This document shows positions 1-64,000 of a DNA stretch of 64,000 nucleotides, piece after piece. The stretch lies in contig NZ_CAAHFG010000001.1 in the NCBI RefSeq assembly GCF_900890425.1, positions 3,906,001 through 3,970,000 on the forward strand. Reading direction: 5' to 3'. The translations under genes and the position numbers were made by a program. Numbering within the stretch: the stretch's first letter is position 1; every line of letters begins with the position of its first letter. Under the pieces are notes generated by a model that worked only from the letters and a program-made list of their open reading frames with translations, did no database searches and was not told where the DNA came from. The stretch comes from Pontiella desulfatans. Its GTDB lineage: Bacteria; Verrucomicrobiota; Kiritimatiellia; Kiritimatiellales; Pontiellaceae.

Positions 1-1
1 G

Positions 2-673
2 AACGTGGCGGATGCGTTCATGTCGCCGTCCAAATTCAAACTCGAAATCCAGCGCGAGGAAGTCGGAAGCACCAAGAAGGAGCATGAAGTGGATGTTGGC
101 GACGAGTTTTCCGGTGGCGGCGGACGGCGCGGCGGGGGTGGCGACACCGGGGTGATCATCGTCGCGACCGACAAGATTACGAAATACAAATATATCCTCT
201 CGATGGAAAACAAGAGCGGCGTCCCGCTCAAGAACGTCATCATGGAATACCGCATCTACTACGAGCAGCAGAAAGCGATCAAGGACGAGAAGGCCAACAA
301 GGGCCGCGCGGAGGATGATACCCGGCCTGAACGTTACATGGCCGTTGACCAGCAGAAGGCCAAGGAAGGCCAGAAGCGGCTGAAGCCCCTCGAGCCGAAG
401 AAACCGGCAACCATTTCCACCGACACCATCACGTTGACCAAGCGTTCGGCCAACCGGACATGGGGCGACAAGATCGACCTGAAAGCCGAACTTTCCGGTG
501 CCTGGATCCAACTCTCCATGCGGGGACCGAACGGCGAAAAGCTCGTCCGCGACATCGCCTCCCCCGAGAGTGTCATGAAAAAGTTCCCCTGGGATGTCCC
601 CGAGCAACCCGAGGAAGAACCGGCCGAAGCAGCAAAGGAAGACGAGCCCAAGGAGAAGCCGGAGGAAGATTAA
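2..673 (+). CDS. Hypothetical acidic-tailed protein, 5' end outside window
   Basis: The reading frame is open to the left edge, so the true start probably lies outside the window; the first usable start inside it is a GTG at position 5. About 220 residues are visible. They include a Gly/Arg-rich stretch near residue 40, a mixed alpha/beta middle part containing a LSMENKSG-type segment that reads like a small beta-sandwich, and a highly charged Glu/Lys/Pro tail. No catalytic motif or membrane segment was seen. The stop codon overlaps that of the convergent DUF481 gene. I do not recognise the family, and the function is unknown. Confidence 0.6.
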   Translation, partial: NVADAFMSPSKFKLEIQREEVGSTKKEHEVDVGDEFSGGGGRRGGGGDTGVIIVATDKITKYKYILSMENKSGVPLKNVIMEYRIYYEQQKAIKDEKANKGRAEDDTRPERYMAVDQQKAKEGQKRLKPLEPKKPATISTDTITLTKRSANRTWGDKIDLKAELSGAWIQLSMRGPNGEKLVRDIASPESVMKKFPWDVPEQPEEEPAEAAKEDEPKEKPEED

Positions 674-1794
674 AAGTCGTACGCAACACCAACAACGATC
701 TGATAGTCGTCCTGCTCGGGAACGGAAACCGTCACGACACCGGAATCATCGGTCGACTCGATAGGGGTCGGGTTTCCGATCCGGTCCCAGATGAATGAGA
801 CATCGAGATCCAGGTCGGCAATCAGTTCATAGGACAAGGTGGCGACCATATGGTGCGTGTATTCCCCGCTGGACGCATTAAGGAAACGTGCGCTGTAGTC
901 GTAGAGAAAATCCAGATCGCCACTGATTTCATGGTCGAGCCGCGTACCGATGGTAGCGAATCCTGAATTGGATTGGTCATCATTTCCTACCTGCACCGAA
1001 TCGAATTTGGTTTCCTGGTAACCTCCACCCGCATTTGCCGTCCACTCGGTTTTGGACGTGCGGGCCAGGTCGTAACCCAACGAAGAGAAGATGGAATACT
1101 GGCTTTCGATGTTGACGAATGGATCGTGGTAATATTCCGCCCCAAGGATTTTCCAATAGAGCCGGCCGGTCAGGAACCAATCGAAATAGCCATTCAAGCG
1201 CTGGTTTTTTGCGGTTTGGGTATCCTTCGCTTTGCTATAGTTCGCGATATAATCGATGCTCATGCGGGTCATGGCCGTACGCCGCTTAATATTGGCCATG
1301 CTGGTCACGTCGGTTGTTTCGGTGTTTCCGCCGCGGGCCGTAAGGCCGACCGAAAAGCTACCCGACCATTGGTCGCGCTCACGTTGAGCACCCCCGGCAA
1401 TCGAAACCAGCCGATGGCGATTGATCTCCTGGACATCCTCGCCGTTGATCAGCTTGACCGTCTCGCCATCAACCACCAGCTTGCCCCGCAGGATTTCCAC
1501 ATCACGTCGTCTTTTTTCAACCATGATCCGCTGCACCCCGCTGGAGCGGATCTGTTTCACATCGTCCATATCCAGCTCCAGCAGATCGAGTTCGTCGCTA
1601 TCGAACTCCAAGGTATAGTTGTACATCACCTTGATCTTGCCCTTTAACCATTCGCCGGAATTCAACTGAATCCAGTCGAATTTCTTGTCCTCCGGCGGGG
1701 CAAAGTTGCTCCAGGCCTCCTTATCGGCCGATACGGAAACGGATATTGAAGTGGATACAACCAGAGCAAATAGGGTCTTGCTCAAACGACTCAT
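670..1794 (-). CDS. DUF481 family outer-membrane beta-barrel protein
   Basis: 374 residues with an N-terminal signal peptide (hydrophobic LFALVVST followed by Ser/Val repeats and ADK). The first ~130 residues carry short beta-rich LxxGEWLKGKI- and LVVDGETV-type segments seen in DUF481 proteins. The remainder is alternating aromatic beta strands (GSFSVGLTARGGNTET, then several Y/W-rich strands) ending in a C-terminal Phe (VGVAYDF), the usual outer-membrane barrel sorting signal. It is therefore probably an outer-membrane protein of unknown substrate. A good ribosome site (GGAGAT) precedes the ATG. It lies 12 bp downstream of rlmH on the same strand and may be co-transcribed. The family call is made by eye from strand pattern and motifs. 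Confidence 0.82.
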   Translation of the reverse strand: MSRLSKTLFALVVSTSISVSVSADKEAWSNFAPPEDKKFDWIQLNSGEWLKGKIKVMYNYTLEFDSDELDLLELDMDDVKQIRSSGVQRIMVEKRRRDVEILRGKLVVDGETVKLINGEDVQEINRHRLVSIAGGAQRERDQWSGSFSVGLTARGGNTETTDVTSMANIKRRTAMTRMSIDYIANYSKAKDTQTAKNQRLNGYFDWFLTGRLYWKILGAEYYHDPFVNIESQYSIFSSLGYDLARTSKTEWTANAGGGYQETKFDSVQVGNDDQSNSGFATIGTRLDHEISGDLDFLYDYSARFLNASSGEYTHHMVATLSYELIADLDLDVSFIWDRIGNPTPIESTDDSGVVTVSVPEQDDYQIVVGVAYDF

Positions 1795-1806
1795 TTCATA
1801 TCTCCT

Positions 1807-2289
1807 CTATTCATTGTGGTACGGATGGTTCTCAACGACTGTAAACGCCCGATACAAACCTTCAAGCAAAACCACGCGCGCAATACCCCCCGCCATGACC
1901 AACGAAGAGAGCGACCAAACCGCATCCGCTTTTTGCCGAACCGATTCCGCAAGCCCAAGCGCGCCGCCAACCACCACAACCATGCGGCGCTTGCCCGCCA
2001 TGGGATGGTTGCCCTGCCGCCCGGCTTTGAGCAGCTCCGCCATTTCGAGGGTCTGGATTGTCTTGCCGCGCTCATCGCAGGCCACAAGAAAATCGCCCTG
2101 CTTCAAGAGCTTGAAGATCCGGTCGGCCTCGGCCTGCTTCGTCTGCTCCGGCGAATGCGAGGAAACCTTTTCATCCTTGTATTCCGCCACCTCGACCCCA
2201 AACGTTTTCAGCCGCCTGATATATTCATCCTGCGCGGCGGCCAAGGCCTTCGGCTTGATTTTTCCCGGGAGCAATATGCAAATCTTCAT
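1807..2289 (-). CDS. rlmH: 23S rRNA (pseudouridine1915-N3)-methyltransferase RlmH
   Basis: 160 residues, the normal RlmH length. RlmH is a SPOUT (alpha/beta-knot) enzyme that uses S-adenosylmethionine to methylate pseudouridine 1915 in helix 69 of 23S rRNA. The sequence shows the family pattern: the N-terminal strand MKICILLPGK, a central ACDERGK, the knot segment VVVGGALGL, and the C-terminal LYRAF...HPYHNE signature. The start at MKICIL was chosen because the 19 codons upstream look unrelated to the family. Part of those upstream codons lies over the terminator of the preceding gene. DUF481 follows on the same strand. Confidence 0.93.
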   Translation of the reverse strand: MKICILLPGKIKPKALAAAQDEYIRRLKTFGVEVAEYKDEKVSSHSPEQTKQAEADRIFKLLKQGDFLVACDERGKTIQTLEMAELLKAGRQGNHPMAGKRRMVVVVGGALGLAESVRQKADAVWSLSSLVMAGGIARVVLLEGLYRAFTVVENHPYHNE

Positions 2290-2319
2290 GGGCGGTTTAT
2301 GCCCTATTCCTTCGAACGG

Positions 2320-2358
2320 AAAAAGAAAAAGCCGCGCTCCAACCAAATGGAACGCGGC
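2320..2358 (-). terminator. Rho-independent terminator after the SDR gene
   Basis: On the minus strand an 11-bp stem GCCGCGTTCCA/TGGAGCGCGGC with one mismatch and a 6-nt loop is followed by TTTTTCTTTTT. It lies just after the stop of the SDR gene and before rlmH. Confidence 0.85.
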
Positions 2359-2382
2359 ATTCGCTTGGGGAAAGGCGGCCCG

Positions 2383-3198
2383 CTAGACGCCACTGAAGGC
2401 GGAGAAGGCGCCATCGACCGGAACGACGATCCCGCTCACGAAGGAGGCGGCGCCCGAGATCAGGTAGTGGATGGTGCCGTAGACCTCCTCCTGTTCGCCG
2501 AAGCGACGGAACGGGGTCTTGTTGATCACCTGCTGTCCGCGTGTGGTATAGGAACCGTCTTCGTTCGTGAGCAGCGCACGGTTCTGGTTGCTAATGAAGA
2601 ATCCGGGGGCGATGGCGTTGACGCGGATCTTGTCGCCATATTTCAGCGCCATCTCGGTGGCCATCCAACGGGTAAAGTTGTCGATGGCGGCCTTGGCGTT
2701 GGAATAGCCCAGCACACGGGTCAGTGCCTGGGGCGAGGACATCGATGAAAAATTGATCACCACCCCGTGCCCCTGCTCCTTGAAGGCCTTGGCAAACGTC
2801 ATGGTGGGCAGCACCGTGCCCTTCAGGTTCAGATCCAATACCTTGGAGTAGTCTTCCAGCTTGAGGTCGAACACATCCTGGTCGGGGCCGATGGTGGCGC
2901 CGGGCATGTTGCCGCCGGCACCGTTGATCAGCACATCGATCCGGCCGCAGGTTTCAAGAATTTGGTCGTAGACCTTGTCGAGCGCATCCTGGTCGAGCAC
3001 GTTGCAGGCAAAACCGCAGCACTTGTCCGAAATCTTTTTTGCCTCGGCAACCGTTTCATCGACCTTGTCCTGGAAAAGGTCGAGATAGACCACAAAGGCC
3101 CCCTGTTCCTGCAGATAGTTCGCCGTTCCGCCCGCCAGCACGCCGGCGGCACCGGTGATTGCAATCACCTTGTCCCCAATATTGAAAAGATTGTTCAT
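2383..3198 (-). CDS. SDR family oxidoreductase, probable D-mannonate (fructuronate) oxidoreductase
   Basis: 271 residues, a classical short-chain dehydrogenase. The N-terminal Rossmann nucleotide-binding motif is TGAAGVLAGG (residues ~16-25), the NAG-type motif is NGAGGN near residue 92, and the catalytic YxxxK is YSNAK near residue 170 with the partner Ser in FSSMSS. The C-terminal GIVVPVDGAFSAFSG segment and overall pattern resemble the SDR-type D-mannonate oxidoreductases (YjmF/UxuB-like), which interconvert fructuronate and mannonate in uronic acid breakdown. The substrate is an inference; other sugar-acid SDRs are possible. A strong AGGAG ribosome site precedes the ATG, and the gene ends in its own terminator. 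Confidence 0.82.
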   Translation of the reverse strand: MNNLFNIGDKVIAITGAAGVLAGGTANYLQEQGAFVVYLDLFQDKVDETVAEAKKISDKCCGFACNVLDQDALDKVYDQILETCGRIDVLINGAGGNMPGATIGPDQDVFDLKLEDYSKVLDLNLKGTVLPTMTFAKAFKEQGHGVVINFSSMSSPQALTRVLGYSNAKAAIDNFTRWMATEMALKYGDKIRVNAIAPGFFISNQNRALLTNEDGSYTTRGQQVINKTPFRRFGEQEEVYGTIHYLISGAASFVSGIVVPVDGAFSAFSGV

Positions 3199-3300
3199 CC
3201 TGGCTCCTAATTTTAATCCTCAAAGGTTTGAGATATGAACAAAACAAACCCCGACTGACAAGGCAAATGTTTACAACGAATGCAGGAAAAGAGAACCGGA

Positions 3301-6261
3301 TTATTCCTCGGAGGGCAGATGCATGAGGGTTATGCCGTTGAAGAAACAGGGTTCGCCTTCGGTCACGAGCCCGACCTGGGAGGCCGGCCATTCCCCTTCA
3401 ACCTCAACCATGGGACGGCCATTGAGTTCGATGATGACCTTGTCTTCGAGTTTCACGCAGCGGAAAAAGTAGGACGACTCCACCTCCAGGGTAATCAAGG
3501 CCTCCCGGGGGCGCGACTCGGTATCGGTTTCGGAGGTGTCGTCTCCGATCTCCTCATTGGCTCCCAGATCCTCGCCGGGGACATAGTCGCGAATGTAGCG
3601 CCCGGTGCGGGAGTCGATCACGATGGCGGATGAAACATAGAGGCCGAAGCCCACAAAATTTCCGACGACCTCGCGGATGGCTACATGGTTGAGGATCCCG
3701 GGGTGCTGTTCGCGGGGTTTGGGTTCGTCGGCATCGTAGAAGCGGCCGTCGTCCCACAGGTTTGGCTTGCGCCCGCGGTCCAGCTTGGCGTAGCGGATCA
3801 CCATGTCGTCCGGCGGCACGAAGAATTCCTGTTGAAGATGGTCGAAATCCCCTTCCAACCAACGGAGGTCGAGTCCGGAGATGATGGATTCGGAGCGTAG
3901 CTCATAGACCCACGAGGTAACATCGCTATAGGCGGTCGACTTGTCGTAGAGATGGCGACGGGCAATGCGGCACTTCAAGGGTCTGCGGATGGGTTTGATT
4001 TCCCTGCCCCGCAGCTTTCCGGTCACCACCAGCTCCCGGGAGTGGGCATCGATCATGGCCTGCAGATAGTTGTCGCGATCGGCAAAGACCGGGAAAACGC
4101 CGTAGAGTCGGCCTTCGCGCTCCCGGAGCTCCTCGGTCTGGACATTGACCGTGAATTCGTATTGATCCAGCAAGTCGCCCTTGAAGGCACGGCCGGGCTC
4201 GGAATGCCTACTTTGCTCCAGGCCCATATCCTTGAAGTGGCTCCATTGACCGGCAGACGAAGTGCCATCCGCGGCAGAACCCCACCCCGTGATGTATTCG
4301 TTGTGCTCGTCCCAACCGGCGGTATAGGTTACGCCGTCGAACTCGGCCCCGGAATCCTTGCAGTAGAATCCCGGAACCCCGGCGCCACTGATCTTGGTGA
4401 CGATCGGTTTGCCCGGCAACAAATTGATTCCGTTGAGCTCCACCCCGAAATGCCCACCGTTCTTCGTAATCCGGAGCCGGTGGAACGGTGCCGGGGTGGT
4501 GCCCATGCCCGGTGCCTTTTCAAGCGCCTTGAACGCCGTCGGCAACTTATAGCGCTTGGGCATGGTCGAACCCGGCTCGATATGGTACTCCCACGTCTTC
4601 TTATAGGGATTGACGCTCACGACCAGATCGTGTTCGCCATCGCTCCAGGCCACCACGCCGGCATCGCCCTTGGACTTGGCCGGAAACCGCACGAAGGTTT
4701 CGAACAGGTAGTTTTCCTGCGGCTCCCGCTTGAGATAGGCCTTGGCCACTCCCTTCGATGCATTTTGCCGCATGGAGCCATCCATCGACATCCATCCGCC
4801 GCCGTCGAAATCCCAGCGCTCCGCCCACTCGATGCTTTCGTCCTCGGGGAACGAATCGCTGAAGGTCGGACGGGCAGGCGGCGGGTGGTAGCCAGGGGAA
4901 TCCTTGGTGGTCGGCCCGTCAATCACGAGTTCCTTGTCGAAAAAGAAAACACGGTCGAGGCCTGTGCCCGGCACCCCGTTCCACCACGCCTGATAGGCCA
5001 CCCATGTTTCAAACCCGTTCGGCCCCGGAACGATGCGCGGGGCGTTCAATCCGTAGATGGTCGGCTCAACCGGCAGATCGTCGGCATCGAAGATGCCAAA
5101 ATCCAGGAAGCGGTATTTCGCGTTCTTCGGCGCCTTAGCCTGGACAGCGATCACGTTGTCCTGATCGCGGAACACTCCTTCTGCGGCTTCCGATATATCG
5201 AAGTTGCTGTATGCGATGGACGGCGTTGCCGATTGATAAACGAGTTTCCCGTTCAGGAAAACCTGCACCGCGCCTTCGTGGCGGATATTCAGCACCGGCG
5301 TTTTCGGTGTTCCCCGCAGCAGCTCGAATTCCCGCCGAACCCAGATTTGCTCGTCCTGCCATTTGGTCCGGCAGGCGTGCAGCTGGGTATCGCCGATGAG
5401 CAAGGGATAGCCGAATCCGCCCTGCCCCGTCCGCCAACCGGAAAGCTTGACGCCCGGCTGTTTCCAGTCTTCCTGAGGCGGCTTTGTGATGAAGCGCCCT
5501 TCCCAACCACTGTATTCGCCCGAGGGAAGCACCACGTTGTAAGACCTTGCCAAACGCTCGGCGTTGCGAACCAGCACCGGGTTCGATACCTTGTCGACAT
5601 TGGTGAGTCGCAGGGGATTCTCGCTGACCGCCAACCCGATTTCGCGCAGGCCGGTGCGGGGGCTAGGGTTGTTGGCCGCATAGAGGAGATAATAGTTTCC
5701 CCGGTAGCACAAGATATCCGGTTCGCCCAGGTCGGCGCTATCCAGCGAATCCCACATGCCGCGCCGGCCATCCAGCAGCAGATCCGGCTTGCCGGATGTT
5801 TTCCAAGGAGTCGAATGGCGCTGCAGAATGATCTCGCCTTCCCCCTTGCTGCCCGCACGCCGGTTCACCGATAACAAGGCGCCGCCGTCATCCTGGAAAA
5901 GCCGCATCTCTTCGCCCGGAAGGTCGCCCTTGCGGAGGCTCGAATAGGGCCCTTGCGGAGCGGATGACACCGCGTACCCCTTGCCCTGGGCAAACAGGTA
6001 GAAGACCCCGTTCCGATAGAGGCTTTCGTAAGGGCCTTCCACGTTTTCGGGCAAAACGGAAACGGGGGTTCCCCAATCGACCAGATTGCCGGACACCAGC
6101 ATCTGGCCATTCGTCCCGGCTCCCATGCCATAGTAAAGCCCATTGTAGTTCACAATGGCACCGTCCAGCGCCGTGGCCATCGGATTATCCAAGCCAAAGG
6201 CCGAACCGGCCAATAGAACGCCCGAGACAAGACCACCGAACCTCTTGATACCTATACCCAT
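3301..6261 (-). CDS. Secreted GH43-like beta-propeller protein with additional beta-sandwich domains
   Basis: About 986 residues. The ATG at 6261 was chosen because GGGAGCAGG lies just upstream and a signal peptide follows immediately (GGLVSGVLLAGSAFG). The first ~300 residues resemble a glycoside hydrolase family 43/62-type five-bladed propeller (DGAIVNYNGLYYGMG, then EPDILCYRGNYYLLYA with its acidic EPD element, then GYPLL). The following parts look like beta-sandwich or lamin-G-like modules (VFLNGKLVYQ, WERWDFDGGG, VIIELNGRPMVEVEG). It probably acts outside the cytoplasm on a plant- or algal-type polysaccharide. Catalytic residues could not be assigned with certainty, so a binding-only role is possible. 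Confidence 0.68.
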   Translation of the reverse strand: MGIGIKRFGGLVSGVLLAGSAFGLDNPMATALDGAIVNYNGLYYGMGAGTNGQMLVSGNLVDWGTPVSVLPENVEGPYESLYRNGVFYLFAQGKGYAVSSAPQGPYSSLRKGDLPGEEMRLFQDDGGALLSVNRRAGSKGEGEIILQRHSTPWKTSGKPDLLLDGRRGMWDSLDSADLGEPDILCYRGNYYLLYAANNPSPRTGLREIGLAVSENPLRLTNVDKVSNPVLVRNAERLARSYNVVLPSGEYSGWEGRFITKPPQEDWKQPGVKLSGWRTGQGGFGYPLLIGDTQLHACRTKWQDEQIWVRREFELLRGTPKTPVLNIRHEGAVQVFLNGKLVYQSATPSIAYSNFDISEAAEGVFRDQDNVIAVQAKAPKNAKYRFLDFGIFDADDLPVEPTIYGLNAPRIVPGPNGFETWVAYQAWWNGVPGTGLDRVFFFDKELVIDGPTTKDSPGYHPPPARPTFSDSFPEDESIEWAERWDFDGGGWMSMDGSMRQNASKGVAKAYLKREPQENYLFETFVRFPAKSKGDAGVVAWSDGEHDLVVSVNPYKKTWEYHIEPGSTMPKRYKLPTAFKALEKAPGMGTTPAPFHRLRITKNGGHFGVELNGINLLPGKPIVTKISGAGVPGFYCKDSGAEFDGVTYTAGWDEHNEYITGWGSAADGTSSAGQWSHFKDMGLEQSRHSEPGRAFKGDLLDQYEFTVNVQTEELREREGRLYGVFPVFADRDNYLQAMIDAHSRELVVTGKLRGREIKPIRRPLKCRIARRHLYDKSTAYSDVTSWVYELRSESIISGLDLRWLEGDFDHLQQEFFVPPDDMVIRYAKLDRGRKPNLWDDGRFYDADEPKPREQHPGILNHVAIREVVGNFVGFGLYVSSAIVIDSRTGRYIRDYVPGEDLGANEEIGDDTSETDTESRPREALITLEVESSYFFRCVKLEDKVIIELNGRPMVEVEGEWPASQVGLVTEGEPCFFNGITLMHLPSEE

Positions 6262-6378
6262 GCCTGCTCCCTTTCCATGAATGACTATCCGGCAGAAAAG
6301 CCCAAATATCCAGATATTTTTCAACACTCCACCATTTAGCTTTACTCGCAAAGCCGGTTTCCCCAACCTCCTCCGGCA

Positions 6379-6756
6379 ATGGCAACGAAAGCGAACTGGC
6401 TATACATGGCAATGGGATTCGTCCTGGTTGGACTGGCGACCCTAGGCCTGTTTTTGCCCCTGCTGCCCACCACGCCCCTGCTCCTGCTGGCCGCCACCTG
6501 CTTTGCCAAATCTTCGGAACGGTGCCACCGCTGGCTGCTGGAACACAAGGTGTTCGGGGCAACCATCCGCAACTGGCACGAGCATCGTTGCATCCCCCGC
6601 AAGGCCAAGCTCGTTGCCGTTGCCTCCATCCTGCTCTTCGGCTCCTACGCCGTTGGCATTGCCATCGAAAACATCTGGATCCGCGGCATTGGCGGAATCA
6701 TCCTGCTGATCGGCTTGGTGTTCGTTGTCCGGCTGAAGGTTTGCGAAGACGATTAA
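6379..6756 (+). CDS. DUF454 (YbaN-like) inner-membrane protein
   Basis: 125 residues with a hydrophobic N-terminal helix (GFVLVGLATLGLFLPLLPTTPLLLLAATCFAKSS) carrying the LPTTPLLLLA signature of the YbaN/DUF454 family, then a polar HRWLLEHKVFG...W segment, then two further membrane helices. The biochemical role of this family is unknown. It is divergent from the GH43-like gene, and no strong ribosome site precedes the ATG. Confidence 0.87.
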   Translation: MATKANWLYMAMGFVLVGLATLGLFLPLLPTTPLLLLAATCFAKSSERCHRWLLEHKVFGATIRNWHEHRCIPRKAKLVAVASILLFGSYAVGIAIENIWIRGIGGIILLIGLVFVVRLKVCEDD

Positions 6757-6777
6757 TCGCGCCTCACGACTCCATCG

Positions 6778-7404
6778 TCACTCCTCGCTCCCCTTCACCA
6801 TCGGAACAAAGCGCACATGCAGGTCGGGGATTTCCTTGAAGGAGTCGCCCGCCTTTTCGAGGATCACCAGTTGCTGGATGCCGGTGCCGACCGGCAGGAT
6901 CATACGGCCGCCATCCTTCAACTGCTCCACCAGTTTTTTCGGAATGTCGGCCGGTGCGCAGGTGACGATGATGGCATCGAACGGCGCATGCTCCGGCCAG
7001 CCCTTGTAGCCGTCGCCCGTCTTGACCTTCACCGTTGAATAGCCTTCCGCCGCCAACACCCCGCGCGCGTGATCCGCCAACGCGGGAACAATTTCGATGC
7101 TGAAAACCTCCGCCTCCAGCTCGGCGAGCACGGCGGCCTGGTAGCCGGATCCGGTGCCGATCTCCAAAATACGCATGCCGGGCTTCACTCCGATGCGCTG
7201 CGTCATGTAGGCCACGATGAACGGTTGGGAAATCGTCTGCCCATGGCCGATCGGGCATGGGTGGTCGCCGTATGAATCGCGACCGCGATGCGCTTCTGGA
7301 ATGTAGACATGCCGCCGAACCTTGCCCATGGCCGCCAGCACACGATCATCCTGAACCCCATGGGCCTTAACCACGGCCACCATCGCCTTGCGTTCCGCCT
7401 CCAT
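6778..7404 (-). CDS. pcm: Protein-L-isoaspartate O-methyltransferase
   Basis: 208 residues. Pcm uses S-adenosylmethionine to methylate L-isoaspartyl residues formed by protein ageing, starting their repair. The start at 7404 has GGAGGAAT upstream and begins the family-like MEAERKAMV. Visible signatures are the pre-motif QTISQPFIVAYMT, motif I LEIGTGSGYQAAVLA, the acidic post-I end FSIEI, and the DAIIVTCAPADIPKKL and LKDGGRMILPVG segments. All family elements are present and the length is typical. It is the last gene of a minus-strand series with the thiamine-binding protein and pabBC, separated from the former by a repeat-bearing gap. Confidence 0.95.
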   Translation of the reverse strand: MEAERKAMVAVVKAHGVQDDRVLAAMGKVRRHVYIPEAHRGRDSYGDHPCPIGHGQTISQPFIVAYMTQRIGVKPGMRILEIGTGSGYQAAVLAELEAEVFSIEIVPALADHARGVLAAEGYSTVKVKTGDGYKGWPEHAPFDAIIVTCAPADIPKKLVEQLKDGGRMILPVGTGIQQLVILEKAGDSFKEIPDLHVRFVPMVKGSEE

Positions 7405-7436
7405 GGATTCCTCCTTGCCGGAACAGGAAATGTTTA

Positions 7437-7500
7437 GCCACGAATGAGCACAAAGAACACAATAGAAAAGAAGCTTTGCGTTCCTCTGCGTTCTTTTGTG
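7437..7500. repeat. CACAAAGAA-type inverted intergenic repeat
   Basis: An imperfect inverted repeat: CACAAAGAACACAA on the left pairs roughly with TTGCGTTCCTCTGCGTTCTTTTGTG on the right. The same architecture recurs inside pabBC (8731-8803) and at 44405-44492, so it belongs to a dispersed repeat family in this genome. Confidence 0.55.
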
Positions 7501-7504
7501 GCGA

Positions 7505-7807
7505 TCAATTCTGTTGCTTGGCCACCACGCTGTTGACCTTGTCTTCAAGCGACTGCTCCCGGTCGGTTCGGGTTCCCAGCTTAATGTTGGTATGGATCCT
7601 TGGCGCGCCCATGCCGTGTACTTTTTCGTGGCACGCCTTGATCGCGGCAAACACATCATCCCATTCGCCTTCGATATTGGTTCCGTTGGCATGGAGGGAG
7701 GTTTTCAGGCCCGGGCGGGAAAGCACCGCCTCGCAGGCGGCCACATAGCTTGAGAGCGACACGCCTACACCAATCGGAACAATCGTTAAATCCACAATGA
7801 CTTTCAT
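7505..7807 (-). CDS. MTH1187/YkoF-type thiamine-binding protein
   Basis: 100 residues matching the MTH1187 (former DUF77) family: the N-terminal MKVIVDLTIVPIGVGVSLS strand and helix, a central TSLHANGTNIEGEWDDVFAAIKACHEKVH, and the C-terminal PRIHTNIKLGTRTDRE segment. These small ferredoxin-like proteins bind thiamine or a related pyrimidine, and their cellular role is not settled. The gene lies 2 bp downstream of pabBC on the same strand, so translational coupling is likely. Confidence 0.9.
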   Translation of the reverse strand: MKVIVDLTIVPIGVGVSLSSYVAACEAVLSRPGLKTSLHANGTNIEGEWDDVFAAIKACHEKVHGMGAPRIHTNIKLGTRTDREQSLEDKVNSVVAKQQN

Positions 7808-7809
7808 GT

Positions 7810-9639
7810 TTAATTCTCCTGTTGTTCAACAACAGCCTTTTGCCACTTTCTCACTGAATTAACCAGAAAAACCTCATCCGCATCCAAGAGGTCGCGCACC
7901 ATGACGACGCCTTCCTCGACTTCGCCGCTCTTCAACAAATGGTCGCGGAACGTCCCCGCCAGCAAGCCACAACCAATCGGCGGCGTGACCAGCTTTCCGT
8001 CCTTCGAAACCACAACATTGGCAATGCAACCTTCCGTCACCTCGCCCTTTTCATTCCACAGGATCACCTCGTCATGGTCGGGGAAACCGGCCTTCGCCTG
8101 CCCATACACTTCGCGGTGTGTCGTTTTATGGTAGAGGAAAACATCGCTCGAATCGACCGGTTCCTTGGCCATGGCAACCTGGAGGGGTGCAGAGGCCTGC
8201 TCCTCTCCATCCAATGGGAACGCCTGGATCTCGGAATTCCCGTCGCGGGAAACCAATAGGCGTATCCGGGTCCGCACACTTGCGCAAGTGTGCGCCAGCT
8301 CCTCCAGCGACTGCATGACCGCGTGCATATCCAGAGGAATATCAAAATAGGCGGCCGACTTACCCAACCGTTGCACGTGTTCGTCCAGCAGAAAGACGCC
8401 GAACTCCGGTTCCCAAAGCATGGTTTCCAACAACTGGAAATCCGGCCGCGGCTGGGTGAGCACCCTCGCCTTGGTCAGGGTTTCCTCATATTCCGCCTCA
8501 GCGTCCGAATCCCACACAATCCCGCCGCCAATCCCAAACTCGAGTTTGCCCTTTTGGATCAACGCCGTCCGGATCGCGACATTGAAGCAGGCTTCGCCCT
8601 GCGGCGTGATGAAACCCACGGAACCGGTGTAGATCTTGCGAGGGGAGGTTTCCAGCCCACGGATGATTTCCATCGTCTTGGCCTTCGGTGCGCCCGTGAT
8701 CGACGCGCAGGGGAACAGCGCTTTAAATATCTCGCAAAGGCGCAAAGGCGCAGAGTCCGTAAGCTCCGACTCTTTGTTCTTTGCGTCTTGGCGTCTTGGC
8801 GAGAGGATTCCCTTCACGGTTGAGGTCATTTGCCAAACGGTTGGGTATTTTTCGACATCGAATGTACTGACCGTCTCAACGCTCCCCGGCACCGCCACCC
8901 GACCGATATCGTTGCGGACCATATCGACGATCATAATGTTTTCCGCACGATCCTTCTCCGAGTGCCGCAGGGCCTCCGCCTGGTTCCAGTCTTCGGTGAA
9001 GGTTCGGCCGCGCCGGGCAGTCCCCTTCATCGGCCGGGAAACAATCCGCCCATGGTTGAAACTGAAAAACAATTCAGGCGAGGCGGAGCAGATTGAAAAC
9101 TCGTCGGTTTCGATGAACGCAGCATATTCCGTTTTCTGACCGTTCACCAGCTCATGGAAAAACGCCCAGGCGTCGCCGGAAAAATCCGCCGTCAACCGAT
9201 AGGTATAGTTGACCTGGTAGGTTGCACCTTCCGCAATCCGCTCCTTGATCGTCCCGATCGCCTCGGTGAATTCTTCTCGGGAAACCGACGGCTTCAACCC
9301 ACCTATCGCATAACTCGAGAGCGAGGCGCTGTCCGAGCCACCCTGCACGCCTTCAGCTCGGACAGCGCCTCGCCCTCCAGACACTTCAATCTCTTCCAAA
9401 ACATCCGGCGCATGGAACAGGCCAAGGCAAAGGAGGGGAAACCCATTAGCTGGATGCGTTTTCAGCGCATGGTCAAACGCCGGGGCGGCTTCGTAGGAAA
9501 TGAATCCGGCGACAAAGAGTCCGGACTGCTCCGCCTCTTCGAGCATCGGAACCACGTCCTCGACCCGCTCGGCCACCAGCACCTTTTCCGGGCATTGGAA
9601 ATGCAACCAGCGCCCCGCATGTTTGAGCACAACCTTCAC
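7810..9639 (-). CDS. pabB: Fused aminodeoxychorismate synthase component I / 4-amino-4-deoxychorismate lyase
   Basis: 609 residues with two enzymes of p-aminobenzoate (folate) synthesis. The N-terminal ~375 residues are the chorismate-binding PabB domain (ATYQVNYTYRL, SRPMKGTARRG, RAENIMIVDMVRNDIGR, SITGAPKAKTMEII, IGGGIVWDS). The C-terminal ~230 residues are a PLP-dependent class IV aminotransferase-like lyase domain (LLDEHVQRLGKSAAYF, HKTTHREVY with the likely catalytic Lys, EVTEGCIANVVV, GLLAGTFR). The start is GTG, overlapping the stop of the upstream small gene as GTGA. Residues ~275-300 (SPRRQDAKNKESELTDSAPLRLCE) do not belong to the family and are encoded by an inserted dispersed repeat. 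Confidence 0.94.
   Translation of the reverse strand: MKVVLKHAGRWLHFQCPEKVLVAERVEDVVPMLEEAEQSGLFVAGFISYEAAPAFDHALKTHPANGFPLLCLGLFHAPDVLEEIEVSGGRGAVRAEGVQGGSDSASLSSYAIGGLKPSVSREEFTEAIGTIKERIAEGATYQVNYTYRLTADFSGDAWAFFHELVNGQKTEYAAFIETDEFSICSASPELFFSFNHGRIVSRPMKGTARRGRTFTEDWNQAEALRHSEKDRAENIMIVDMVRNDIGRVAVPGSVETVSTFDVEKYPTVWQMTSTVKGILSPRRQDAKNKESELTDSAPLRLCEIFKALFPCASITGAPKAKTMEIIRGLETSPRKIYTGSVGFITPQGEACFNVAIRTALIQKGKLEFGIGGGIVWDSDAEAEYEETLTKARVLTQPRPDFQLLETMLWEPEFGVFLLDEHVQRLGKSAAYFDIPLDMHAVMQSLEELAHTCASVRTRIRLLVSRDGNSEIQAFPLDGEEQASAPLQVAMAKEPVDSSDVFLYHKTTHREVYGQAKAGFPDHDEVILWNEKGEVTEGCIANVVVSKDGKLVTPPIGCGLLAGTFRDHLLKSGEVEEGVVMVRDLLDADEVFLVNSVRKWQKAVVEQQEN
8731..8803. repeat. Dispersed inverted repeat inserted in frame within pabBC
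   Basis: The left arm (8731-8755, CTCGCAAAGGCGCAAAGGCG...) and right arm (8770-8803, ...TTGCGTCTTGGCGTCTTGGCGAG) form an imperfect hairpin of the type seen between genes at 7437-7500 and 44405-44492. Here it is translated and adds about 25 residues to PabB without breaking the frame. Confidence 0.7.
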
Positions 9640-9842
9640 TCGGTGTCAGATCCATACTCTGGAGACTCTTCAGCAAGCGCCAAAGGTTTTGAGGGTTTCA
9701 TTGAACGAGCAAGTGCCAACATACCGTCAAGTACAGCGAGTCGCTCAGGCATACTCATTTTCGCGGTCTGCTGAAACTGCAACCGCTCAACACCTTCAAA
9801 CGTTGCATACCGCCACGGATCATCATTGATTTCCGGTTTCAT
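9636..9842 (-). CDS. Small hypothetical protein coupled to a nucleotidyltransferase
   Basis: 68 residues, with a strong ribosome site (GAGGAAGG) before its ATG. The N-terminal pattern DPWRYATFEGVERLQFQQTAKMSMPERLAVLDGML is what I recall for short proteins encoded next to stand-alone nucleotidyltransferases. No enzymatic motif is visible. It overlaps the upstream nucleotidyltransferase gene by 20 bp and the downstream pabBC start by 4 bp (GTGA), so the three genes are probably translated as a coupled set. A toxin-antitoxin role is possible but is inference only. Confidence 0.72.
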   Translation of the reverse strand: MKPEINDDPWRYATFEGVERLQFQQTAKMSMPERLAVLDGMLALARSMKPSKPLALAEESPEYGSDTE

Positions 9843-10332
9843 CCTGAACCTTCCTCAATTGATCAATATCGGCAAAATCCTTCGGGCGAGCGGCCGCCTT
9901 TTTCATGCGAACCAGGCACTCCAACCCGACAAAGGGAGCCTTTTCTCCAGCCTTAAAATCCATCCATTTGGCATTTTCGTACTCTTCATCGAAATCGAAG
10001 GGGCACTCGACAAAAACATCCACCGTCAACCCATGCGCCAGGGAAGGCTGACAGAAAGGGAAAACCAGCATGTTCTTTTCCCGAATCCAACCTAGCCGGG
10101 TTTCTGCATCTGCAAATTGTTCAAGACTGACCGGAAGCCGTGGTCGATAACCGAGTCCCTCCAAAGTCTTCAGTCCTGCCAGTAGGTTTTCCCTTTCAAG
10201 ATCGATAACCAGATCAATGTCCTGGGTTATCCGCAAATAACCGTGGGCGATGACAGCCAACCCGCCAGCGAAAACATACCGGACGCCAGCGGCGTTGAGC
10301 GCTTTTATGATTCTTTGGACTTCCTCTTCCAT
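9823..10332 (-). CDS. Stand-alone nucleotidyltransferase (DUF6036/AbiEii-like)
   Basis: 169 residues with a nucleotidyltransferase fold. A Gly-Gly motif at the first strand (YVFAGGLAVIAHGY) is followed by the metal-binding DxD (TQDIDLVIDLE). A later strand VDVFVECPFDF could supply the third acidic residue, and the C-terminal ARPKDFADIDQL matches the R-x-KD-x-xD end motif of the AbiEii/DUF6036 group. Members transfer nucleotides to RNA or proteins and often form toxin-antitoxin or abortive-infection pairs. The partner here would be the overlapping 68-residue gene. The physiological role is unknown. Confidence 0.82.
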   Translation of the reverse strand: MEEEVQRIIKALNAAGVRYVFAGGLAVIAHGYLRITQDIDLVIDLERENLLAGLKTLEGLGYRPRLPVSLEQFADAETRLGWIREKNMLVFPFCQPSLAHGLTVDVFVECPFDFDEEYENAKWMDFKAGEKAPFVGLECLVRMKKAAARPKDFADIDQLRKVQDETGNQ

Positions 10333-10522
10333 GACTGTCCCGCAAACTACACAAAATCTGGAACGAATCCAACCAACCCGCGAGGATAATTATGCCCAGG
10401 ACGCACGAACGTTCCAGAGCCAGTTTGGAGAAACGCCATCGTTTCCCTGGCTGCGCGAGCGAACCGGCTTGCGCAACTCGTGGAGGGGCGCTGGCCTCAG
10501 CGCGCGTCGGCGAGACCGCCGC

Positions 10523-11428
10523 CTACCGCTCTGAAAGGATAATTAAAAGCACACCGAGCAGGATTCCGAACAGCACCCAACCCTTCTTGCGCTTGTTCCG
10601 CTCCTTGAAGATCAGCGCACCGGCCGCAAACGAAATCAACACGCTGCAGCGCCGCAGCACCGACATCACAATAATCAGCGCATCCGGATCCTCCACTCCG
10701 ATGAAGTAGACAAAGTCGGCGACCAGCAGGAAAATCCCGATCAACGGCATCGTCCAGCGCCACTGGAACGGGGTGGTCTTTTTGCGGTTCGGCCACCAGA
10801 GCAGTCCGTTGAGCAGGGTGAAAAACACAGCGAGATAGATGAAATACCAGGCCAGCACCTGGATGGAACTCATGCCAACCTGTTGCAGCAACCATTTATC
10901 ATAGAGCGTGCTGCAGGTGCCGACCAGCGTGGCGAAAAAGATCATCCCCACCCATTTGTCGCGATGGAAATGGATCCCCTCCTCCCGACCGAGCAGCGAA
11001 AAGACAAAGTAGCAGAAAAAGATCAGGACCATCCCCGCCCACTGCATCGCCGAGGGTTGCTCATGGAAAATCAGGATGGCCCCGAACAGCGTCCAGACCG
11101 GGCCCGAGGCGCGGATCGGCGACACGATCGAAATCGGCAGATGCTTCAGCGCAAAATAGGCACACGTCCACGAAGTCCCCACAATCAGGGATTTGATCAC
11201 GATGAGCCCGTGCCACTCCAGCGGCATCGGGGCGACCTGGAAAACCGATCCCTCCAGCAGGGCCGGCGCGAAACGGGAAAGCAACACGACGGGAAGCACG
11301 AGCAACACGCTGGCCATGTTCGAGACGAACAAGGTCGGCAAAACCGCATTGTGGTTCAGCGACTGTTTCTTGCAGAGGTCGTACACCCCCAGAAAAACCA
11401 ACGAAACCAACCCCATCCAAATCCACAT
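10523..11428 (-). CDS. EamA/DMT family membrane transporter
   Basis: 301 residues with ten predicted membrane helices arranged as two EamA repeats (first half MWIWMGLVSLVFLGVYDLCKKQSL to VFSLLG, second half DKWVGMIFFATLVGTCSTLYDKW to VLLIILSE). The first repeat includes LPISIVSPIRASGPVWTLFGAILIFHEQP, the second VMSVLRRCSVLISFAAGALIFKERNKRKKGW, both typical of the drug/metabolite transporter superfamily. The substrate is not predictable. An AGAAGGACAG ribosome site lies just upstream. It is a single gene with repeat-bearing gaps on both sides. Confidence 0.9.
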   Translation of the reverse strand: MWIWMGLVSLVFLGVYDLCKKQSLNHNAVLPTLFVSNMASVLLVLPVVLLSRFAPALLEGSVFQVAPMPLEWHGLIVIKSLIVGTSWTCAYFALKHLPISIVSPIRASGPVWTLFGAILIFHEQPSAMQWAGMVLIFFCYFVFSLLGREEGIHFHRDKWVGMIFFATLVGTCSTLYDKWLLQQVGMSSIQVLAWYFIYLAVFFTLLNGLLWWPNRKKTTPFQWRWTMPLIGIFLLVADFVYFIGVEDPDALIIVMSVLRRCSVLISFAAGALIFKERNKRKKGWVLFGILLGVLLIILSER

Positions 11429-11941
11429 AAACTGTCCTTCTCGCTTCTAAGAGCCGCGGACATTAGCTGCTTCCGGTTGCTTTACAAATTAAATCGCCTC
11501 GGGGCGATGGCGGGCAAGCGATCTCTACACCAGGCAGCCCCCCCCCACCCGGTATAGTGTACGTTTCCCCAGCCAGAGGAAGGGACACAAAGCAACAGAG
11601 TTAATTCACAACTAAAAAATCGAGGATTGATTTCCGCAATGGATGGTGTAGGGCGAGCCTCTTTGCTTGCAACGGGCTTGCAATCCACCTCAGGGAAACG
11701 CGGCCTTTACTTCGTAAAGAGCCACGTCCTACAACACGAATCAACATTCTCCCCGAAAATGGGACATGAACCATAAAAAAAACCGGGTCGCTCCGCGCCC
11801 CAGGTTCTCCCGCTCGTGGAGGGGCGTGGCCTCAGCTCCCGGGCGGACAGCATCCACCCCTCCAAAAAAGACACCTTGTCCGCCGTTTTATCCGTCGTAG
11901 CTTTAGCGAAGGAGGAAGCCCAAAGGGCGGCGGCGGAAAGG
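11429..11941. other. Gene-free gap with scattered palindromic repeats
   Basis: No convincing gene. The gap holds a GTAGGGCGAGCCTC... element (from about 11648) resembling those near 12640-12672 and 14672, and a GTCCGCCGTTTTATCC / GTAGCTTTAGCGAAGG segment near 11877-11925. It also holds CTCGTGGAGGGGCG at about 11813, a copy of which lies at about 10480. All look like dispersed intergenic repeats. Confidence 0.55.
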
Positions 11942-12535
11942 TTACACCATCAACCTTCTGCGGATAAACAACGCGAAGCCGCCAGCCACCCCCACCAGCA
12001 TGATGCTCGACGGCTCTGGAATTGCCGCGACGCGAAACCCGAAAAGGTAGCTCTCAGACTCTGGGCTGTAAGAGTGGCGAGTCGATGAACGCAGGCCGAG
12101 CTCAGAAACACTGAACGCCCCGCCACGAACCACACGAAGCTCAGCCATGTCGTCGAGTGTTCCGTCATACGCGCTCTCGTTCCATTCCCAGACGTTGCCG
12201 TTCATATAGAACGTGCCGTTGTTTTCGGCGACTCCTCCCGTGCCGACATCCCACGGTGTGGAGTAGGTTCCGTTGTAACCGTCATAGTTTGCATCCGTCT
12301 CTACGCCGGGAACCGAATCCCCGGTGGCATAGAGCGAGTAGGCGCTGCCATCCGACTTGAGGTAGGCCGCCTTGTACCACTCGTCCTCCGTCGGCAGCAC
12401 ATAGACCGTGCCGTAGGCCGTAACCGCGGCATCGCGGTCGACCGCCAGCAGGGTCGTGCCGGTGGCATCGAACTGGTAGGCGCCGCTGACCGCACTGCCC
12501 GTAGTCAGATACCGGGCGTAACGGCAATTGTACCG
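11942..12535 (-). pseudogene. 5'-truncated PEP-CTERM protein with sulfatase-modifying-factor-like domain
   Basis: The minus-strand frame can be read from about 12535 (YNCRYARYLTTGSAVSGAYQFDATGTT) through VLPTEDEWYKAAYLKSDGSAYSLYAT, YMNGNVWEWNE and VRGGAFSVSELGLRSSTRH to GFRVAAIPEPSSIMLVGVAGGFALFIRRRLMV. The middle matches the C-terminal half of formylglycine-generating-enzyme-like (SUMF1) proteins (DEWYKAAY, GNVWEW, VRGGS-type, GFR). The end is a complete PEP-CTERM sorting signal (PEP, hydrophobic helix, Arg cluster). The N-terminal half and a start are missing, and the frame begins at a GC-rich palindromic repeat. An internal start at 12400 could still yield a short protein, but it would lack a signal peptide. 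Confidence 0.78.
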
Positions 12536-12540
12536 AAGGC

Positions 12541-12989
12541 GTCCCGCCTGCTGAGTTTGTTGATAAAGTCCGGCATTTATGCAACGGGTGTAGAACGCGG
12601 TTCTTTGCGCAGCAAAGGCCGTGTTATTCTGGAGGATAGCGCGCCCTCTTCGAGAGGCACGCCCTACACCTAAGGTTGGTCAACAGTCTGCGCAGGCGTC
12701 CCGCCTGCTCTGCCGAACGGGTTGTCTCAGGAAAAAACCGTAAGCCAATGCCAATAGTGCTCCGCGCCGTTTCCAGCGGGCAAAAGCAATACCGGCTTGC
12801 ATCCCGATTTCAAATCAAATACCGTCCCTGCCCTTTGAAGAGAAACGGCCTTGCCGTTTCAGTTAATGGTTATTAGTTACGGGTTAACAGGAAAACATCT
12901 CCCGGATCCCTCCCCCACGAATAACCAATAACGAACAACTGATAACTGCTTCGTGATCCTGGCTTCACGAAGCCAAGGAGAGCGAACAA
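12541..12989. other. Gene-free gap with several dispersed repeats
   Basis: It contains the palindromic GCAGGCGGGACGC type (12537-12555 and 12688-12706), a GCGCGCCCTCTTCGAGAGGCACGCCCTACACC element (about 12640-12672), and a TTAATGGTTATTAGTTACGG...CCAATAACGAACAACTGATAAC inverted stretch (about 12860-12950) just before asd. The asd promoter must lie in or after the last of these; I did not identify it. Confidence 0.5.
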
Positions 12990-14096
12990 ATGAAAACTGG
13001 ACTTATTGGATGGCGCGGCATGGTCGGCTCGGTGCTGATGGAACGCATGCAGGCCGAAAACGATTTTAAAAACATTGATCCGGTCTTTTTCACCACCTCG
13101 CAGGCGGGACAGGCGGCACCGAACGTCGGCAAGGGCGACTCCACCCTCCTTGATGCGTTCGACCTCGATGCGCTTATGCAAATGGACGCCATCATTACCT
13201 GCCAGGGCGGCGACTATACCTCGGAGGTGCATCCGCAGCTTCGCTCCAACGGCTGGAACGGCTACTGGATCGACGCGGCCTCCACCCTGCGCATGGTTCC
13301 CGACGCCACCATCATTCTCGACCCGGTCAACCGCCCGGTCATCGACCAGGCGCTGGCGGACGGCAAGAAGGACTTCATCGGCGGCAACTGCACGGTTTCG
13401 CTCATGCTGATGGCCGTCGGCGGCCTCTTCAAGGCCGGACTTGTCGAGTGGGTTTCCTCCATGACCTACCAGGCCGCCTCCGGCGCGGGCGCACAGAACA
13501 TGCGCGAGCTGCTTTCGCAGAAAGGCCACCTGTTCAACGCCGCAGTCGAGGAGCTGAAGAATCCGGCCTCCGCCATTCTGGACATCGACCGCAAGGTCAG
13601 CGAAGCCCTGCGTAGCGACAGCTTCCCGAAGGAGCAGTTCGGCGCCCCGCTGGCCGGCTCGCTGATTCCCTGGATCGACAAAGCTGTGGATGACGGCCAG
13701 ACCAAGGAAGAGTGGAAAGGCTTTGTTGAAACCAACAAAATTCTCGGCAACGATCCGCAGATCCCGATCGACGGCACCTGCGTCCGTATCGGCGCAATGC
13801 GCTCGCACAGCCAGGCACTGACCATCAAACTGAACCAGGATGTTTCCATTCAGCAGATCGAAGATATCCTGCGCGGCGACAACGACTGGATCGACGTGGT
13901 GCCCAACAACAAGGAAGACACCCTCGCCCGTCTGACCCCGGCAGCCATCAGCGGTACGCTGACCGTACCGGTCGGCCGCCTGCGCAAGATGAAGATGGGG
14001 CCGGAATACCTCAACGCCTTCACCGTCGGCGACCAGCTCCTCTGGGGCGCCGCCGAACCGCTGCGCCGGATGCTCCGCATCCTGCAGGAGAAGTAG
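12990..14096 (+). CDS. asd: Aspartate-semialdehyde dehydrogenase
   Basis: 368 residues, the usual length for the Gram-negative Asd type. The enzyme reduces L-aspartyl-4-phosphate with NADPH in the pathway to lysine/diaminopimelate, threonine and methionine. Visible motifs are the N-terminal nucleotide-binding [17 protein letters not shown], the active-site segment [14 protein letters not shown] with its catalytic Cys, [15 protein letters not shown], and [17 protein letters not shown] with the substrate-binding Arg and catalytic His. A good AAGGAGAG ribosome site precedes the ATG. A partial copy of its last 45 codons lies 430 bp downstream. Confidence 0.97.
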
Positions 14097-14195
14097 GCTA
14101 ACCTAGATGGAAGATTACCTCTACTCGGCATAATCACTTGCTCCGTTGCACACGAACAACTCGGACATAACGAAGCAAGATGCTTCGTCTACACT

Positions 14196-14227
14196 AAAAA
14201 AACCGCGATGCAGATCGCGGTTTTTTT
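14196..14227 (+). terminator. Rho-independent terminator downstream of asd
   Basis: A perfect 8-bp stem ACCGCGAT/ATCGCGGT with a 4-nt loop, flanked by an A tract on the left and seven T on the right, so it may act in both directions. Confidence 0.88.
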
Positions 14228-14351
14228 GTGGGAGCGGATTGCCGTTCCCTCTAGTTACTGCCTGCATTCAGCAAGCCACAGACAATTTCTCATCTTCGGA
14301 TGTAAGGTTCTCCAACCAATCACGAACTCCTTTCAACATAAGGAGTATAAC

Positions 14352-14495
14352 GTGAAAATATCAAAAATGAGATGGTTGGACTTTGAGATGAACGTTTGGC
14401 ACCTCTTGACCCTGCTGACGCTCGCATTCGGTGCGCTTCAAATGGGGGCCACCAAAACGATTGAACAGCAGGCCCCGGCCTACTTCGAGGATTAG
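14352..14495 (+). CDS. Small hypothetical membrane peptide (47 residues)
   Basis: A GTG start with a well-placed AAGGAG six bases upstream opens a 47-residue frame with one hydrophobic segment (WHLLTLLTLAFGALQMGA) and an acidic C-terminus. It lies between the asd terminator and the duplicated asd tail. Nothing else supports it, so it may be a genuine small membrane protein or chance. Confidence 0.4.
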   Translation: MKISKMRWLDFEMNVWHLLTLLTLAFGALQMGATKTIEQQAPAYFED

Positions 14496-14527
14496 CCCTA
14501 ACGGATGCGGGGGTGCGGCATGCTTAG

Positions 14528-14665
14528 ATGACCGTGCCGGTCGACCGCTTCCGCAAAATTAAGATGGGTGGCGAATACCTCTCCGCCTTCACCGTAGGCG
14601 ACCAGCTCCTCTGGGGCGCCGCCGAACCGCTGCGCAGGATGCTCCGCATCCTGCGGGTGAGGTAA
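14528..14665 (+). pseudogene. Duplicated 3' fragment of asd
   Basis: 45 codons plus stop closely repeat the C-terminal end of the upstream asd ([17 protein letters not shown], then [22 protein letters not shown]). The nucleotide match to asd positions ~13960-14096 is high but not perfect (VDRFRKIK for [11 protein letters not shown] for QEK at the end). Only the tail is present, without a ribosome site, so it is a gene fragment left by a partial duplication or by replacement of one allele with another. Confidence 0.85.
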
Positions 14666-14671
14666 AACAGG

Positions 14672-14735
14672 TAGGGCGTGCTCTCCGAGCGCGCCGCCCC
14701 GCCGAGCGGACGGCTGAGGACAGCCTTCCCTACCA
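14672..14735. repeat. GTAGGGCGTGC-type palindromic repeat
   Basis: GTAGGGCGTGCTCTCCGAGCGCGCC with further GC-rich palindromic sequence up to TTCCCTACC. Related elements occur near 11648 and 12640-12672. It lies directly after the duplicated asd tail. Confidence 0.5.
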
Positions 14736-14739
14736 TTAG

Positions 14740-14771
14740 AAAACCCCGCGATGAACATCGCGGGGTTTTTC
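14740..14771. terminator. Bidirectional hairpin terminator between the asd fragment and the lipoprotein gene
   Basis: AAAACCCCGCGATG-AAC-ATCGCGGGGTTTTT: a long perfect stem with an A tract on one side and a T tract on the other. It can serve the convergent lipoprotein gene (minus strand) and the plus-strand transcript. Confidence 0.85.
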
Positions 14772-14794
14772 ATTTGAACGGCAACCTGTTTGGC

Positions 14795-15412
14795 TTAGAG
14801 CATCTTGTTGGATTTAAAACCCCGGATCACGCTGATGACCACCTTTTGGATGTTCTTAATGTCGGAGTCCCCGTCGAAAACTTCTTTTCGCCCAGACCAG
14901 ACGAGCTTTTTCGACGGGACGTCAAAGAGATTGGTTTCGAGATCATACGTCGTCGTATTGCTCACGGTGGCGAACTCTGGATTCAGGGAATAGCTCATTC
15001 CGTAGCCCCAATACCCGACACCGGAATATCCCATGTTCGGCGACGAGGTATACCCGGTCGCAACCAGCTGTTGCCGGTCGTCTTCGGATAGCACGTGCGT
15101 CACAACAATGCTGTCAAAGCGATTGCTCTGCACCAGCGCCGAAATCTGTTCTCTCTCCATATCGCCAACCGTAGGACACAGCTGATGCATCGCTTGGGCA
15201 GCAACTCCATACGTCGCCAACTCCCTCACCAGCAGAGCTTCAAACTGATTGACGCGATACTCGCTTTCACCAATGGCCATGACAATAGTCTTTCCCAATT
15301 TTCGTTCAGGAAACTCGGGATTGCTCCAGGAAGCATTCCTTGCCGACATGCAGGAAGCGAGCAGGCAGGAAACAATCCCCCCGGCAAACAGTACGGATAT
15401 CATCTTTTTCAT
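14795..15412 (-). CDS. Hypothetical lipoprotein
   Basis: 205 residues. The N-terminus MKKMISVLFAGGIVSCLLASCMSA is a lipoprotein signal with lipobox LASC, so the mature protein is probably anchored in the outer or inner membrane. The mature part has an alpha/beta pattern (KTIVMAIGESEYRVNQFEALLVRELATYGV; RFDSIVVTHVLSEDDRQQLVATGY) followed by a Gly/Tyr-rich loop and beta strands with TTTYDLETNLFDVPSKKLVWSGRKEVFD. This resembles DUF4136-like or surface-stress lipoproteins, but I cannot assign a family firmly. It ends at a strong terminator. Confidence 0.75.
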   Translation of the reverse strand: MKKMISVLFAGGIVSCLLASCMSARNASWSNPEFPERKLGKTIVMAIGESEYRVNQFEALLVRELATYGVAAQAMHQLCPTVGDMEREQISALVQSNRFDSIVVTHVLSEDDRQQLVATGYTSSPNMGYSGVGYWGYGMSYSLNPEFATVSNTTTYDLETNLFDVPSKKLVWSGRKEVFDGDSDIKNIQKVVISVIRGFKSNKML

Positions 15413-15741
15413 AGGATTCCTTTTGGCCTTTGATTTCGATGCCTAAGATAGGTTTAACGTCTAAACATTGGAAACAGAAAACCCCGCGAAGCTGACCGCG
15501 GGGTTTTCTATTTAGTTCCTTACATCCAAACTTCTTACCATCTTGCGTGTCATAATGAATGACCCTTTACCTGTTTGCTTCCAGTCAATAGCATAGATTT
15601 TCAAGCAACGAATTCATGAAAAGCAACGAATGCTTCGGATGTTCGGATTCGTTGGTTGCCGCTTCGCTGCCGGCGCTCCGCACCAGCCTCACTTCGTGTT
15701 TCATACATTCGTTGCCACCTATTCCCTGCTGCGGAGCCGCG
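15413..15741. other. Gene-free gap with a terminator and GC-rich repeat
   Basis: It holds the terminator at 15477-15508 and, from about 15605 to 15740, a repeat-like stretch (ATGAAAAGCAACGAATGCTTCGG..., GCTTCGCTGCCGGCGCTCCGC, CTGCTGCGGAGCCGCG) resembling a dispersed element. No supported gene. Confidence 0.45.
15477..15508 (-). terminator. Terminator downstream of the aldo/keto reductase gene
   Basis: GAAAACCCCGCG-GTCAGCTT-CGCGGGGTTTTC read on the minus strand: a long GC stem flanked by A and T tracts, so probably bidirectional. Confidence 0.82.
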
Positions 15742-16908
15742 TTAGCTGGGCTCAAGATCGAGTTTCCGGCCAACGACCTGCAGGTTGTCATTCAACTGTT
15801 CGATCGTTTCCATTTGCGACACACAACACGACAGGTTCGGGTTTTGAAGCGCCCATAGGTATGACTTGGCAAAAGGCGACAAGCCTTCGTCGGGGATCGC
15901 GGCATTCAGCTTGGACAAACGCCAGGCGGGCTGGTTGCCCATGGAAAAAAGCTTGGCGACCTTCATGGCAATCAACCCCATCCCGGATTGGTGTGCTTTA
16001 TACATCGCATGTTCCAGTCCGGCATGGTTGGCAATGTTGTACGCAAACATGGCCACATCATAATAACCAACTTTCGCAGCCTGCAGCAGATTGCCGGTCA
16101 CGTCATTGTGGAAGGACACAGCCGAGGCTTTGACCAGTCCCTTCTGCTTGAACTCCTGAAAGATTTCCTTCAGCAGGTCATCCATCATCTCGGGCATGGC
16201 TACACCGTGCGGAATATGAAGCACATCGAGGTAATCGGTTTGCAAACGGGTCATACCCTCCTCCAACAACCGATAGGCGTTTTGCTTTATTTTGCCGCGC
16301 CATTCATCAGAAATTCCGATCTCCTGCATGGCAAAATAGCGATAATAGGTCTTATCAAACTGATTAGCCTGCCCGCCGAAATACTGAATGTGATATCCGG
16401 GTAGCTTCACCCGTCGCTGCTCGAGCAACGATTCGGCCTTTGCCTCGATTTCATGCTGCACGGCCTTGGACTTCTTTCCGACTTCCGTCATCAACCAGCG
16501 GTCGAGCTCCCAATAATATCCACTCAGCTTTGTGGAGAGGAACACCTTTTCCCGGTTCCCCGACGCCTTGAAATAGCGGCCGAGGTTGGCCTCAACCTTT
16601 CCGCCCGAATAGGCCGAAGCACAGTCAAAATAGTTGATCCCTCTATCTATCGCTGCATCGAACAATGGAAAGCTGTCCTCGGACTCGAAAGGAAAGGTTC
16701 CCATCGCCAGCTCCGACACCATCATCGCGGTCTTCCCAAGGCGGCGATACCTCATCCCTTCCTGCCGGTTTTTCCATCTCGGCGGCATCGCCTCGGAAGC
16801 AGTTAAAGAACCTTCGCCGGTAGCACATGGAGGAATGGATAGCAGAGCCACGAAAGACGCTGCAGTATGATTGAAAAACTGTCGCCGGGATTGCCTGCTG
16901 TTGATCAT
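15742..16908 (-). CDS. Tat-exported aldo/keto reductase family protein
   Basis: 388 residues. The N-terminus SRRQFFNHTAASFVALLSIPPC is a twin-arginine signal (S-R-R-x-F-F then a hydrophobic stretch), so the folded protein is likely exported. The remainder is an aldo/keto reductase TIM barrel: MRYRRLGKTAMMVSELAMGTFPF, GINYFDCASAYSGGKVEANLGRYFK (with the catalytic Asp and Tyr), FLSTKLS (Lys), TDYLDVLHIPHG (His region), then VKASAVSFHNDV and a cysteine-containing C-terminal part. Such Tat-exported members are common in Verrucomicrobia, Planctomycetes and relatives, and their substrates are unknown. A 39-codon ORF lies 19 bp upstream on the same strand. Confidence 0.86.
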   Translation of the reverse strand: MINSRQSRRQFFNHTAASFVALLSIPPCATGEGSLTASEAMPPRWKNRQEGMRYRRLGKTAMMVSELAMGTFPFESEDSFPLFDAAIDRGINYFDCASAYSGGKVEANLGRYFKASGNREKVFLSTKLSGYYWELDRWLMTEVGKKSKAVQHEIEAKAESLLEQRRVKLPGYHIQYFGGQANQFDKTYYRYFAMQEIGISDEWRGKIKQNAYRLLEEGMTRLQTDYLDVLHIPHGVAMPEMMDDLLKEIFQEFKQKGLVKASAVSFHNDVTGNLLQAAKVGYYDVAMFAYNIANHAGLEHAMYKAHQSGMGLIAMKVAKLFSMGNQPAWRLSKLNAAIPDEGLSPFAKSYLWALQNPNLSCCVSQMETIEQLNDNLQVVGRKLDLEPS

Positions 16909-16927
16909 ATGTTCTGTCCTTCAAAAA

Positions 16928-17047
16928 TTAGAGTGTCATCTCATACGTGCGCTGCATTAGGGAGCGGGGGTTGCTCAGCAAATCCACGATTCGGTGATAA
17001 GACATGGCGCCTAAAATGATGACGACACAGGCAACAACGCTTCTCAT
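16928..17047 (-). CDS. Small hypothetical membrane protein (39 residues)
   Basis: An ATG with GGAGAG seven bases upstream opens a 39-codon frame with one hydrophobic helix (VVACVVIILGAMSY) followed by a short polar tail containing two Arg. It lies 19 bp upstream of the Tat-exported aldo/keto reductase on the same strand, so the two may form an operon. Support is the ribosome site, position and composition only. Confidence 0.45.
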   Translation of the reverse strand: MRSVVACVVIILGAMSYHRIVDLLSNPRSLMQRTYEMTL

Positions 17048-17162
17048 GATCAGGCTCTCCGCTCACAAGAGCATATTCCTTATATCATTATGGTTTTACT
17101 AGCAACAGAAATACCCCGCATTCATGACACGTAAGTTTCCATACACTTTCCATTGCAAAGCC

Positions 17163-17660
17163 GTTGCTTCTGATTTCAAAGAACTGTCAATCCACAACAT
17201 GACTTGGGTAATCTTGATTTCTTAAACTGTTGCTTCTGATTTCAAAGAACTGTCAATCCACAACTCGAATCATGAGCCAGAAAACCAGACAACGGTTGCT
17301 TCTGATTTCAAAGAACTGTCAATCCACAACACAGGTCCTGCAGCATGCAAGGAGCATGATGTTGCTTCTGATTTCAAAGAACTGTCAATCCACAACAGCC
17401 GGGGGCCTCTTGTTGTTCGCAATCAGGTTGCTTCTGATTTCAAAGAACTGTCAATCCACAACTCACCTCCGCCGGCCCCGTCTGGTCAAGAAGTTGCTTC
17501 TGATTTCAAAGAACTGTCAATCCACAACGCTGCCGGTACCGGCGACATGCTTGTTACTGTTGCTTCTGATTTCAAAGAACTGTCAATCCACAACGGGCCA
17601 CCACCTAAGATGTAGATCGTCTGGGTTGCTTCTGATTTCAAAGAACTGTCAATCCACAAC
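17163..17660 (-). CRISPR. CRISPR array, 8 repeats of 36 bp and 7 spacers of 30 bp (type II-C)
   Basis: Eight 36-bp repeats, identical by eye, start at 17163, 17229, 17295, 17361, 17427, 17493, 17559 and 17625, an exact 66-bp period with seven 30-bp spacers. On the plus strand the repeat starts GTTGCTTCTGATTTC and ends CAATCCACAAC. The crRNA strand is inferred to be minus (repeat GTTGTGGATTGACAG... to ...AGAAGCAAC) because the tracrRNA anti-repeat upstream of cas9 is complementary to that strand. The leader would then be the 133 bp between 17661 and cas2. A perfect TTGACA lies inside each repeat on the crRNA strand. The lack of any repeat decay suggests a young or homogenised array. Confidence 0.98.
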
Positions 17661-17793
17661 ATAGCCGCCATAAGCCGCTGTTTTCCAAGGAACTAGCATC
17701 TGCCAGCGCTAAAGAAAACCGGCACGGTTCTAACCATGAAGTAAATTTACAGTTCATATTCTGCATTCTATCGTTCGTTTCATTTAGCACCAG
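17661..17793 (-). promoter_or_regulatory. Probable CRISPR leader
   Basis: 133 bp between cas2 and the first repeat on the minus-strand reading. The cas2-proximal half is A+T-rich (AAGTAAATTTACAGTTCATATTCTGC...), as expected of a leader. Assignment follows from the inferred crRNA strand; no promoter was pinned down. Confidence 0.5.
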
Positions 17794-18132
17794 TCAGAAA
17801 AACTCCAACTGGCTGGGTTTCGGAGGAACCTGGATAGCCGCCTTCCCCCAGAAATTAATAATGTTGCCGTATTGCTTGTCCGTGATCCGCATAATACTGA
17901 CTTGCCCTTTGGAGGGAACGAGTCCTTTGACCCGCTTCGTATGCACGTCGGCACTCTCTGAACTTCCGCAGTGCCGAGTATAAACAGAGTACTGCATCAT
18001 GGTGAAGCCGTCGCCCAACAACCGCTTGCGGAACACAGCAGCGTCGTGACGCTCCTTTTTCGTGTTCGTCGGCAGGTCGAAGAATACAAACAGCCACATG
18101 ATCTTATACGCGTTAAGCCGCACCTCCGACAT
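17794..18132 (-). CDS. cas2: CRISPR-associated endoribonuclease Cas2 (type II)
   Basis: 112 residues, typical type II Cas2. The ferredoxin-like core begins RLNAYKIMWLFVFFDLPT with the conserved Asp at the end of strand 1, followed by RHDAAVFRKRLLGDGFTMMQYSVYTRHC and KRVKGLVPSKGQVSIMRITDKQYG. Cas2 forms the dimeric core of the Cas1-Cas2 spacer integrase. Its start overlaps the end of cas1 by 20 bp, and the CRISPR array follows 133 bp downstream, the standard order for a type II-C locus. Confidence 0.96.
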   Translation of the reverse strand: MSEVRLNAYKIMWLFVFFDLPTNTKKERHDAAVFRKRLLGDGFTMMQYSVYTRHCGSSESADVHTKRVKGLVPSKGQVSIMRITDKQYGNIINFWGKAAIQVPPKPSQLEFF

Positions 18133-19036
18133 TTTCTACCGCCTTCATTACGGGATAATCCACCTTCTTCTGTTCGCCGGCGATGCAACGCGCCAGCGAG
18201 GCCGTTGTGTACGATAACCCCACCATCAACGGCCGCAGCGTATTCGTTAAATGAACATCTACGGCGAGCAGTTTCAGCAGCTGCTGTTTATGTTCCCGCG
18301 AAAGTTCTTCAATGGGCTCGTCGGCTGCAGACCATATTCCATAAACCACTTCATCGGCATAGGGGCGGTACGGCTCCATCACATCGTCCGCCAAGGCGAA
18401 GGCGTTGTATTTATTGTGATGATGGATTCCAATAGCAGGATAAAGCCCCGAGCCCACCAGCGACCGGGCGACCGCCGCGCGCAGGATGGCATAGGCATAG
18501 TTCAGCAGGTGGTTGGGCGCACCGCCAAACCGTTCGCGCCGGAAATCCTCGCCAAACAGGTTTTGCCAATAGATCCTGGCAGCGGCTCCCTCGCGGTTGT
18601 CCGTGTCGCCGCTCTTCACACTGGCCGCATGGCGGCGCAACGCCTCGACGCCGCCGGACTTCTTCCGCTCCAACATAGCGGCCTGATTTTTAATCTTTAT
18701 CTCAACCGTCTGCTTCCACAGTTGCTTCTTCAACGGCTCCGACATTTCCAACTGCGCGGCCAGCGTTTCGGCATGGGTCGTGTTGCCATCGAACGGAACA
18801 CTCATGGCTGTTGGATGGTGTAGTTTATCGCAAAAGACAATCGCCGCATTATTAGCCGTCAGCTCCTCAATCAATCGGAGTGATAGCGTAATGCTGTGAT
18901 TGTCCAGCACCACAAAACCGATGTCTTCAATCGGCACCGTCCGCACCTCGCCCTCCGGCTTCGGCGTATAAAGCAACTGCCCGTTCTTGAATGAAAGATG
19001 CGCCGCCGACTCGAAATAGACCGTTCGCTTTAACAT
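18113..19036 (-). CDS. cas1: CRISPR-associated integrase Cas1 (type II)
   Basis: 307 residues. Cas1 is the metal-dependent integrase that inserts new spacers. The start MLKRTVYFES was chosen because the ATG overlaps the stop of the cas9 3' fragment (ATGTTAA) and the family starts this way. Visible elements are HLSFKNGQLLYTPK, IPIEDIGFVVLDNHSITLS-type strands, the helical-domain ARIYWQNLFGEDFRRERFGGAPNHLLNYAYAILRAAVARSL, and the catalytic region YPAIGIHHHNKYNAFALADDVMEPYRPYAD with the conserved His and Asp. Catalytic residues appear intact, so acquisition could still work even though cas9 is broken. Confidence 0.96.
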   Translation of the reverse strand: MLKRTVYFESAAHLSFKNGQLLYTPKPEGEVRTVPIEDIGFVVLDNHSITLSLRLIEELTANNAAIVFCDKLHHPTAMSVPFDGNTTHAETLAAQLEMSEPLKKQLWKQTVEIKIKNQAAMLERKKSGGVEALRRHAASVKSGDTDNREGAAARIYWQNLFGEDFRRERFGGAPNHLLNYAYAILRAAVARSLVGSGLYPAIGIHHHNKYNAFALADDVMEPYRPYADEVVYGIWSAADEPIEELSREHKQQLLKLLAVDVHLTNTLRPLMVGLSYTTASLARCIAGEQKKVDYPVMKAVENVGGAA

Positions 19037-19418
19037 TCTGCCTCCCTGTTCAGCCACTCGACTTCGCCAAGGGCATTCAGACAAAAATCACGACCGTCAA
19101 GGAACGCATTGAAATTTGAGGGCTTAAACTTCACATACGGAAACTCTACCTGTCTCCCAACAACATCTCCACCTTTGGGAGTCGTCAACTTCGACTGTTT
19201 AACCTCACCATTCTTGTCAACAATTCCATTCTCTCGGTTTTGTTCAGTTATTACGTCATTCATGTAAGCAATCACCTGCGTTGTCATTCGAGCTTCCTGA
19301 TGGAAATAAAGCTTTATTCCGTCATCATCAATACCCTTGATTATGAACAATCGCTCTCCGAGCCGACTTTTTGATAAATGAATTGCGCTTAACCCCGATT
19401 TTCGGACCACCGGCTTAA
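19030..19418 (-). pseudogene. cas9: C-terminal fragment of cas9, cut off by the IS element
   Basis: The minus-strand frame running from the IS edge (LKPVVRKSGLSAIHLSKSRLG) through ERLFIIKGIDDDGIKLYFHQEARM to FCLNALGEVEWLNREAEC* has the character of a type II-C Cas9 C-terminus (wedge/PAM-interacting part). Removing the IS and one 5-bp target copy, plus one C from a C tract at 20752-20756, joins it in frame to the upstream cas9. Its stop overlaps the cas1 start (ATGTTAA), as expected for the natural cas9-cas1 junction. It has no start of its own. About 128 codons remain. Confidence 0.82.
19414..19418. repeat. IS target-site duplication, left copy
   Basis: CTTAA directly left of the IS end, repeated at 20722-20726. 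Confidence 0.78.
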
Positions 19419-19455
19419 GTGGAACCTGCGTCCTCAACATGGTACAAAAGGACGC

Positions 19456-19740
19456 ATGGAAATGGGAAGAAAACGAAGAACATTCACGGACAAGTTCAAG
19501 GCCAAGGTGGCGATTGAGGCCATCAAGGGCGTGAAGACATTGGCGGAGCTGGCATCGGAATATCAGGTCCATCCGAACCAGATTTCGGATTGGAAGAAGC
19601 AGTTGCTTTCGAATGCGCCGGATCTTTTTGCATCGGGGAAAAAGAAGCAGGCTCAAACGGAAGAAGAGCTTACGGCTCCACTTTACGAAGAGATCGGGCG
19701 TCTGAAGATGGACGTGAAGTGGCTCGAAAAAAAGCTATGA
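19456..19740 (+). CDS. IS3-family transposase OrfA
   Basis: 94 residues with an N-terminal helix-turn-helix of the HTH_Tnp_1 type (RKRRTFTDKFKAKVAIEAIKGVKTLAELASEYQVHPNQISDWKKQLL) followed by a coiled-coil-like leucine-rich tail. It binds the terminal repeats. Near its end, positions 19728-19734 read A-AAA-AAG in frame, the standard -1 slippery heptamer that yields the OrfAB fusion transposase. The stop TGA overlaps the orfB ATG. The frame is complete. Confidence 0.93.
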   Translation: MEMGRKRRTFTDKFKAKVAIEAIKGVKTLAELASEYQVHPNQISDWKKQLLSNAPDLFASGKKKQAQTEEELTAPLYEEIGRLKMDVKWLEKKL

Positions 19741-20582
19741 GCCTGCCGCTTTCAACGCGCCGCAGCTGGGTGGAGCCCGGCACCGATTATTCGGTTCGGC
19801 GGCAGTGTAGGCTCGCAGGCGTCCCCAGATCGGGCTTCTACTACGACCCCGCCCCGGAAACGCCGGAGAACCTGCTTCTGATGCGTTTGATCGACGAGCA
19901 GTATCTCCGGCATCCGGAGTTCGGCTATCCACGCATGACGGACTGGTTGCGTGATCAAGACTATGATGTCAATCACAAGCGGGTCGCCCGCCTCATGCAG
20001 CTGATGGGGATTCAGGCCATCACGCCCGGTCCGCACACGAGCAAGCCCGCCCCGAGGCACAAGATCTACCCTTATTTGCTGCGCAATGTGGACATCGAAC
20101 GGGTGAACCAGGTTTGGAGTACGGACATCACCTACATCCCGATGCGGCATGGATACATGTACCTGACCGCCGTAATCGACTGGTACAGCCGCTATGTGCT
20201 CGCCTGGGAGCTCTCAAGCACCATGGAGAGCACGTTCTGCGTTGATGCGCTGGAGCGTGCGCTGACGCAGGGGAATCCGGAGATATTCAACACCGACCAA
20301 GGAAGCCAGTTCACCTCGAACGCCTTCACCGGTGTCCTGTTAAACGAGAACATCACCATCAGCATGGACGGGCGAGGCCGGGCGTTGGACAACGTATTCA
20401 TCGAACGACTGTGGTGGTCGGTGAAGTATGAGAAAATCTATCCCGCATGCTATGCCGACGGGCATGCGTTGCATCGGGGCCTTGACAGCTATTTTAAATA
20501 TTACAACCACGAGAGGAAGCACAGCGCTCTGGACAAACGCACCCCCGCCGAGGTATTCATGGAAGGAGCAGTCAGAACATGA
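19737..20582 (+). CDS. IS3-family transposase OrfB (DDE integrase domain)
   Basis: 281 residues from the ATG overlapping the orfA stop; the functional form is probably the -1 frameshift product OrfAB. It has an HTH_21-like N-terminal part (LLMRLIDEQYLRHPEFGYPRMTDWLR...HKRVARLMQLMGIQAI) and an rve/RNase H-fold catalytic core with the DDE triad: D in VWSTDITYIP, D in IFNTDQGSQFTS, and E in DNVFIERLWWSVKYEKIY, followed by the family NHERKHSALDKRTPAEVF end. It is uninterrupted, so the element may still be mobile. Confidence 0.95.
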   Translation: MSLPLSTRRSWVEPGTDYSVRRQCRLAGVPRSGFYYDPAPETPENLLLMRLIDEQYLRHPEFGYPRMTDWLRDQDYDVNHKRVARLMQLMGIQAITPGPHTSKPAPRHKIYPYLLRNVDIERVNQVWSTDITYIPMRHGYMYLTAVIDWYSRYVLAWELSSTMESTFCVDALERALTQGNPEIFNTDQGSQFTSNAFTGVLLNENITISMDGRGRALDNVFIERLWWSVKYEKIYPACYADGHALHRGLDSYFKYYNHERKHSALDKRTPAEVFMEGAVRT

Positions 20583-20589
20583 TCGCAAG

Positions 20590-20669
20590 TGATGCCGTCG
20601 CTGCGCTCCGCCCTCGGCCCTCCGGGCCGCCCCTTCGGGGACGGGCTCCGCTCCGCGACGGCATCATGG
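20590..20669. repeat. Large GC-rich hairpin inside the IS, 3' of orfB
   Basis: TGATGCCGTCGC on the left is the exact reverse complement of GCGACGGCATCA on the right. The interior holds smaller GC hairpins (CGGCCCTCCGGGCCG, CCCCTTCGGGG). It may be a transcription terminator or end-structure of the element. Confidence 0.6.
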
Positions 20670-20721
20670 AAGGGCGGCTCGTTGGCCGCCAGAACACGGA
20701 ACAGGGAACCGCAGGTTCCAC

Positions 20722-20726
20722 CTTAA
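20722..20726. repeat. IS target-site duplication, right copy
   Basis: CTTAA directly right of the IS end, matching 19414-19418. Confidence 0.78.
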
Positions 20727-20743
20727 GTTCACCGATCCGTGGT

Positions 20744-23700
20744 TTAAGATTGGGGGTAGGCGCAAATCAACTCTTCTTTTGACTCCTTAAATAACAGAAC
20801 CAATTGCCCATTATGAACAACAGAAATTAAATCCATCTCACCAAACTTGTCAGGAAAGACGTACCCAGTTGAAGCCATCAAATTATTAGCAATCCTGTAT
20901 GTACGCCCAAACTTCCCTTTCTCATTCTTGCCCTCATAAATAGCAAGCTGGTGATTCCCATCATTTCCAACATAATATTTTTGCTTATGCTCTCGCCCCT
21001 TTTTCTGCGAAACATCTCTTTGACCCTTCAATTCAATCGGATTAGTAAGCGGAGAGTAAACTCGCACTTTCTTGATTGGAACCGGAGCACCGTTTTTATT
21101 TGGCAGACAGTAGAGACCGTTTAGTTGCGATTCCATCTCTGCAATTTCCGCATCCAACTCAGCCTCCCGCTCTTCTGTAGAAGTAGCCCGCTGCTTCTTC
21201 AGCTTCTCAATAGCCTTTATAATACACGTTTCTTTCTCTCGACCTGCTTGCGCTATTTCCCGCACCCGATCATCCACAATCTTTTTCAAATCGGACTCGG
21301 AAAGATCGGCAAGTGATTTTCGCACCACATATTTAGTGCTTTCTTTTCCCGACTCTTTATCCAACCGCTTAATCGCCCCATAGAAGGTGTCTTGATGCAA
21401 CGATCCGCGCGCGGTTTTACCCTGCATCACAATGGGGTTCCCATTTTTACCAGTTACAACCTTCCCGCGTTTCCTCAAAAGCTTTTTGGTCTGTTTTAGC
21501 AAGTGGTTGGGTACGTAGTGCGAAACAAGAATCTCGTTTTTGAGCACCTTCATATCTTCCGCAAACGTTTCCCATGGCTTTTTCAGGTGCGGCTTGCGAG
21601 GGACAGACGGATCATTTTGCTCATAACTCTCATAGTCATGATAAAATGCCGCAAGTTTGTCGTACTGGTTTCGCGTTAAACATGCGCAAACAATTGCATC
21701 GACGGTGTGGTGCGTATGATTGTCGCGGGATTTTTCTTCCAGCCCCCACTCTTTACGGCAGGCATCCGTTGTTTTCCCACTCACGCTATGGACGGTTTTG
21801 AACAGGGAGTTCAGATAAAGCCGCGCGTACTTCGTGATGATGCGTGTATCCACCAGTTGGCTGTTTTTAAACCCAGCCTTCACTTCCTCCATCGTAAAGC
21901 GGCGATATTTTTCGCGCAAATAGTCGCGCTCATACTGCAACAACAACCGGGCTTGGATGGCGCTGTCTTTTGCCTCTTTTGTCGCAGCCGCCCGGCTGGC
22001 GCCCACCTTCTTTTCCACCTGAAAATGAAGCCTGTCTGCCTCATCTTTCCAATGCTGAACTCGACTTAGAATCTGATCATAGTCCTCGCAATCAAAAGGT
22101 ATCCGGTTTTTCTTTTTCCGATTACATTCTCGATGAGTTATGGTTTTATTTTCCTGCGAATTATCACAACACAGGCTTCGAGGAATCGTATGCTCGATTT
22201 CCGTCTCGGCAGAGAGCATCTGGCTTGCAGAAATTTCATTCCCGCAATAGATGCACCGATGGCTTTGCTCCTCCCAAAGCTTATATTTCAAAATCTCATC
22301 ATCGCCGGCTTTCCGCTCCAAATCTTTTTCTATTTGTTCAGCATAACCCTTTCGCTTGTTTTCATTCTTTTTATTCCAGCGACGCAACGCGGTGCGCTTG
22401 TTGGCATCATTCATTTCGCGAGCCATTTCGACATGGACAATGGTTTGATCGTTTATCACGCCTTGCTTGAGCAACTCGTTAACAACCGCCTTGAGCCGGT
22501 GCATCGCCCGCATGAACACAGGATTCTTGATAGAAGAAATGCAAGGACTCTCTAGATACAGCTTCCCATCGTCAGCCCGCTTTGCGGGCTTATACGTCTC
22601 CTCCTTTGAAGGGTGATACAGAGATTTTGTACGACCTTCAGGTACCCCAAAGCGATCCACCAAATAGCCAGCAACGCGCTCCTCTAGGCGGGGAACAGGA
22701 ACAAATTCGCCGTTATGTTCGTTAATTTGGCATTGAACAACGGCGGCAACCGAATCAGAAAACTCCGTTCGGTCACGCAGATCATATTTCTGCTCAAACT
22801 GATACGGGCTTTGTTTAAATTCTCTCAGCAATTCATTTGCTGATCTCAAAGCACGGGTCAGTTGGGTATGCGTGTCAATAAGTCCTTCAATGTCAGCCTT
22901 CAACCCAGGATCTTCTTCGATCGTCGTTCCAACAACCTTCTTTAAATTCGCAAAGAAGACCGCATGGGAATAAATCAACCCTTGTTCCAAATACGGCAAT
23001 ATCTTACTGATAGCCTTCAGGCTTAACGAGGCATATCCCTGCTTCAACTGAATCATCGCAAACTTCTTCGCCATTTCAGCGTCCAGCCCGAGATTCACCG
23101 TTGCCCAGGAAACTACATTTTCCTCATCATTGAACGAAAACAGGACATTCCAAACTTCATTCAAAATATCCTGCGCGGATTTATTTTCACGATTGCCCGT
23201 ATATCTCTCTGATATAGCCGACTGGTAATCCTCTCCAAAAATAGTTTTCAACCTAGAAATCGTAGGACAGCCCGCCAACGACTGGTAATCTTTATAATTA
23301 AAAATTGCGCCCTTGTTTTTCCCCTTAGATAACTCCTTGGAAATATCCTTAAAATCAAAATTGGCTTTGCTCACACGGAAAAACTTCGCCTTTGCTTTTT
23401 CAAACTCCTCTTCCGAAAGAACCCGAAACTCCTCTGACTCGCTGAATTTTATCTTGATATTGTTTAGCACCTGCAACATGCGGAACTCTTCAAACAGAGG
23501 ATGCGAAACCGGGCAGCGTTTTTTATTTGGCTCAAAAGGACAATTTGCAACAGAACCCTTTTGCGACTTCAAAGGGCGTTGGAAAAAAATCGCCTTCAGC
23601 AACTTCTCTTTCAAGTCAGCAGGAATTGATTGCTTCTCACAGATTACTTCAAACTCAGCCAAATAGTGGTCATCGCGAGACGTATGCACTTTTCGGGTCG

Positions 23701-24331
23701 GCTTTCCTTCTCGATAGCAATCCTCCCAGAAATATTGCCCCAGCGTCCGCTCACCCATCTTTTTGGACAGCTCAGCAATTTCAGTTTTCACAACACCGCT
23801 TTCCTCATCGGGCGTCGAGTCCAGCCGATTGCTCTTGAAACCGCGGCGTTGTGCCATGTGGTAGAAAACGCGGCCAATTTTAAAACGATCCTCCTCCTTA
23901 TCCAAATTCAGGACTTCTGACGCCGCCAACCATCGGAAATAATAAGGATTCTTAGAGTCCGCCTCCGACGTCTTGCACCACGCCCGAAACGCTGGATTTT
24001 CAGGATAAATCTTTTTCGACTGCCAATCCTTAAGTTCGTCAATTGACAATGCAGGACAATATCCTGCCTCAGAAAGTGCCTTCAATGTCTGGATTTTGCG
24101 CAACTTGCGGCGAAACTTGATTCGCCGAGCCGCGCGATGGCCCGTCCGCTCAGATGCCTTCGAAGACTCCACTCCTTTTTCCGTCTTCACCCCTTCCTGA
24201 AAAATATGAACCCCGCGATATTCAAACCCATCATCACGCTTTACGATTTCAAATCCGCCATCGACTTCATCTACCACCGCCCAGCCGATGCTGTTGGTGC
24301 CCAGATCCAAACCCAGAATGCGCTTTCCCAT
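20744..24331 (-). pseudogene. cas9: Cas9 endonuclease (type II-C), 3'-truncated by frameshift and IS insertion
   Basis: 1195 codons remain. RuvC-I contains LGLDLGTNSIGW (D9). An Arg-rich bridge helix (RTGHRAARRIKFRRKLRK) lies at ~62-80, RuvC-II is IVHVEMAREM (E635), the HNH domain at ~690-745 has CxxC pairs and EIEHTIPRS (H714), and RuvC-III is HHTVDAIV (H875, D878). All nuclease residues are present. The frame stops at 20744, after a five-C tract (20752-20756); with four Cs it would read YPNLKPRIGEL and continue into the fragment beyond the IS, restoring about 1330 residues. The product therefore lacks ~137 C-terminal residues needed for PAM recognition. The start has AAAGGAAAAT upstream. 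Some truncated protein may still be made. Confidence 0.9.
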
Positions 24332-24353
24332 TTTATTTTCCTTTCAGCTTCGT

Positions 24354-24383
24354 ATTGACCCGTTTTCTAAAAACACCTACAAA
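24354..24383 (+). promoter_or_regulatory. Candidate tracrRNA promoter
   Basis: TTGACC (24354-24359) and TACAAA (24378-24383) separated by 18 bp place a start near 24390, exactly at the anti-repeat. The fit to consensus is moderate. Confidence 0.45.
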
Positions 24384-24480
24384 TGGTTCTGAAAAAACAT
24401 TAAGAACTGTCTTTTCACAATAAGGCTATATGCCGAAGGTCTTTGACCTACTACCCCGCCTCGGCGGGGTTTCTTATTTT
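24384..24480 (+). ncRNA. tracrRNA of the type II-C CRISPR-Cas system
   Basis: It lies upstream of and divergent to cas9. The anti-repeat (24386-24420) contains TTCTG, AAGAACTGTC and CACAA, which pair with CAGAA, GACAGTTCTT and TTGTG of the minus-strand repeat. It is followed by AATAAGGC-TATAT-GCC (nexus-like hairpin), AGGTCTTTGACCT (second hairpin) and CCCCGCCTCGGCGGGG with a T-rich tail (terminator, 24453-24480). The AAUAAGGC after the anti-repeat resembles the Neisseria-type II-C tracrRNA. The strand is fixed by the terminator and in turn fixes the crRNA strand of the array. Confidence 0.85.
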
Positions 24481-24600
24481 ATCCCAGCCAAAATACGGGT
24501 AGATAATAAGCATTTAATTCATAAAAGCGAGTCTTTCGTTTCTTTTTAAATGTATATTGCTCCATGCAACTTCACTAGGGGACCATTTCTTCCGGGCACA

Positions 24601-24632
24601 AAAAAAAGCGCCCCGCGAGCGGGACGCTTTTA
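24601..24632 (-). terminator. Rho-independent terminator after pckG
   Basis: On the minus strand AAGCGTCCCG-CTCG-CGGGGCGCTTTTTTTT: a nine-bp GC-rich stem followed by a run of T. Confidence 0.88.
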
Positions 24633-24653
24633 ATATTTAATCCGGAGATTAAA

Positions 24654-26456
24654 CTAGGCGTTGAGACGAGCTTCAAGCTTAGCCATCTGCTCGGTCATCT
24701 TGGCCGGGAGCTTGTCGCCGAACTTGGCGAGGTAAGCCTTGGCATCTTCCAGGGTAGCCTTGAAGAGGCCGTTGTCGACCTTCATCAGTTCCGCCCAATC
24801 TTCAGCCGGGATGTCCAGGCCGTCGAGGGTCAGGTCGCCGTCGATCGGCATCAGGCCGATCGGGGTTTCGCGGGCTTCGACTTTGCCTTCGACGCGGTCG
24901 CACATCCATTTGAGGACGCGGGAGTTTTCGCCGAAGCCAGGCCACAGCCACTTTCCGTCGTCGGTCTTGCGGAACCAGTTGACGTAGAAGCAACGCGGAG
25001 CCTTGTCGCCAAGGGTTTCGCCCATGTCGAACCAATGCTGCATGTAGTCGCCAGCGTGGTAGCCGATGAACGGGGTCATGGCGAAGGGGTCGAAACGCAG
25101 GGAAACGTTGCCGAGGTCGAGAGCGGCTGCAGTCGGCTCGGAGGAAGCGGTTGCGCCCATGTATACACCCTGTTCGAAGTCGAATGCTTCGTGAACGAGC
25201 GGCATGGTGTTGGTGCGCTTGCCACCGAATACGAAGATATCGATCGGAACACCGGCCGGATCTTCCCACGCATCGCAGATGACCGGGCACTGGGCGGCCG
25301 GAGCCGTGAAGCGGCTGTTCGGGTGTGCACCCTTTTCGCCGTCAGCCTGTTTCCAGGGGTTGTTCTTCCAGTCGATTCCACCGCCGCCGGGGCAGTCATA
25401 ACCCATGTCTTCCCACCAAACATCTTTGTCTTCAGTGACAACAACGTTGGTGAAGATGGCGTTTTCTTCGATGGACGCGAGGGCCATCGGGTTGGAGCCT
25501 TCGGAAGTTCCCGGGGCAACGCCGAAGAATCCGGCTTCCGGATTGATGGCGTAGAGACGTCCGTCGGCACCCGGCTTCATCCAGGCAATGTCGTCGCCGA
25601 TGGTTTCGACTTTCCAGCCCGGTACGGTGGACTGCAGCATGGCGAGGTTGGTCTTGCCACAAGCGGACGGGAACGCCGCCGCGATGTGGAACTGCTTGCC
25701 TTCCGGATTGGTGAAGCGCAGGATGAGCATGTGCTCGGCCATCCAGCCTTCGCGGCCGGCCATGGCGGATGCGATACGCAGCGCCAGACATTTCTTGCCG
25801 AGCAGGGCGTTTCCGCCGTAACCGGAACCGTACGACCAGATCAGGTTTTCTTCCGGGAAGTGGGCAATGTATTTGTCTTCGATCGGAGCACACGGCCAGC
25901 GGCTGTCGGCCTGACCTTCGGCCAGCGGAGCACCAACGGAGTGCAGGCAAGGAATGAAGGTGTCTTCTTTTTCGATCAGACGAAGAACATCCGTCGATAC
26001 GCGAGCCATGATGTGCATGTTGACCACAACGTAGGGAGAATCGGTCAGCTCGATGGAGTTTTTGGCGATCGGGGAGCCGATCGGCCCCATGGAGAACGGG
26101 ATCACGTACATGGTGCGGCCTTTCATGCAGCCCTTGTACAGTCCCTTCATGGTTTCCTTGAGCGCAACCGGATCAATCCAGTTGTTGGTCGGGCCGGCAT
26201 CCTCTTCCTTGAGGGAAGCGATGTAGGTGCGGTTTTCAACGCGGGCAACGTCGGACGGATCGGAGTTGAACGCGAAGCTGTTCGGACGCTTTTCTTCGTT
26301 CAGTTTGATCGCCATTCCGGATTCACACATCTGTACCATCAGACGGTCATATTCTTCTTTTGAACCGTCACACCATACGATGTTATCCGGCGTAGTCATT
26401 TCTGCAACTTCAGCCACCCAGTCGAGCAGCTTCTGATTTGTTGTGGGAGCACTCAT
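24654..26456 (-). CDS. pckG: Phosphoenolpyruvate carboxykinase (GTP)
   Basis: 600 residues, the normal length of GTP-dependent PEPCK, which converts oxaloacetate and GTP to PEP, GDP and CO2 and drives gluconeogenesis or anaplerosis. Signatures include RVENRTYIAS, GRTMYVIPFSMGPIGSP, the kinase loop FPSACGKTNLAML, VETIGDDIAWMK, NPEAGFFGVAPGTS, and the guanine-binding WFRK...WPGFGENSRVLKW region. GGAGG lies upstream of the ATG. It is monocistronic, ending in a strong terminator. Confidence 0.97.
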   Translation of the reverse strand: MSAPTTNQKLLDWVAEVAEMTTPDNIVWCDGSKEEYDRLMVQMCESGMAIKLNEEKRPNSFAFNSDPSDVARVENRTYIASLKEEDAGPTNNWIDPVALKETMKGLYKGCMKGRTMYVIPFSMGPIGSPIAKNSIELTDSPYVVVNMHIMARVSTDVLRLIEKEDTFIPCLHSVGAPLAEGQADSRWPCAPIEDKYIAHFPEENLIWSYGSGYGGNALLGKKCLALRIASAMAGREGWMAEHMLILRFTNPEGKQFHIAAAFPSACGKTNLAMLQSTVPGWKVETIGDDIAWMKPGADGRLYAINPEAGFFGVAPGTSEGSNPMALASIEENAIFTNVVVTEDKDVWWEDMGYDCPGGGGIDWKNNPWKQADGEKGAHPNSRFTAPAAQCPVICDAWEDPAGVPIDIFVFGGKRTNTMPLVHEAFDFEQGVYMGATASSEPTAAALDLGNVSLRFDPFAMTPFIGYHAGDYMQHWFDMGETLGDKAPRCFYVNWFRKTDDGKWLWPGFGENSRVLKWMCDRVEGKVEARETPIGLMPIDGDLTLDGLDIPAEDWAELMKVDNGLFKATLEDAKAYLAKFGDKLPAKMTEQMAKLEARLNA

Positions 26457-26699
26457 TATGCTTAAACCTCCATTTAGTTTAATAGACCCATTTACGTGAA
26501 ATTTCGCGAAAGGATAGGGATTCGCCGTAAGATGTCAAACCTTGCCGGATAAAAAAAGGGATGGTTTCCCACCCCCGAAAGCACGGGATACCCGATGGGG
26601 TTTCCCGCCAATGGAATGCTTTGAACCCAATGAAATTGAAACAATTTGCAACATCCGGCTTGAGTTCCCGGAGACAATCCTTTCTTTTGTGTGGGACGT

Positions 26700-27092
26700 A
26701 TGCGACATGGAAAAGCCATAGCCTGGGAGCGGAAGCTCAAAAGGGTGTTCGACGAAATCGATGCCGAACTCGAGAAAGCCTACGGGGAACGCTTTCCGCT
26801 CCATCCGGCACGCGCCCCCCTGGGCACGACCAGCAATCCGGAATCGGACGGGCTCTTCAACGTGGGAGCCTCCTATTCCGCGGGATTCGGCTCGAAGTTC
26901 GGGCCGGGCTATGTGGTTGAAATCCACCTTTCCACCCTCAAGCACGTCCCGCGCGAGCTGAAACACGAGTTGCGCAAAAAAGTGCGGGAGTTGATCGTGA
27001 AGAAACTGCCCTTTGCGTTTCCCGGGAAAAAGATCCACGTAGACCGCGAGCTGCGGCACCTGAGAATCCACGGCGACCTTAGCCTGGATTAA
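26700..27092 (+). CDS. Conserved hypothetical protein
   Basis: 130 residues from the ATG at 26700 (a GTG at 26691 is the alternative). It has a charged helical N-terminus (WERKLKRVFDEIDAELEKAYGERFPLHPARAP), a Gly/Ser-rich centre (GLFNVGASYSAGFGSKFGPGYVVEIHLSTL) and a basic helical end (LKHELRKKVRELIVKKLPFAFPGKKIHVDRE). Proteins of this type occur next to metabolic genes in this phylum as far as I recall; no function is known. Its stop overlaps that of the convergent kinase gene by 4 bp. Confidence 0.65.
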   Translation: MRHGKAIAWERKLKRVFDEIDAELEKAYGERFPLHPARAPLGTTSNPESDGLFNVGASYSAGFGSKFGPGYVVEIHLSTLKHVPRELKHELRKKVRELIVKKLPFAFPGKKIHVDRELRHLRIHGDLSLD

Positions 27093-28426
27093 TAGGAATA
27101 GGAGCTTCCGCCGATGAACTCGCGGAACAGCGCTTGCTCCGGAATGCACCCGTGGTCCACATAATCGTGCAGCGGCTCAAGGAACTGCATCACGCGCCGG
27201 GCGCGCAAATAGGCATCCTGGCGCTTGAAGTCGGTGCGATAGTGCTCAATGGCCTGCGGGAAATGGTGGAAGAGCTTGCTCTTTAAAACGGGGAACTCGT
27301 AGGGCATGGCACTGTTCACCACGAAATCCACATTGCCGATGAACGGGATAATGTATTGCAGCTCGCTCTTGCGCACGTAGTGCCAATGGGTCAGCGTATC
27401 CATCACGGAATGGTTGCGGCTCCAGCTATCGCGCACCATGCGGCGCATCAGGCGGTGGTCCGTCCAGCGCATGAACTCGTCGTTCCCCTTGCGGAGCTGG
27501 CCGAGGGTTTCGATGTAGAGCCGGAACTTATGGCTGTCGGGCACGCTTTTCGTCATGTCCGAATAGAGCCCGTGCAAACAATCCATCAAAAGGATTTCAT
27601 CGTCGCCAAGCGTCATTTCATGAACATCGAGGGTTCGCTGGCCGGTATGGAAATCATAGTGCGGCGTCTTGATGGTCCTGCCCGAGAGCAACTGTTCGAG
27701 ATGCTCGTTGATCAGCCCGATGTCGAGCGCCTGGGGCGTTTCGTAGTCGTAGTCGCCGAATTCATCCATGGGGTGGTCTTCGAGATTGAAGAAATAGTGG
27801 TCCACATGGAAAGCCTTGAGCTTTTTTCCCTGGCCGGAGAGTTGCTGCTCCATCTTCATGGTGGTGGTGGTCTTGCCCGATGAAGAAGGGCCGGCAACAA
27901 TCACCAGGCGCACGCCGTCGCCATGGTCAAGCACCCGCTGCCCCGCCATGCGGCACTCGTTGGCATAGCGCTCCTCGCAGGCCATCACCAGATCGGGATA
28001 GTTCCCCTGCTCGATGATCCGGTTGATGCCTTCGATGGATTCGCAGCCATGCTCGATGTTCCAACGCAGGACTTCGTAGATCAACTTGTAGGGAATATTG
28101 TCGGTCGCCTCGATGGCCCCTTGCCTGGCTTCGCGGACCTCGGTGCGCTTCTGGCGGTAGATGATGTAGGCGCGGGCGGTCTTGATATGCCCGTTTTCCA
28201 TCAGCACCGCCTCGACGATGTCCTGCAGGTCTTCCACGGTCGGCACCTGTTCCGCATAGCTGTCGGCGGTGCGCTGCTCCACCAACCGGGCCAACCGTTC
28301 GGCCTCATCAAAGCCAAAGCCACCACTGGAGGCAGCGGCGGCTTTGAAGATGGCGTTGGTGATCCGGCCACGGTCGTACATGGCAACCTGGCCGTCCCGC
28401 TTTATAATAGTCTTTACGGAACCCAT
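27089..28426 (-). CDS. ATP-cone domain fused to a uridine-kinase-like P-loop kinase
   Basis: 445 residues. Residues ~1-95 are an ATP-cone (KTIIKRDGQVAMYDRGRITNAIFKAA, then VEDLQDIVEAVLMENGHIKTARAYIIYRQKR), the allosteric nucleotide sensor known from ribonucleotide reductases and NrdR. From ~172 it is a P-loop kinase of the uridine kinase/phosphoribulokinase type: Walker A GPSSSGKTT (179-187), then AFHVDHYFFN and a Lid-like RDSWSRNHSV segment with a C-terminal helical part. The likely role is a nucleotide-regulated phosphotransferase, perhaps on a nucleoside; the substrate is unknown. GGAGGGCAGG directly precedes the ATG. It overlaps the convergent gene's stop. Confidence 0.82.
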   Translation of the reverse strand: MGSVKTIIKRDGQVAMYDRGRITNAIFKAAAASSGGFGFDEAERLARLVEQRTADSYAEQVPTVEDLQDIVEAVLMENGHIKTARAYIIYRQKRTEVREARQGAIEATDNIPYKLIYEVLRWNIEHGCESIEGINRIIEQGNYPDLVMACEERYANECRMAGQRVLDHGDGVRLVIVAGPSSSGKTTTTMKMEQQLSGQGKKLKAFHVDHYFFNLEDHPMDEFGDYDYETPQALDIGLINEHLEQLLSGRTIKTPHYDFHTGQRTLDVHEMTLGDDEILLMDCLHGLYSDMTKSVPDSHKFRLYIETLGQLRKGNDEFMRWTDHRLMRRMVRDSWSRNHSVMDTLTHWHYVRKSELQYIIPFIGNVDFVVNSAMPYEFPVLKSKLFHHFPQAIEHYRTDFKRQDAYLRARRVMQFLEPLHDYVDHGCIPEQALFREFIGGSSYSY

Positions 28427-28591
28427 ACCTGCCCTCCGACATCAAATCAAAACCAAACACCTAACATGAAACCAATCCCCTCAAATATCAACAAAACAGT
28501 TTAAAACGGATCAACCGGGCTTCATTTTTCCACCCAACCTTCTTTCCTGTACTTTCTCGCCCTTGCCGACACGGCATCGTAAAGTGACTCT

Positions 28592-30430
28592 ATGAAAACA
28601 CACATTTCCTGGCCCCATGCCCCACCGCATCGACTCCTCGAAAAAGGAACCTATATCGTCACCTGCGGCACCCATCAGAAACAGCACATCCTCAATACCT
28701 CGCAAAAACTCACCCTCGTCCGCGATCTGCTGTTTGAGCTGGCGAACAAATATGACTGGCAGCTTCAAGCCTGGGCCATCCTATCCAACCACTACCATTT
28801 TGTGGCCGGCTCCCCCGATGATACCACCACGCTCAAAAAAATGCTTTCCACTCTCCACACCCTGTCCGCTCGCGACATCAATCGCATAGACAACACGCAA
28901 GGCCGCAAAGTCTGGTACAACTATTACGACTCCCGCATCACCTACGAAAAATCATGGCTCGCCCGCCTCAAATATGTCCACCACAATCCGGTGCACCATG
29001 GAGTCGTAGAAAACGCCGAGCTGTATGAATGGTGCTCCGCCGCCTGGTTCGCCCGCGAATCGCCGAACGCCTTCGTCAAAACCGTCAACAGCTTCAAAAT
29101 TGATCAGGTTAAGGTCTATGATGATTTCGGAGTGCGCCAGCTTGATGGCGCTTTAAGATCGGGCAGCTCGATGCCCGAAGATATGGAGTGCGGTGGCTCG
29201 ACACCGCTTTTAAATACGCCCGCAAAGCAATCTAACAGCGCTCTCAAGCGAGCGCACTCCAAAGAGGCTTCGCCTCAATTTAAAAGCGCCGTCACGCGAA
29301 GCGAGTCTGAACACCTGCAAGACAACCCGCAGGACTCCAAAGCGGTCTCAAGCGAGCGCACTCCAAAGCAGCTGCGCTGCAAATACTGCAACTCTACCGC
29401 CATCGTAAAAGCAGGTACCCGCAAGCTTAAATCCGGCATCAAGCAACTCTACAAATGCAATGACTGCCTGCGAAAGTTTTCCAGCCTGCATCGCAATGCC
29501 AAACAGACCGATCCCGAAATCATCCTCAAATCCCTCATTGCCGCCTGCCGCTCCGCCAGCTACGAAGAGATCCGGCGCTTCATCGAACGTCGATACCAAA
29601 GAAGCATTTCCACCAGTGCCATTTCCAAATGGGTCAAGGAATACAATCCGCCCTATCTCAAAAAGCGGGCAAAAAATAATGCCGTCTCCAAAATCGTCAT
29701 CTCCAACGTCTTCACCCACCGCGACCTCAACTACAACTTCCAGATTCATGTTCCCAAGCTCGCGGATTGCCCATTGAAAGAATTGAAGGAATACTTGGTC
29801 AAGCTGCCCGGATCCATCGACCACCACACCTTTGAAACCGCAAGCCGATGCTCGCAATGGCTCAACCCCAGCCTGAACATTAACGTGAAGCACTCCCAAA
29901 ACACCCAGGCCTGCAAGGACGCCCTCAAAGCCCTCCAGTTCGCCAAAACCAATTATCAGCGGCATGATGTTGTTGAACAGTTCATGCTCAACTGCGACTG
30001 CTATACGATTGCCAGCGAAGTGCCTGTTTGGATGAGCCTTTCGGAGTGCGCAGGCTCGACTGCGCTTTCAAACCAGGGCGGCTCGACGCCCGACACATCC
30101 GCACCGCAAAATATGGAGTGCGCAGGCTCGACTGCGCTTTCAAACACCCCCGCACCGCAATCTTCGAAAAGCGGTGTCGAGCGGCTATCGCGGGCCTTCG
30201 GCCCACCGCACTCCGAAACAGTTTCCGGCCACATCGACCTCCTTCAATGGAAGTTCAACACCCTCTACATCCTCGACTTCAAGCCCAACACCAGAAAAGA
30301 AAACAAACAGAAAGTGGCCAGTCAGTTGAGTCTGTATGCGATGGCGCTCTCAGTGCGGGCGGGAGTGCCGATGGATCGCATGCGCTGCGCCTGGTTTGAT
30401 GGCGAGGACTTTTATAGCTTTAAGCCGTAA
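28592..30430 (+). CDS. RAYT-type tyrosine transposase fused to a zinc ribbon and PD-(D/E)XK nuclease
   Basis: 612 residues. Residues 1-155 are a REP-associated tyrosine transposase (Y1/HUH) domain: HUH motif NHYHF (H67, H69) and the likely catalytic Tyr in LKYVHHNP (Y128). Residues 180-260 are a low-complexity linker translated from hairpin repeats. A zinc ribbon follows (C263-x2-C266 and C289-x2-C292) with a helix-turn-helix-like segment at ~305-350. The C-terminus is a PD-(D/E)XK nuclease of the RecB type: E476 in SEVPVW, D549 in GHIDLL, LDFK with D562 and K564, and QLSLY (Q578, Y582). Residues ~484-545, between E476 and D549, are again hairpin-repeat peptides (ECAGSTALSN). The gene is flanked by the same repeats. 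Activity is inferred from motifs. Confidence 0.78.
   Translation: MKTHISWPHAPPHRLLEKGTYIVTCGTHQKQHILNTSQKLTLVRDLLFELANKYDWQLQAWAILSNHYHFVAGSPDDTTTLKKMLSTLHTLSARDINRIDNTQGRKVWYNYYDSRITYEKSWLARLKYVHHNPVHHGVVENAELYEWCSAAWFARESPNAFVKTVNSFKIDQVKVYDDFGVRQLDGALRSGSSMPEDMECGGSTPLLNTPAKQSNSALKRAHSKEASPQFKSAVTRSESEHLQDNPQDSKAVSSERTPKQLRCKYCNSTAIVKAGTRKLKSGIKQLYKCNDCLRKFSSLHRNAKQTDPEIILKSLIAACRSASYEEIRRFIERRYQRSISTSAISKWVKEYNPPYLKKRAKNNAVSKIVISNVFTHRDLNYNFQIHVPKLADCPLKELKEYLVKLPGSIDHHTFETASRCSQWLNPSLNINVKHSQNTQACKDALKALQFAKTNYQRHDVVEQFMLNCDCYTIASEVPVWMSLSECAGSTALSNQGGSTPDTSAPQNMECAGSTALSNTPAPQSSKSGVERLSRAFGPPHSETVSGHIDLLQWKFNTLYILDFKPNTRKENKQKVASQLSLYAMALSVRAGVPMDRMRCAWFDGEDFYSFKP
29129..29156 (+). repeat. 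REP-like hairpin 1 (in the RAYT fusion gene)
   Basis: GGAGTGCGCCA-GCTTGA-TGGCGCTTT: a perfect 6-bp stem GCGCCA/TGGCGC with the conserved GCTTGA loop. It is translated as VRQLDGALRS. Confidence 0.82.
29160..29177. repeat. Short REP-like hairpin with GCTCGA loop
   Basis: CGGGCA-GCTCGA-TGCCCG: a perfect 6-bp stem with the same loop but without the GGAGTG and CTTT flanks. Confidence 0.68.
29185..29214 (+). repeat. REP-like hairpin 2
   Basis: GGAGTGCGGTG-GCTCGA-CACCGCTTTTAAA: perfect stem GCGGTG/CACCGC. It is translated as ECGGSTPLLN. Confidence 0.85.
29237..29260 (-). repeat. REP-like hairpin 3 (inverted)
   Basis: On the minus strand GGAGTGCGCTC-GCTTGA-GAGCGC: a perfect stem. It lies opposite to copy 2, giving a paired (BIME-like) arrangement. 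Confidence 0.82.
29338..29364 (-). repeat. REP-like hairpin 4 (inverted)
   Basis: On the minus strand GGAGTGCGCTC-GCTTGA-GACCGCTTT: the stem has one mismatch. It is translated as AVSSERTP just before the zinc ribbon. Confidence 0.78.
30043..30072 (+). repeat. REP-like hairpin 5
   Basis: GGAGTGCGCAG-GCTCGA-CTGCGCTTTCAAA: a perfect stem. It is translated as ECAGSTALSN inside the nuclease domain. Confidence 0.86.
30076..30091. repeat. Short REP-like hairpin with GCTCGA loop
   Basis: GGGCG-GCTCGA-CGCCC: a perfect 5-bp stem, between hairpins 5 and 6. Confidence 0.62.
30115..30144 (+). repeat. REP-like hairpin 6
   Basis: Identical to hairpin 5 over GGAGTG...CTTTCAAA, and again translated as ECAGSTALSN. 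Confidence 0.86.
30167..30214 (-). repeat. REP-like hairpin 7 with an enlarged loop (inverted)
   Basis: Stem GCGGTG/CACCGC and flanking GGAGTG and CTTT as in the family, but about 21 bp containing GGGCCTTCGGCCC is inserted next to the TCGAGC loop. Confidence 0.72.
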
Positions 30431-30867
30431 AAGCATATGGAGTGCGGGCGCTTGAGACCGCTTTAAAACAAACCAGTAAAGCACTATAGTGTGGCGGGTG
30501 TTTTGCAATTGCTCAGACCCGCTTCGCAGACACCGCTTTCAAACGCTAACGGTCTGCAATCTAAAAACGAAGTCGATCTTCTGTAGCCGCCCCACTGGTC
30601 GCCGTTCTCATACATTTTATACGTATAGTCTCGAACCCCGATTTATATCGTTGTATATGAAGCATTATGATTCTCAAGCAGCACATTAATGGAACCGGAT
30701 ATAAGACAACTGACCTGAGCCCATAAACTTGGACAGTTTCAAATGAGAGTAACACTTGTACAGACTCAGTTGTCTATGTTTATGATTCGGCAGATTGTAG
30801 TTAGCAGTTGTAACTAGTAGGGGATAACAAACAAAAGGTTTAAAAACTAAATTGAAGTATTTTAGAT
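30431..30867. other. Gene-free gap: repeat hairpin then A+T-rich DNA
   Basis: It begins with REP-like hairpin 8 (30439-30468) and a decayed copy around 30516-30560 (GACCCGCTTCGCAGACACCGCTTTC). From about 30600 the base composition falls sharply in G+C up to the next gene. No gene was recognised in it. Confidence 0.55.
30439..30468 (+). repeat. REP-like hairpin 8, just after the RAYT fusion gene
   Basis: GGAGTGCGGGC-GCTTGA-GACCGCTTTAAAA: the stem has one mismatch. It starts eight bases after the stop codon. Confidence 0.8.
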
Positions 30868-31782
30868 ATGAGAAAAGAATTGAAGTGTTTATTGACAGCA
30901 GGATTGGCTTTGGGGAGTGTTTTTCCCATGGCTAAGGGACAAGCTTCGGCTACAAATCTTTCAGTTAATTTAGAACCTGTAGTTGTGGGAGAAAATTATG
31001 AAATTAATCAAACCTTGAAGAATAGTACTCCTGGAAGTCCTGGAGATGTTAGCAAGTCATATAACCAAATAGTGATTAGTGAAAATCTTTTAAATAGTGG
31101 ATGTTTCGGATTTCAGACTCCTGCCTTAGATTGGGAACATAGTTTAGTCCCCAATAATTTAAGTAAATTGGGATATACTACAAACTCTGTAAATTGGCAT
31201 AGGCCCAGTGCGAATAGGGATTACACCTACGAAGTCCCAACAAACTCAGTAATCGGCTGGCACTTCGTTCCAGCAACATTTACTGCGAATAATGGAGATA
31301 CTGCAAATTTAGATGGTGGATTTAAGGTGCCAATCACACGTTTGAAACAAACAACAAATGGAGTTAGTTTTGGTTGGTTATATGATCATGATTTAGTTCC
31401 AAAAGATGCAAATGGGTTGGTGAATAGTTCTGCAACTTTCGAAGCTGCAGATCTTGAGGACCCAGATGGTGATGGGCTTCTTAATTGGCAAGAGTATATT
31501 GCTGGTACAAACCCAACCAATGCCAATGATTACTTCAGAGCGGAGATTGAATCTACAATCAATCGTGTGATTGGGGAGAAACCTTATCCAAATCTTGAGA
31601 ATAGAATTTATTGGACCCCAAACATTACCAATAGAGCATTTGGTGTTGAGTTTAATACCAACTTAGTTGAAGGGGCTGGCTGGCAAAACCTTGAGACTGT
31701 TACAAATAATGCGGGTTATGTTGTTGATACAAATAACTTTAACGCGGGTTATTATAGGATTGGCATTGGCTTGGTGGAGTAG
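30868..31782 (+). CDS. Secreted A+T-rich protein with a calcium-binding DPDGDG motif
   Basis: 304 residues. A signal peptide (LKCLLTAGLALGSVFPMAKGQA) is followed by a Ser/Asn/Thr-rich beta-type region. Near residue 195-215, DLEDPDGDGLLNWQEYIAGTNPTN is a thrombospondin type-3/dockerin-like calcium-binding motif that is very common in exported proteins of Verrucomicrobia and Kiritimatiellota. The C-terminal part (IYWTPNITNRAFGVEFNTNLVEGAGWQNLETV) matches the beta-sandwich tail often following that motif. The gene is clearly richer in A+T than its neighbours, has no recognisable ribosome site, and ends next to a REP-like hairpin, suggesting recent acquisition. Function unknown. Confidence 0.75.
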   Translation: MRKELKCLLTAGLALGSVFPMAKGQASATNLSVNLEPVVVGENYEINQTLKNSTPGSPGDVSKSYNQIVISENLLNSGCFGFQTPALDWEHSLVPNNLSKLGYTTNSVNWHRPSANRDYTYEVPTNSVIGWHFVPATFTANNGDTANLDGGFKVPITRLKQTTNGVSFGWLYDHDLVPKDANGLVNSSATFEAADLEDPDGDGLLNWQEYIAGTNPTNANDYFRAEIESTINRVIGEKPYPNLENRIYWTPNITNRAFGVEFNTNLVEGAGWQNLETVTNNAGYVVDTNNFNAGYYRIGIGLVE

Positions 31783-31783
31783 A

Positions 31784-31813
31784 TTTAAAAGCGCTGTCGA
31801 GCCAGCGCACTCC
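31784..31813 (-). repeat. REP-like hairpin 9 (inverted)
   Basis: On the minus strand GGAGTGCGCTG-GCTCGA-CAGCGCTTTTAAA: a perfect stem, immediately after the stop of the secreted protein gene. Confidence 0.86.
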
Positions 31814-31915
31814 AGATCCACTTTCGGGATATCCCGCTTATGAACACCCCTTCCCCACTCGCGAAACCGCCACCTCCCGCCTGCCCGCACCTTTCCAGCC
31901 GAGAGACAGCAATTT

Positions 31916-31945
31916 GCAGTGCGCGAGCTTGATCGCGCTTAAAAC
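31916..31945 (+). repeat. REP-like hairpin 10
   Basis: GCAGTGCGCGA-GCTTGA-TCGCGCTTAAAA: a perfect stem, with flank GCAGTG instead of GGAGTG. Confidence 0.82.
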
Positions 31946-32062
31946 AGGCAGCTCGACGCCGTTCCCCCCTCCTGCGCCTTTCAAAGCGGCGCCCCTCCTG
32001 CGCCTTTCAAGCTGCGTCGGAAAAGCGTGTTGCACACAAACCTTCCGCCCTCATCACTCCAC

Positions 32063-32096
32063 AAAAAAGCGCCCTGCTCGAATTCAGGACGCTTGC
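32063..32096 (-). terminator. Rho-independent terminator after rpoD
   Basis: On the minus strand AGCGTCCTG-AATTCGAG-CAGGGCGCT followed by TTTTTT: a nine-base-pair stem with one G-T pair. Confidence 0.85.
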
Positions 32097-32131
32097 TTCA
32101 TCTTCCCCTCAAATTGGGGAGAGATCTGGGC

Positions 32132-34045
32132 CTATTCGCCGTCGAGGAAGCCCTCGAGCTTGCGGATACGGGTCGGGTGGCGCATCTTGCGCAGGGCCTT
32201 CGCCTCGATCTGGCGAATACGCTCGCGGGTGACGTTGAACTTGCGACCCACCTCCTCCAGCGTGCGCGGATAGCCATCCACCAGCCCGAAGCGGAGCGTA
32301 AGCACCTCCTGCTCGCGGTCGGTGAGCGTCTGGAGAACGTCGCCAATCTTTTCCTTCAGCAGGCTGAATGCGGTCATTTCGTCGGGCTTCTCGGCCGACT
32401 TATCCTCAATGAAGTCGCCGAAGTGCGTATCGTCGGAATCGCCGATCGGGCTCTGCAACGAGATCGGCTGCTGGGCAATCTTCAGGATGGCGCGGACGCG
32501 CTCGACCGGCAGCTCCATCTCGTCGGCCAGCTCCTCGGGGGTCGCTTCGCGACCGAATTCCTGAAGCAGCTGCTTCTGGATGCGCATCAGTTTATTGATC
32601 GTTTCGATCATGTGCACCGGAATACGGATCGTACGCGCCTGGTCGGCGATCGAACGGGTAATCGCCTGCCGGATCCACCAGGTGGCGTAGGTCGAGAATT
32701 TATAGCCGCGTCGGTATTCAAACTTTTCGACCGCTTTCATCAGGCCCATGTTGCCCTCCTGGATCAAATCCAGGAAGGAGAGGCCGCGGTTGGTGTATTT
32801 CTTGGCAATCGAAATCACCAGGCGCAGGTTGGCCTCGATCATCTCGGTTTTGGCCTTGAGTCCCTTGCGGAGCCAGACGCGCAGATCGGCAAAGTGCGCC
32901 ATGAACTCCTTCTGTTCCATATGGAGATAGGTTTCCAGCTCCTTGATCTCCTTGCGGATGCCGCGCAGATCGGTATTGGCGCTCTTGGCGCGGCTTTTCT
33001 TCAGACGATCCACCTCCTCGAGCAAGTGCTTCATCTTGTAGTAGGATTTATCGACCTCCGGAACGATATCCTCGATGGCCTTCTGCTTGAAATGAAGCTG
33101 CTTATAATATTCGGAAAGGCGCTGCTCCGCCTTGTCGAACATTTTCAGGGCCTTGCCTTCTTCCTCGCTGCCTTTCTTGGCCGAGGAATATTCGAGATAG
33201 TATTTGAGTTTCAGCTCGCGGTTGCGCTCGATGCCCTTGAGCACTTTCGGCAGGTCGTTGAAATAGTCCTCGCGACACTCGACATGCTTGTCGGAGATGA
33301 TGCGGTCGAAACGTTCCTTGCCCAGCTCAAGGCGCTCAATCACGCCGAGGTAGGCGTCGGTTGCGCAGCCAAGGCGGTTGAACATCTTGGTGGTGGCGAT
33401 CTCCGCCTCTTCGATACGCATGGAGATTTCCACCTCCTGCTCGCGGGTCAGCAGCGGCACCTGGCCCATTTGCTTCAGGTACATGCGAACCGGGTCGTCC
33501 AGAACATCGGAACGCGCGCTCTGCTTGTCGGCCTGCTCCTTTTCGAGTCGCGCCTGGTACTCCTCGACATCGTCCTGCCGGATAATATCGATTTCCATGC
33601 TCTGCAGCAGCCCCACGATCTTGTCGATGTCCTCGACAACAACCATGTCTTCCGGGAAGGCTTCGTTGATGTCCTCGTAGGTCAGGAACCCGTGGTCGGA
33701 CGCCAGCGCCATCAGTTCCTTGATGCGATCGTTGCGCTCTTCGCGATCCATCAGGGAAACACCGCCGGACGTTGCCTCATCAACGGCAGCCACGGTTGCG
33801 GCGACCTTGTCTTCCTGCGTTTTTGCTTCGGCGGAGGTTTCCGCCTTTTTCGCGGGGGCTTTCTTGACTGCGGCCTTTTTCCGGGCCGGTGCCTTTTTTA
33901 CAACTTTTTTTGCAGGTTCTATTTTTTGACCAGGAGCGGCGGCTTTCTTTGCGACGGTAATCGTGGTGGCTTTTTCAGTGTCGGGCTTAGAGGTTTTCTT
34001 GCTTGCGGCCTTCTTTGCGGAAGACTTCTTTTTCGAGACAGCCAT
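32132..34045 (-). CDS. rpoD: RNA polymerase primary sigma factor RpoD
   Basis: 637 residues. The N-terminal ~75 residues are a Lys/Ala/Pro-rich basic extension, then a region 1.1-like part ([32 protein letters not shown]). Region 1.2 is [24 protein letters not shown]. Regions 2.1-2.4 include [57 protein letters not shown]. Region 3 follows, and region 4.2 is [31 protein letters not shown] helical non-conserved insert sits between 1.2 and 2. It is the housekeeping sigma factor. A GGAGT ribosome site precedes the ATG. Confidence 0.97.
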
Positions 34046-34213
34046 GGGACTCCTTGTTTATAAAAGTATACAGTTCACCTATTATAGTGAAGAAAGCCGG
34101 TAATTAATAGCAAGTTTCCCCTCCACGTCAACGTAAAGTTGCAACTAATTCTTTAAGGCCCCAAATGCGAATATTCGCTTGAAACATCCCTGCTCAACAA
34201 ACACTATTTTCAA

Positions 34214-36376
34214 ATGAATTCCATCTTCCGCCCCTACCCGTCCCATCCGTGGATCGCCGACTGGACCTTCGAGCCGCGCGGATGCAACGCCTCGTTCAGG
34301 GAAAACAGCCCCGGGCTTTTTTTCCAGGCCCGGGAAACCGTTGGAAGGATCGCCCCGAGCATGGCCGAACCGGCGTGGATACTCCAGGTCCCCGTCCCGC
34401 AAAATAGTGGCATCACCGTCCTCTTCAACGGCTTTTGCGCCTATTTCACCCGCAGGAAAGAACTGCTGGGCGCGGAAACAATCGTCCCGGAACCCGGCGT
34501 CCTCTGGGGGCAAACGGCCGGAATCCCGAATGCTATCCTGGCGACCGACCAGCCGATGGAGGAGGCGGAAGGATACCAGTGGATTGACCACGACGACTGC
34601 CCGGCCCTTCTCGCCTCCCGCGGCGGCACCTTCTGCCTGGTAACCAAAACCCACCTCAAATCGGAGGCCATCCGCATTGCGGAGGGCTATCTGGAAAAAA
34701 ACCTGGACAGGGTCATGGAGCAGGAACTGGCCTACCGAAAAGGGGCAAGCAACCTGTTCGAAGACATGGCCCACCACGATTCGCTGGCCGTAATCTGCGC
34801 CGAATCCATGATGAAGGCCCTGCGTCCACCGGAGGGCGGCATCCCGCTATCCTGGTGCCAATCCTCGACCTCCGGCACAGTCGGCCTCGACATCAACGAA
34901 CTCTTCCCGCTGGCGCAGGCCTGGAAACTGATTGATCCGGAAATGGCCGAGGAGCTCGTCACCTGCGCGCTCAAACTCCAGAACAACGCGGGTGCCATCC
35001 CCATCTTCTACTCGCCCCACGCCACCCATTCCCTCATGGAAGCACCTAAACCGCTCATGGCAAAAACCATCGAGTCGGTGTGGGAAGCCCGGCGGGACGA
35101 GGCCTTTCTGACCACCGTGCTTCCATTGCTCCGGCGCCATATCCAATGGATGCTTCACCATTTCGATCCCAAGCGCAAAGGGATCCACTGCTGGAAAAAC
35201 AGCGCCGAATGCGTGGTTCCAGCCCTCTACGAAACGGATTTGGCCACGGTGGATCTGACCGTGCTCCTGCTCACCGAAATCGATGCCCTAAACCGCCTGC
35301 GGCGCAATTGCCCGATCTACCAGGACGACCCCGAAACCTTTGAAGAAGAGCGCACCCAGCTGGAACACAACCTGAACGAAATGTTCTGGAACGAACCGGA
35401 ATCCGCCTTCACCAAGGCCTACCTTCGCGATAACGAAACGACACTCCGCGGCTTCCCTGCCTTCATGCCTTTGCTTTGGCATGGCCTTCCCGTTTTGCGC
35501 AAGAACGCCATGCTCGACCGGGTCCACGAATCCGGAACCCTGCCGGGCGGCCTAAGCGTGCTCAGCTGGCGCAAGTCCGCCATGGACGACGACTCGTTCC
35601 CGATCCTCCAGCAGTTGCTCACCTTCCATGCCTTGAAACAATCCGATCCCCACGGCACGCTGATGTACGACTTCTCCCGCATCACCCTCCAAGGCTTCGT
35701 GGAGTGGCATACGTTGTCGCTGGAGGAGGATAAGCGGCTGCAAATCAATCCGGTCATGGCCGCCTTCATCATGAACGTCCAGGCCATCCGGCAATACCGC
35801 TACCATGCAAAGGGCGGGTTCACCGGCTATATGTTCAAACTAATGCGCAAGGCCAAGGCCGACCGTTTCGATCTGGCGGTCATCGCCGCAACCATTTTCA
35901 CCGTGTTCAGCGTCCACACGGTCTACACCATCCTCCAGGCCCCCCCGCCCCTTCAAATGCTCGAAGCCCAGATGAATGCGGCCTACGCCAACAAGGATGC
36001 CGGGCAAACGCTTCGGAACTGCATGCAGATCATCAGGCACTACCCCCACGACGCCGCGACGGCCCGGTTGCTGGCCGGCAACATCTCCCTGTTGCAGAAC
36101 AATCTACCGCAAGCCGGCACGCTCTTCGAGGACATCCGCAAGGACTATCCCGACAGCCCGGGCCCGATGATTGCGCTGGGACTCACCTACCAGTTGCTGG
36201 GCCGCTTCGAAGAGGCGGAATCGAACTATCACGAATTCTGCTACATCTTCGACGAAATCTTCCCCGAGCTCACCGGCAGGATCAACCACTTCCGCCAGCT
36301 CATGCAGGAGGGATTCAAGTCGCCGCCAAAGTGGCAGGAAATTTATCGATATCAGCTGATGCACGAGCTAGAGTAG
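34214..36376 (+). CDS. Membrane-anchored (alpha/alpha)6 glycosidase-like protein with C-terminal TPR
   Basis: 720 residues without a signal peptide. Residues ~160-550 resemble an (alpha/alpha)6-barrel glycosidase such as GH63/GH37 (HHDSLAVICAESMM, SWCQSSTSGTVGLDINELFPLAQAWKLID, GIHCWKNSAECVVPALYETDLATVDLTVLLLTEIDAL, MFWNEPESAFTKAYLRDNETTLRGFPAFMPLLW). A transmembrane helix follows at ~553-575 (LAVIAATIFTVFSVHTVYTIL), then TPR-like helices (LEAQMNAAYANKDAGQTLRNCMQIIRHYP; ARLLAGNISLLQNNLPQAGTLFEDI; ALGLTYQLLGRFEEAESNY). The catalytic Asp/Glu pair was not assigned. The odd order suggests the barrel faces the cytoplasm and the TPR the periplasm. Function inferred only by fold. Confidence 0.62.
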   Translation: MNSIFRPYPSHPWIADWTFEPRGCNASFRENSPGLFFQARETVGRIAPSMAEPAWILQVPVPQNSGITVLFNGFCAYFTRRKELLGAETIVPEPGVLWGQTAGIPNAILATDQPMEEAEGYQWIDHDDCPALLASRGGTFCLVTKTHLKSEAIRIAEGYLEKNLDRVMEQELAYRKGASNLFEDMAHHDSLAVICAESMMKALRPPEGGIPLSWCQSSTSGTVGLDINELFPLAQAWKLIDPEMAEELVTCALKLQNNAGAIPIFYSPHATHSLMEAPKPLMAKTIESVWEARRDEAFLTTVLPLLRRHIQWMLHHFDPKRKGIHCWKNSAECVVPALYETDLATVDLTVLLLTEIDALNRLRRNCPIYQDDPETFEEERTQLEHNLNEMFWNEPESAFTKAYLRDNETTLRGFPAFMPLLWHGLPVLRKNAMLDRVHESGTLPGGLSVLSWRKSAMDDDSFPILQQLLTFHALKQSDPHGTLMYDFSRITLQGFVEWHTLSLEEDKRLQINPVMAAFIMNVQAIRQYRYHAKGGFTGYMFKLMRKAKADRFDLAVIAATIFTVFSVHTVYTILQAPPPLQMLEAQMNAAYANKDAGQTLRNCMQIIRHYPHDAATARLLAGNISLLQNNLPQAGTLFEDIRKDYPDSPGPMIALGLTYQLLGRFEEAESNYHEFCYIFDEIFPELTGRINHFRQLMQEGFKSPPKWQEIYRYQLMHELE

Positions 36377-36407
36377 CGCGCATTATTGAAATTCCAGAAA
36401 GGTTCGC

Positions 36408-36788
36408 ATGAAAAAAACACTGTTGTTTGCCCTCGCCGTCCTTGCCCTCGCGGCAACCGGATGCGGCGACCGTGAGGCCCGCGCCAAGGAAAAGAAGGCC
36501 AACACCACCTTCATGTTCTGGTGCTTCCGCAAGGAAATCGTATCCGACAACTACCACGTGCCCGACATGCGGACCGCCGCCGCCGCGCAATACCTGCAGA
36601 ACAAAATGAAGGCCGTGCCCGGCTACGACGACAGCTCCTACGACCTCGAAAAAAACATCCTGACCGTCAGCTACAAAAGCAGCACCGTTCGGAAAATGAA
36701 CTTCGAGGAAGCCATTGCCGAGGCCGGATTCCCCGTCAACCTGCGCCCTGCGGATCCCAAAGCCAAAATTCCCGAAGGAGTGAAATAG
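36408..36788 (+). CDS. Small lipoprotein with a heavy-metal-associated-like fold
   Basis: 126 residues. Signal peptide with lipobox LAATGCGD. The mature part (FMFWCFRKEIVSDNYHVPDMRTAAAAQYLQNKMKAVPGYDDSSYDLEKNILTVSYKSSTVRKMNFEEAIAEAGFPVN) has the beta-alpha-beta-beta-alpha-beta order of HMA domains, including a VSYKS strand and EEAIAEAGF helix, but lacks the metal-binding CxxC. The role is unknown; a structural or sensor lipoprotein is plausible. An AGAAAGG ribosome site lies upstream, and pepA begins two bases after the stop. Confidence 0.72.
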   Translation: MKKTLLFALAVLALAATGCGDREARAKEKKANTTFMFWCFRKEIVSDNYHVPDMRTAAAAQYLQNKMKAVPGYDDSSYDLEKNILTVSYKSSTVRKMNFEEAIAEAGFPVNLRPADPKAKIPEGVK

Positions 36789-36789
36789 C

Positions 36790-38247
36790 ATGAAGTTTTC
36801 CATATCCCCCGCCCCGCTGGCCGAACAGAAAAAAGAGGCCCTCGTGGTTTTTTGCCAAGGAGGGGAAATCCTGCTCCCATCGGGCAGCGCAGGGCTTAGG
36901 AAGCAACTTGCCGCACTCCTGAAGAACTCGGCATTCAAGGGCGAACCGGGCCAGGTGGCCCAGCTCCCGCTCAATGGGAAACAAGTCCTTCTCACCGGAA
37001 TCGGTGCCGCGAAATATTTCCACAACGGCCTGCTCGAGCAAGCCGCCGCCGCCGCCATCAAGGCCGGGCGGGCCGCCGGGCTCAAAACCTTCGCCATGGC
37101 CTCGACCCTCACGCTCGAAGGCGTTTCCGAAACGGACTACCAGCTCCTCGCAGGACGCGGCGCGGCGTGGGGAACCTACGAATACGCCACCTTCAAAACC
37201 TCCGCGAAAAAGAGTGCGGCGGCAACGCTAACCTTCGCCGGACCGGTCGAGGACAGAGGGGTCATCAAGGATGCCGAGGCGCAGGGAGCCGCACTGGTCG
37301 GCACCGCCGACCTCGCCAACATGCCCGGCAACAAGGCCACCCCAACCGCCATCGCCGACTGGGCCAAAACGATGGCCAAGGAAAACGGACTCACCTGCAA
37401 GGTGATGGGCGAAACCGAGCTGGCCAAAAAAGGGTGCGGCGGCATCCTCTCCGTTGCCAGCGGCGGCGCGGAAGAAGCCCGAATGATCATCCTCAAGCAC
37501 AAGGGAACCGACCCGAAAGCCAAACCCATCGTACTCGTCGGGAAAACCCTCACGTTCGATTCCGGCGGCATCTCGCTCAAGCCCGGCAAGGGCATGGAAT
37601 GGATGCGCTACGACAAGAGTGGCGGCATGGCCGTGCTCACCGCCATGCAGATGATTGCCCGCATGAACGTTGAGGTGCCCGTGGTCGGCATCCTTTGCGC
37701 CGCCGAAAACATGCCCGGATCCAAAGCCACCCGCCCCGGCGACATCGTTACCGCCTACAAAGGAAAAACCGTCGAAGTGTGCAACACCGATGCCGAAGGT
37801 CGCTTGGCCCTCATGGATGCACTGGGGCTCGCGGTCGACATGAAGCCGCGCGCGATCGTCGACATCGCCACGCTCACGGGCGCCGTCATCATGGCACTCG
37901 GCGGCTCAGCCGCAGCCGTGCTCGGCAACCAACCGCAGATCGTCAACGAACTGATCGACGCGGGCCTGACCGCCGGCGAACGCCTTTGGCAACTGCCGAT
38001 CTTCAAGGATTATTCCGACAACATGAAGTCCGACTTCGCCGACCTCTCCAACATCAGCAAAACCCCCGGCGCCGGAACGGCAACCGCGGCGGCCTTCCTG
38101 CAAGAATTCGTTCCCGAGGATATTCCGTGGGCGCACATCGACATCGCAGGCACCGCCTGGCTCGAATCGCCCAAGCCCCACCAGGCCCCCGGCGCAACGC
38201 TCTTCGGTGCCCGCACCCTCGCCCAATGGGTCGCGTCGCAGGACTAA
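36790..38247 (+). CDS. pepA: Leucyl aminopeptidase (M17 family)
   Basis: 485 residues, the usual PepA length. A dinuclear zinc/manganese exopeptidase that removes N-terminal amino acids. The N-terminal third is the macro-like domain. The C-terminal catalytic domain shows VLVGKTLTFDSGGISLKPGKGMEWMRYDKSGGMAV (metal and catalytic Lys/Asp residues), the NTDAEGRLALMDAL signature with metal-binding Asp and Glu and the catalytic Arg, and IDIATLTGAVIMALG, then GTAWLESPKPHQAPGATLFG. A GGAG ribosome site precedes the ATG. It may form an operon with the lipoprotein and the DUF456 gene. Confidence 0.96.
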   Translation: MKFSISPAPLAEQKKEALVVFCQGGEILLPSGSAGLRKQLAALLKNSAFKGEPGQVAQLPLNGKQVLLTGIGAAKYFHNGLLEQAAAAAIKAGRAAGLKTFAMASTLTLEGVSETDYQLLAGRGAAWGTYEYATFKTSAKKSAAATLTFAGPVEDRGVIKDAEAQGAALVGTADLANMPGNKATPTAIADWAKTMAKENGLTCKVMGETELAKKGCGGILSVASGGAEEARMIILKHKGTDPKAKPIVLVGKTLTFDSGGISLKPGKGMEWMRYDKSGGMAVLTAMQMIARMNVEVPVVGILCAAENMPGSKATRPGDIVTAYKGKTVEVCNTDAEGRLALMDALGLAVDMKPRAIVDIATLTGAVIMALGGSAAAVLGNQPQIVNELIDAGLTAGERLWQLPIFKDYSDNMKSDFADLSNISKTPGAGTATAAAFLQEFVPEDIPWAHIDIAGTAWLESPKPHQAPGATLFGARTLAQWVASQD

Positions 38248-38250
38248 CCC

Positions 38251-38796
38251 ATGGAACTCGACTGGCAATCGGTCGGAACGTTTGGCATCTACACGCTGGC
38301 AGGAGTGCTCTGCATCGCCGGATTCATCCTCTCGTGCCTATCGCTTTCCGGCACCTGGGTGGTTTTGGCCGCAACCGGACTGGTGGCGTGGCACCGCTGG
38401 CCGGCCTTCCCGGGGCTCGCAACCCTCATCGTTTTCCTGCTGCTCTGCATCGGGGTTGAAGCCATCGAAACCATGGCCGGCACCTGGGGCGTGCAACGAC
38501 GCGGCGGCTCAAAGGCCGCCGGCATGGCCGCCTTGGCCGGCGGTTTCATCGGCATGATCCTAGGCGGCTTCATTCCAATACCCATCATAGGGAATCTCGT
38601 TGGCATGATTGCCGGCAGCTTCGGACTCGCCTTTGTTGTTGAGCATTCGAAAATGAAAAAGGCCGACCATGCCGCGCATGTTGCAACCGGCGCCGTACTC
38701 GCCCGTCTGGGCGTCATCTTCCTCAAGGTCGGAATCACCCTCGCCATGAGCGCCGCCCTGGCGCTCGGCTGCGTCCTGACGAAACAAACCACATGA
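38251..38796 (+). CDS. DUF456 family membrane protein
   Basis: 181 residues with five or six membrane helices and a Gly-rich repeat pattern (AAGMAALAGGFIGMILGGFIPIPIIGNLVGMIAGSFGLAFVVEH) typical of the DUF456 family; the WGVQRRGGSKAAG loop also fits. Function unknown. It begins four bases after pepA and its last codons overlap the start of the next gene (ATGA), suggesting co-translation. Confidence 0.87.
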   Translation: MELDWQSVGTFGIYTLAGVLCIAGFILSCLSLSGTWVVLAATGLVAWHRWPAFPGLATLIVFLLLCIGVEAIETMAGTWGVQRRGGSKAAGMAALAGGFIGMILGGFIPIPIIGNLVGMIAGSFGLAFVVEHSKMKKADHAAHVATGAVLARLGVIFLKVGITLAMSAALALGCVLTKQTT

Positions 38797-39914
38797 AAAA
38801 GAAACCTGATACGCAATACGCAGTACGCAATACGCAGTCAAAGATCGCCTACTACATCACCGCCCACGGCTATGGGCATGGAACCCGCTCCTGCGACATC
38901 CTCAATGCCCTACGCACAGCCGCCCCCAATGTCCCGATCATGGTCAAGACCGACCTGCCCACCGACTTCATGGCCAGCCGCCTACCCGACACCATCGACG
39001 TCCGGCCCGGCGCCTTCGACCTCGGCCTGATCCAAAAAGATTCCATCCAGGTTGACCTCGAAGCCTCCATCGATACCCTCGAAAAACTCTATTCCCGCGA
39101 AGAGGAACTGATTGCCCAGGAAGCGGACTTCATGCAGCGCGAAAACATCGGCGTGGTCGTGGCCGATATTCCCGCCATTCCGCTGGCCGCCGCGCAACGG
39201 GCCGGAATCCCCAACGTGGCCACCAGCAACTTTGGCTGGAACTGGATCTATTCCGAATTCATCGGCCACGATCCACGCTGGAAAACCTATGTCGAAAAGT
39301 TCCGCCAGGTCTACGCTCAGACCGACCTGCTGCTGCGCCAGCCCTTCGCCGAGCCGATGGAAGCCTTCCCGAACCAGATCGACCTGCCGTTGCTGGCCAA
39401 ACCCGGCACCGAATGCCGCGCCCGCATTGCCGAAGCCACCGGAGCCGATCCCACCAAACAATGGATCCTGCTTTCCTTCACCACCCTGGACTTGAACCAA
39501 GAGGCCCTGGCCCGATTATCATACTTGCATAAGTATGATATTTTCACCGTCGACCCCCTGGAATGGCCGGATTCCAACATCCGTTGCCTATCCCGTTCGC
39601 TTGCCCCCTTTGCCGACATTCTTGCCTCCTGCGACGTGGTGGTCACCAAGCCCGGATTCGGGATCGTCTCCGAATGCATCGCCAACACCAAGCCGATCAT
39701 CTATTCGGACCGGAAGAATTTCCTGGAATACCCCATTCTGGTGGATGCGATCGAGCGCTACTGCAAACAGGCGTTCATTCCCAATGCGGAGTTGTACGCA
39801 GGAGAATTGGAACGGGCCCTTGTCGCGATTGAAACCGCGCCCGCACCGCGCGAGGCCATGCCTCGCGGCGGCGCAGAACGTGCCGCCGCGGAAATCCTGA
39901 AGCGGCTGGGATAA
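38793..39914 (+). CDS. GT-B glycosyltransferase-like protein (family 28/L-arabinokinase N-domain type)
   Basis: 373 residues. The N-terminal Rossmann half starts IAYYITAHGYGHGTRSCDILNAL, where the HGYGHGTR loop is that of glycosyltransferase family 28/MurG-like proteins and of the N-domain of L-arabinokinases. The C-terminal half contains the nucleotide-sugar-binding FADILASCDVVVTKPGFGIVSECIANTKPIIYSDRKNFLEYPILVDAI. A UDP-sugar-dependent transferase or related enzyme is likely, but the acceptor is unknown. The first 18 codons come from two 14-bp tandem direct repeats (38811-38838). The gene overlaps DUF456 as ATGA. Confidence 0.82.
   Translation: MKKKPDTQYAVRNTQSKIAYYITAHGYGHGTRSCDILNALRTAAPNVPIMVKTDLPTDFMASRLPDTIDVRPGAFDLGLIQKDSIQVDLEASIDTLEKLYSREEELIAQEADFMQRENIGVVVADIPAIPLAAAQRAGIPNVATSNFGWNWIYSEFIGHDPRWKTYVEKFRQVYAQTDLLLRQPFAEPMEAFPNQIDLPLLAKPGTECRARIAEATGADPTKQWILLSFTTLDLNQEALARLSYLHKYDIFTVDPLEWPDSNIRCLSRSLAPFADILASCDVVVTKPGFGIVSECIANTKPIIYSDRKNFLEYPILVDAIERYCKQAFIPNAELYAGELERALVAIETAPAPREAMPRGGAERAAAEILKRLG
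38811..38838 (+). repeat. Two tandem 14-bp direct repeats in the coding start of the glycosyltransferase
   Basis: ACGCAATACGCAGT occurs twice in tandem at 38811-38824 and 38825-38838, between the start codon and the conserved domain. Confidence 0.9.
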
Positions 39915-40030
39915 AAGAAAGGGGCTTTGCCCCATGCTAGAGGTGTAGTGCCGTTGGCACATTTCCCGTTCGACGGGGCAGGCGGGCCGCCTGCGGTACA
40001 TTGAAGAAACGTTGTAGACGGGTTGCCGGG

Positions 40031-40450
40031 CTAAATGTCTTGTCCGGCTTCTGGATGATGCTTGGCCCCTTGCGGGGATACGGACTGCCGCTGTTGCGAA
40101 ACGCCGACCAGCAATACACCAACGACCGCCAGCACATAGCCGGTCGATTCGAGAACTGGAATATGTTTCAGGGGAAGCACGATCAACCGGCCGCTCTCGC
40201 CATCGACCCCCATGATTGCGGCAGCAATCATGACGGAAACGATGACGAACGAAATGGCCAGCCCTAGCGATGCCCCCTTGATGTCCGCCCACAGCACGAG
40301 ATACTGGGTTGCCAGAATGGTTCCGGCAATACCCAGCACCCAGTACAACGCGGATTGCCCACCTGCGACGGCATACTTGCATTTCTTAATGCAGGCGATG
40401 GTGCCCACGTTGCACGCAGCCGCCACCAAGGTGAGCATCACGTTGTTCAT
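40031..40450 (-). CDS. Small four-helix DMT/SMR-like membrane protein
   Basis: 139 residues with four hydrophobic helices ([81 protein letters not shown]). It resembles half-size EamA or small multidrug resistance transporters, but the characteristic Glu of EmrE was not confirmed. Its ATG overlaps the fucI stop (ATGA), so it is translationally coupled to fucose isomerase and could move a sugar-derived product or fucose itself. That role is inference from context. Confidence 0.68.
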
Positions 40451-42234
40451 CCGTAGACCGGGCCGTAAGTTTCGCAGGCGCGGAAATCGGCGCCTTCGCG
40501 GTTTTCCGTACCGAACGAGCTCCAGGCCGCCGGACGGAAGACATCGCCGTCTTCAACGTTGTGCATGAAGACCGGAATGCGCAGGATCGCGGCGAGCGAG
40601 ATCAGGTCGGCCCCAATGTGGCCATAGCTGAACGCGCCGTGGTTGGCGCCCCAGTTGGCCATCACGGAATAGGTATCAACAAAGGCCCCCTTGCCGGTAA
40701 TCCGCGGCGCGAACCAGGTGGTCGGCCAGGTGCTGTTGGTGCGGTTGTCGAGCACCTTGTGGACGTCGTCCGGAAGCTCAACCGTCCAACCTTCGGCAAT
40801 CTGCAACACCGGGCCAAGGCCCTTGACCATGTTGACGCGGCTCATGGTGATCGGCATGCCGGCCTTGGTTACGAATTTGGACGACCAGCCACCGCCGGGG
40901 AAATATTCCGTGACGGACGGATGCCAGGTGGTTGCTTTCAGGCAGGCGTCTTTTTCGGCTTCGCTGATTTCCCAGAAGGGCTTCATGGCCGGCTCGCCAT
41001 CCACACTCTGCTGTCCGCAGCCGTCGAGCGCGGCGGAACCGGAGTTGATCAGGTGGATGATGCCATCGGCGGCAACGCCGTCGAGCTGGTGGCCGGTAAC
41101 GCGCTTAACGGCGTCCGGGCTCCAGTAGGTGCGCACATCGGCGAAGACCTGCGCGGTGTTGGTGAGCAGATGCCCGAAGAGCATCGGCACGCCGTTGAAC
41201 GCGTCGTTTTCGGTGGCCACCAGGCGCGGCATGCGGATGCCGCTCCAGTCGAACGAGCTGTTGGAGATGGCTTCGAGGAAGTCGCCGTTGGCATAGGTGT
41301 CCGTCCAGTGGCGCTGCCCCTGGAAACCGGAGACGATGGCATTGTGGCCGCGCGCCTCTTCCTTATAGCCCATATCGATGAGTGCTTCGTTGCCATACAT
41401 CAGGTCGCGGGTGATCAGCGCCATCTTGACCGACATTTCCCACTCGGCATCGAGCTTTTCACGCGAACGGGTGGTTTCCGGCGAATTCGGGTCGTCGCCT
41501 TCCGGGCAGTTTTCCTTCACCCAGGACAGCGCCGTTTCATATTCCGCGGCATCGTAGATCTCATCGCGGATGCGGCGGTGCATTTCGGTCAGGTCGATCG
41601 CTTCGACGCGCATGCCGAGATAGTCTTCGAAGAATTGCTGGTCGACGATGGAACCGGCAATCCCCATGGAAACGCCGCCCATGGAGAGGTAGGACTTGCC
41701 CTTCATCATGGCCGCGGCCAGACCGGCCTTGGCAAAGCGCAACAGCTTTTCGGAAACATCGGCGGGGATGGAGGTGTCGCCCGCATCCTGCACATCGCGG
41801 CCATAAATGCCGAAGGCCGGAAGGCCCTTCTGGGCGTGGGCAGCCAGTACCGCTGCGAGGTAGACCGCGCCGGGACGCTCGGTGCCGTTGAAGCCCCAGA
41901 CGGCCTTCGGGCGCATCGGATCCATGTCCATCGTTTCGGAGCCATAGCACCAGCACGGGGTGACCGTGAGGGAGACGCCCACGTTTTCGGCATCGAACTT
42001 TTCGGCACAGGCGGCCGCTTCGGCCACGCCCCCGATGCAAGTGTCGGCAATGACACACTCGACCGGCTCGCCGTTCGGGTATTTGAGATTTTCGCTGATG
42101 TGCTTCGCCGCGGCCTTGGCCATGTTCATGACCTGGTCTTCGAGCGATTCGCGGACGCCGCCGTAGCGGCCATCGATGGTCGGGCGGATGCCGATTTTCG
42201 GAAGTTTGGTAATCCATGTGTTTGACGTTGCCAT
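40447..42234 (-). CDS. fucI: L-fucose isomerase
   Basis: 595 residues, the expected length. FucI interconverts L-fucose and L-fuculose, the first step of fucose breakdown from fucoidan or host-type glycans, using Mn2+. Recognisable elements are [45 protein letters not shown], the substrate region [88 protein letters not shown], and the metal-binding GGWSSKFV...NWGANHG C-terminal part. An AGGAG ribosome site precedes the ATG, and a 17-bp palindrome lies further upstream. Confidence 0.97.
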
Positions 42235-42253
42235 ATAGCTCTCCTTGGTTGTC

Positions 42254-42270
42254 TATTGATGGCATCAATA
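42254..42270. promoter_or_regulatory. 17-bp palindrome upstream of fucI, candidate operator
   Basis: TATTGATG-G-CATCAATA is a perfect 8+1+8 palindrome centred about 28 bp upstream of the fucI ATG, in the divergent gap with the AraC-family regulator. Size and place suit a repressor or regulator site. Which protein binds is unknown; AraC proteins usually use direct repeats, so another factor is possible. Confidence 0.5.
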
Positions 42271-42338
42271 AACACTTAAACGTCAAACTTGTCGGTCGGA
42301 TTTCGGGGTGGTATATTTTATACATTTAAGGAAAAACC

Positions 42339-43262
42339 ATGAACGAGATCATTAGCTACGGACGCTTCCAGTGCACGGAACTCACGCCGCACAAGAACCG
42401 CGGTATGGAAATCACCTACATCGAGAGGGGCTTGATGGAATGGATGGTCGAGGGCGAACTGGAAAAGGTGAAGTCGGGCTCGATCTATTTCACCCTGCCC
42501 TGGCAGGTGCACGGCAGCGTCAACCCCAAGGAACCGGACAACACGATCTGGCACGTGCTGTTCCACCTGGAAAAGGACTACCCCACCCCGCACACCCACT
42601 TCCAGTTTCCAAAATCGTTTGGGTTCAGCAAGGAGGAGATGGAAATCCTGAGCCAAACCTTCGCCGGCACACGGCAGCATTGCTTTCCGGCCACCCCGGC
42701 CATGCGAAGCCTGATGCCCACGCTCATCGGCGAGCTGCAAAGCACCCATGCCCTGCGCGACGCCCACACCAAAACCCTTATCCGGGCCATCCTCGTCGAG
42801 CTCAAGCGAATCATTTCCGGCGAGGTGGTCGATACCGGCCAAAACACCTATTCCGAACAGCGCGTGCAGGCCCTCATCGCCAGCCTGCCGTCGAGCTGCG
42901 ACCAACAATGGACGCTGGCCGAAATGGCGGAGCATTGCGGCATCCAGCGCACCCAGCTCAACAAGGTGTTCCAGAAACTCACCGGCAGCACCCCCATGGA
43001 ATATCTCTTCCGCATCCGGATGGAACGCGCCAAAACCCTGCTGCGCGAAACCGACATCAAGATTATCGACATCGCCTTCGAGTGCGGCTACGGCACCAGC
43101 CAATATTTCGCCAACACCTTCAAGCAGGCCATCGGCGCAACGCCGTCCGAATACCGCAAGCACTTCAGCGGACTCTCCGCCGCCGAATCGCGCGACTGGA
43201 AAAACATCCAGTTCCGCACCGAGGAAGAAGAACGCCGCCGCGTCCGCGACTTTAGTTCCTAG
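42339..43262 (+). CDS. AraC family transcriptional regulator, divergent from fucI
   Basis: 307 residues. The N-terminal ~180 residues form a cupin-like sensor domain (MEITYIERGLMEWMVEGELEKVKSGSIYFTLPWQVHG). The C-terminal ~100 residues are a double helix-turn-helix of the AraC/XylS type: WTLAEMAEHCGIQRTQLNKVFQKLTGSTPMEYLFRIRMERAKTLLRETDIKIIDIAFECGYGTSQYFANTFKQAIGATPSEYRKHF. Divergent placement to fucI, with 104 bp between starts, makes it the likely fucose-responsive regulator. An AAGG ribosome site lies six bases before the ATG. Confidence 0.95.
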   Translation: MNEIISYGRFQCTELTPHKNRGMEITYIERGLMEWMVEGELEKVKSGSIYFTLPWQVHGSVNPKEPDNTIWHVLFHLEKDYPTPHTHFQFPKSFGFSKEEMEILSQTFAGTRQHCFPATPAMRSLMPTLIGELQSTHALRDAHTKTLIRAILVELKRIISGEVVDTGQNTYSEQRVQALIASLPSSCDQQWTLAEMAEHCGIQRTQLNKVFQKLTGSTPMEYLFRIRMERAKTLLRETDIKIIDIAFECGYGTSQYFANTFKQAIGATPSEYRKHFSGLSAAESRDWKNIQFRTEEEERRRVRDFSS

Positions 43263-43411
43263 AGTTGATATCCCAAAGGGATTACGTCATCAGCCCAAGG
43301 TTGCCAAAGGCTACCTTGGGTCGAACGGGTCAAGATGGGTAGCGCCAAAGATGTTGTGTCCATTGAAATGCCCACACACACATCGTTTTGTGAAAAACAA
43401 AAAAACCACCC

Positions 43412-43439
43412 TTGCCATGATACCAAAACTTGATACTAT
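43412..43439 (+). promoter_or_regulatory. Candidate hicAB promoter
   Basis: TTGCCA (43412-43417) and TACTAT (43434-43439) with a 16-bp spacer. The predicted start falls only a few bases before the hicA ATG at 43449, so the leader would be very short. Two GATAC direct repeats lie between the boxes. Confidence 0.55.
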
Positions 43440-43448
43440 GCATTCGCG

Positions 43449-43703
43449 ATGAACAAGAAACATACGCGCACACTCGAAAAGATCATGGAGAAGCCAGAGC
43501 GTTCAGATATCCCATGGAAGGATATTGAAGCACTCATCATCGCCTTGGGAGGAGAAATAACCGAAGGAAGAGGCTCTCGGGTCAGAATTTATTTAAATGA
43601 TGTGCGGGCCGTGTTTCACAGACCTCATCCCAAAAGAGTGACAGATAAAGGAGCAGTCAGTTCAATGCGTAGATTCTTGAAAGAGGCAGAGGTGATCAAA
43701 TGA
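43449..43703 (+). CDS. hicA: HicA toxin (mRNA interferase)
   Basis: 84 residues. HicA is a small double-stranded-RNA-binding-fold ribonuclease. The sequence shows RTLEKIMEKPERSDIPWKDIEALIIALGGEITEGRGSRVRIYLNDVRAVFHRPHPKRVTDKGAVSSMRRFLKEA, with the HicA pattern G-G-x(n)-GSRV-x(n)-FHRPHP and the active-site His in FHRPH. It overlaps hicB by 4 bp, the usual toxin-first order of hicAB. No ribosome site is obvious because the predicted mRNA leader is very short. Confidence 0.94.
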   Translation: MNKKHTRTLEKIMEKPERSDIPWKDIEALIIALGGEITEGRGSRVRIYLNDVRAVFHRPHPKRVTDKGAVSSMRRFLKEAEVIK

Positions 43704-44023
43704 TGGAATACAAAGGATATATTGGAAAAGTTGAATTCGACGACGAAGCAAACATCTTTCATGGCGAAGTCATCAACCTCAGGGATGTTGTCACGTTTCA
43801 GGGTGAAACAGTTGGAGAGCTTCGAGAAGCATTCAAAGGTTCAGTAGATGATTATCTTGAGTTTTGTGAAGACCGTGGCGAGTCACCAGAAAAACCCTAC
43901 TCTGGTAAATTCATGGTTCGAGTTGAGCCAGAACTCCATAAAGCCGTGGCAATGCGTGCAAAAATTGAACACAAGAGTCTCAATGCCTGGGTGCATGACG
44001 CACTAGAAACTGCAGCCGGATAA
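43700..44023 (+). CDS. hicB: HicB antitoxin
   Basis: 107 residues. The N-terminal part is the partially degraded RNase H-like HicB domain (YKGYIGKVEFDDEANIFHGEVINLRDVVTFQGETVGELREAFKGSVDDYLEFCEDRGESPEKPYSGKFMVRV), the C-terminal ~35 residues a ribbon-helix-helix DNA-binding segment (EPELHKAVAMRAKIEHKSLNAWVHDALE). It neutralises HicA and represses its own operon. It overlaps hicA by 4 bp. Its DNA-binding part suggests autoregulation at the promoter around 43412-43439. Confidence 0.95.
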   Translation: MMEYKGYIGKVEFDDEANIFHGEVINLRDVVTFQGETVGELREAFKGSVDDYLEFCEDRGESPEKPYSGKFMVRVEPELHKAVAMRAKIEHKSLNAWVHDALETAAG

Positions 44024-44093
44024 TAAAGCAAGCGAGTGGAACCTACCTCGAGTCTGGTTCCCTGGCGAGTCACTCGCAACGTAAAGGAAAAAG

Positions 44094-44324
44094 ATGGATA
44101 TCGATTCAGTTTTGACCGTCATTCCGATTGGAATCCTCATCATATTTGGTTTGTTTATCCTGCTGCTTCCGGTCATTGCCCTGCTTAGCCTCAGGAACCG
44201 GCCGATGAACGAAATCGCAAAGTTCCTATGGGTTCTCTTGATTCTCCTGCTTCCCTTTCTTGGCGCCATCGTCTGCCTGATCGTTTCCCCGGGGAGTGTT
44301 TTCTGCGACGACGCAGAAGAATAA
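44094..44324 (+). CDS. Small membrane protein, PLDc_N-like
   Basis: 76 residues with two membrane helices (VIPIGILIIFGLFILLLPVIALLSL and FLWVLLILLLPFLGAIVCLIV) and a short charged loop RNRPMNEIAK between, the layout of the PLDc_N (phospholipase D N-terminal) small membrane proteins. An AAAGGAAAAAG ribosome site is well placed. A hairpin TTCTGCG-ACGA-CGCAGAA overlapping the end of the gene and followed by ATAATATTTTT may terminate it. Function unknown. Confidence 0.72.
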   Translation: MDIDSVLTVIPIGILIIFGLFILLLPVIALLSLRNRPMNEIAKFLWVLLILLLPFLGAIVCLIVSPGSVFCDDAEE

Positions 44325-44620
44325 TATTTTTCGAGCGGATGGCCACAAAAAACCTGGAGCAGCGGTGCCGCAACCAAATTATTTGAAGCTACAGATGAAC
44401 ACCGAAGACACGGATTTTTTACCACAGAGATCTCAGAGACACAGAGCATCCTAACCCTCTGTGCCTCAGAGTCCTCTAGCGCAGCGGGTGGTAAAAAAAT
44501 TTGCCAGGAAAACAAGAAATTGACGGATAGTAGTACGAAGACATCGAACCTGCGGTCTTCGTGCATCTTGAGCCTCTTTGTGGCCAATGAAGTTTAATCT
44601 TTTAGGTTTAGTCGTGAAGC
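44325..44620. other. Gene-free gap containing a dispersed inverted repeat
   Basis: No gene is supported. The segment 44405-44492 (ACCACAGAGATCTCAGAGACACAGAGC...CTCTGTGCCTCAGAGTCC...GGGTGGT) forms an imperfect long inverted repeat of the CACAAAGAA type found at 7437-7500 and in pabBC. A further hairpin-like stretch GAAGACATCGAACCTGCGGTCTTC follows at about 44535. Confidence 0.6.
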
Positions 44621-45889
44621 CTACCCCAACACACTGCTGCTGAGCTGGAGGATGCTGCTGACGATGCCGAAGACGAGCAGGAAGACGAGCGCGAACACAA
44701 AGAACATGGCCCCGGTTCCGATCCAAACCGTCAGCCGTTTCATTTGGTCGCGAAGTTCTTCGTTCCGCGCTTTGTAGATGCTGCGGAAGCCGGCCACAAG
44801 ATCGCCCGCGTCCTCACTGATACCGAGGATGTCCAGATCCATGTCCGGCATCACCTTGTTATGGCGCAGGGCGTTGGCAAACGACGCACCATCGCTGATC
44901 AGTGTGCGGCTGGCGGAAAAGAGTCCGCGCAGGTAGCGGTTCTGCATCGACCGCTCGATCAGGCGCAGGGCATCGGTGGTGTCGACCCCGCTATCGAGCA
45001 GCACGGCAGAAAGATTGCAGACGCGGCTCAGCTCCGCATTTTGCGCTATGCCCTTCACCACGGGTAGGCGCAATAACCAGCGGTCGCTTGCCAGCCGTCC
45101 ACCCTCGGTCTTGCGCCACTGCCGAAACAGCAGGAAGATCCCCCCGAACGCACCGAGAATGAACGGCCCGCCCGTCAGGCTAAACTTGGCAAAGCCCATC
45201 ACGATCCGCGTTGGCAACGTCAGCTCGCCCCCCATCGAATCCATCATGGTCTGTATGTTGGGCATGAGGTAGAAGAGCACGAAAAGCATCACCAGAAAAA
45301 CGACGATTAGGATAAAGGCCGGATAGGCCAGGCCCGACGCAATCTCTTTACGCATCTCGCGCCGCGTCTCAAGCATCTCGATCAGGTTTTCCAGAATCGG
45401 CCCGAGGTTACCCGTCGCCTCGCCGGCCTCGACCATGGCAATGGTGGTGGCGTCGAAAATCTTCGGGAAGCGGCGCATGGCGCCGGCCATGTTGGAACCC
45501 TTGCTGAGTTCGTGCCAGAGCCCGGAGCACAGCGCCTTCTGGCGCGGCACGGTCAGGCGCTGCCCCAGTGCCTTGACGGCATCGCCCAGCGGCATTCCGT
45601 TATCCACCAGCTGATGCACGCGGGTGAACAGCTCCAGCGCAATCTTGTTGGCCTCGCCCGCACCGACCTGGGCGCTGTTGAGCTTCTCCATCTCGGCCGA
45701 GGTCACCGGCTTGGATTTTTCGCGGCTGGCGGCATGGGCATGGTCCGCCGGATTGGCGGGCCGGATATCGACCGGCGTCAGCCCATCCGTCCGGAGCTTC
45801 CGGCGTGCGCCGGCGGCATCGGCCGCCTCGACCGCGCCCGTGCTCGAATGCCCCTGTGCGTTGACCGCCCTATAGAAAAAACGTGGCAT
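44621..45889 (-). CDS. gspF: Type II secretion system inner-membrane platform protein GspF
   Basis: 422 residues. Two repeated T2SSF domains, each with a large cytoplasmic helical part and membrane helices: the first contains LFTRVHQLVDNGMPLGDAVKALGQRL...SGLWHELSKGSNMAGAMRRFPKIFDATTIAMVEAGEATGNLGPILENLIEMLE, the second contains ELSRVCNLSAVLLDSGVDTTDALRLIERSMQNRYLRG. The N-terminal GspF-like FFYRAVNAQGHSSTGAVEAADAAGARRKLRTDGL also fits. It assembles the pseudopilus with ATPase E. Last gene of the operon, starting 3 bp after gspE. Confidence 0.93.
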   Translation of the reverse strand: MPRFFYRAVNAQGHSSTGAVEAADAAGARRKLRTDGLTPVDIRPANPADHAHAASREKSKPVTSAEMEKLNSAQVGAGEANKIALELFTRVHQLVDNGMPLGDAVKALGQRLTVPRQKALCSGLWHELSKGSNMAGAMRRFPKIFDATTIAMVEAGEATGNLGPILENLIEMLETRREMRKEIASGLAYPAFILIVVFLVMLFVLFYLMPNIQTMMDSMGGELTLPTRIVMGFAKFSLTGGPFILGAFGGIFLLFRQWRKTEGGRLASDRWLLRLPVVKGIAQNAELSRVCNLSAVLLDSGVDTTDALRLIERSMQNRYLRGLFSASRTLISDGASFANALRHNKVMPDMDLDILGISEDAGDLVAGFRSIYKARNEELRDQMKRLTVWIGTGAMFFVFALVFLLVFGIVSSILQLSSSVLG

Positions 45890-45892
45890 GGC

Positions 45893-47596
45893 CTATCCTT
45901 CCGCACTTTCCGACATATCGGCATAGCGCATCACTTCCGAAAGCGCCGACCGCCCGTTCGCCGCATGCTCCCATCCGCAGGCCTGCAGGCTGCGCATGCC
46001 GCGCAACAGCGCCTGCCGCCTGATTTCGTGCGCCGATGCACGCTGCACAATCAAGCCATGGATGGTTTCATCGACCTGCAGCAATTCAAACATGCCCACG
46101 CGGCCCCGGAAGCCCAGCCCTGCACAGGCATCGCAACCGGCCGGCAGGCGCAATCCGTCCGCCGCGGCCGCCAGCGACTGATCCATGCCAAGCGTCATCA
46201 GGCAGGAAGCGATGACCTCCTTCGGGGAATCGTCGGGGATGGCGCAATGCGGGCACAGCCGGCGGATGAGCCGCTGGGCAATCACCATCTTGACCGACGA
46301 TGCAATCAGGAAGGGTTCGATGCCCATGTCCACGAGACGCACAATGGCCCCCGGCGCGTCGTTCGTGTGCAAGGTGCTCAGCACCAGATGGCCGGTCAGC
46401 GAGGCGCGCACGGCGATATCGGCCGTCTCGCGATCGCGGATTTCCCCCACCATGATCACGTCCGGATCCTGCCGCAGGACACTACGTAGCGCACTGGCGA
46501 AGGTCAGTCCGATGTCGGAGTTGACCTGGGTTTGGTTGATCTGCGGAATCTCGTATTCGATCGGATCCTCCACCGTGATGATGCGGCGGTCGGGCGTGCC
46601 GATCTGCCGCATGAACGAGGCGAGCGTCGTGCTTTTGCCCGACCCCGTCGGGCCGGTAATCAGCATGATGCCGTGCGGCAAATCCAGCACCTTGGCAATG
46701 CGCGCCTCGTCGTCGGGCAGGAACCCGAGTTCCTGGATCGAGGTCGGCTGGCTCTGCTCGTTGAGCAGGCGCATGCTAACGCTCTCGCCATACATGGTGG
46801 GCAGCGTCGATACGCGCACATCGACCTCCTGCCGCCCCTTGCCGTAGGTGATGCGGCCATCCTGCGGCCGCCGCTTTTCGGAAATGTTCATGCGCGACAT
46901 AATTTTGATGCGCGAAATGATGGCGCTTTGGAAATTGACCAGGTTGGGCGGCACGTTGACCGGAACCAGGCGCCCGTCGATGCGGTAGCGAATGTCGAGG
47001 TGCTCCTTGCGCGGCTCGAAATGGATGTCCGTTGCGCGGTCGCGCATGGCCTGCTGGATCACCTCGTTGACGAAGCGGATGATGGCGGCGTTTTCGTCTT
47101 CCTGTTCATCCTCGGCACCCCCATCGAGCCCGTCGGTGTCGGACTCGTCGAGGCTGGCGGCCCCGACGCCGAAGCTCTTGGTGATGACGGCGGTGAGACG
47201 CTGGGGCTCCACCAGGAACCAGTCGACTTCCCGCCCGCAGACGGCATAGACCCAGCGCTCCATCCGCGCGCTCGGCGGCCATAGCGTGGCCAGGCATAAC
47301 CGGCCCTGCCCATGCCCTTCCGGCGGGCGGATCGGCAGTGCGCTGCAACTATGGATCAGCCGGTCGGGGAACCGCGTGGAACCCTCCAGGTCCGGCTCGA
47401 AGGTCGTGAGCAGCGGCAGGCCGCACCCGTGCGCCAGCATGGCCAGCAGCTCGCGGGCCTCGATGCCCGTCGCCGCCGATAGGCTGTTGAGCTTGTCTTC
47501 GCGCGAAGCCGTTTCGACGATGCGCTCCGCTTCCGGATCGAGATCGCGGATAATCTTGCCCAAGCCCGAGGCGTTTGAAACCGAGTCGATTTGCAT
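45893..47596 (-). CDS. gspE: Type II secretion/type IV pilus assembly ATPase GspE
   Basis: 567 residues. GspE-type ATPase: the N-terminal domain (~1-170) includes a GspE-like helical part, and the C-terminal ATPase carries ATDIHFEPRKEHLDIRYRIDGRL, Walker A GPTGSGKSTT, Asp-box IITVEDPIEYEIP, Walker B VIMVGEIRDRETADIAVRASLTGH with the His box, and the CPHC...CDAC tetracysteine zinc-binding element near residue ~455-490. It powers pseudopilus assembly. GGAGAA precedes the ATG. It lies between the small exported protein gene and gspF. Confidence 0.95.
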   Translation of the reverse strand: MQIDSVSNASGLGKIIRDLDPEAERIVETASREDKLNSLSAATGIEARELLAMLAHGCGLPLLTTFEPDLEGSTRFPDRLIHSCSALPIRPPEGHGQGRLCLATLWPPSARMERWVYAVCGREVDWFLVEPQRLTAVITKSFGVGAASLDESDTDGLDGGAEDEQEDENAAIIRFVNEVIQQAMRDRATDIHFEPRKEHLDIRYRIDGRLVPVNVPPNLVNFQSAIISRIKIMSRMNISEKRRPQDGRITYGKGRQEVDVRVSTLPTMYGESVSMRLLNEQSQPTSIQELGFLPDDEARIAKVLDLPHGIMLITGPTGSGKSTTLASFMRQIGTPDRRIITVEDPIEYEIPQINQTQVNSDIGLTFASALRSVLRQDPDVIMVGEIRDRETADIAVRASLTGHLVLSTLHTNDAPGAIVRLVDMGIEPFLIASSVKMVIAQRLIRRLCPHCAIPDDSPKEVIASCLMTLGMDQSLAAAADGLRLPAGCDACAGLGFRGRVGMFELLQVDETIHGLIVQRASAHEIRRQALLRGMRSLQACGWEHAANGRSALSEVMRYADMSESAEG

Positions 47597-47600
47597 CCGC

Positions 47601-47948
47601 TTATTTCTCCTTCACCAAGGTCAGGTCCATGCCGAGCCCGCCCACGGTCAAATGGATCTGCTCCGTCTTTTCATCGAAGCTTTCAATCCGGATGCCGTCC
47701 TGCTCGACGTTCATCTTCATCCAGGTGGACTTGCCGGTCTTTTTTTCCACCAAGGCAAAATGCCATTCGGAGCCGATCTTGGTATAGCCGGCAAACATCA
47801 TGGAAACCGTATCGCGCTTGCCCAGCCGCGCCTTGAACGCCGGCGTCAAAAACGGCGAGTTTTCGACCAGCGAGGCGTAGGGGCTGCTTTTTTCCGCCCC
47901 GGCCACCGAGGCAATCAAGGTGGCGGCAACCAACCATCTACTGTTCAT
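47601..47948 (-). CDS. Small exported protein of the secretion operon
   Basis: 115 residues from an ATG with GGGAGG upstream. The signal peptide MNSRWLVAATLIASVAG is followed by a compact beta-type domain (TPAFKARLGKRDTVSMMFAGYTKIGSEWHFALVEKKTGKSTWMKMNVEQDGIRIESFDEKTEQIHLTVGGLGMDLTLVKEK). It holds the place where a GspC-type clamp gene might sit but has no visible PDZ or HR domain, so homology to GspC is not supported. The start overlaps the secretin stop by 11 bp. Possible pilotin or assembly factor; unknown. Confidence 0.65.
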   Translation of the reverse strand: MNSRWLVAATLIASVAGAEKSSPYASLVENSPFLTPAFKARLGKRDTVSMMFAGYTKIGSEWHFALVEKKTGKSTWMKMNVEQDGIRIESFDEKTEQIHLTVGGLGMDLTLVKEK

Positions 47949-50900
47949 TGGAGACCTCCCGCACGGCGTTGGTGGTTCCGGGCATGGGCTCGCCCTCTTC
48001 CGGGATTTGCGGCGGCGGCTCATTGAGTTGCCCGGCGAAGCGCCCGGTTTCGAGGTAGGTCACCACATCCTCGGTGCCCATGCCGGGATTCTCGACCTGC
48101 CGCTGGATCAATTTGTTCGGGTGCATGCCCTCCACCAGGTTCGGGCGAACGAAGATGATCAGCTCGCGAACGGTCGTGGTGCGCTTCTTCGGGCGGAACA
48201 GGCGGCCGACCAACGGGATGTCGCCCAGAATCCAGACCTTGCCGTCGGACACGATGGTGGCCTCGGATTGCAGGCCGCCCATCACAATAATTTCCTCGTC
48301 GCGGACGCTTACGAAGGAATTGGCCCGGCGGGTGCCGATGATCGGCTGCTCGTTGCCATCGATGGTTTGCGAATCGATGACCGTCTCGACGGTCTGCTCG
48401 ATCTCCATCTGGATGAAACCGGCATCGCTGACCAAGGGGCGCACCTGGAGGTTGATGCCGATGTCGCGGTATTCGACTTCGGACTTGGTGTTGAGGTTGT
48501 TGCTGTTGAGGCTGGACGTGGAGGCGGTGATGATCGGGCGCGCCTCGCCCACGTTGATGCTGGCCGGGCGGTTGTGCGAGGTGGTGATGGTCGGAGCGGA
48601 GAGGACGCGCACATTGCTATCCTCCTTGGCCACGCGGAAGACGGCCTGCAGGCTGAAAGGGTTCAGGCCAATCCCGATGTCGCCCGCCGAACCGGAGGTG
48701 CTGTCGAGATTCGGCGCAGCCCCCAGGATGCCGCCCCGGCTTTGCACCCCCCCGTTGTTGGCGCCATCCACCTGGAACGGGAACGGGTTGTCGTAGCTGA
48801 TGCCGAAGGTGTCGAGCCCGGAGACCTGCCCCTTGATCAACATGACCTCGGCAATCACCACCTCGATCTGCACCTGCGGCAGCACCCGGTCGACCTGCTC
48901 GATCAGGCCTTCGACCTGCTGGAGATCGAAGGGCGTTCCATAGACGATGATCGCATTGCTGCGGTCGTCGGCCGAAAGCGTGACATAGGGGCTGAACTGG
49001 AGATCTTCGTCGAACTCCATCCCGGTCTCCGCCATGTCGAGGTCCAAGGGTTCCAACGCCGGTTCGTCCGGCAGGCCGGCCGCGCCGGCGGCGGCCTCAT
49101 CCATCTCGCCATCGCGGCGGCGGAAGAAGCGGCGCAGGGTGGACTCGCGTTCGCGCACGCGCTGCTGGGAAGTGATGAGCGGGTTGATGGTGCGCACCAC
49201 GTCGTTGGCATCCGCATGCTTGATGTAGAAGATGCGGCTCTGCGTGCGCGGCGCCACGGCGATATCGTTCTGGGCGATGATCTCGCCGAGCTGGCCGATA
49301 TCCGAATCGGTGCCGTAGACGAGCAGCGAGTTGTTGCGGTCGTTGGCCACCACGGAGACATAGGGGCTGAACTGCATGGGCTGGTTCGGATCGAACATCA
49401 TGGCGTTGAGCGGTTCCTCCTCCTCGTTGCCGGAGCGGTATTGCACCGCATGGAAACTCGACTGCACCCGGCGCATCGCGGTCTGCTGGCTACGGATCAT
49501 GCGCGTCAGGATCGCCGAGAGCGTGCGGGCCTGCGCATTTTCGAGGAAGAACACTTCGCTGCGCGTCATGGGCGCCACCTCGACATCGGTCTGTTCAATG
49601 AGCGCGGCAACGTGCTCCACGTCCGCATGCGTGCCATAGACAATCAGCGCATTGTTGCGGGCATCGGCCACAATCGACAGGAACTGGCTGAACTGCACGG
49701 CGGGGTCGCCCTCCACCGCCCCGACCGACTCGTCGGGATTCTTCACCTTATCGCTGGCCGATTCCACCGCGCGGATGGCGGCCCGCTGGCTGCTGACGAT
49801 GATCTGCAGCACGCGCGACAGGCTGTTGGCTTCCGCATGCTTGAGGGCGAAGACCCGGCTGCTGGTGATCGGGTCGACCGGGATATCGGTCTCGGCGATG
49901 ATGGCATCGACGCGGACAATGTCGGAATCGGTTCCATACAACAGCAGGCTGTTGCTGCGGCGGTCGGCCACCACGGTGGCGAAATCGCTGAACTCGAAGC
50001 CCATCGTGATTTCGGGTTCGAGGCCCTCTTCCTCTTCGCCCGAACGCAGGCCGCGCTTCTGGAAAATCCGGCGTTGGGAGTCGATCACCTGCCCCACGAT
50101 CCGGCTCAGGCTGTAGGCATCGGCGTGCTTGAGATAGTAGACCTTGCTCTTGGTGATGGGAGCGGTTTCGCGGTCGAGATCCACCAGCAGCTCCTCGACG
50201 CGCTGGATATCGCGCGCGGTGCCATAGATGAAGAGCGAGTTGCCGGTGCGGTCGGCGGTCACCATGGCATACGGGGTGAATTCAAAGCCGACCTCCATGT
50301 TGCCGCCTTCGGCCGCGGCGGTGTTTTCGCGGGTTTCGCCGGCATAGATCCCCTCGCGCAAATAGGCGTAGCGTTGCAGATAGATAATGCGCGCGATCAA
50401 GCTGGCCACGGTGGTGGCCTGCGTATTCTTCACCTCGACCGTCTTGCTCTGCGTGACCGGAACCTGTTCGATGTCGAGCTTGGCGATGAGCGACTTGATG
50501 CGTGCGATATCGTCCTTCGTGCCATAGACCACGACCGCATTGTTGGCGCGCTCGGTCCAGATATACATGTAGGGACTGAACTCGAAGGCATCCTCCGCGC
50601 TTTCGGTGCCCTGCCCCTCGCGCGCCTCGCCGCTGGCCAGCCCCTGCCGCGCAAACAGGCTGCGCTGCACCTGCACCATGTGGTTGAGCAACTTGCCGAT
50701 GCCCGGCGCATGGGCATGCTTGAGGCGGATGATTTCGCTACCGGTGTAGGGCGTGGTTTCGGTGTCGAGTTTTTCAATCAGTTCGCCGGCGCTTTTCATG
50801 TCGGCGGGGGTGCCGTAGACCACGAGCGCATTGTTTTGGTGGTCGAGCCAAACGCCGGTGTAGGGACTGAACTGCAGCTCGGCATCCGCGCCGGTTTCCG

Positions 50901-51984
50901 CGAGATCGGCCACGACCTGATCGACCGACGGCGTGGAGGTGGGCGGTTCGGCGCCCTCCTCGGCGGGAGGCGGCGTGGTTTGCAGCTGCTGCGTGAGGCG
51001 ATAGGTTTCCGAACTCTGGAACCCGCGCTTGGAAAAGTGGATCTGCTGGTGGCGGATCATGCTGACCAGAATGGAATAGATGGTGCGGATGTTGCCCTTC
51101 TTGATGGTGAACACCTGGCTGGTGGTGAGCGGGGCAATCTCGCGGTCGAGCGCTTCGACGAGCTCCTCGATGTAGGCCTTGCTTTCCGGCGGCGAAACCA
51201 CGACCAGGTGGTTGGCGGAGGTATCGATGTGGAAGCGCGCGCGGAAGAGCGCCGCATTGGCGCGGTAGCGCTGCGCGTGGACGAGCGCATAGAAGACGTT
51301 GTGCACGCGGCCGTTCTTGATGGGAACCACGAACACCTCGGCGCGATGCCCCGGCGGCTGGTCGAGCATGTCTATCACCTTGCCGATGGAGTCCAGGTTG
51401 TGGTCGGTGTCGAAGATCAGCAACGAATTGCGCCATTCGAGGTCGAGCGCGGTGGCGAGTCCGCCGGTCGAAAGCAGGTTGCGCACCTGGTAATACATGG
51501 TTCTCGAATCCAGGTGCTTGAGTTCGAACACGCGCCCGTAGACCTGTTGCTCGGCATCGCCGACGGGCGTATCGGGATCCAGCATGGCCGGCCCGCGGCG
51601 CAGCGCCTGCGTGTGCGGGATGGCCTGGACAAAGCCGTTTTCCTGCTGCACCAGCATGACGCCGTTGAGGTTGAGCAGGGTTTCGAGCGCCAGGATGGCT
51701 TCGTCGCGCCGCAGCGTGCCGCTGCTTTGGAACGTGAAGGTGACCGAAGGCAGGCCGGCGGCGGGAATCACGATCCGGCCGCTGTAGGTTTGCAGCAGGT
51801 CGAACACCTGGTTCATCGCCATTTTCCGCAGCACGATCGGCCCCACCTGTTCGGCGGGATCGAGCGCCCCCACCGGTTCCGACACAATGCGGGGCGGAAC
51901 CGTCGCGGTGCCGTTGGTCTGCGCCTGCGCGGCGAAGGCAGCAAGCAGGAGGGCGGGAAGCAAGAGGGTGTGTTTGATTTTCAT
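47938..51984 (-). CDS. gspD: Oversized secretin (GspD-like) with nine N-domain-like repeats
   Basis: 1348 residues against the usual 650-750 for GspD. A signal peptide (MKIKHTLLLPALLLAAFAAQAQ) is followed by an N0-like domain (to ~130) and about nine N1-like units. Each unit has an HADAxxLxxxLxxxIxSQ-type helix, then FSPYxxVxADxRxNSLLVYGTxxDI and a LIAxxD strand and helix; seven carry an exact YGT. The C-terminal secretin domain starts VQIEVVIAEVMLIKG and contains VLSAPTITTSHNRPASINVGEARPIITAS, the beta-barrel strands, MGGLQSEATIVSDGKVWILGDIPLVGRLF and FVRPNLVEGMHP. It forms the outer-membrane channel, here with an unusually long periplasmic tunnel. The start has AGGAATA upstream. Confidence 0.9.
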   Translation of the reverse strand: MKIKHTLLLPALLLAAFAAQAQTNGTATVPPRIVSEPVGALDPAEQVGPIVLRKMAMNQVFDLLQTYSGRIVIPAAGLPSVTFTFQSSGTLRRDEAILALETLLNLNGVMLVQQENGFVQAIPHTQALRRGPAMLDPDTPVGDAEQQVYGRVFELKHLDSRTMYYQVRNLLSTGGLATALDLEWRNSLLIFDTDHNLDSIGKVIDMLDQPPGHRAEVFVVPIKNGRVHNVFYALVHAQRYRANAALFRARFHIDTSANHLVVVSPPESKAYIEELVEALDREIAPLTTSQVFTIKKGNIRTIYSILVSMIRHQQIHFSKRGFQSSETYRLTQQLQTTPPPAEEGAEPPTSTPSVDQVVADLAETGADAELQFSPYTGVWLDHQNNALVVYGTPADMKSAGELIEKLDTETTPYTGSEIIRLKHAHAPGIGKLLNHMVQVQRSLFARQGLASGEAREGQGTESAEDAFEFSPYMYIWTERANNAVVVYGTKDDIARIKSLIAKLDIEQVPVTQSKTVEVKNTQATTVASLIARIIYLQRYAYLREGIYAGETRENTAAAEGGNMEVGFEFTPYAMVTADRTGNSLFIYGTARDIQRVEELLVDLDRETAPITKSKVYYLKHADAYSLSRIVGQVIDSQRRIFQKRGLRSGEEEEGLEPEITMGFEFSDFATVVADRRSNSLLLYGTDSDIVRVDAIIAETDIPVDPITSSRVFALKHAEANSLSRVLQIIVSSQRAAIRAVESASDKVKNPDESVGAVEGDPAVQFSQFLSIVADARNNALIVYGTHADVEHVAALIEQTDVEVAPMTRSEVFFLENAQARTLSAILTRMIRSQQTAMRRVQSSFHAVQYRSGNEEEEPLNAMMFDPNQPMQFSPYVSVVANDRNNSLLVYGTDSDIGQLGEIIAQNDIAVAPRTQSRIFYIKHADANDVVRTINPLITSQQRVRERESTLRRFFRRRDGEMDEAAAGAAGLPDEPALEPLDLDMAETGMEFDEDLQFSPYVTLSADDRSNAIIVYGTPFDLQQVEGLIEQVDRVLPQVQIEVVIAEVMLIKGQVSGLDTFGISYDNPFPFQVDGANNGGVQSRGGILGAAPNLDSTSGSAGDIGIGLNPFSLQAVFRVAKEDSNVRVLSAPTITTSHNRPASINVGEARPIITASTSSLNSNNLNTKSEVEYRDIGINLQVRPLVSDAGFIQMEIEQTVETVIDSQTIDGNEQPIIGTRRANSFVSVRDEEIIVMGGLQSEATIVSDGKVWILGDIPLVGRLFRPKKRTTTVRELIIFVRPNLVEGMHPNKLIQRQVENPGMGTEDVVTYLETGRFAGQLNEPPPQIPEEGEPMPGTTNAVREVSNEQ

Positions 51985-52006
51985 AGTTATTCCTTCGTAA
52001 AAAAAG

Positions 52007-52564
52007 CTAGTCGTACCAGGGTTCCATTTCATCGACTTCGGATGCGAGCTGGTATGCGGTAACCGTCATGCGGGCATTCAGCAACCGGGGGTCGGCCTTG
52101 TTGGCGGTGATGGTGAAATCCTCGATGGCGGCATAGGGATGGTTGGTGCCGATGCCGCGTTCGAAAGCGATCAGCTTGGCCAGCTGGGCATTCTTGATGC
52201 TGACCTTGAGCGTATGCTGCAAAAACACCTCCTGCTCCACCGTCACCGGGGTTCCAAGATCGTGTTTGAGCCCGCCCTTGCGCGCCATCTCGTCGATCAG
52301 CGCAATGAGCTCGGAGGCATCGTAGGTCCGAGCGGGATCGAGCTGTGCCAGCGTATCGTCGAGTTCGCGCTGGAAGCGGTCGGCATCGGCCAGCCAAACG
52401 GCCTGCCGGGCCAGCTCGTGCCGGACCTTGCGATGGCTCACCGATACGGCCTCCCAGTTCCGCCACAAGGCACTCAGCCAAATCAAGGTGCCCACCAGCA
52501 CCAGCGCCGCCAGCATGGTGCGCTCCCGTGCGGAGACGCGCGACAATGCGTTAACCAGGTTCAT
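52007..52564 (-). CDS. gspM: GspM-like assembly protein
   Basis: 185 residues. A short cytoplasmic N-terminus (MNLVNALSRVSARERTMLA) is followed by one membrane helix (ALVLVGTLIWLSALW), then a periplasmic coiled-coil and ferredoxin-like region (LARQAVWLADADRFQRELDDTLAQLDPARTYDASELIALIDEMARKGGLKHDLGTPVTVE...LKVSIKNAQLAKLIAFERGIGTNHPYAAIEDFTITAN). This topology matches GspM/PilO. The ATG overlaps the preceding gene's stop (ATGA), and gspD follows. Confidence 0.75.
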   Translation of the reverse strand: MNLVNALSRVSARERTMLAALVLVGTLIWLSALWRNWEAVSVSHRKVRHELARQAVWLADADRFQRELDDTLAQLDPARTYDASELIALIDEMARKGGLKHDLGTPVTVEQEVFLQHTLKVSIKNAQLAKLIAFERGIGTNHPYAAIEDFTITANKADPRLLNARMTVTAYQLASEVDEMEPWYD

Positions 52565-53826
52565 GCGCCCACCTCCGCTTGCGGTTCGGCAGGGGGCGGC
52601 TCCACCTCGGCGGCGGGCTTGACCTTCACCTGGATCGTGAACTTGACCCCTTGCTTGGCGCTGTTGAGCTCCTTGACCTCGACCATGGAAAAACGGCCGG
52701 TCTTTTCGAGCGCCTCGCGGTATTGGTTGACCACCGCAACGCTGGGCGCCTCGCCGCTGAAACCGAGGTTGGCTTCGCGATCGGCATAGGCCGTGGTGTA
52801 GAACAGGGTGTCCGGGCGCGGATCGTTCACCACGGAGAGCCATTCAAAGATTTCCAACGGGGGGTTGGCCAGCCTGGACGCCGACTTGGCCAGGGATTCC
52901 TGCTCCTGCAAGGCCTTGACCGCCGGACGCTGCGCCTTGGACTGGGCCGCCAGGGCCTCGGTTGCGCCGACCCGCTTGAGGTAGAGATATTGAAAGACAC
53001 CCAACAAAACTAGCACCACCGCGGCAATCCGCAGGAAGGCGCGCAGCTGGCGAACGGCGCGGCGGCGCTTGCGCTCGTCCGCCAGAAAATGCATGTCGCG
53101 GACATCGGCCGCCAGCAGCGCCGCCTCCGAGGCCAGCTTCCCGCACCCGAAACGCTTCCACCCCGCTTGCGGCGTGCGCTGGCGCTCCAGCGGAAAGACC
53201 ACCGCGCCGCGGCGATCGATGGCCGGCCGGCCCGCGCGCACCAGCCCCTCCTCGATCCGCTCGCCGTCTTCGTCGATGGCCACCTCGTCGAGCAACCGTT
53301 CGCGGAGTTCCCAGGCGGCTTCGGAATCCTCGTCGAGCCGGGTTCCGTAGCGGCTACGCACGAAATCGGGCAGGTTGGCCTTGGGCTGCATCCGCACCAG
53401 GGTCACGCATTCGGGTTCGAGCAGCACCAGCCAGGTGGGCTTCCGCCACTGGCGCCCCAGCAAAACGGCAAACCCGGGCAAGACGGCGAAACGGCGCGCA
53501 TGGTCGGGATCGGTTGCCCCGTTCACATGCTCGCGAAACGCGGCATAGAGCAGCACCTGCGCCCCGGAGAGCTTGCGCGGGTTTTCCATATAGCCCCACG
53601 AGGTCGATTCCAGCGGAAAGAGGGAAAGCTCCTCCACCTCGCCTTCCAGGAAGCCGGACTTGTCGCGCGATGAGATGCCCGGCGGAACCATGATGGATTC
53701 GGCGTAGAAGCGGGCGGATGCAACCAGGCGCACCGGATCGGGGGGCAGTGGCGGAGCGGTCCGCGCCTTCTTCCTTTTCCCCGTGCGGTTCACGGCGGGT
53801 TCTTCGGTTATGTTTTTTTCGGTCAC
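52561..53826 (-). CDS. gspL: GspL-like assembly protein
   Basis: 421 residues. The N-terminal ~240 residues form a cytoplasmic part (ARFYAESIMVPPGISSRDKSGFLEGEVEELSLFPLESTSWGYMENP...WLVLLEPECVTLVRM), consistent with an actin-like PilM/GspL cytoplasmic domain though divergent. One membrane helix (FLRIAAVVLVLLGVFQYLYL, ~260-280) follows, then a periplasmic coiled coil and a ferredoxin-like end (YREALEKTGRFSMVEVKELNSAKQGVKFTIQVKVKPAAEVEPPPAEP). Context between GspK and GspM fixes the call. GTG start, overlapping gspK as GTGA. Confidence 0.75.
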   Translation of the reverse strand: MTEKNITEEPAVNRTGKRKKARTAPPLPPDPVRLVASARFYAESIMVPPGISSRDKSGFLEGEVEELSLFPLESTSWGYMENPRKLSGAQVLLYAAFREHVNGATDPDHARRFAVLPGFAVLLGRQWRKPTWLVLLEPECVTLVRMQPKANLPDFVRSRYGTRLDEDSEAAWELRERLLDEVAIDEDGERIEEGLVRAGRPAIDRRGAVVFPLERQRTPQAGWKRFGCGKLASEAALLAADVRDMHFLADERKRRRAVRQLRAFLRIAAVVLVLLGVFQYLYLKRVGATEALAAQSKAQRPAVKALQEQESLAKSASRLANPPLEIFEWLSVVNDPRPDTLFYTTAYADREANLGFSGEAPSVAVVNQYREALEKTGRFSMVEVKELNSAKQGVKFTIQVKVKPAAEVEPPPAEPQAEVGA

Positions 53827-54935
53827 AGGGTCGACCCTTTCGTCTGCAGGTCAAGGATGGTCATGGGATAGATCTGTTCCCCGGAGGGGGTTTCCGTATC
53901 GAGCCGCGCCGACAGGTTGAAAACGGTTCCGGCGGAGCGCGAGGCGATGTGCACGGTGAGGTAGCGGCAGGTGGCGCTGAAGTCGAGCGGTTCGCCATCG
54001 TTGTCCGTCGGTACATCGGGATCGTCGAGGCCCGGGCGCAGCACCAGGTCGTCGGAGGTTCCGGCTTCGAGGTCGACGCCCCTCACGAAGTCGGCCACGC
54101 GCTGCGCCTCGAAATCCAGCTCTTCGGCCAGCACTTCGAGCACCAGCGGATGAACGGTGTTCAGGTTCACCTTGCCGGCTTCCATCATGGAGACGCAGTT
54201 GCGGAACGTCCGGAACAGATCGTTCGGAACCCCGTGTTCATCGAAAAAGAGCCGGTCGAACCCTTCCACCAGCCGCAGCTCCAGCAAATCCTCGATCGGG
54301 GCATTGGCCGGCAGGTAGGCGGGATCGCGCCGCTGGTAGACGCCCGCCTCCGCACCGTTGAGCCGGGTTTCGTTGTCGCGGTCGATCCAATCCAGCAGGC
54401 AGTCGGCCAGGGTGGCGGCGTCGGCCGGCTGGATCTCCATCTCCTCGAACAACAGCTTCCAGCGCTCCCCGGAGGTTTGGTTCAGCGGGAGGCGGCCGGA
54501 TTCATCGCGAATCTCGACATCGACCTCGATGCCGGGCGGGAAGGCGAATTCCGCCATTTCATCCACGCCCCGGATTTCGGATTCCCCGCCGCTGCCCAGG
54601 GCCAGCTCGTTCGAAACGGCGGCCATCGGGAAGCCGGCATATCCCAAGGGGCTGGCCCACCCTTGCGCCGGACTGTACAGCCCGCCGTCGAGCAGCTGGA
54701 TTTCGGCCAGCACCCCGATCGTGATTTCCAAGGATTGGAACGCGGCGGCCCGGATGGCATCGTTTTGATCGTCGACCCCGCGCAGGGCGACCTCCTCGGT
54801 GACGCGCCCGATAATCTGCACCAGCATCCAGCTGGCGAGCAGGATCACCCCGAGCACAATCAGCAGCACCGCGCCGTGCTTCCGGTCCGGGTTCCGCGCT
54901 TCAGCATCCTGTTTCTGTTCAATATACAAGCACAT
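53823..54935 (-). CDS. gspK: Minor pseudopilin GspK
   Basis: 370 residues from the ATG at 54935 (54944 is an alternative). The hydrophobic N-terminal helix with basic leader (EARNPDRKHGAVLLIVLGVILLASWMLVQIIGRV) lacks the typical pseudopilin Glu, as usual for GspK. The large globular domain shows IEVDVEIRDESGRLPLNQTSGERWKLLFEEM, CLLDWIDRDNETRLNGAEAGVYQRRDPAYLPANAPIEDLLELRLVEGFD, matching GspK repeats (LLDWIDxDxxxRxxGAE), and GKVNLNTVHPLVLEVLAEELD. It caps the pseudopilus. Overlaps gspL and gspJ. Confidence 0.85.
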   Translation of the reverse strand: MCLYIEQKQDAEARNPDRKHGAVLLIVLGVILLASWMLVQIIGRVTEEVALRGVDDQNDAIRAAAFQSLEITIGVLAEIQLLDGGLYSPAQGWASPLGYAGFPMAAVSNELALGSGGESEIRGVDEMAEFAFPPGIEVDVEIRDESGRLPLNQTSGERWKLLFEEMEIQPADAATLADCLLDWIDRDNETRLNGAEAGVYQRRDPAYLPANAPIEDLLELRLVEGFDRLFFDEHGVPNDLFRTFRNCVSMMEAGKVNLNTVHPLVLEVLAEELDFEAQRVADFVRGVDLEAGTSDDLVLRPGLDDPDVPTDNDGEPLDFSATCRYLTVHIASRSAGTVFNLSARLDTETPSGEQIYPMTILDLQTKGSTL

Positions 54936-55557
54936 GGCGATCATGGCGGCGCATACGGATATGCCGCACCTGCCTACGTCCGTTTTGGTTGAATAGGATG
55001 CGAAGCGCCTGTGGCTCGGCGCGTTTTTCGCCTTCGCCTTCCTCGGCGTAGGATTCGTATTCCCACACGTTTTTCTCCGCATCGAAATAGCCCAGTTCAA
55101 AATCCTCCACCCAGGGCGACACCGGCGACTGATGCAGTTCCAGCTTGCCCTTGGTCAGCTTGCGGGGAACATGCCAGAGCATGGAAAGCCCCTTGTCGCC
55201 ATCGAAAACAAGCCAGCCATCGACCTGTGGCGACGGGAGGATCCCGGTCACGAAAAAGGGGGTGGCGCTCTCCAGGCGGAAATGGATGGCGGGCGCGGTT
55301 TCTCCCGGTGGCGGCCCCCAACTGAATGGACTGATGCTGTCGCCGGATAGGTTTTCGGACTGGTCGAGGCAATATTGGATGAACGAAACAACGCCATCGA
55401 CGTGGTGGATGAACCGCGGTTCCTTTTCGGACTGTTGCCAAAAGTGGGCAAACGTGAACATGAGCTGCGCGGCGGCCGTCAGGATCAGCCCGGAAACGGC
55501 AACCGCCAGCAAGAGCTCCAGGAACGTCAAACCGGCCTTTGGAGTCCGCTTTCCCAT
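54919..55557 (-). CDS. gspJ: Minor pseudopilin GspJ
   Basis: 212 residues from the ATG at 55557, which overlaps the gspI stop by one base. The prepilin signal is K-A-G-LTFLELLLAVAVSGLILTAAAQLM, cut after Gly, with the conserved Glu at +5. The rest is a GspJ-like beta-rich domain (VSFIQYCLDQSENLSGDSISPFSWGPPPGETAPAIHFRLES..VDGWLVFDGDKGLSMLWHVP..WEYESYAEEGEGEKRAEPQALRILF). It is a minor pseudopilus tip component. gspK overlaps the end. Confidence 0.85.
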   Translation of the reverse strand: MGKRTPKAGLTFLELLLAVAVSGLILTAAAQLMFTFAHFWQQSEKEPRFIHHVDGVVSFIQYCLDQSENLSGDSISPFSWGPPPGETAPAIHFRLESATPFFVTGILPSPQVDGWLVFDGDKGLSMLWHVPRKLTKGKLELHQSPVSPWVEDFELGYFDAEKNVWEYESYAEEGEGEKRAEPQALRILFNQNGRRQVRHIRMRRHDRHVLVY

Positions 55558-56063
55558 CAAAGCCCCTTGCCCATTTGCTCGCGGTCCCAGGCATCCTGCT
55601 TGTCGGTCATGAGGCTGCCGCGCCCGTCCTCTTCCTCATACCAACCGGGGCGGTAGACATAGTAGGAAGCCACCTGCGGTTCCTTCATTTCCTCGCCCTG
55701 CTCCACGCTGAGCGTAATCACCAGCTGGTGCACGTCCAACAACGGCGTCGGGAAGATCTCGACTTCCCATTGCGCGCGGACATCGTCCTTCGCGTCCCCG
55801 TCCCCCTCCTCGTCTTCCTTCGGGTTTTTCCGAATGTGCTGGGGGAACACCATTTCGCCGCCCTCTTCCAGCGTTGCCCGGTCGGTGATGGAAAGAATAT
55901 CGTCGCGCAACCATTCGATCCGCAGGTGGGCGGCATCCTTGCGCTCCAGCCGCAACAAGCCATGGCGCGCGTTGATGGCCGCCTGGCAGAGCGCAGCGGC
56001 CGCGGCGGCGAACAAACTCATGGCCACCACGGTTTCGGGCAGGGTGAATCCGGCGCGCCTCAT
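55557..56063 (-). CDS. gspI: Minor pseudopilin GspI
   Basis: 168 residues. Prepilin signal MRRAGFTLPETVVAMSLFAAAAAALCQAAINARHG with cleavage after the Gly and the conserved Glu at +5. The globular part is short and acidic, with LRDDILSITDRATLEEGGEMVFPQHIRKNPKEDEEGDGDAKDD, then EIFPTPLLDVHQLVITLSVEQGEEMKEPQVASYYVYRPG, a form typical of GspI/PulI tips. It overlaps gspH (ATGA) and gspJ (one base). Confidence 0.85.
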   Translation of the reverse strand: MRRAGFTLPETVVAMSLFAAAAAALCQAAINARHGLLRLERKDAAHLRIEWLRDDILSITDRATLEEGGEMVFPQHIRKNPKEDEEGDGDAKDDVRAQWEVEIFPTPLLDVHQLVITLSVEQGEEMKEPQVASYYVYRPGWYEEEDGRGSLMTDKQDAWDREQMGKGL

Positions 56064-56596
56064 GATTCACCGCCTTCGTCTTCGCGCAGGACCGGCTCGC
56101 TGGAAAACGGATCCATGACCAGGCGCACCGAATCCTTGCTATCGAGCAAGCCAACGGAAAAGGGGGTCGAGGCCCCGCTCGGGTGGAATGCGATTGAATC
56201 GACCGGCTCCTCTTCGGGTTCATAGGCGTTGGCGTCGGCTTCCGGGTCTTCGGGAACCAGCCGGTAGAATTCCAACAGGGCTTCCTGCCCATCCCCATCC
56301 GCTTGCGGCGCCAATACCACCTGCCCGAGGAACGTGCCATCGCTGGTGCTCAGCTCCAAGACATTGCTTTCCCCATAATAGCTCATGAACACCGTTTCGT
56401 TGCGCTGCCGCGCTTCCATGTGGGCCTTGCGCACGGTCGAAAGCAACACTTCGCCCAAGGGCCGTACGTGCATGGCCTCCACCAGCCGCTGCACCGGCAC
56501 CACCATCAGGGCGGCAACAATGGCCAGCAAGGTGATCACAAGAAACACCTCGACGACCGTAAAACCCGTTTTATGAGACCGATGCATTAGGTTCAT
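56060..56596 (-). CDS. gspH: Minor pseudopilin GspH
   Basis: 178 residues. Prepilin signal HRSHKTGFTVVEVFLVITLLAIVAALMVVPVQRLVEAM with cleavage after Gly and the Glu at +5, then a GspH-like region (LLSTVRKAHMEARQRNETVFMSYYGESNVLELSTSDGTFLGQVVLAPQ) and an acidic C-terminal half ending DSIAFHPSGASTPFSVGLLDSKDSVRLVMDPFSSEPVL. It is a minor pseudopilin at the base of the tip complex. An inverted repeat separates it from gspG upstream. Confidence 0.8.
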   Translation of the reverse strand: MNLMHRSHKTGFTVVEVFLVITLLAIVAALMVVPVQRLVEAMHVRPLGEVLLSTVRKAHMEARQRNETVFMSYYGESNVLELSTSDGTFLGQVVLAPQADGDGQEALLEFYRLVPEDPEADANAYEPEEEPVDSIAFHPSGASTPFSVGLLDSKDSVRLVMDPFSSEPVLREDEGGES

Positions 56597-56621
56597 CCAA
56601 CGGAATTAAGAAGGAAGATCT

Positions 56622-56686
56622 AAGAATTAAGAACGGTCTCCCCTCCCCACAGGCAATTCATTCTTCAATCCGGATTCTTAATTCTT
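56622..56686. repeat. Inverted repeat between gspG and gspH
   Basis: AAGAATTAAGAA (56622-56633) and TTCTTAATTCTT (56675-56686) are perfect reverse complements. A hairpin here could stabilise the upstream pseudopilin mRNA or attenuate downstream transcription. Confidence 0.7.
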
Positions 56687-56692
56687 CATTAA

Positions 56693-57148
56693 TCAGAGTT
56701 CTTCACCGGAACCGGCCACCCAGTTGCCGATGTCGTCTTCGCTCTCGATGCCATCCGGCCCAAGCGACCAGAGGTCGAAGCCCGATGCATTGCGCTCCCC
56801 CGGATAGGCGTATTGATAGGGCGTGCCCCACGGATCGGGATTGAGCTTCTTCACATAGGGTCCGCGCCAGTTAACGGCTTCGTCGGACGGTTTTTTCACT
56901 AGCGCTTCAAGCCCTTCCTCGGTGGAAGGGTAGCGCCCCATGTTCACGCGGTAGGCCGTGAGCGGGGTTTCGAGGGTTTCCTCAACAAACAAACGGGCCA
57001 CCTGTTCGCGGCCGCCGCCAAGAATACGGTCGAGGTTGGTTACCAGCAGGCCGGCGATCGCCGCCAATAGCGCAATGGCAATGAGGATTTCGAGCAGGGT
57101 GAAGCCCGCCTGGGCCTTTCGTTTTTCAAGTCTTTCCTGTTCCGTCAT
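56693..57148 (-). CDS. gspG: Major pseudopilin GspG
   Basis: 151 residues. Prepilin signal EKRKAQAGFTLLEILIAIALLAAIAGLLVTNLDRILGGG with cleavage after Gly and Glu at +5, then the GspG signature (VEETLETPLTAYRVNMGRYPSTEEGLEALVKKPSDEAVNWRGPYVKKLNPDPWGTPYQYAYPGERNASGFDLWSLGPDGIESEDDIGNW). The calcium-binding loop region near the end is typical of T2SS major pseudopilins. It is the first gene of the secretion operon. Confidence 0.96.
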   Translation of the reverse strand: MTEQERLEKRKAQAGFTLLEILIAIALLAAIAGLLVTNLDRILGGGREQVARLFVEETLETPLTAYRVNMGRYPSTEEGLEALVKKPSDEAVNWRGPYVKKLNPDPWGTPYQYAYPGERNASGFDLWSLGPDGIESEDDIGNWVAGSGEEL

Positions 57149-57256
57149 GAATCCGTCCTTCCCTATGGTTTTTTCGATATGATTCCCTTAGGGAAGGGAC
57201 GCAATACGGTGGATTCATTGGACAAAGCCCGCCCGGTTTCAGGCGGGGCGGGAACC

Positions 57257-58849
57257 CTATTCGGTGGTGAAGAGGGAGGCCGGCAGGCCTTCCTTGTTGT
57301 AGAGGTTGGCGCCTTCCGGGTTGGCCGACCAGGCATAGCGAACCACCGCCGGATGCGGAATCTCGCCATGGGAAACCTCGATGGTGTCCTTGGAGACGAT
57401 TTTGGCGTCGGCCCATTTCCATGCGCGATCCTCGCCGCAAATCTGGAAGCGCTTCAGGGCTTCATCCACCGCCAGGGTATCGTCGAGCAGGTTCTTGTGG
57501 CCCACCATCAGGCCGGAGCCGACCTGGCTGAACTTGACCACCACCTTGCCGCCAACCACTTCGTGGCTTTGGTAGAGCGGGCCGCTATGGACGGGAAGCT
57601 TGATGTTGTAATCGTTCGCCAGCGCCCAAAAGGCGAGGCGCTTGCCCACATCCACCTTGTTGCGCGGATGGATATCCTTGGCTTCGCCGATGTCGGTTAT
57701 GACGGCCATGCCTGTGTTCGGAAGCTTGAGGCAGCGGCGCTGCTGGTCGCAGATGCTGGCCCAGTCGTCGCTTTCCAGCGGTTCGGCGTTCGGGGCCTTG
57801 AAGGCGGCGAGCTGCACCCAGTAGAACGGGAAGTCGCCCCGGCCCCACTCCTGGCGCCAGCCACGAATAAGCGTGCTGAAATGGTTTTCGTAGGATTCTT
57901 TCATGTAGCCGGCATTGGATTCGCCCTGGTACCAGATGGCGCCTTTGATGGCGTAGGGCACCACCGCGGAAACCATGCCGTTGTGCAGGGTGGATGGCCA
58001 CTTGTTGCCCATGGCCGGATCAGCCTGCCGCTGCGGCTTGCGCCCCTTCTTTCCACCGGCCTCCCACTTGGCCAAGGCGGCCTGATGCTTTTCGGCCGCC
58101 TTTTCCGGACTCCAGGCCGAGGACTGCTTTTTCAACTCGACCATTTCGCCCTGATAATATTCGGCAAGCTCCGGATCGGCCATGTAGGTCGCCTTGGAAA
58201 TCCAAGGTTCAACGCGGGTGCCGCCCCAGGAACACTCCAGCAGCCCAATCGGCACCTCCTTCAAATGCTTGCGCAGCTCCCGGCCAAAGAAATAGCCCGT
58301 CGCGGTGATGGCCGGCGTGTTGGCCGGGGCAACCGGTTTCCACGAACCTTCGAAATCGTACAGCTTTTCGTGGGCCGATGTTTTGTGGGGCACCTCGATA
58401 TGCCTGAGCAGCGGATCGTTGGCGGTGGCAATCTCGTTTTTCACATAGTCGGAAACCGGCTGGTATTGAGGCTCCCTGGCATTGCCGGCAATCTGCTGCA
58501 TGGTGAAATCCATGTTCGACTGCCCGCCGCAAAACCACACTTCGCCCGATGCCACATCCTTGATCTCGACCGTGTTGTTGCCCACGACCGTGATGGAGAG
58601 CCCGGTTCCGGCTTCCGGTGTCTTGAGCACGACCTGCCACGACCCATCGGTGCCGGTGGTGGTTGCGGCCTTCGCGCCCCACGACGCCGAGACCTGCACC
58701 TTTTCGCCCGGTTCCGCCCAGCCCCACATCGAGGCCAGCGTCTCACGCTGGATCACCATTCCATCCGAAAACAACGCCCCTAGACGAACATCCGCCATCG
58801 AAGCCGACACCACCAAACAACCCACCGCAAACAATCCATATTTATTCAT
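57257..58849 (-). CDS. Sialate O-acetylesterase-like exported esterase (SGNH fold)
   Basis: 530 residues. Signal peptide MNKYGLFAVGCLVVSASMA, then a beta-sandwich N-domain (VRLGALFSDGMVIQRETLASMWGWAEPGEKVQVSASWGAKAATTTGTDGSWQVVLKTP) and the SGNH esterase core (VWFCGGQSNMDFTMQ with the GQSNM nucleophile Ser, IWYQGESNA, VITDIGEAKDIHPRNK with the catalytic Asp-His pair). This matches the SIAE/carbohydrate esterase group that removes acetyl groups from sialic acids or other sugars. The exact substrate is unknown. Confidence 0.9.
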   Translation of the reverse strand: MNKYGLFAVGCLVVSASMADVRLGALFSDGMVIQRETLASMWGWAEPGEKVQVSASWGAKAATTTGTDGSWQVVLKTPEAGTGLSITVVGNNTVEIKDVASGEVWFCGGQSNMDFTMQQIAGNAREPQYQPVSDYVKNEIATANDPLLRHIEVPHKTSAHEKLYDFEGSWKPVAPANTPAITATGYFFGRELRKHLKEVPIGLLECSWGGTRVEPWISKATYMADPELAEYYQGEMVELKKQSSAWSPEKAAEKHQAALAKWEAGGKKGRKPQRQADPAMGNKWPSTLHNGMVSAVVPYAIKGAIWYQGESNAGYMKESYENHFSTLIRGWRQEWGRGDFPFYWVQLAAFKAPNAEPLESDDWASICDQQRRCLKLPNTGMAVITDIGEAKDIHPRNKVDVGKRLAFWALANDYNIKLPVHSGPLYQSHEVVGGKVVVKFSQVGSGLMVGHKNLLDDTLAVDEALKRFQICGEDRAWKWADAKIVSKDTIEVSHGEIPHPAVVRYAWSANPEGANLYNKEGLPASLFTTE

Positions 58850-58863
58850 CGCAATTCCCCTAC

Positions 58864-60237
58864 CTAGCCTTTCGTAATCAATTCCCTAAGATGCTTCCCA
58901 ATATCCGTATTGTCGTTTTCGCCGGCGAACCGATCCGCCCAGCGGCCCACGGCCGTGGTGGACACCCGCGTGTCGGTGTGGCCAAAACTCGTCCACTTCG
59001 CACCGGCACGATCGGCCAGCTCATGCAGGCAGCTCACCACTGCGGCGTTCTTTTTTCCATACATTTTCTGGATTTCAAGGCTACGTTCATCGGTTGCATC
59101 GTCGGCCAGGCTTGCAGCGACCGCATCCTTCAGCCGCGTCCGGGCATCGTTCTCCAGGGGTGCAAACCCAAATGCATCCACCAGGCGATCAAAGGCCACC
59201 TCCGGCGCAACCGCCCCGCCCTTTTTCCATTGCTTCACCTGGGTGTCGTAATGCGCCGACTGGTATTCCTGCCGATCAAGCGCAGCAACCATCTTTTTCG
59301 GGGCGTTCCCCGCCAGCTCAAGCCCACCGGTCTCATGGTCGGCCGTGACGACGAGCACCGATTCCGCCGGATGCTTTTTGCAGAATTCCAAGACCACGGC
59401 GACCGCTTCGTCGAAAGCGAGGGTTTCGTGGATATTGGTGGCGAGATCGTTGGCGTGCCCGCTCCAGTCGATCTTTCCGCCTTCGACCATCATGAAGAAT
59501 CCGGCATCGCCCATCATCAGCTCGATCCCCTTGCGGGTGTAGTCGGCCAACGAGATGGACGGCTTCCCCTCAATGGCATAGCCCAGATCGTGCTCGACCA
59601 AAACCTTGACGGCACCCTTTTTCAGCCGGTCGAACCCGGCACGGTCGCGCACATGGGTGTATCCCGCGTCCTTCACCAGGGTATCCTGCGGAACCTTGTC
59701 CTTGGCCTTCTTCCGCCCCAACATGGTCTCGCCCGCAAAATAGTCGAACTCCGACTTCACCAGGAATTCACCGATCTCGTAATACATGGAGCGCTTGGGC
59801 ACCTGGGCATAGAACGCGGCCGGCGTGGCGTGGTCGATCGGAACCGACGTCACAATACCGACCTTCATGCCGGCATCCTTGGCGTCGAAGGCCACGGAAC
59901 GGAGCGGCGTGGTTAAGTCGGCACCGACGCCCAATGCGCCATTGACGGTCTTTGCACCGCAGGCCAGCGCCGTTCCGGCCGCGGCCGAATCGGTCACCTT
60001 GCCCTCGATTTCGCTCGTCGTGGTGAGCGCCTTGACCGGAAGCTGGTTCATCGCCAGCCCCCCCTTTCGCGCCGGATATTTCATCCGGGCATAGCGTTCG
60101 GCAACCTCGCGCTGGGCAACGCCCATGCCATCGCCAATCATTAAGAAAACATACCTGGGTTTGCCGGGCTGGCCGCCCCCCATGCACAGCGATGTGGTCG
60201 CCGCGCCCAAAGCACCGATGAAAAACCTACGATTCAT
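58864..60237 (-). CDS. Alkaline phosphatase (PhoA family), Tat-type signal
   Basis: 457 residues. The N-terminal MNRRFFIGALGAATTSLCMGGG has the N-R-R-x-F-x pattern of a twin-arginine signal. The core shows FLMIGDGMGVAQ (metal-binding Asp), the nucleophile segment VTDSAAAGTALACGAKTVNGALG, VGIVTSVPIDHATPAAFYA, FFMMVEGGKIDWSGHAN and VVTADHETGGLEL, and the final WTSFGHTDTRV metal-binding His. All PhoA metal ligands are recognisable. A secreted phosphomonoesterase, probably for phosphate scavenging. It precedes the sialate-esterase gene on the same strand. Confidence 0.93.
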   Translation of the reverse strand: MNRRFFIGALGAATTSLCMGGGQPGKPRYVFLMIGDGMGVAQREVAERYARMKYPARKGGLAMNQLPVKALTTTSEIEGKVTDSAAAGTALACGAKTVNGALGVGADLTTPLRSVAFDAKDAGMKVGIVTSVPIDHATPAAFYAQVPKRSMYYEIGEFLVKSEFDYFAGETMLGRKKAKDKVPQDTLVKDAGYTHVRDRAGFDRLKKGAVKVLVEHDLGYAIEGKPSISLADYTRKGIELMMGDAGFFMMVEGGKIDWSGHANDLATNIHETLAFDEAVAVVLEFCKKHPAESVLVVTADHETGGLELAGNAPKKMVAALDRQEYQSAHYDTQVKQWKKGGAVAPEVAFDRLVDAFGFAPLENDARTRLKDAVAASLADDATDERSLEIQKMYGKKNAAVVSCLHELADRAGAKWTSFGHTDTRVSTTAVGRWADRFAGENDNTDIGKHLRELITKG

Positions 60238-60314
60238 GAATCCCGCTCCTAGTTAAAACCAATGAACGCTGCCTAGCGCCCAACCTTGACGACGAATCGC
60301 CACAAAAATAGCCC

Positions 60315-61361
60315 TTATCCTGGATCGGGGTAGGCATATTCCCGGCCCTCGTGGTTCTGGAAAACGATGCGGTTCCCAACGCGACGAATCTGGTCGTGCG
60401 AAAGGATCGGCACCTTGCCGCCTCCGCCGGGGGCATCGATGACATATTGCGGAACGGCGAGGCCGGAAATGCTCCCGTGCAGCGATTGGATGAGCTCGAT
60501 CCCCCTCGCCACCGATGTGCGGAAGTGTTCCGAGCCGCGGACGGGATCGCACTGCAACAGGTAGTAGGGTTTGACGTTGATTTCCAGGAGGCCGTAGAAA
60601 AGGTCGATCAGCGTTCGGGCGTCGTCGTTGATGCCTTTGAGCAAAACGGTCTGGCTGACCATCCCGATGCCGTGGCCGGACAGGCGCCGGCAGGCGGCCT
60701 GTGTTTCGGGCGAAAGCTCGTCGGCATGGATGAAGTGCAGGCTCAACCAAACGCGGTGTTTTTGAAGAATGGCGCAAAGTTCATCGGTAATGCGCATGGG
60801 CAGCACCACCGGTACCTTGGAGCCGATGCGCACCGTGCGCACATGCGGGATGCCCCGGAGCCGGCCAAGCAAGTCGTCGAGCACGGAGTCGGTCAGGGTC
60901 AGCGGGTCGCCGCCGGAGATGAGCACATCGCGGATTTCGGGATGGGATTCGATGTATTCAAAGGTCTGCCCGAAGGTGGACGCGGCTACCTTCTGCGGCT
61001 TCCCGACCATGCGGGAGCGGGTGCAGTAGCGGCAATAGGTGGAGCAAAAGGTCGTGACGAGAAAAAGCACCTTGTCGGCATAGGTGTGGATCAGGTGCGG
61101 CGTGGCGCGGTGGCCCTCCTCGCCCAGGGGGTCGGCCAGCTCGCCGGTGCCAACCTGGTTTTCGGCCGCGGTCGGAACCACCGTCCGGCGCAGGGCATCG
61201 CTCCCCAGCAAGGACGCATAGTGCGGGGTAATGGCGAAGGCGAGCGGAACATCGCCCTCGAAGGCGGCGCGCTCGGCATCGGTCAGCTCGACGACTTCTT
61301 CAAGCTGCCCACGGGTCGAGATGCGGTTGGCAATCTGCCATTTCCAATCGTGCATGTTCAT
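60315..61361 (-). CDS. kamA: Lysine 2,3-aminomutase (KamA family radical SAM)
   Basis: About 348 residues from the ATG at 61361, which begins the family-like MNMHDWKWQIANRIST; an upstream ATG at 61439 gives a longer version with no family match. The radical SAM cluster motif is CSTYCRYCTRSRMVG (CxxxCxxC). Other KamA marks are DVLISGGDPLTL, RIGSKVPVVLPMRI, HFIHADELSPE, YLLQCDPVRGSEHFRTS and DAPGGGGKVP with the PLP-binding Lys. It interconverts alpha- and beta-lysine. Beta-lysine is used in N-epsilon-acetyl-beta-lysine osmoprotectant synthesis or in fermentation. Divergent from the polyprenyl synthase gene. Confidence 0.88.
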   Translation of the reverse strand: MNMHDWKWQIANRISTRGQLEEVVELTDAERAAFEGDVPLAFAITPHYASLLGSDALRRTVVPTAAENQVGTGELADPLGEEGHRATPHLIHTYADKVLFLVTTFCSTYCRYCTRSRMVGKPQKVAASTFGQTFEYIESHPEIRDVLISGGDPLTLTDSVLDDLLGRLRGIPHVRTVRIGSKVPVVLPMRITDELCAILQKHRVWLSLHFIHADELSPETQAACRRLSGHGIGMVSQTVLLKGINDDARTLIDLFYGLLEINVKPYYLLQCDPVRGSEHFRTSVARGIELIQSLHGSISGLAVPQYVIDAPGGGGKVPILSHDQIRRVGNRIVFQNHEGREYAYPDPG

Positions 61362-61448
61362 ATATGGCCGAATCCAAAAAAATACGTCGGGCACCCTTTC
61401 ATGGTTGCCGACGATTGACATGAGAATATTGGTCGGCATTATACGCGG

Positions 61449-62315
61449 ATGTCTACGGAAGAAAAACAGATTGAGAAGCAATTAAGGCTCGTTAAGCAGG
61501 TGATGGCCGATTGCCTGAATGATACCAGCATTTCAAAACTCCTCCCCGCGAAGAAGAGCCTCATTGGCAATGGAAAAATGCTGCGCTCCCGGTTGACGCT
61601 CGCCTTGGGCAATGCCAACGCGATCGAAGAGCGGGTCATGGTGAACGCGGCGGCGGCCATAGACATTATCCATGGCGCAAGTCTTTTGCACGACGATGTG
61701 ATCGACGGCGGCATCCTGCGCCGGGGCGCGCCGACCTTCTGGAAAAAATACGGGGTGAACGGAGCGATTCTTTTCGGCGACCTGCTCATGTTCAAGGCGC
61801 TGTCGTTGCTGACCACGGTGGGGCGCGCGGATTTGCTGCAGGAGCTGATCGACCGCACGGGCGAGGTTTGCCGCTCGGAAGTCGAGCAGGAATTGATCCT
61901 GCGCGGTTCACCGGGCACCTGGGGGAATTGCGAGCGGGTGGCCCGCTATAAAACCGGATCGCTCTTCGCCTTTGCGGCCGTGGCCGGCGGACGGGACGAT
62001 CCCGGCCAAGTGGAAGCCTTGCGCGAGGCGGGCTTTATTCTGGGAACAGCCTACCAGCTGGCGGACGATGTGCTGGACGCCTCCGGAAACGAAGCGGTTT
62101 CCGGCAAGACCCTGGGCACCGACCACGATCGCGGAAAAACAACGGCCATCACCGCCACGGAACATGCGCCGGCCGACCCGGTCGACTATATCCATGCGCT
62201 GCTGGATGCCTCTTCCGCCCAGCTCGCGGCCTGGCCGGAAATACAGGGAGCCTGGGATACGTTTTTAAACGTGACAATGAAACCCGTGCTTAGTAAACAT
62301 CTTGCCGCTAGCTAA
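61449..62315 (+). CDS. Polyprenyl diphosphate synthase
   Basis: 288 residues. A trans-isoprenyl diphosphate synthase with both Asp-rich motifs: LLHDDVIDGG (DDxxD, with the Arg pair in ILRRGAP) and YQLADDVLDASG (second DDxxD), plus the Gly-Lys-Met-Leu-Arg start region GNGKMLRSRLTLAL. It builds the polyprenyl chain for a quinone (here probably the ubiquinone/menaquinone used by NQR) or a carrier lipid. The chain length cannot be read from sequence. The next gene is nqrA. Confidence 0.93.
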   Translation: MSTEEKQIEKQLRLVKQVMADCLNDTSISKLLPAKKSLIGNGKMLRSRLTLALGNANAIEERVMVNAAAAIDIIHGASLLHDDVIDGGILRRGAPTFWKKYGVNGAILFGDLLMFKALSLLTTVGRADLLQELIDRTGEVCRSEVEQELILRGSPGTWGNCERVARYKTGSLFAFAAVAGGRDDPGQVEALREAGFILGTAYQLADDVLDASGNEAVSGKTLGTDHDRGKTTAITATEHAPADPVDYIHALLDASSAQLAAWPEIQGAWDTFLNVTMKPVLSKHLAAS

Positions 62316-62592
62316 GCGGTTCAAGGAATCGGTTTTAAGCGAAAAAAGCATACATGAGCTACTTTATAACAATTTCTGCTTTTAACGATGGAAATGAATC
62401 GGTATAGAGATACCCATTAAGCAGTCCAAAGCTCTCCATGAACGATGCGTACTGCACAAACGAGTGATGAAATTGTACAAATTCGAGACCATTTGCTACA
62501 AGACAAGCTAACTTGAAACGAATAGGATCACGGGCTTTTCAATGAACTGAAAAGAGTGGGTTTTGTACAAGAAATCGAGGAGTGAAAACAGA
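62316..62592. promoter_or_regulatory. Upstream region of the nqr operon
   Basis: 277 bp without a gene between the polyprenyl synthase and nqrA. It should contain the nqr promoter, which was not pinned down; the middle is A+T-rich. The only clear element is the GAGGAG ribosome site at 62577-62582. Confidence 0.45.
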
Positions 62593-63951
62593 GTGGCTAA
62601 CTTCAAAATAAAAAAAGGCTTCGACGTGAAGGTGATCGGCCGACCGAAAACCACCGTTGAGGAATATGCGAGCCAGCAGCTTTTCGCGGTCTACCCTTCC
62701 GAGTTCGAAGGGCTGAAGCCCCGCCTTTTGGTTAAGGCAGGCGACACCGTGAAGCGCGGCGACGTGTTGTTCGAAAACAAGAAGAACGAGAAGATGGTCT
62801 TCCGTTCCCCGTGCAGCGGCACCATCCGGGCCGTCAACCTGGGCGCGCGCCGCTTCCCGGTCGAGATCCTGATCGACCGCGATCTGCAAAGCACCGAGAA
62901 CGTCACCTTCGAAACCTACACCCAGGATTCCGTTGGCCAGCTCTCCCGCGAACAGATGGCCGACCATCTGCTGAATGCCGGGCTCTGGCCGCTGATCAAG
63001 CAGCGCCCGTTCAGCAAGATCGCCGATCCGGACACGGCCCCGAAGGCCGTCTTCATCAACGCCGCCAATTCCGCCCCCTTCCAGGCGGACTTCAGCGTGG
63101 TGTTGAAAGGCGACGAAGACGCCTTCCAGACCGGCATCAACGCACTGGCCCGACTCACCGAAGGCAAGGTGCACCTGTGCAAATCGGCGGGTTCGGATAT
63201 TCCGGATTTCCAGCATGCGGAAAGCCACACCTTTGCCGGCAAGCATCCGTCGGGCAACACCAGCGTTCACATCAACCGCATCAGCCCCATCCTGCCGCAC
63301 GACACGGTTTATACCCTGGCGGCACAGGACGTGATTCTGATCGGCAAGCTGCTCACCACCGGCGAGCTTCCGAAAACCAAGGTGATCGCCCTTGCGGGCC
63401 CCGCGGTCAAGGAGGAGTTCCGCCAGTATTACAAGGTGCAGCTTGGCGCCAGCCTCCAGCCGTTGCTTGAAAAGACCCTCGAGGGCGAAGAAGTCCGCAT
63501 CATCAACGGAAACATTCTCTGGGGAGAAAAGGTCCAGGCCGACACCTGCGTGCCCTACTATGGCTCCGAACTGTTCGCCCTCGAGGAAGACCGCTCCCGC
63601 CACCTGATGGGCTGGACGATGCCCGGGCTGTTCCAATACAGCTCGCATCGCGTCAACCTGTCGTCGGTCATGGGCTTCGCCCACGAGTGGAAACTGGGCA
63701 CCAGCATGCATGGCAGCAAGCGCGCGATGGTCGTGACCGGGTGGATGGACAAACACCAACCGCTCAACATCATGACCGACTTTCTCATGCGCGCCTGCCT
63801 CGCCCACGATACCGACGAGATGGTCCAGCTCGGCATCCTGGAAACGGATCCTGAGGATTTTGCGCTGGCCTCGTTTGTCGATCCGCACAAGACCGATGTC
63901 TGCGGCATCATCAAGCGCGGGCTTGAGGAGATCGAGGAGGAAGGAATTTAA
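62593..63951 (+). CDS. nqrA: Na+-translocating NADH:quinone reductase subunit A
   Basis: 452 residues. The GTG start at 62593 was chosen because GAGGAG lies ten bases upstream and the family begins ANFKIKKGFDVKV. NqrA is the quinone-binding cytoplasmic subunit of the Na+-pumping complex. Recognisable parts are the barrel-sandwich start (GRPKT...YPSEFEGLKPRLLVKAGDTVKRGDVLFENKK), SPCSGTIRAVNLGARRFPVEILI, the Rossmann-like middle, LAGPAVKEEFRQYYKVQLGASL, and the C-terminal TMPGLFQYSSHRVNLSSVMGF. Its stop overlaps the nqrB start by one base. Confidence 0.96.
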   Translation: MANFKIKKGFDVKVIGRPKTTVEEYASQQLFAVYPSEFEGLKPRLLVKAGDTVKRGDVLFENKKNEKMVFRSPCSGTIRAVNLGARRFPVEILIDRDLQSTENVTFETYTQDSVGQLSREQMADHLLNAGLWPLIKQRPFSKIADPDTAPKAVFINAANSAPFQADFSVVLKGDEDAFQTGINALARLTEGKVHLCKSAGSDIPDFQHAESHTFAGKHPSGNTSVHINRISPILPHDTVYTLAAQDVILIGKLLTTGELPKTKVIALAGPAVKEEFRQYYKVQLGASLQPLLEKTLEGEEVRIINGNILWGEKVQADTCVPYYGSELFALEEDRSRHLMGWTMPGLFQYSSHRVNLSSVMGFAHEWKLGTSMHGSKRAMVVTGWMDKHQPLNIMTDFLMRACLAHDTDEMVQLGILETDPEDFALASFVDPHKTDVCGIIKRGLEEIEEEGI

Positions 63952-64000
63952 TGAAAGCTTTATTCGACTTCATGGATAACAAAATTGGCCCCCTTTTTGA
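63951..64000 (+). CDS. nqrB: Na+-translocating NADH:quinone reductase subunit B, 5' end only
   Basis: The first 16 codons (MKALFDFMDNKIGPLF) match the NqrB N-terminus and begin at the overlap with the nqrA stop (TAATG). The remainder, with its FMN-carrying membrane part, lies outside the window. An AGGAGGAAGG ribosome site precedes it. Confidence 0.9.
   Translation, partial: MKALFDFMDNKIGPLF

Follow-up and report, generated by a model that had tools for sequence, protein, structure and literature searches.

A REPtron and a zinc-ribbon PD-(D/E)XK nuclease gene linked through REPs in the family of Pontiella desulfatans

In the bacterial family of Pontiella desulfatans, two genes are linked through REPs: one for a REP-associated tyrosine transposase (RAYT), the other for a nuclease that combines a zinc ribbon (ZnR), a helix-turn-helix (HTH) and a RecB/Cas4-type PD-(D/E)XK domain. 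In the 64,000 nucleotides of DNA that we analysed (the window, from a genome of 8,658,305 bases in 6 contigs), the two form, as assembled, a single open frame of 612 codons without an internal stop (28592-30430, forward strand). We read the locus as a REPtron that captured a standalone ZnR-HTH-nuclease gene, the pair probably spreading the REPs or the whole element jointly; we infer the joint action and put this reading at about 60%. The parts themselves are known; what appears to be new is their combination, which was not found in the open-access papers searched.

The composite reading frame and its domains

The original prediction, that one frame encodes a RAYT, a DNA-binding module of zinc ribbon and HTH, and a PD-(D/E)XK nuclease of the RecB type, holds for the assembled sequence. 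The catalytic residues are intact, and each of the motifs named was located: NHYHF (residues 66-70), Y128, the cysteines 263, 266, 289 and 292, E476, D549, D562-x-K564, Q578 and Y582. To these we add two REP-encoded stretches, aa 180-260 and aa 481-543. A minus-strand ORF of 205 aa (29348-29965), which lies opposite the conserved coding strand, is taken as spurious.

The RAYT (TnpA_REP) domain, a Y1 HUH transposase, spans aa 1-179 (28592-29128, +). The NCBIfam equivalog NF047646 (REP_Tyr_transpos) matches aa 17-148 with 87.4 bits (cut-off 80), and Y1_Tnp (PF01797), the family to which this part had been ascribed, scores 25 bits (cut-off 23). The HUH motif (N66-HYH-F70) and the catalytic tyrosine (Y128) lie in the Y1 core; a phmmer search of the PDB with aa 1-183 returned one relative, TnpA_REP 4er8, with which both HUH and Tyr align. 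Against three orthologues, the dN/dS of the domain is 0.12-0.13 (NG86). Its fold assignment is based on the profiles: in the structure prediction, the ZnR-HTH-nuclease part has a pLDDT mostly >90, whereas the RAYT domain is poorly modelled. Scans of Pfam and NCBIfam gave no TnpB match for the window protein.

The C-terminal half begins with a four-Cys zinc ribbon of the IS1/IS1595 transposase type (aa 261-300; 29372-29491, +; C263, C266, C289 and C292; NF050000/NF048018/NF033558), followed by an HTH in the AF model (aa 306-352; 29507-29647, +), the two together spanning aa 261-352. Next come, by alignment and model, a middle region and the first nuclease part with E476 (aa 353-480; 29648-30031, +); the second PD-(D/E)XK part, with G546-H-I-D549, D562-x-K564, Q578 and Y582, completes the frame and includes the stop (aa 544-612; 30221-30430, +). 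The nuclease domain of the RecB/Cas4 type consists of aa 469-480 and 544-612. In a 48-sequence alignment of the nuclease family, E476, G546-H-I-D549, D562, K564, Q578 and Y582 are invariant, and each of the four zinc-ribbon cysteines is at least 90% conserved.

The IS1/IS1595 zinc domain scores 25.9 in the window protein (cut-off 28) and matches 45 of the 48 family members. With the IS1/IS1595 profile, aa 263-365 align to positions 1-93 of 199 (31.6; cut-off 100). An IS1-like DDE transposase was considered and rejected: the match is confined to the N-terminal zinc/HTH part, and the DDE catalytic domain is without a match. For the predicted PD-(D/E)XK part, 41 of 48 family members match PF12705 (PDDEXK_1), and the window protein itself scores just under the cut-off (21.8; cut-off 22); the relatives L013 and L014 pass with 24.7 and 22.5.

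The structural model of a standalone homologue (L083) compares best with DinG (Z 8.6), SSO0001 (Z 7.7) and AddAB (Z 7.5), these three over 114-126 residues, a modest range that, MGME1 included, runs from Z 7 to 8.6 over 114-129 residues; Foldseek ranked AddAB, SSO0001 and RecBCD at the top for a standalone homologue, with no E-value <0.001. The E...GHID...DxK...QxxxY motif, invariant in the 48 sequences, agrees with the RecB/Cas4-type assignment. The homologous HTH segment of the standalone protein resembles, in structure comparison, the HTH domains of ISCth4, Mos1, TnsB and MuA.

REPs inside and around the frame

The REP consensus, TGGAGTGCGcnGGCTCGACnGCGCTTT, is palindromic, and REPs encode both aa 180-260 and aa 481-543. 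The strict REP pattern occurs 7 times in the window, always within 29129-31813 (expected: 0), and 11 times genome-wide (8.66 Mb; reversed control: 0), 7 of these at the RAYT-nuclease locus; the four others are apparently intergenic, e.g., behind a groEL-like gene. No match was found in Rfam. In 19 distinct aligned copies, 98.2% of the cells of the six-pair stem are paired, with 25 double changes, a level that none of 500 shuffles attained. In a wider set of 35 REP instances, 100 of the 105 pairs at variable positions are Watson-Crick, the shuffle maximum being 62. Canonical REPs are hairpins with a conserved 5′ tetranucleotide, GT[AG]G, found beside a RAYT (PMC3686654). Here, the foot is GGAG in 20 of 20 aligned copies and the canonical foot is absent; our claim is, therefore, one of a RAYT with non-canonical REPs.

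Four hairpins lie in the linker between the RAYT and the zinc ribbon (aa 180-260; 29129-29371, +): REP 1 (29129-29154, +), whose phase determines read-through or stop, REP 2 (29185-29210, +), REP 3 (29235-29260, −; one mismatch to the consensus) and REP 4 (29339-29364, −). Two more, REP 5 (30043-30068, +) and REP 6 (30115-30140, +), also inside the ORF, lie in the insertion in the nuclease (aa 481-543; 30032-30220, +), at a β-hairpin loop between E476 and D549. In the model of the window protein, this insertion appears as a low-pLDDT loop flanked by two confident strands; it is missing from the standalone nuclease homologues and common to two related genomes, G404 and G699 (see below). REP 7 (30439-30464, +) is directly 3′ of the ORF, and REP 8 (31788-31813, −) is an outer copy further downstream. 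The flanking by the same hairpins, as anticipated, is borne out, and hairpins lie within the coding sequence as well, where they form the joints between its parts.

By eye, the REP consensus can be read through in five of its six frames, so that inserting it in frame costs little; this openness may also be why the linker and a surface loop tolerate REPs. The two other forward frames of the linker region contain 2 and 4 stops.

One polypeptide or two genes

The linkage of the RAYT and nuclease genes is independent of the single-protein question. The one-polypeptide state, known from the sequence of one genome, depends on the phase of one REP. As assembled, the junction of RAYT and REP 1 reads TTTCGGAG; with one extra T (TTTTCGGAG), the RAYT would end inside the first REP, ...YDDFECASLMAL*. 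The locus may thus hold two adjacent genes, a RAYT that stops in REP 1 and a ZnR-HTH-nuclease that starts from ATG 29171 or ATG 29183, the joined frame being due to a sequencing error or to neutral, recent read-through; we regard this as somewhat unlikely, albeit a chance of real weight. Besides the effect of the +1 shift and the two in-frame ATGs downstream of the junction, it accords with the RAYT orthologues of G699 and G393, whose stop lies inside the first REP (REP 1 of the window is in another phase), and with the openness of REPs in most frames, by which an open linker is not rare: the chance by composition is 0.11 for the linker and 0.05 for linker and insert jointly. The assembly, however, shows a single stop-free frame over all 612 codons, the run in question is merely TTT, and the RAYT of G396 likewise reads past its first REPs, for ~65 more codons.

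Relatives of the composite, its history and selection

No second uninterrupted fused frame came to light in 388 phylum genomes, in two classes with 384 and 346 genomes or at 80 loci listed from 84,980 species; at that depth of search, a recurring fused family was rejected. The expectation that the architecture recurs is, nevertheless, borne out in part by the linked RAYT-REP-nuclease composite, which recurs in broken form in G699, from another genus of the family. G699 carries RAYT, REPs and the nuclease C-part (nucC) in the order, strand and frame of the window, with one stop (the shared frame has a 1 in 3 probability by chance); the segment missing from it is exactly the one that the two REP clusters enclose in the window. 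Among 28 genomes surveyed in the genus, G404 holds a REP, the zinc ribbon, the N-part of the nuclease and the REP insertion, without a RAYT and with losses, and G160 the nuclease tail alone, abutting a REP; these nuclease/REP remnants again include no intact fused frame. G396 and G393 have RAYT and REPs without the nuclease, with 79% and 71% RAYT amino acid identity, respectively, to the window in tblastn segments.

Most simply, the RAYT-nuclease linkage is older than the split of the two genera, and, in the simplest reading, the REPs are the breakpoints of the composite's losses. The nuclease's REP insertion is both shared and old. As most RAYT orthologues of the genus are without the nuclease, and as only broken remnants occur in three other lineages, the two partners are not essential to each other.

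On NG86 estimates from the coding sequences, the RAYT, zinc ribbon and nuclease segments have all evolved under strong purifying selection. Against G699, dN/dS is 0.13 for the RAYT and 0.08 for the nuclease C-part, at equal dS (1.26 and 1.21, respectively); against G404, it is 0.14 for the zinc ribbon and 0.09 for the nuclease N-part. The REP insert stands at 0.70, as compared to 0.08-0.14 in the enzyme parts: these ratios are approximate, because the samples comprise 33-179 codons with dS mostly near or above 1, and the contrast is clear. It bears on a further explanation, in which REP-REP recombination joined the RAYT and the nuclease gene into a decaying chimera, both becoming pseudogenes. 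The broken versions in G404, G160 and G699, with losses bounded by REPs, would suit decay, as would 63 REP-encoded residues within a nuclease. Yet, low dN/dS characterises each enzyme part, unlike the insert, the catalytic residues are all intact, and the insertion sits in a loop with the modelled fold preserved; we consider decay improbable.

A widespread family of standalone nucleases

The frame had been thought to encode a new kind of enzyme. This is not supported in that form: its ZnR-HTH-nuclease half belongs to a pre-existing, widespread standalone family, which points to capture and fusion instead, and a new three-domain invention was rejected. An alignment-based search of 84,980 species gave 126 ZnR-HTH-nuclease relatives; the description of the family rests on 80 of them, and the alignment and profile counts on 48 sequences. 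The standalone members, mostly about 300-440 aa long, occur in archaea (Thermoplasmata, Woese-, Nano- and Aenigmarchaeota, Methanoperedens) and in bacteria (Omnitrophota, Patescibacteria, Chloroflexi, few Verrucomicrobiota/Lentisphaerota). Among the 48 aligned members, the window protein alone has the RAYT profile, and, in the tree, its nuclease groups with the standalone Verrucomicrobiota/Lentisphaerota copies (support 100/95). One standalone nuclease of Omnitrophota (L114) has a RAYT about 2 kb off, unfused. No relatives were found in viral contigs, phages or plasmids.

The nuclease gene of Patescibacteria and Omnitrophota is often adjacent to genes for large repeat-rich (surface or tail-like) proteins. 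In about 24 of the loci L099-L154, it adjoins a gene for a small, ~150-aa protein of a four-helix type ('KPVRSFRDLEVYQKT'), weakly 23S_rRNA_IVP-like (e.g., L122:3082-3540 and L126:2391-2843), which is a likely accessory partner of the standalone nuclease.

Of the 80 standalone loci, no more than a handful show split inteins. In L126, the nuclease (NUC 482-1798) sits between an intein N-half (TIGR01445) and a C-half (TIGR01443), above cut-off; in L138, L154 and L123, an intein half beside the nuclease is profile-confirmed on one side each. An intein C-half also occurs in L125, about 2 kb from the nuclease and on the opposite strand. “Fractured genes”, in which a split intein is accompanied by a free-standing gene for an endonuclease, were reportedly described by Dassa et al. 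in 2009; their endonuclease is said to be Vsr-like, as against the RecB/Cas4-like family here. In likeness to them, some of the standalone relatives in Patescibacteria lie between intein halves; by difference, the window locus is without an intein. At such split inteins, the standalone nuclease lies where a homing endonuclease gene would be expected, which suggests that these proteins may constitute an unnamed homing-endonuclease family.

Two variants of the nuclease were noted. A 472-aa protein in G499 (L051:1480-2895, −) has the same nuclease C-part with an unrelated N-terminal region replacing the zinc ribbon. In G274 (L065 / L014:1216-2114, −), a Bro-N-like ORF in a different frame precedes the C-half of the nuclease, and the zinc-ribbon half is missing.

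A possible mechanism and its alternatives

There is no settled account of how REPs spread: RAYTs are able to nick them in vitro, but the transposition itself has yet to be understood. A RAYT-nuclease element provides a concrete hypothesis, namely, that a partner nuclease does the target-site cleavage or end-processing. By homology to TnpA_REP of E. coli, which acts on GTAG-hairpins, and of Stenotrophomonas (PMC8266576), the RAYT domain would bind and nick single-stranded GGAG-hairpins. Zinc ribbon and HTH would recruit the nuclease to double-stranded DNA, which it would cut or trim there, and that site would then receive a copy of the REPs, or of the entire element, by repair or strand transfer. 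The nuclease may be likened to TnpB aiding TnpA (IS200/IS605), or to a homing endonuclease spreading an intein. Homing-like cutting is not assured, since RecB/Cas4-type nucleases are often end-processing and not site-specific.

Rather unlikely, in our estimate, is the stronger version in which a single enzyme unites HUH/Tyr hairpin nicking with a zinc-ribbon-targeted RecB/Cas4 nuclease, so that the REPtron would open its own target sites. Such an enzyme could be seen, just as tentatively, as a PD-(D/E)XK counterpart of TnpA-TnpB with a homing-endonuclease-like origin, joined by its own repeats.

Alternatively, the protein could serve defence or another host function, the RAYT delivering an end-processing nuclease to single-stranded hairpins (foreign ssDNA, fork hairpins). 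The nearest folds are those of the nucleases Cas4, AddB, MGME1 and DinG, among which action on ssDNA or on ends is common, and PADLOC matches include DruK (E 0.0066) and PglZ (E 0.0074). All PADLOC matches are, however, weak (E about 0.007-0.012), and the ORFs read beside the window gene include none recognised as a defence gene. The standalone relatives are placed within inteins or next to repeat-rich surface proteins rather than in any recognised defence island; a defence or host role is, we think, improbable.

Comparison with known systems

The REPtron of the window shares with known REPtrons and RAYTs (E. coli, Stenotrophomonas, Marinomonas; PMC6006769, PMC8266576) the Y1 HUH core with its HUH and Tyr motifs and a RAYT gene between hairpin repeats that consist of a conserved 5′ tetranucleotide and a palindrome. 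It differs by the GGAG foot in place of GT[AG]G, by REPs inside the RAYT frame and by the attached nuclease. Several RAYT subclasses carry extra C-terminal domains (PMC6006769, PMC8266576), and further RAYT fusions may exist unreported, because a 2018 survey set unusually long proteins aside as fusions or annotation errors (PMC6006769).

IS200/IS605 elements also pair a Y1 transposase (TnpA) with a nuclease (TnpB) in one element, a likeness by analogy only: TnpB is RuvC-like and RNA-guided, whereas the window nuclease is of the PD-(D/E)XK type, in the same frame as the transposase, and the ends of the window element are REPs. From the RecB/Cas4/AddB/MGME1 nucleases (PF12705), with which it has the fold and the E...D...DxK...QxxxY motif in common, the window protein differs in being without the iron-sulphur Cys set or a helicase and in having an IS1-type zinc ribbon and a transposase-like HTH ahead of the nuclease. 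Intragenic REPs and Rickettsia palindromic elements form in-frame insertions of up to 43-82 residues, many of them in DNA-processing genes, and intragenic REPs may supply stop codons (PMC3733652). Here, by contrast, the REPs sit in the gene of the very transposase to which they belong and connect two enzymes; protein modules are both joined in frame and broken apart at these repeats.

The locus is a candidate for testing how REPs spread, in a host that is probably cultured. It also brings to light a large nuclease family, as yet unnamed, that combines zinc ribbon, HTH and RecB/Cas4 parts across archaea and Patescibacteria and lies partly inside split inteins, and the standalone nucleases in split inteins may turn out to be the more general result.

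Some ten more RAYT-like places occur in the same genome (L002 = G000:C1:2027441, L003, L007 and others); several are degenerate, and the closest is 54% identical. Finally, ~4 kb upstream of the composite frame, the minus strand of the window (20744-24331) holds a 1195-aa ORF that resembles type II Cas9, with a RuvC start, GLDLGTNSIGWAV, and an HNH segment.
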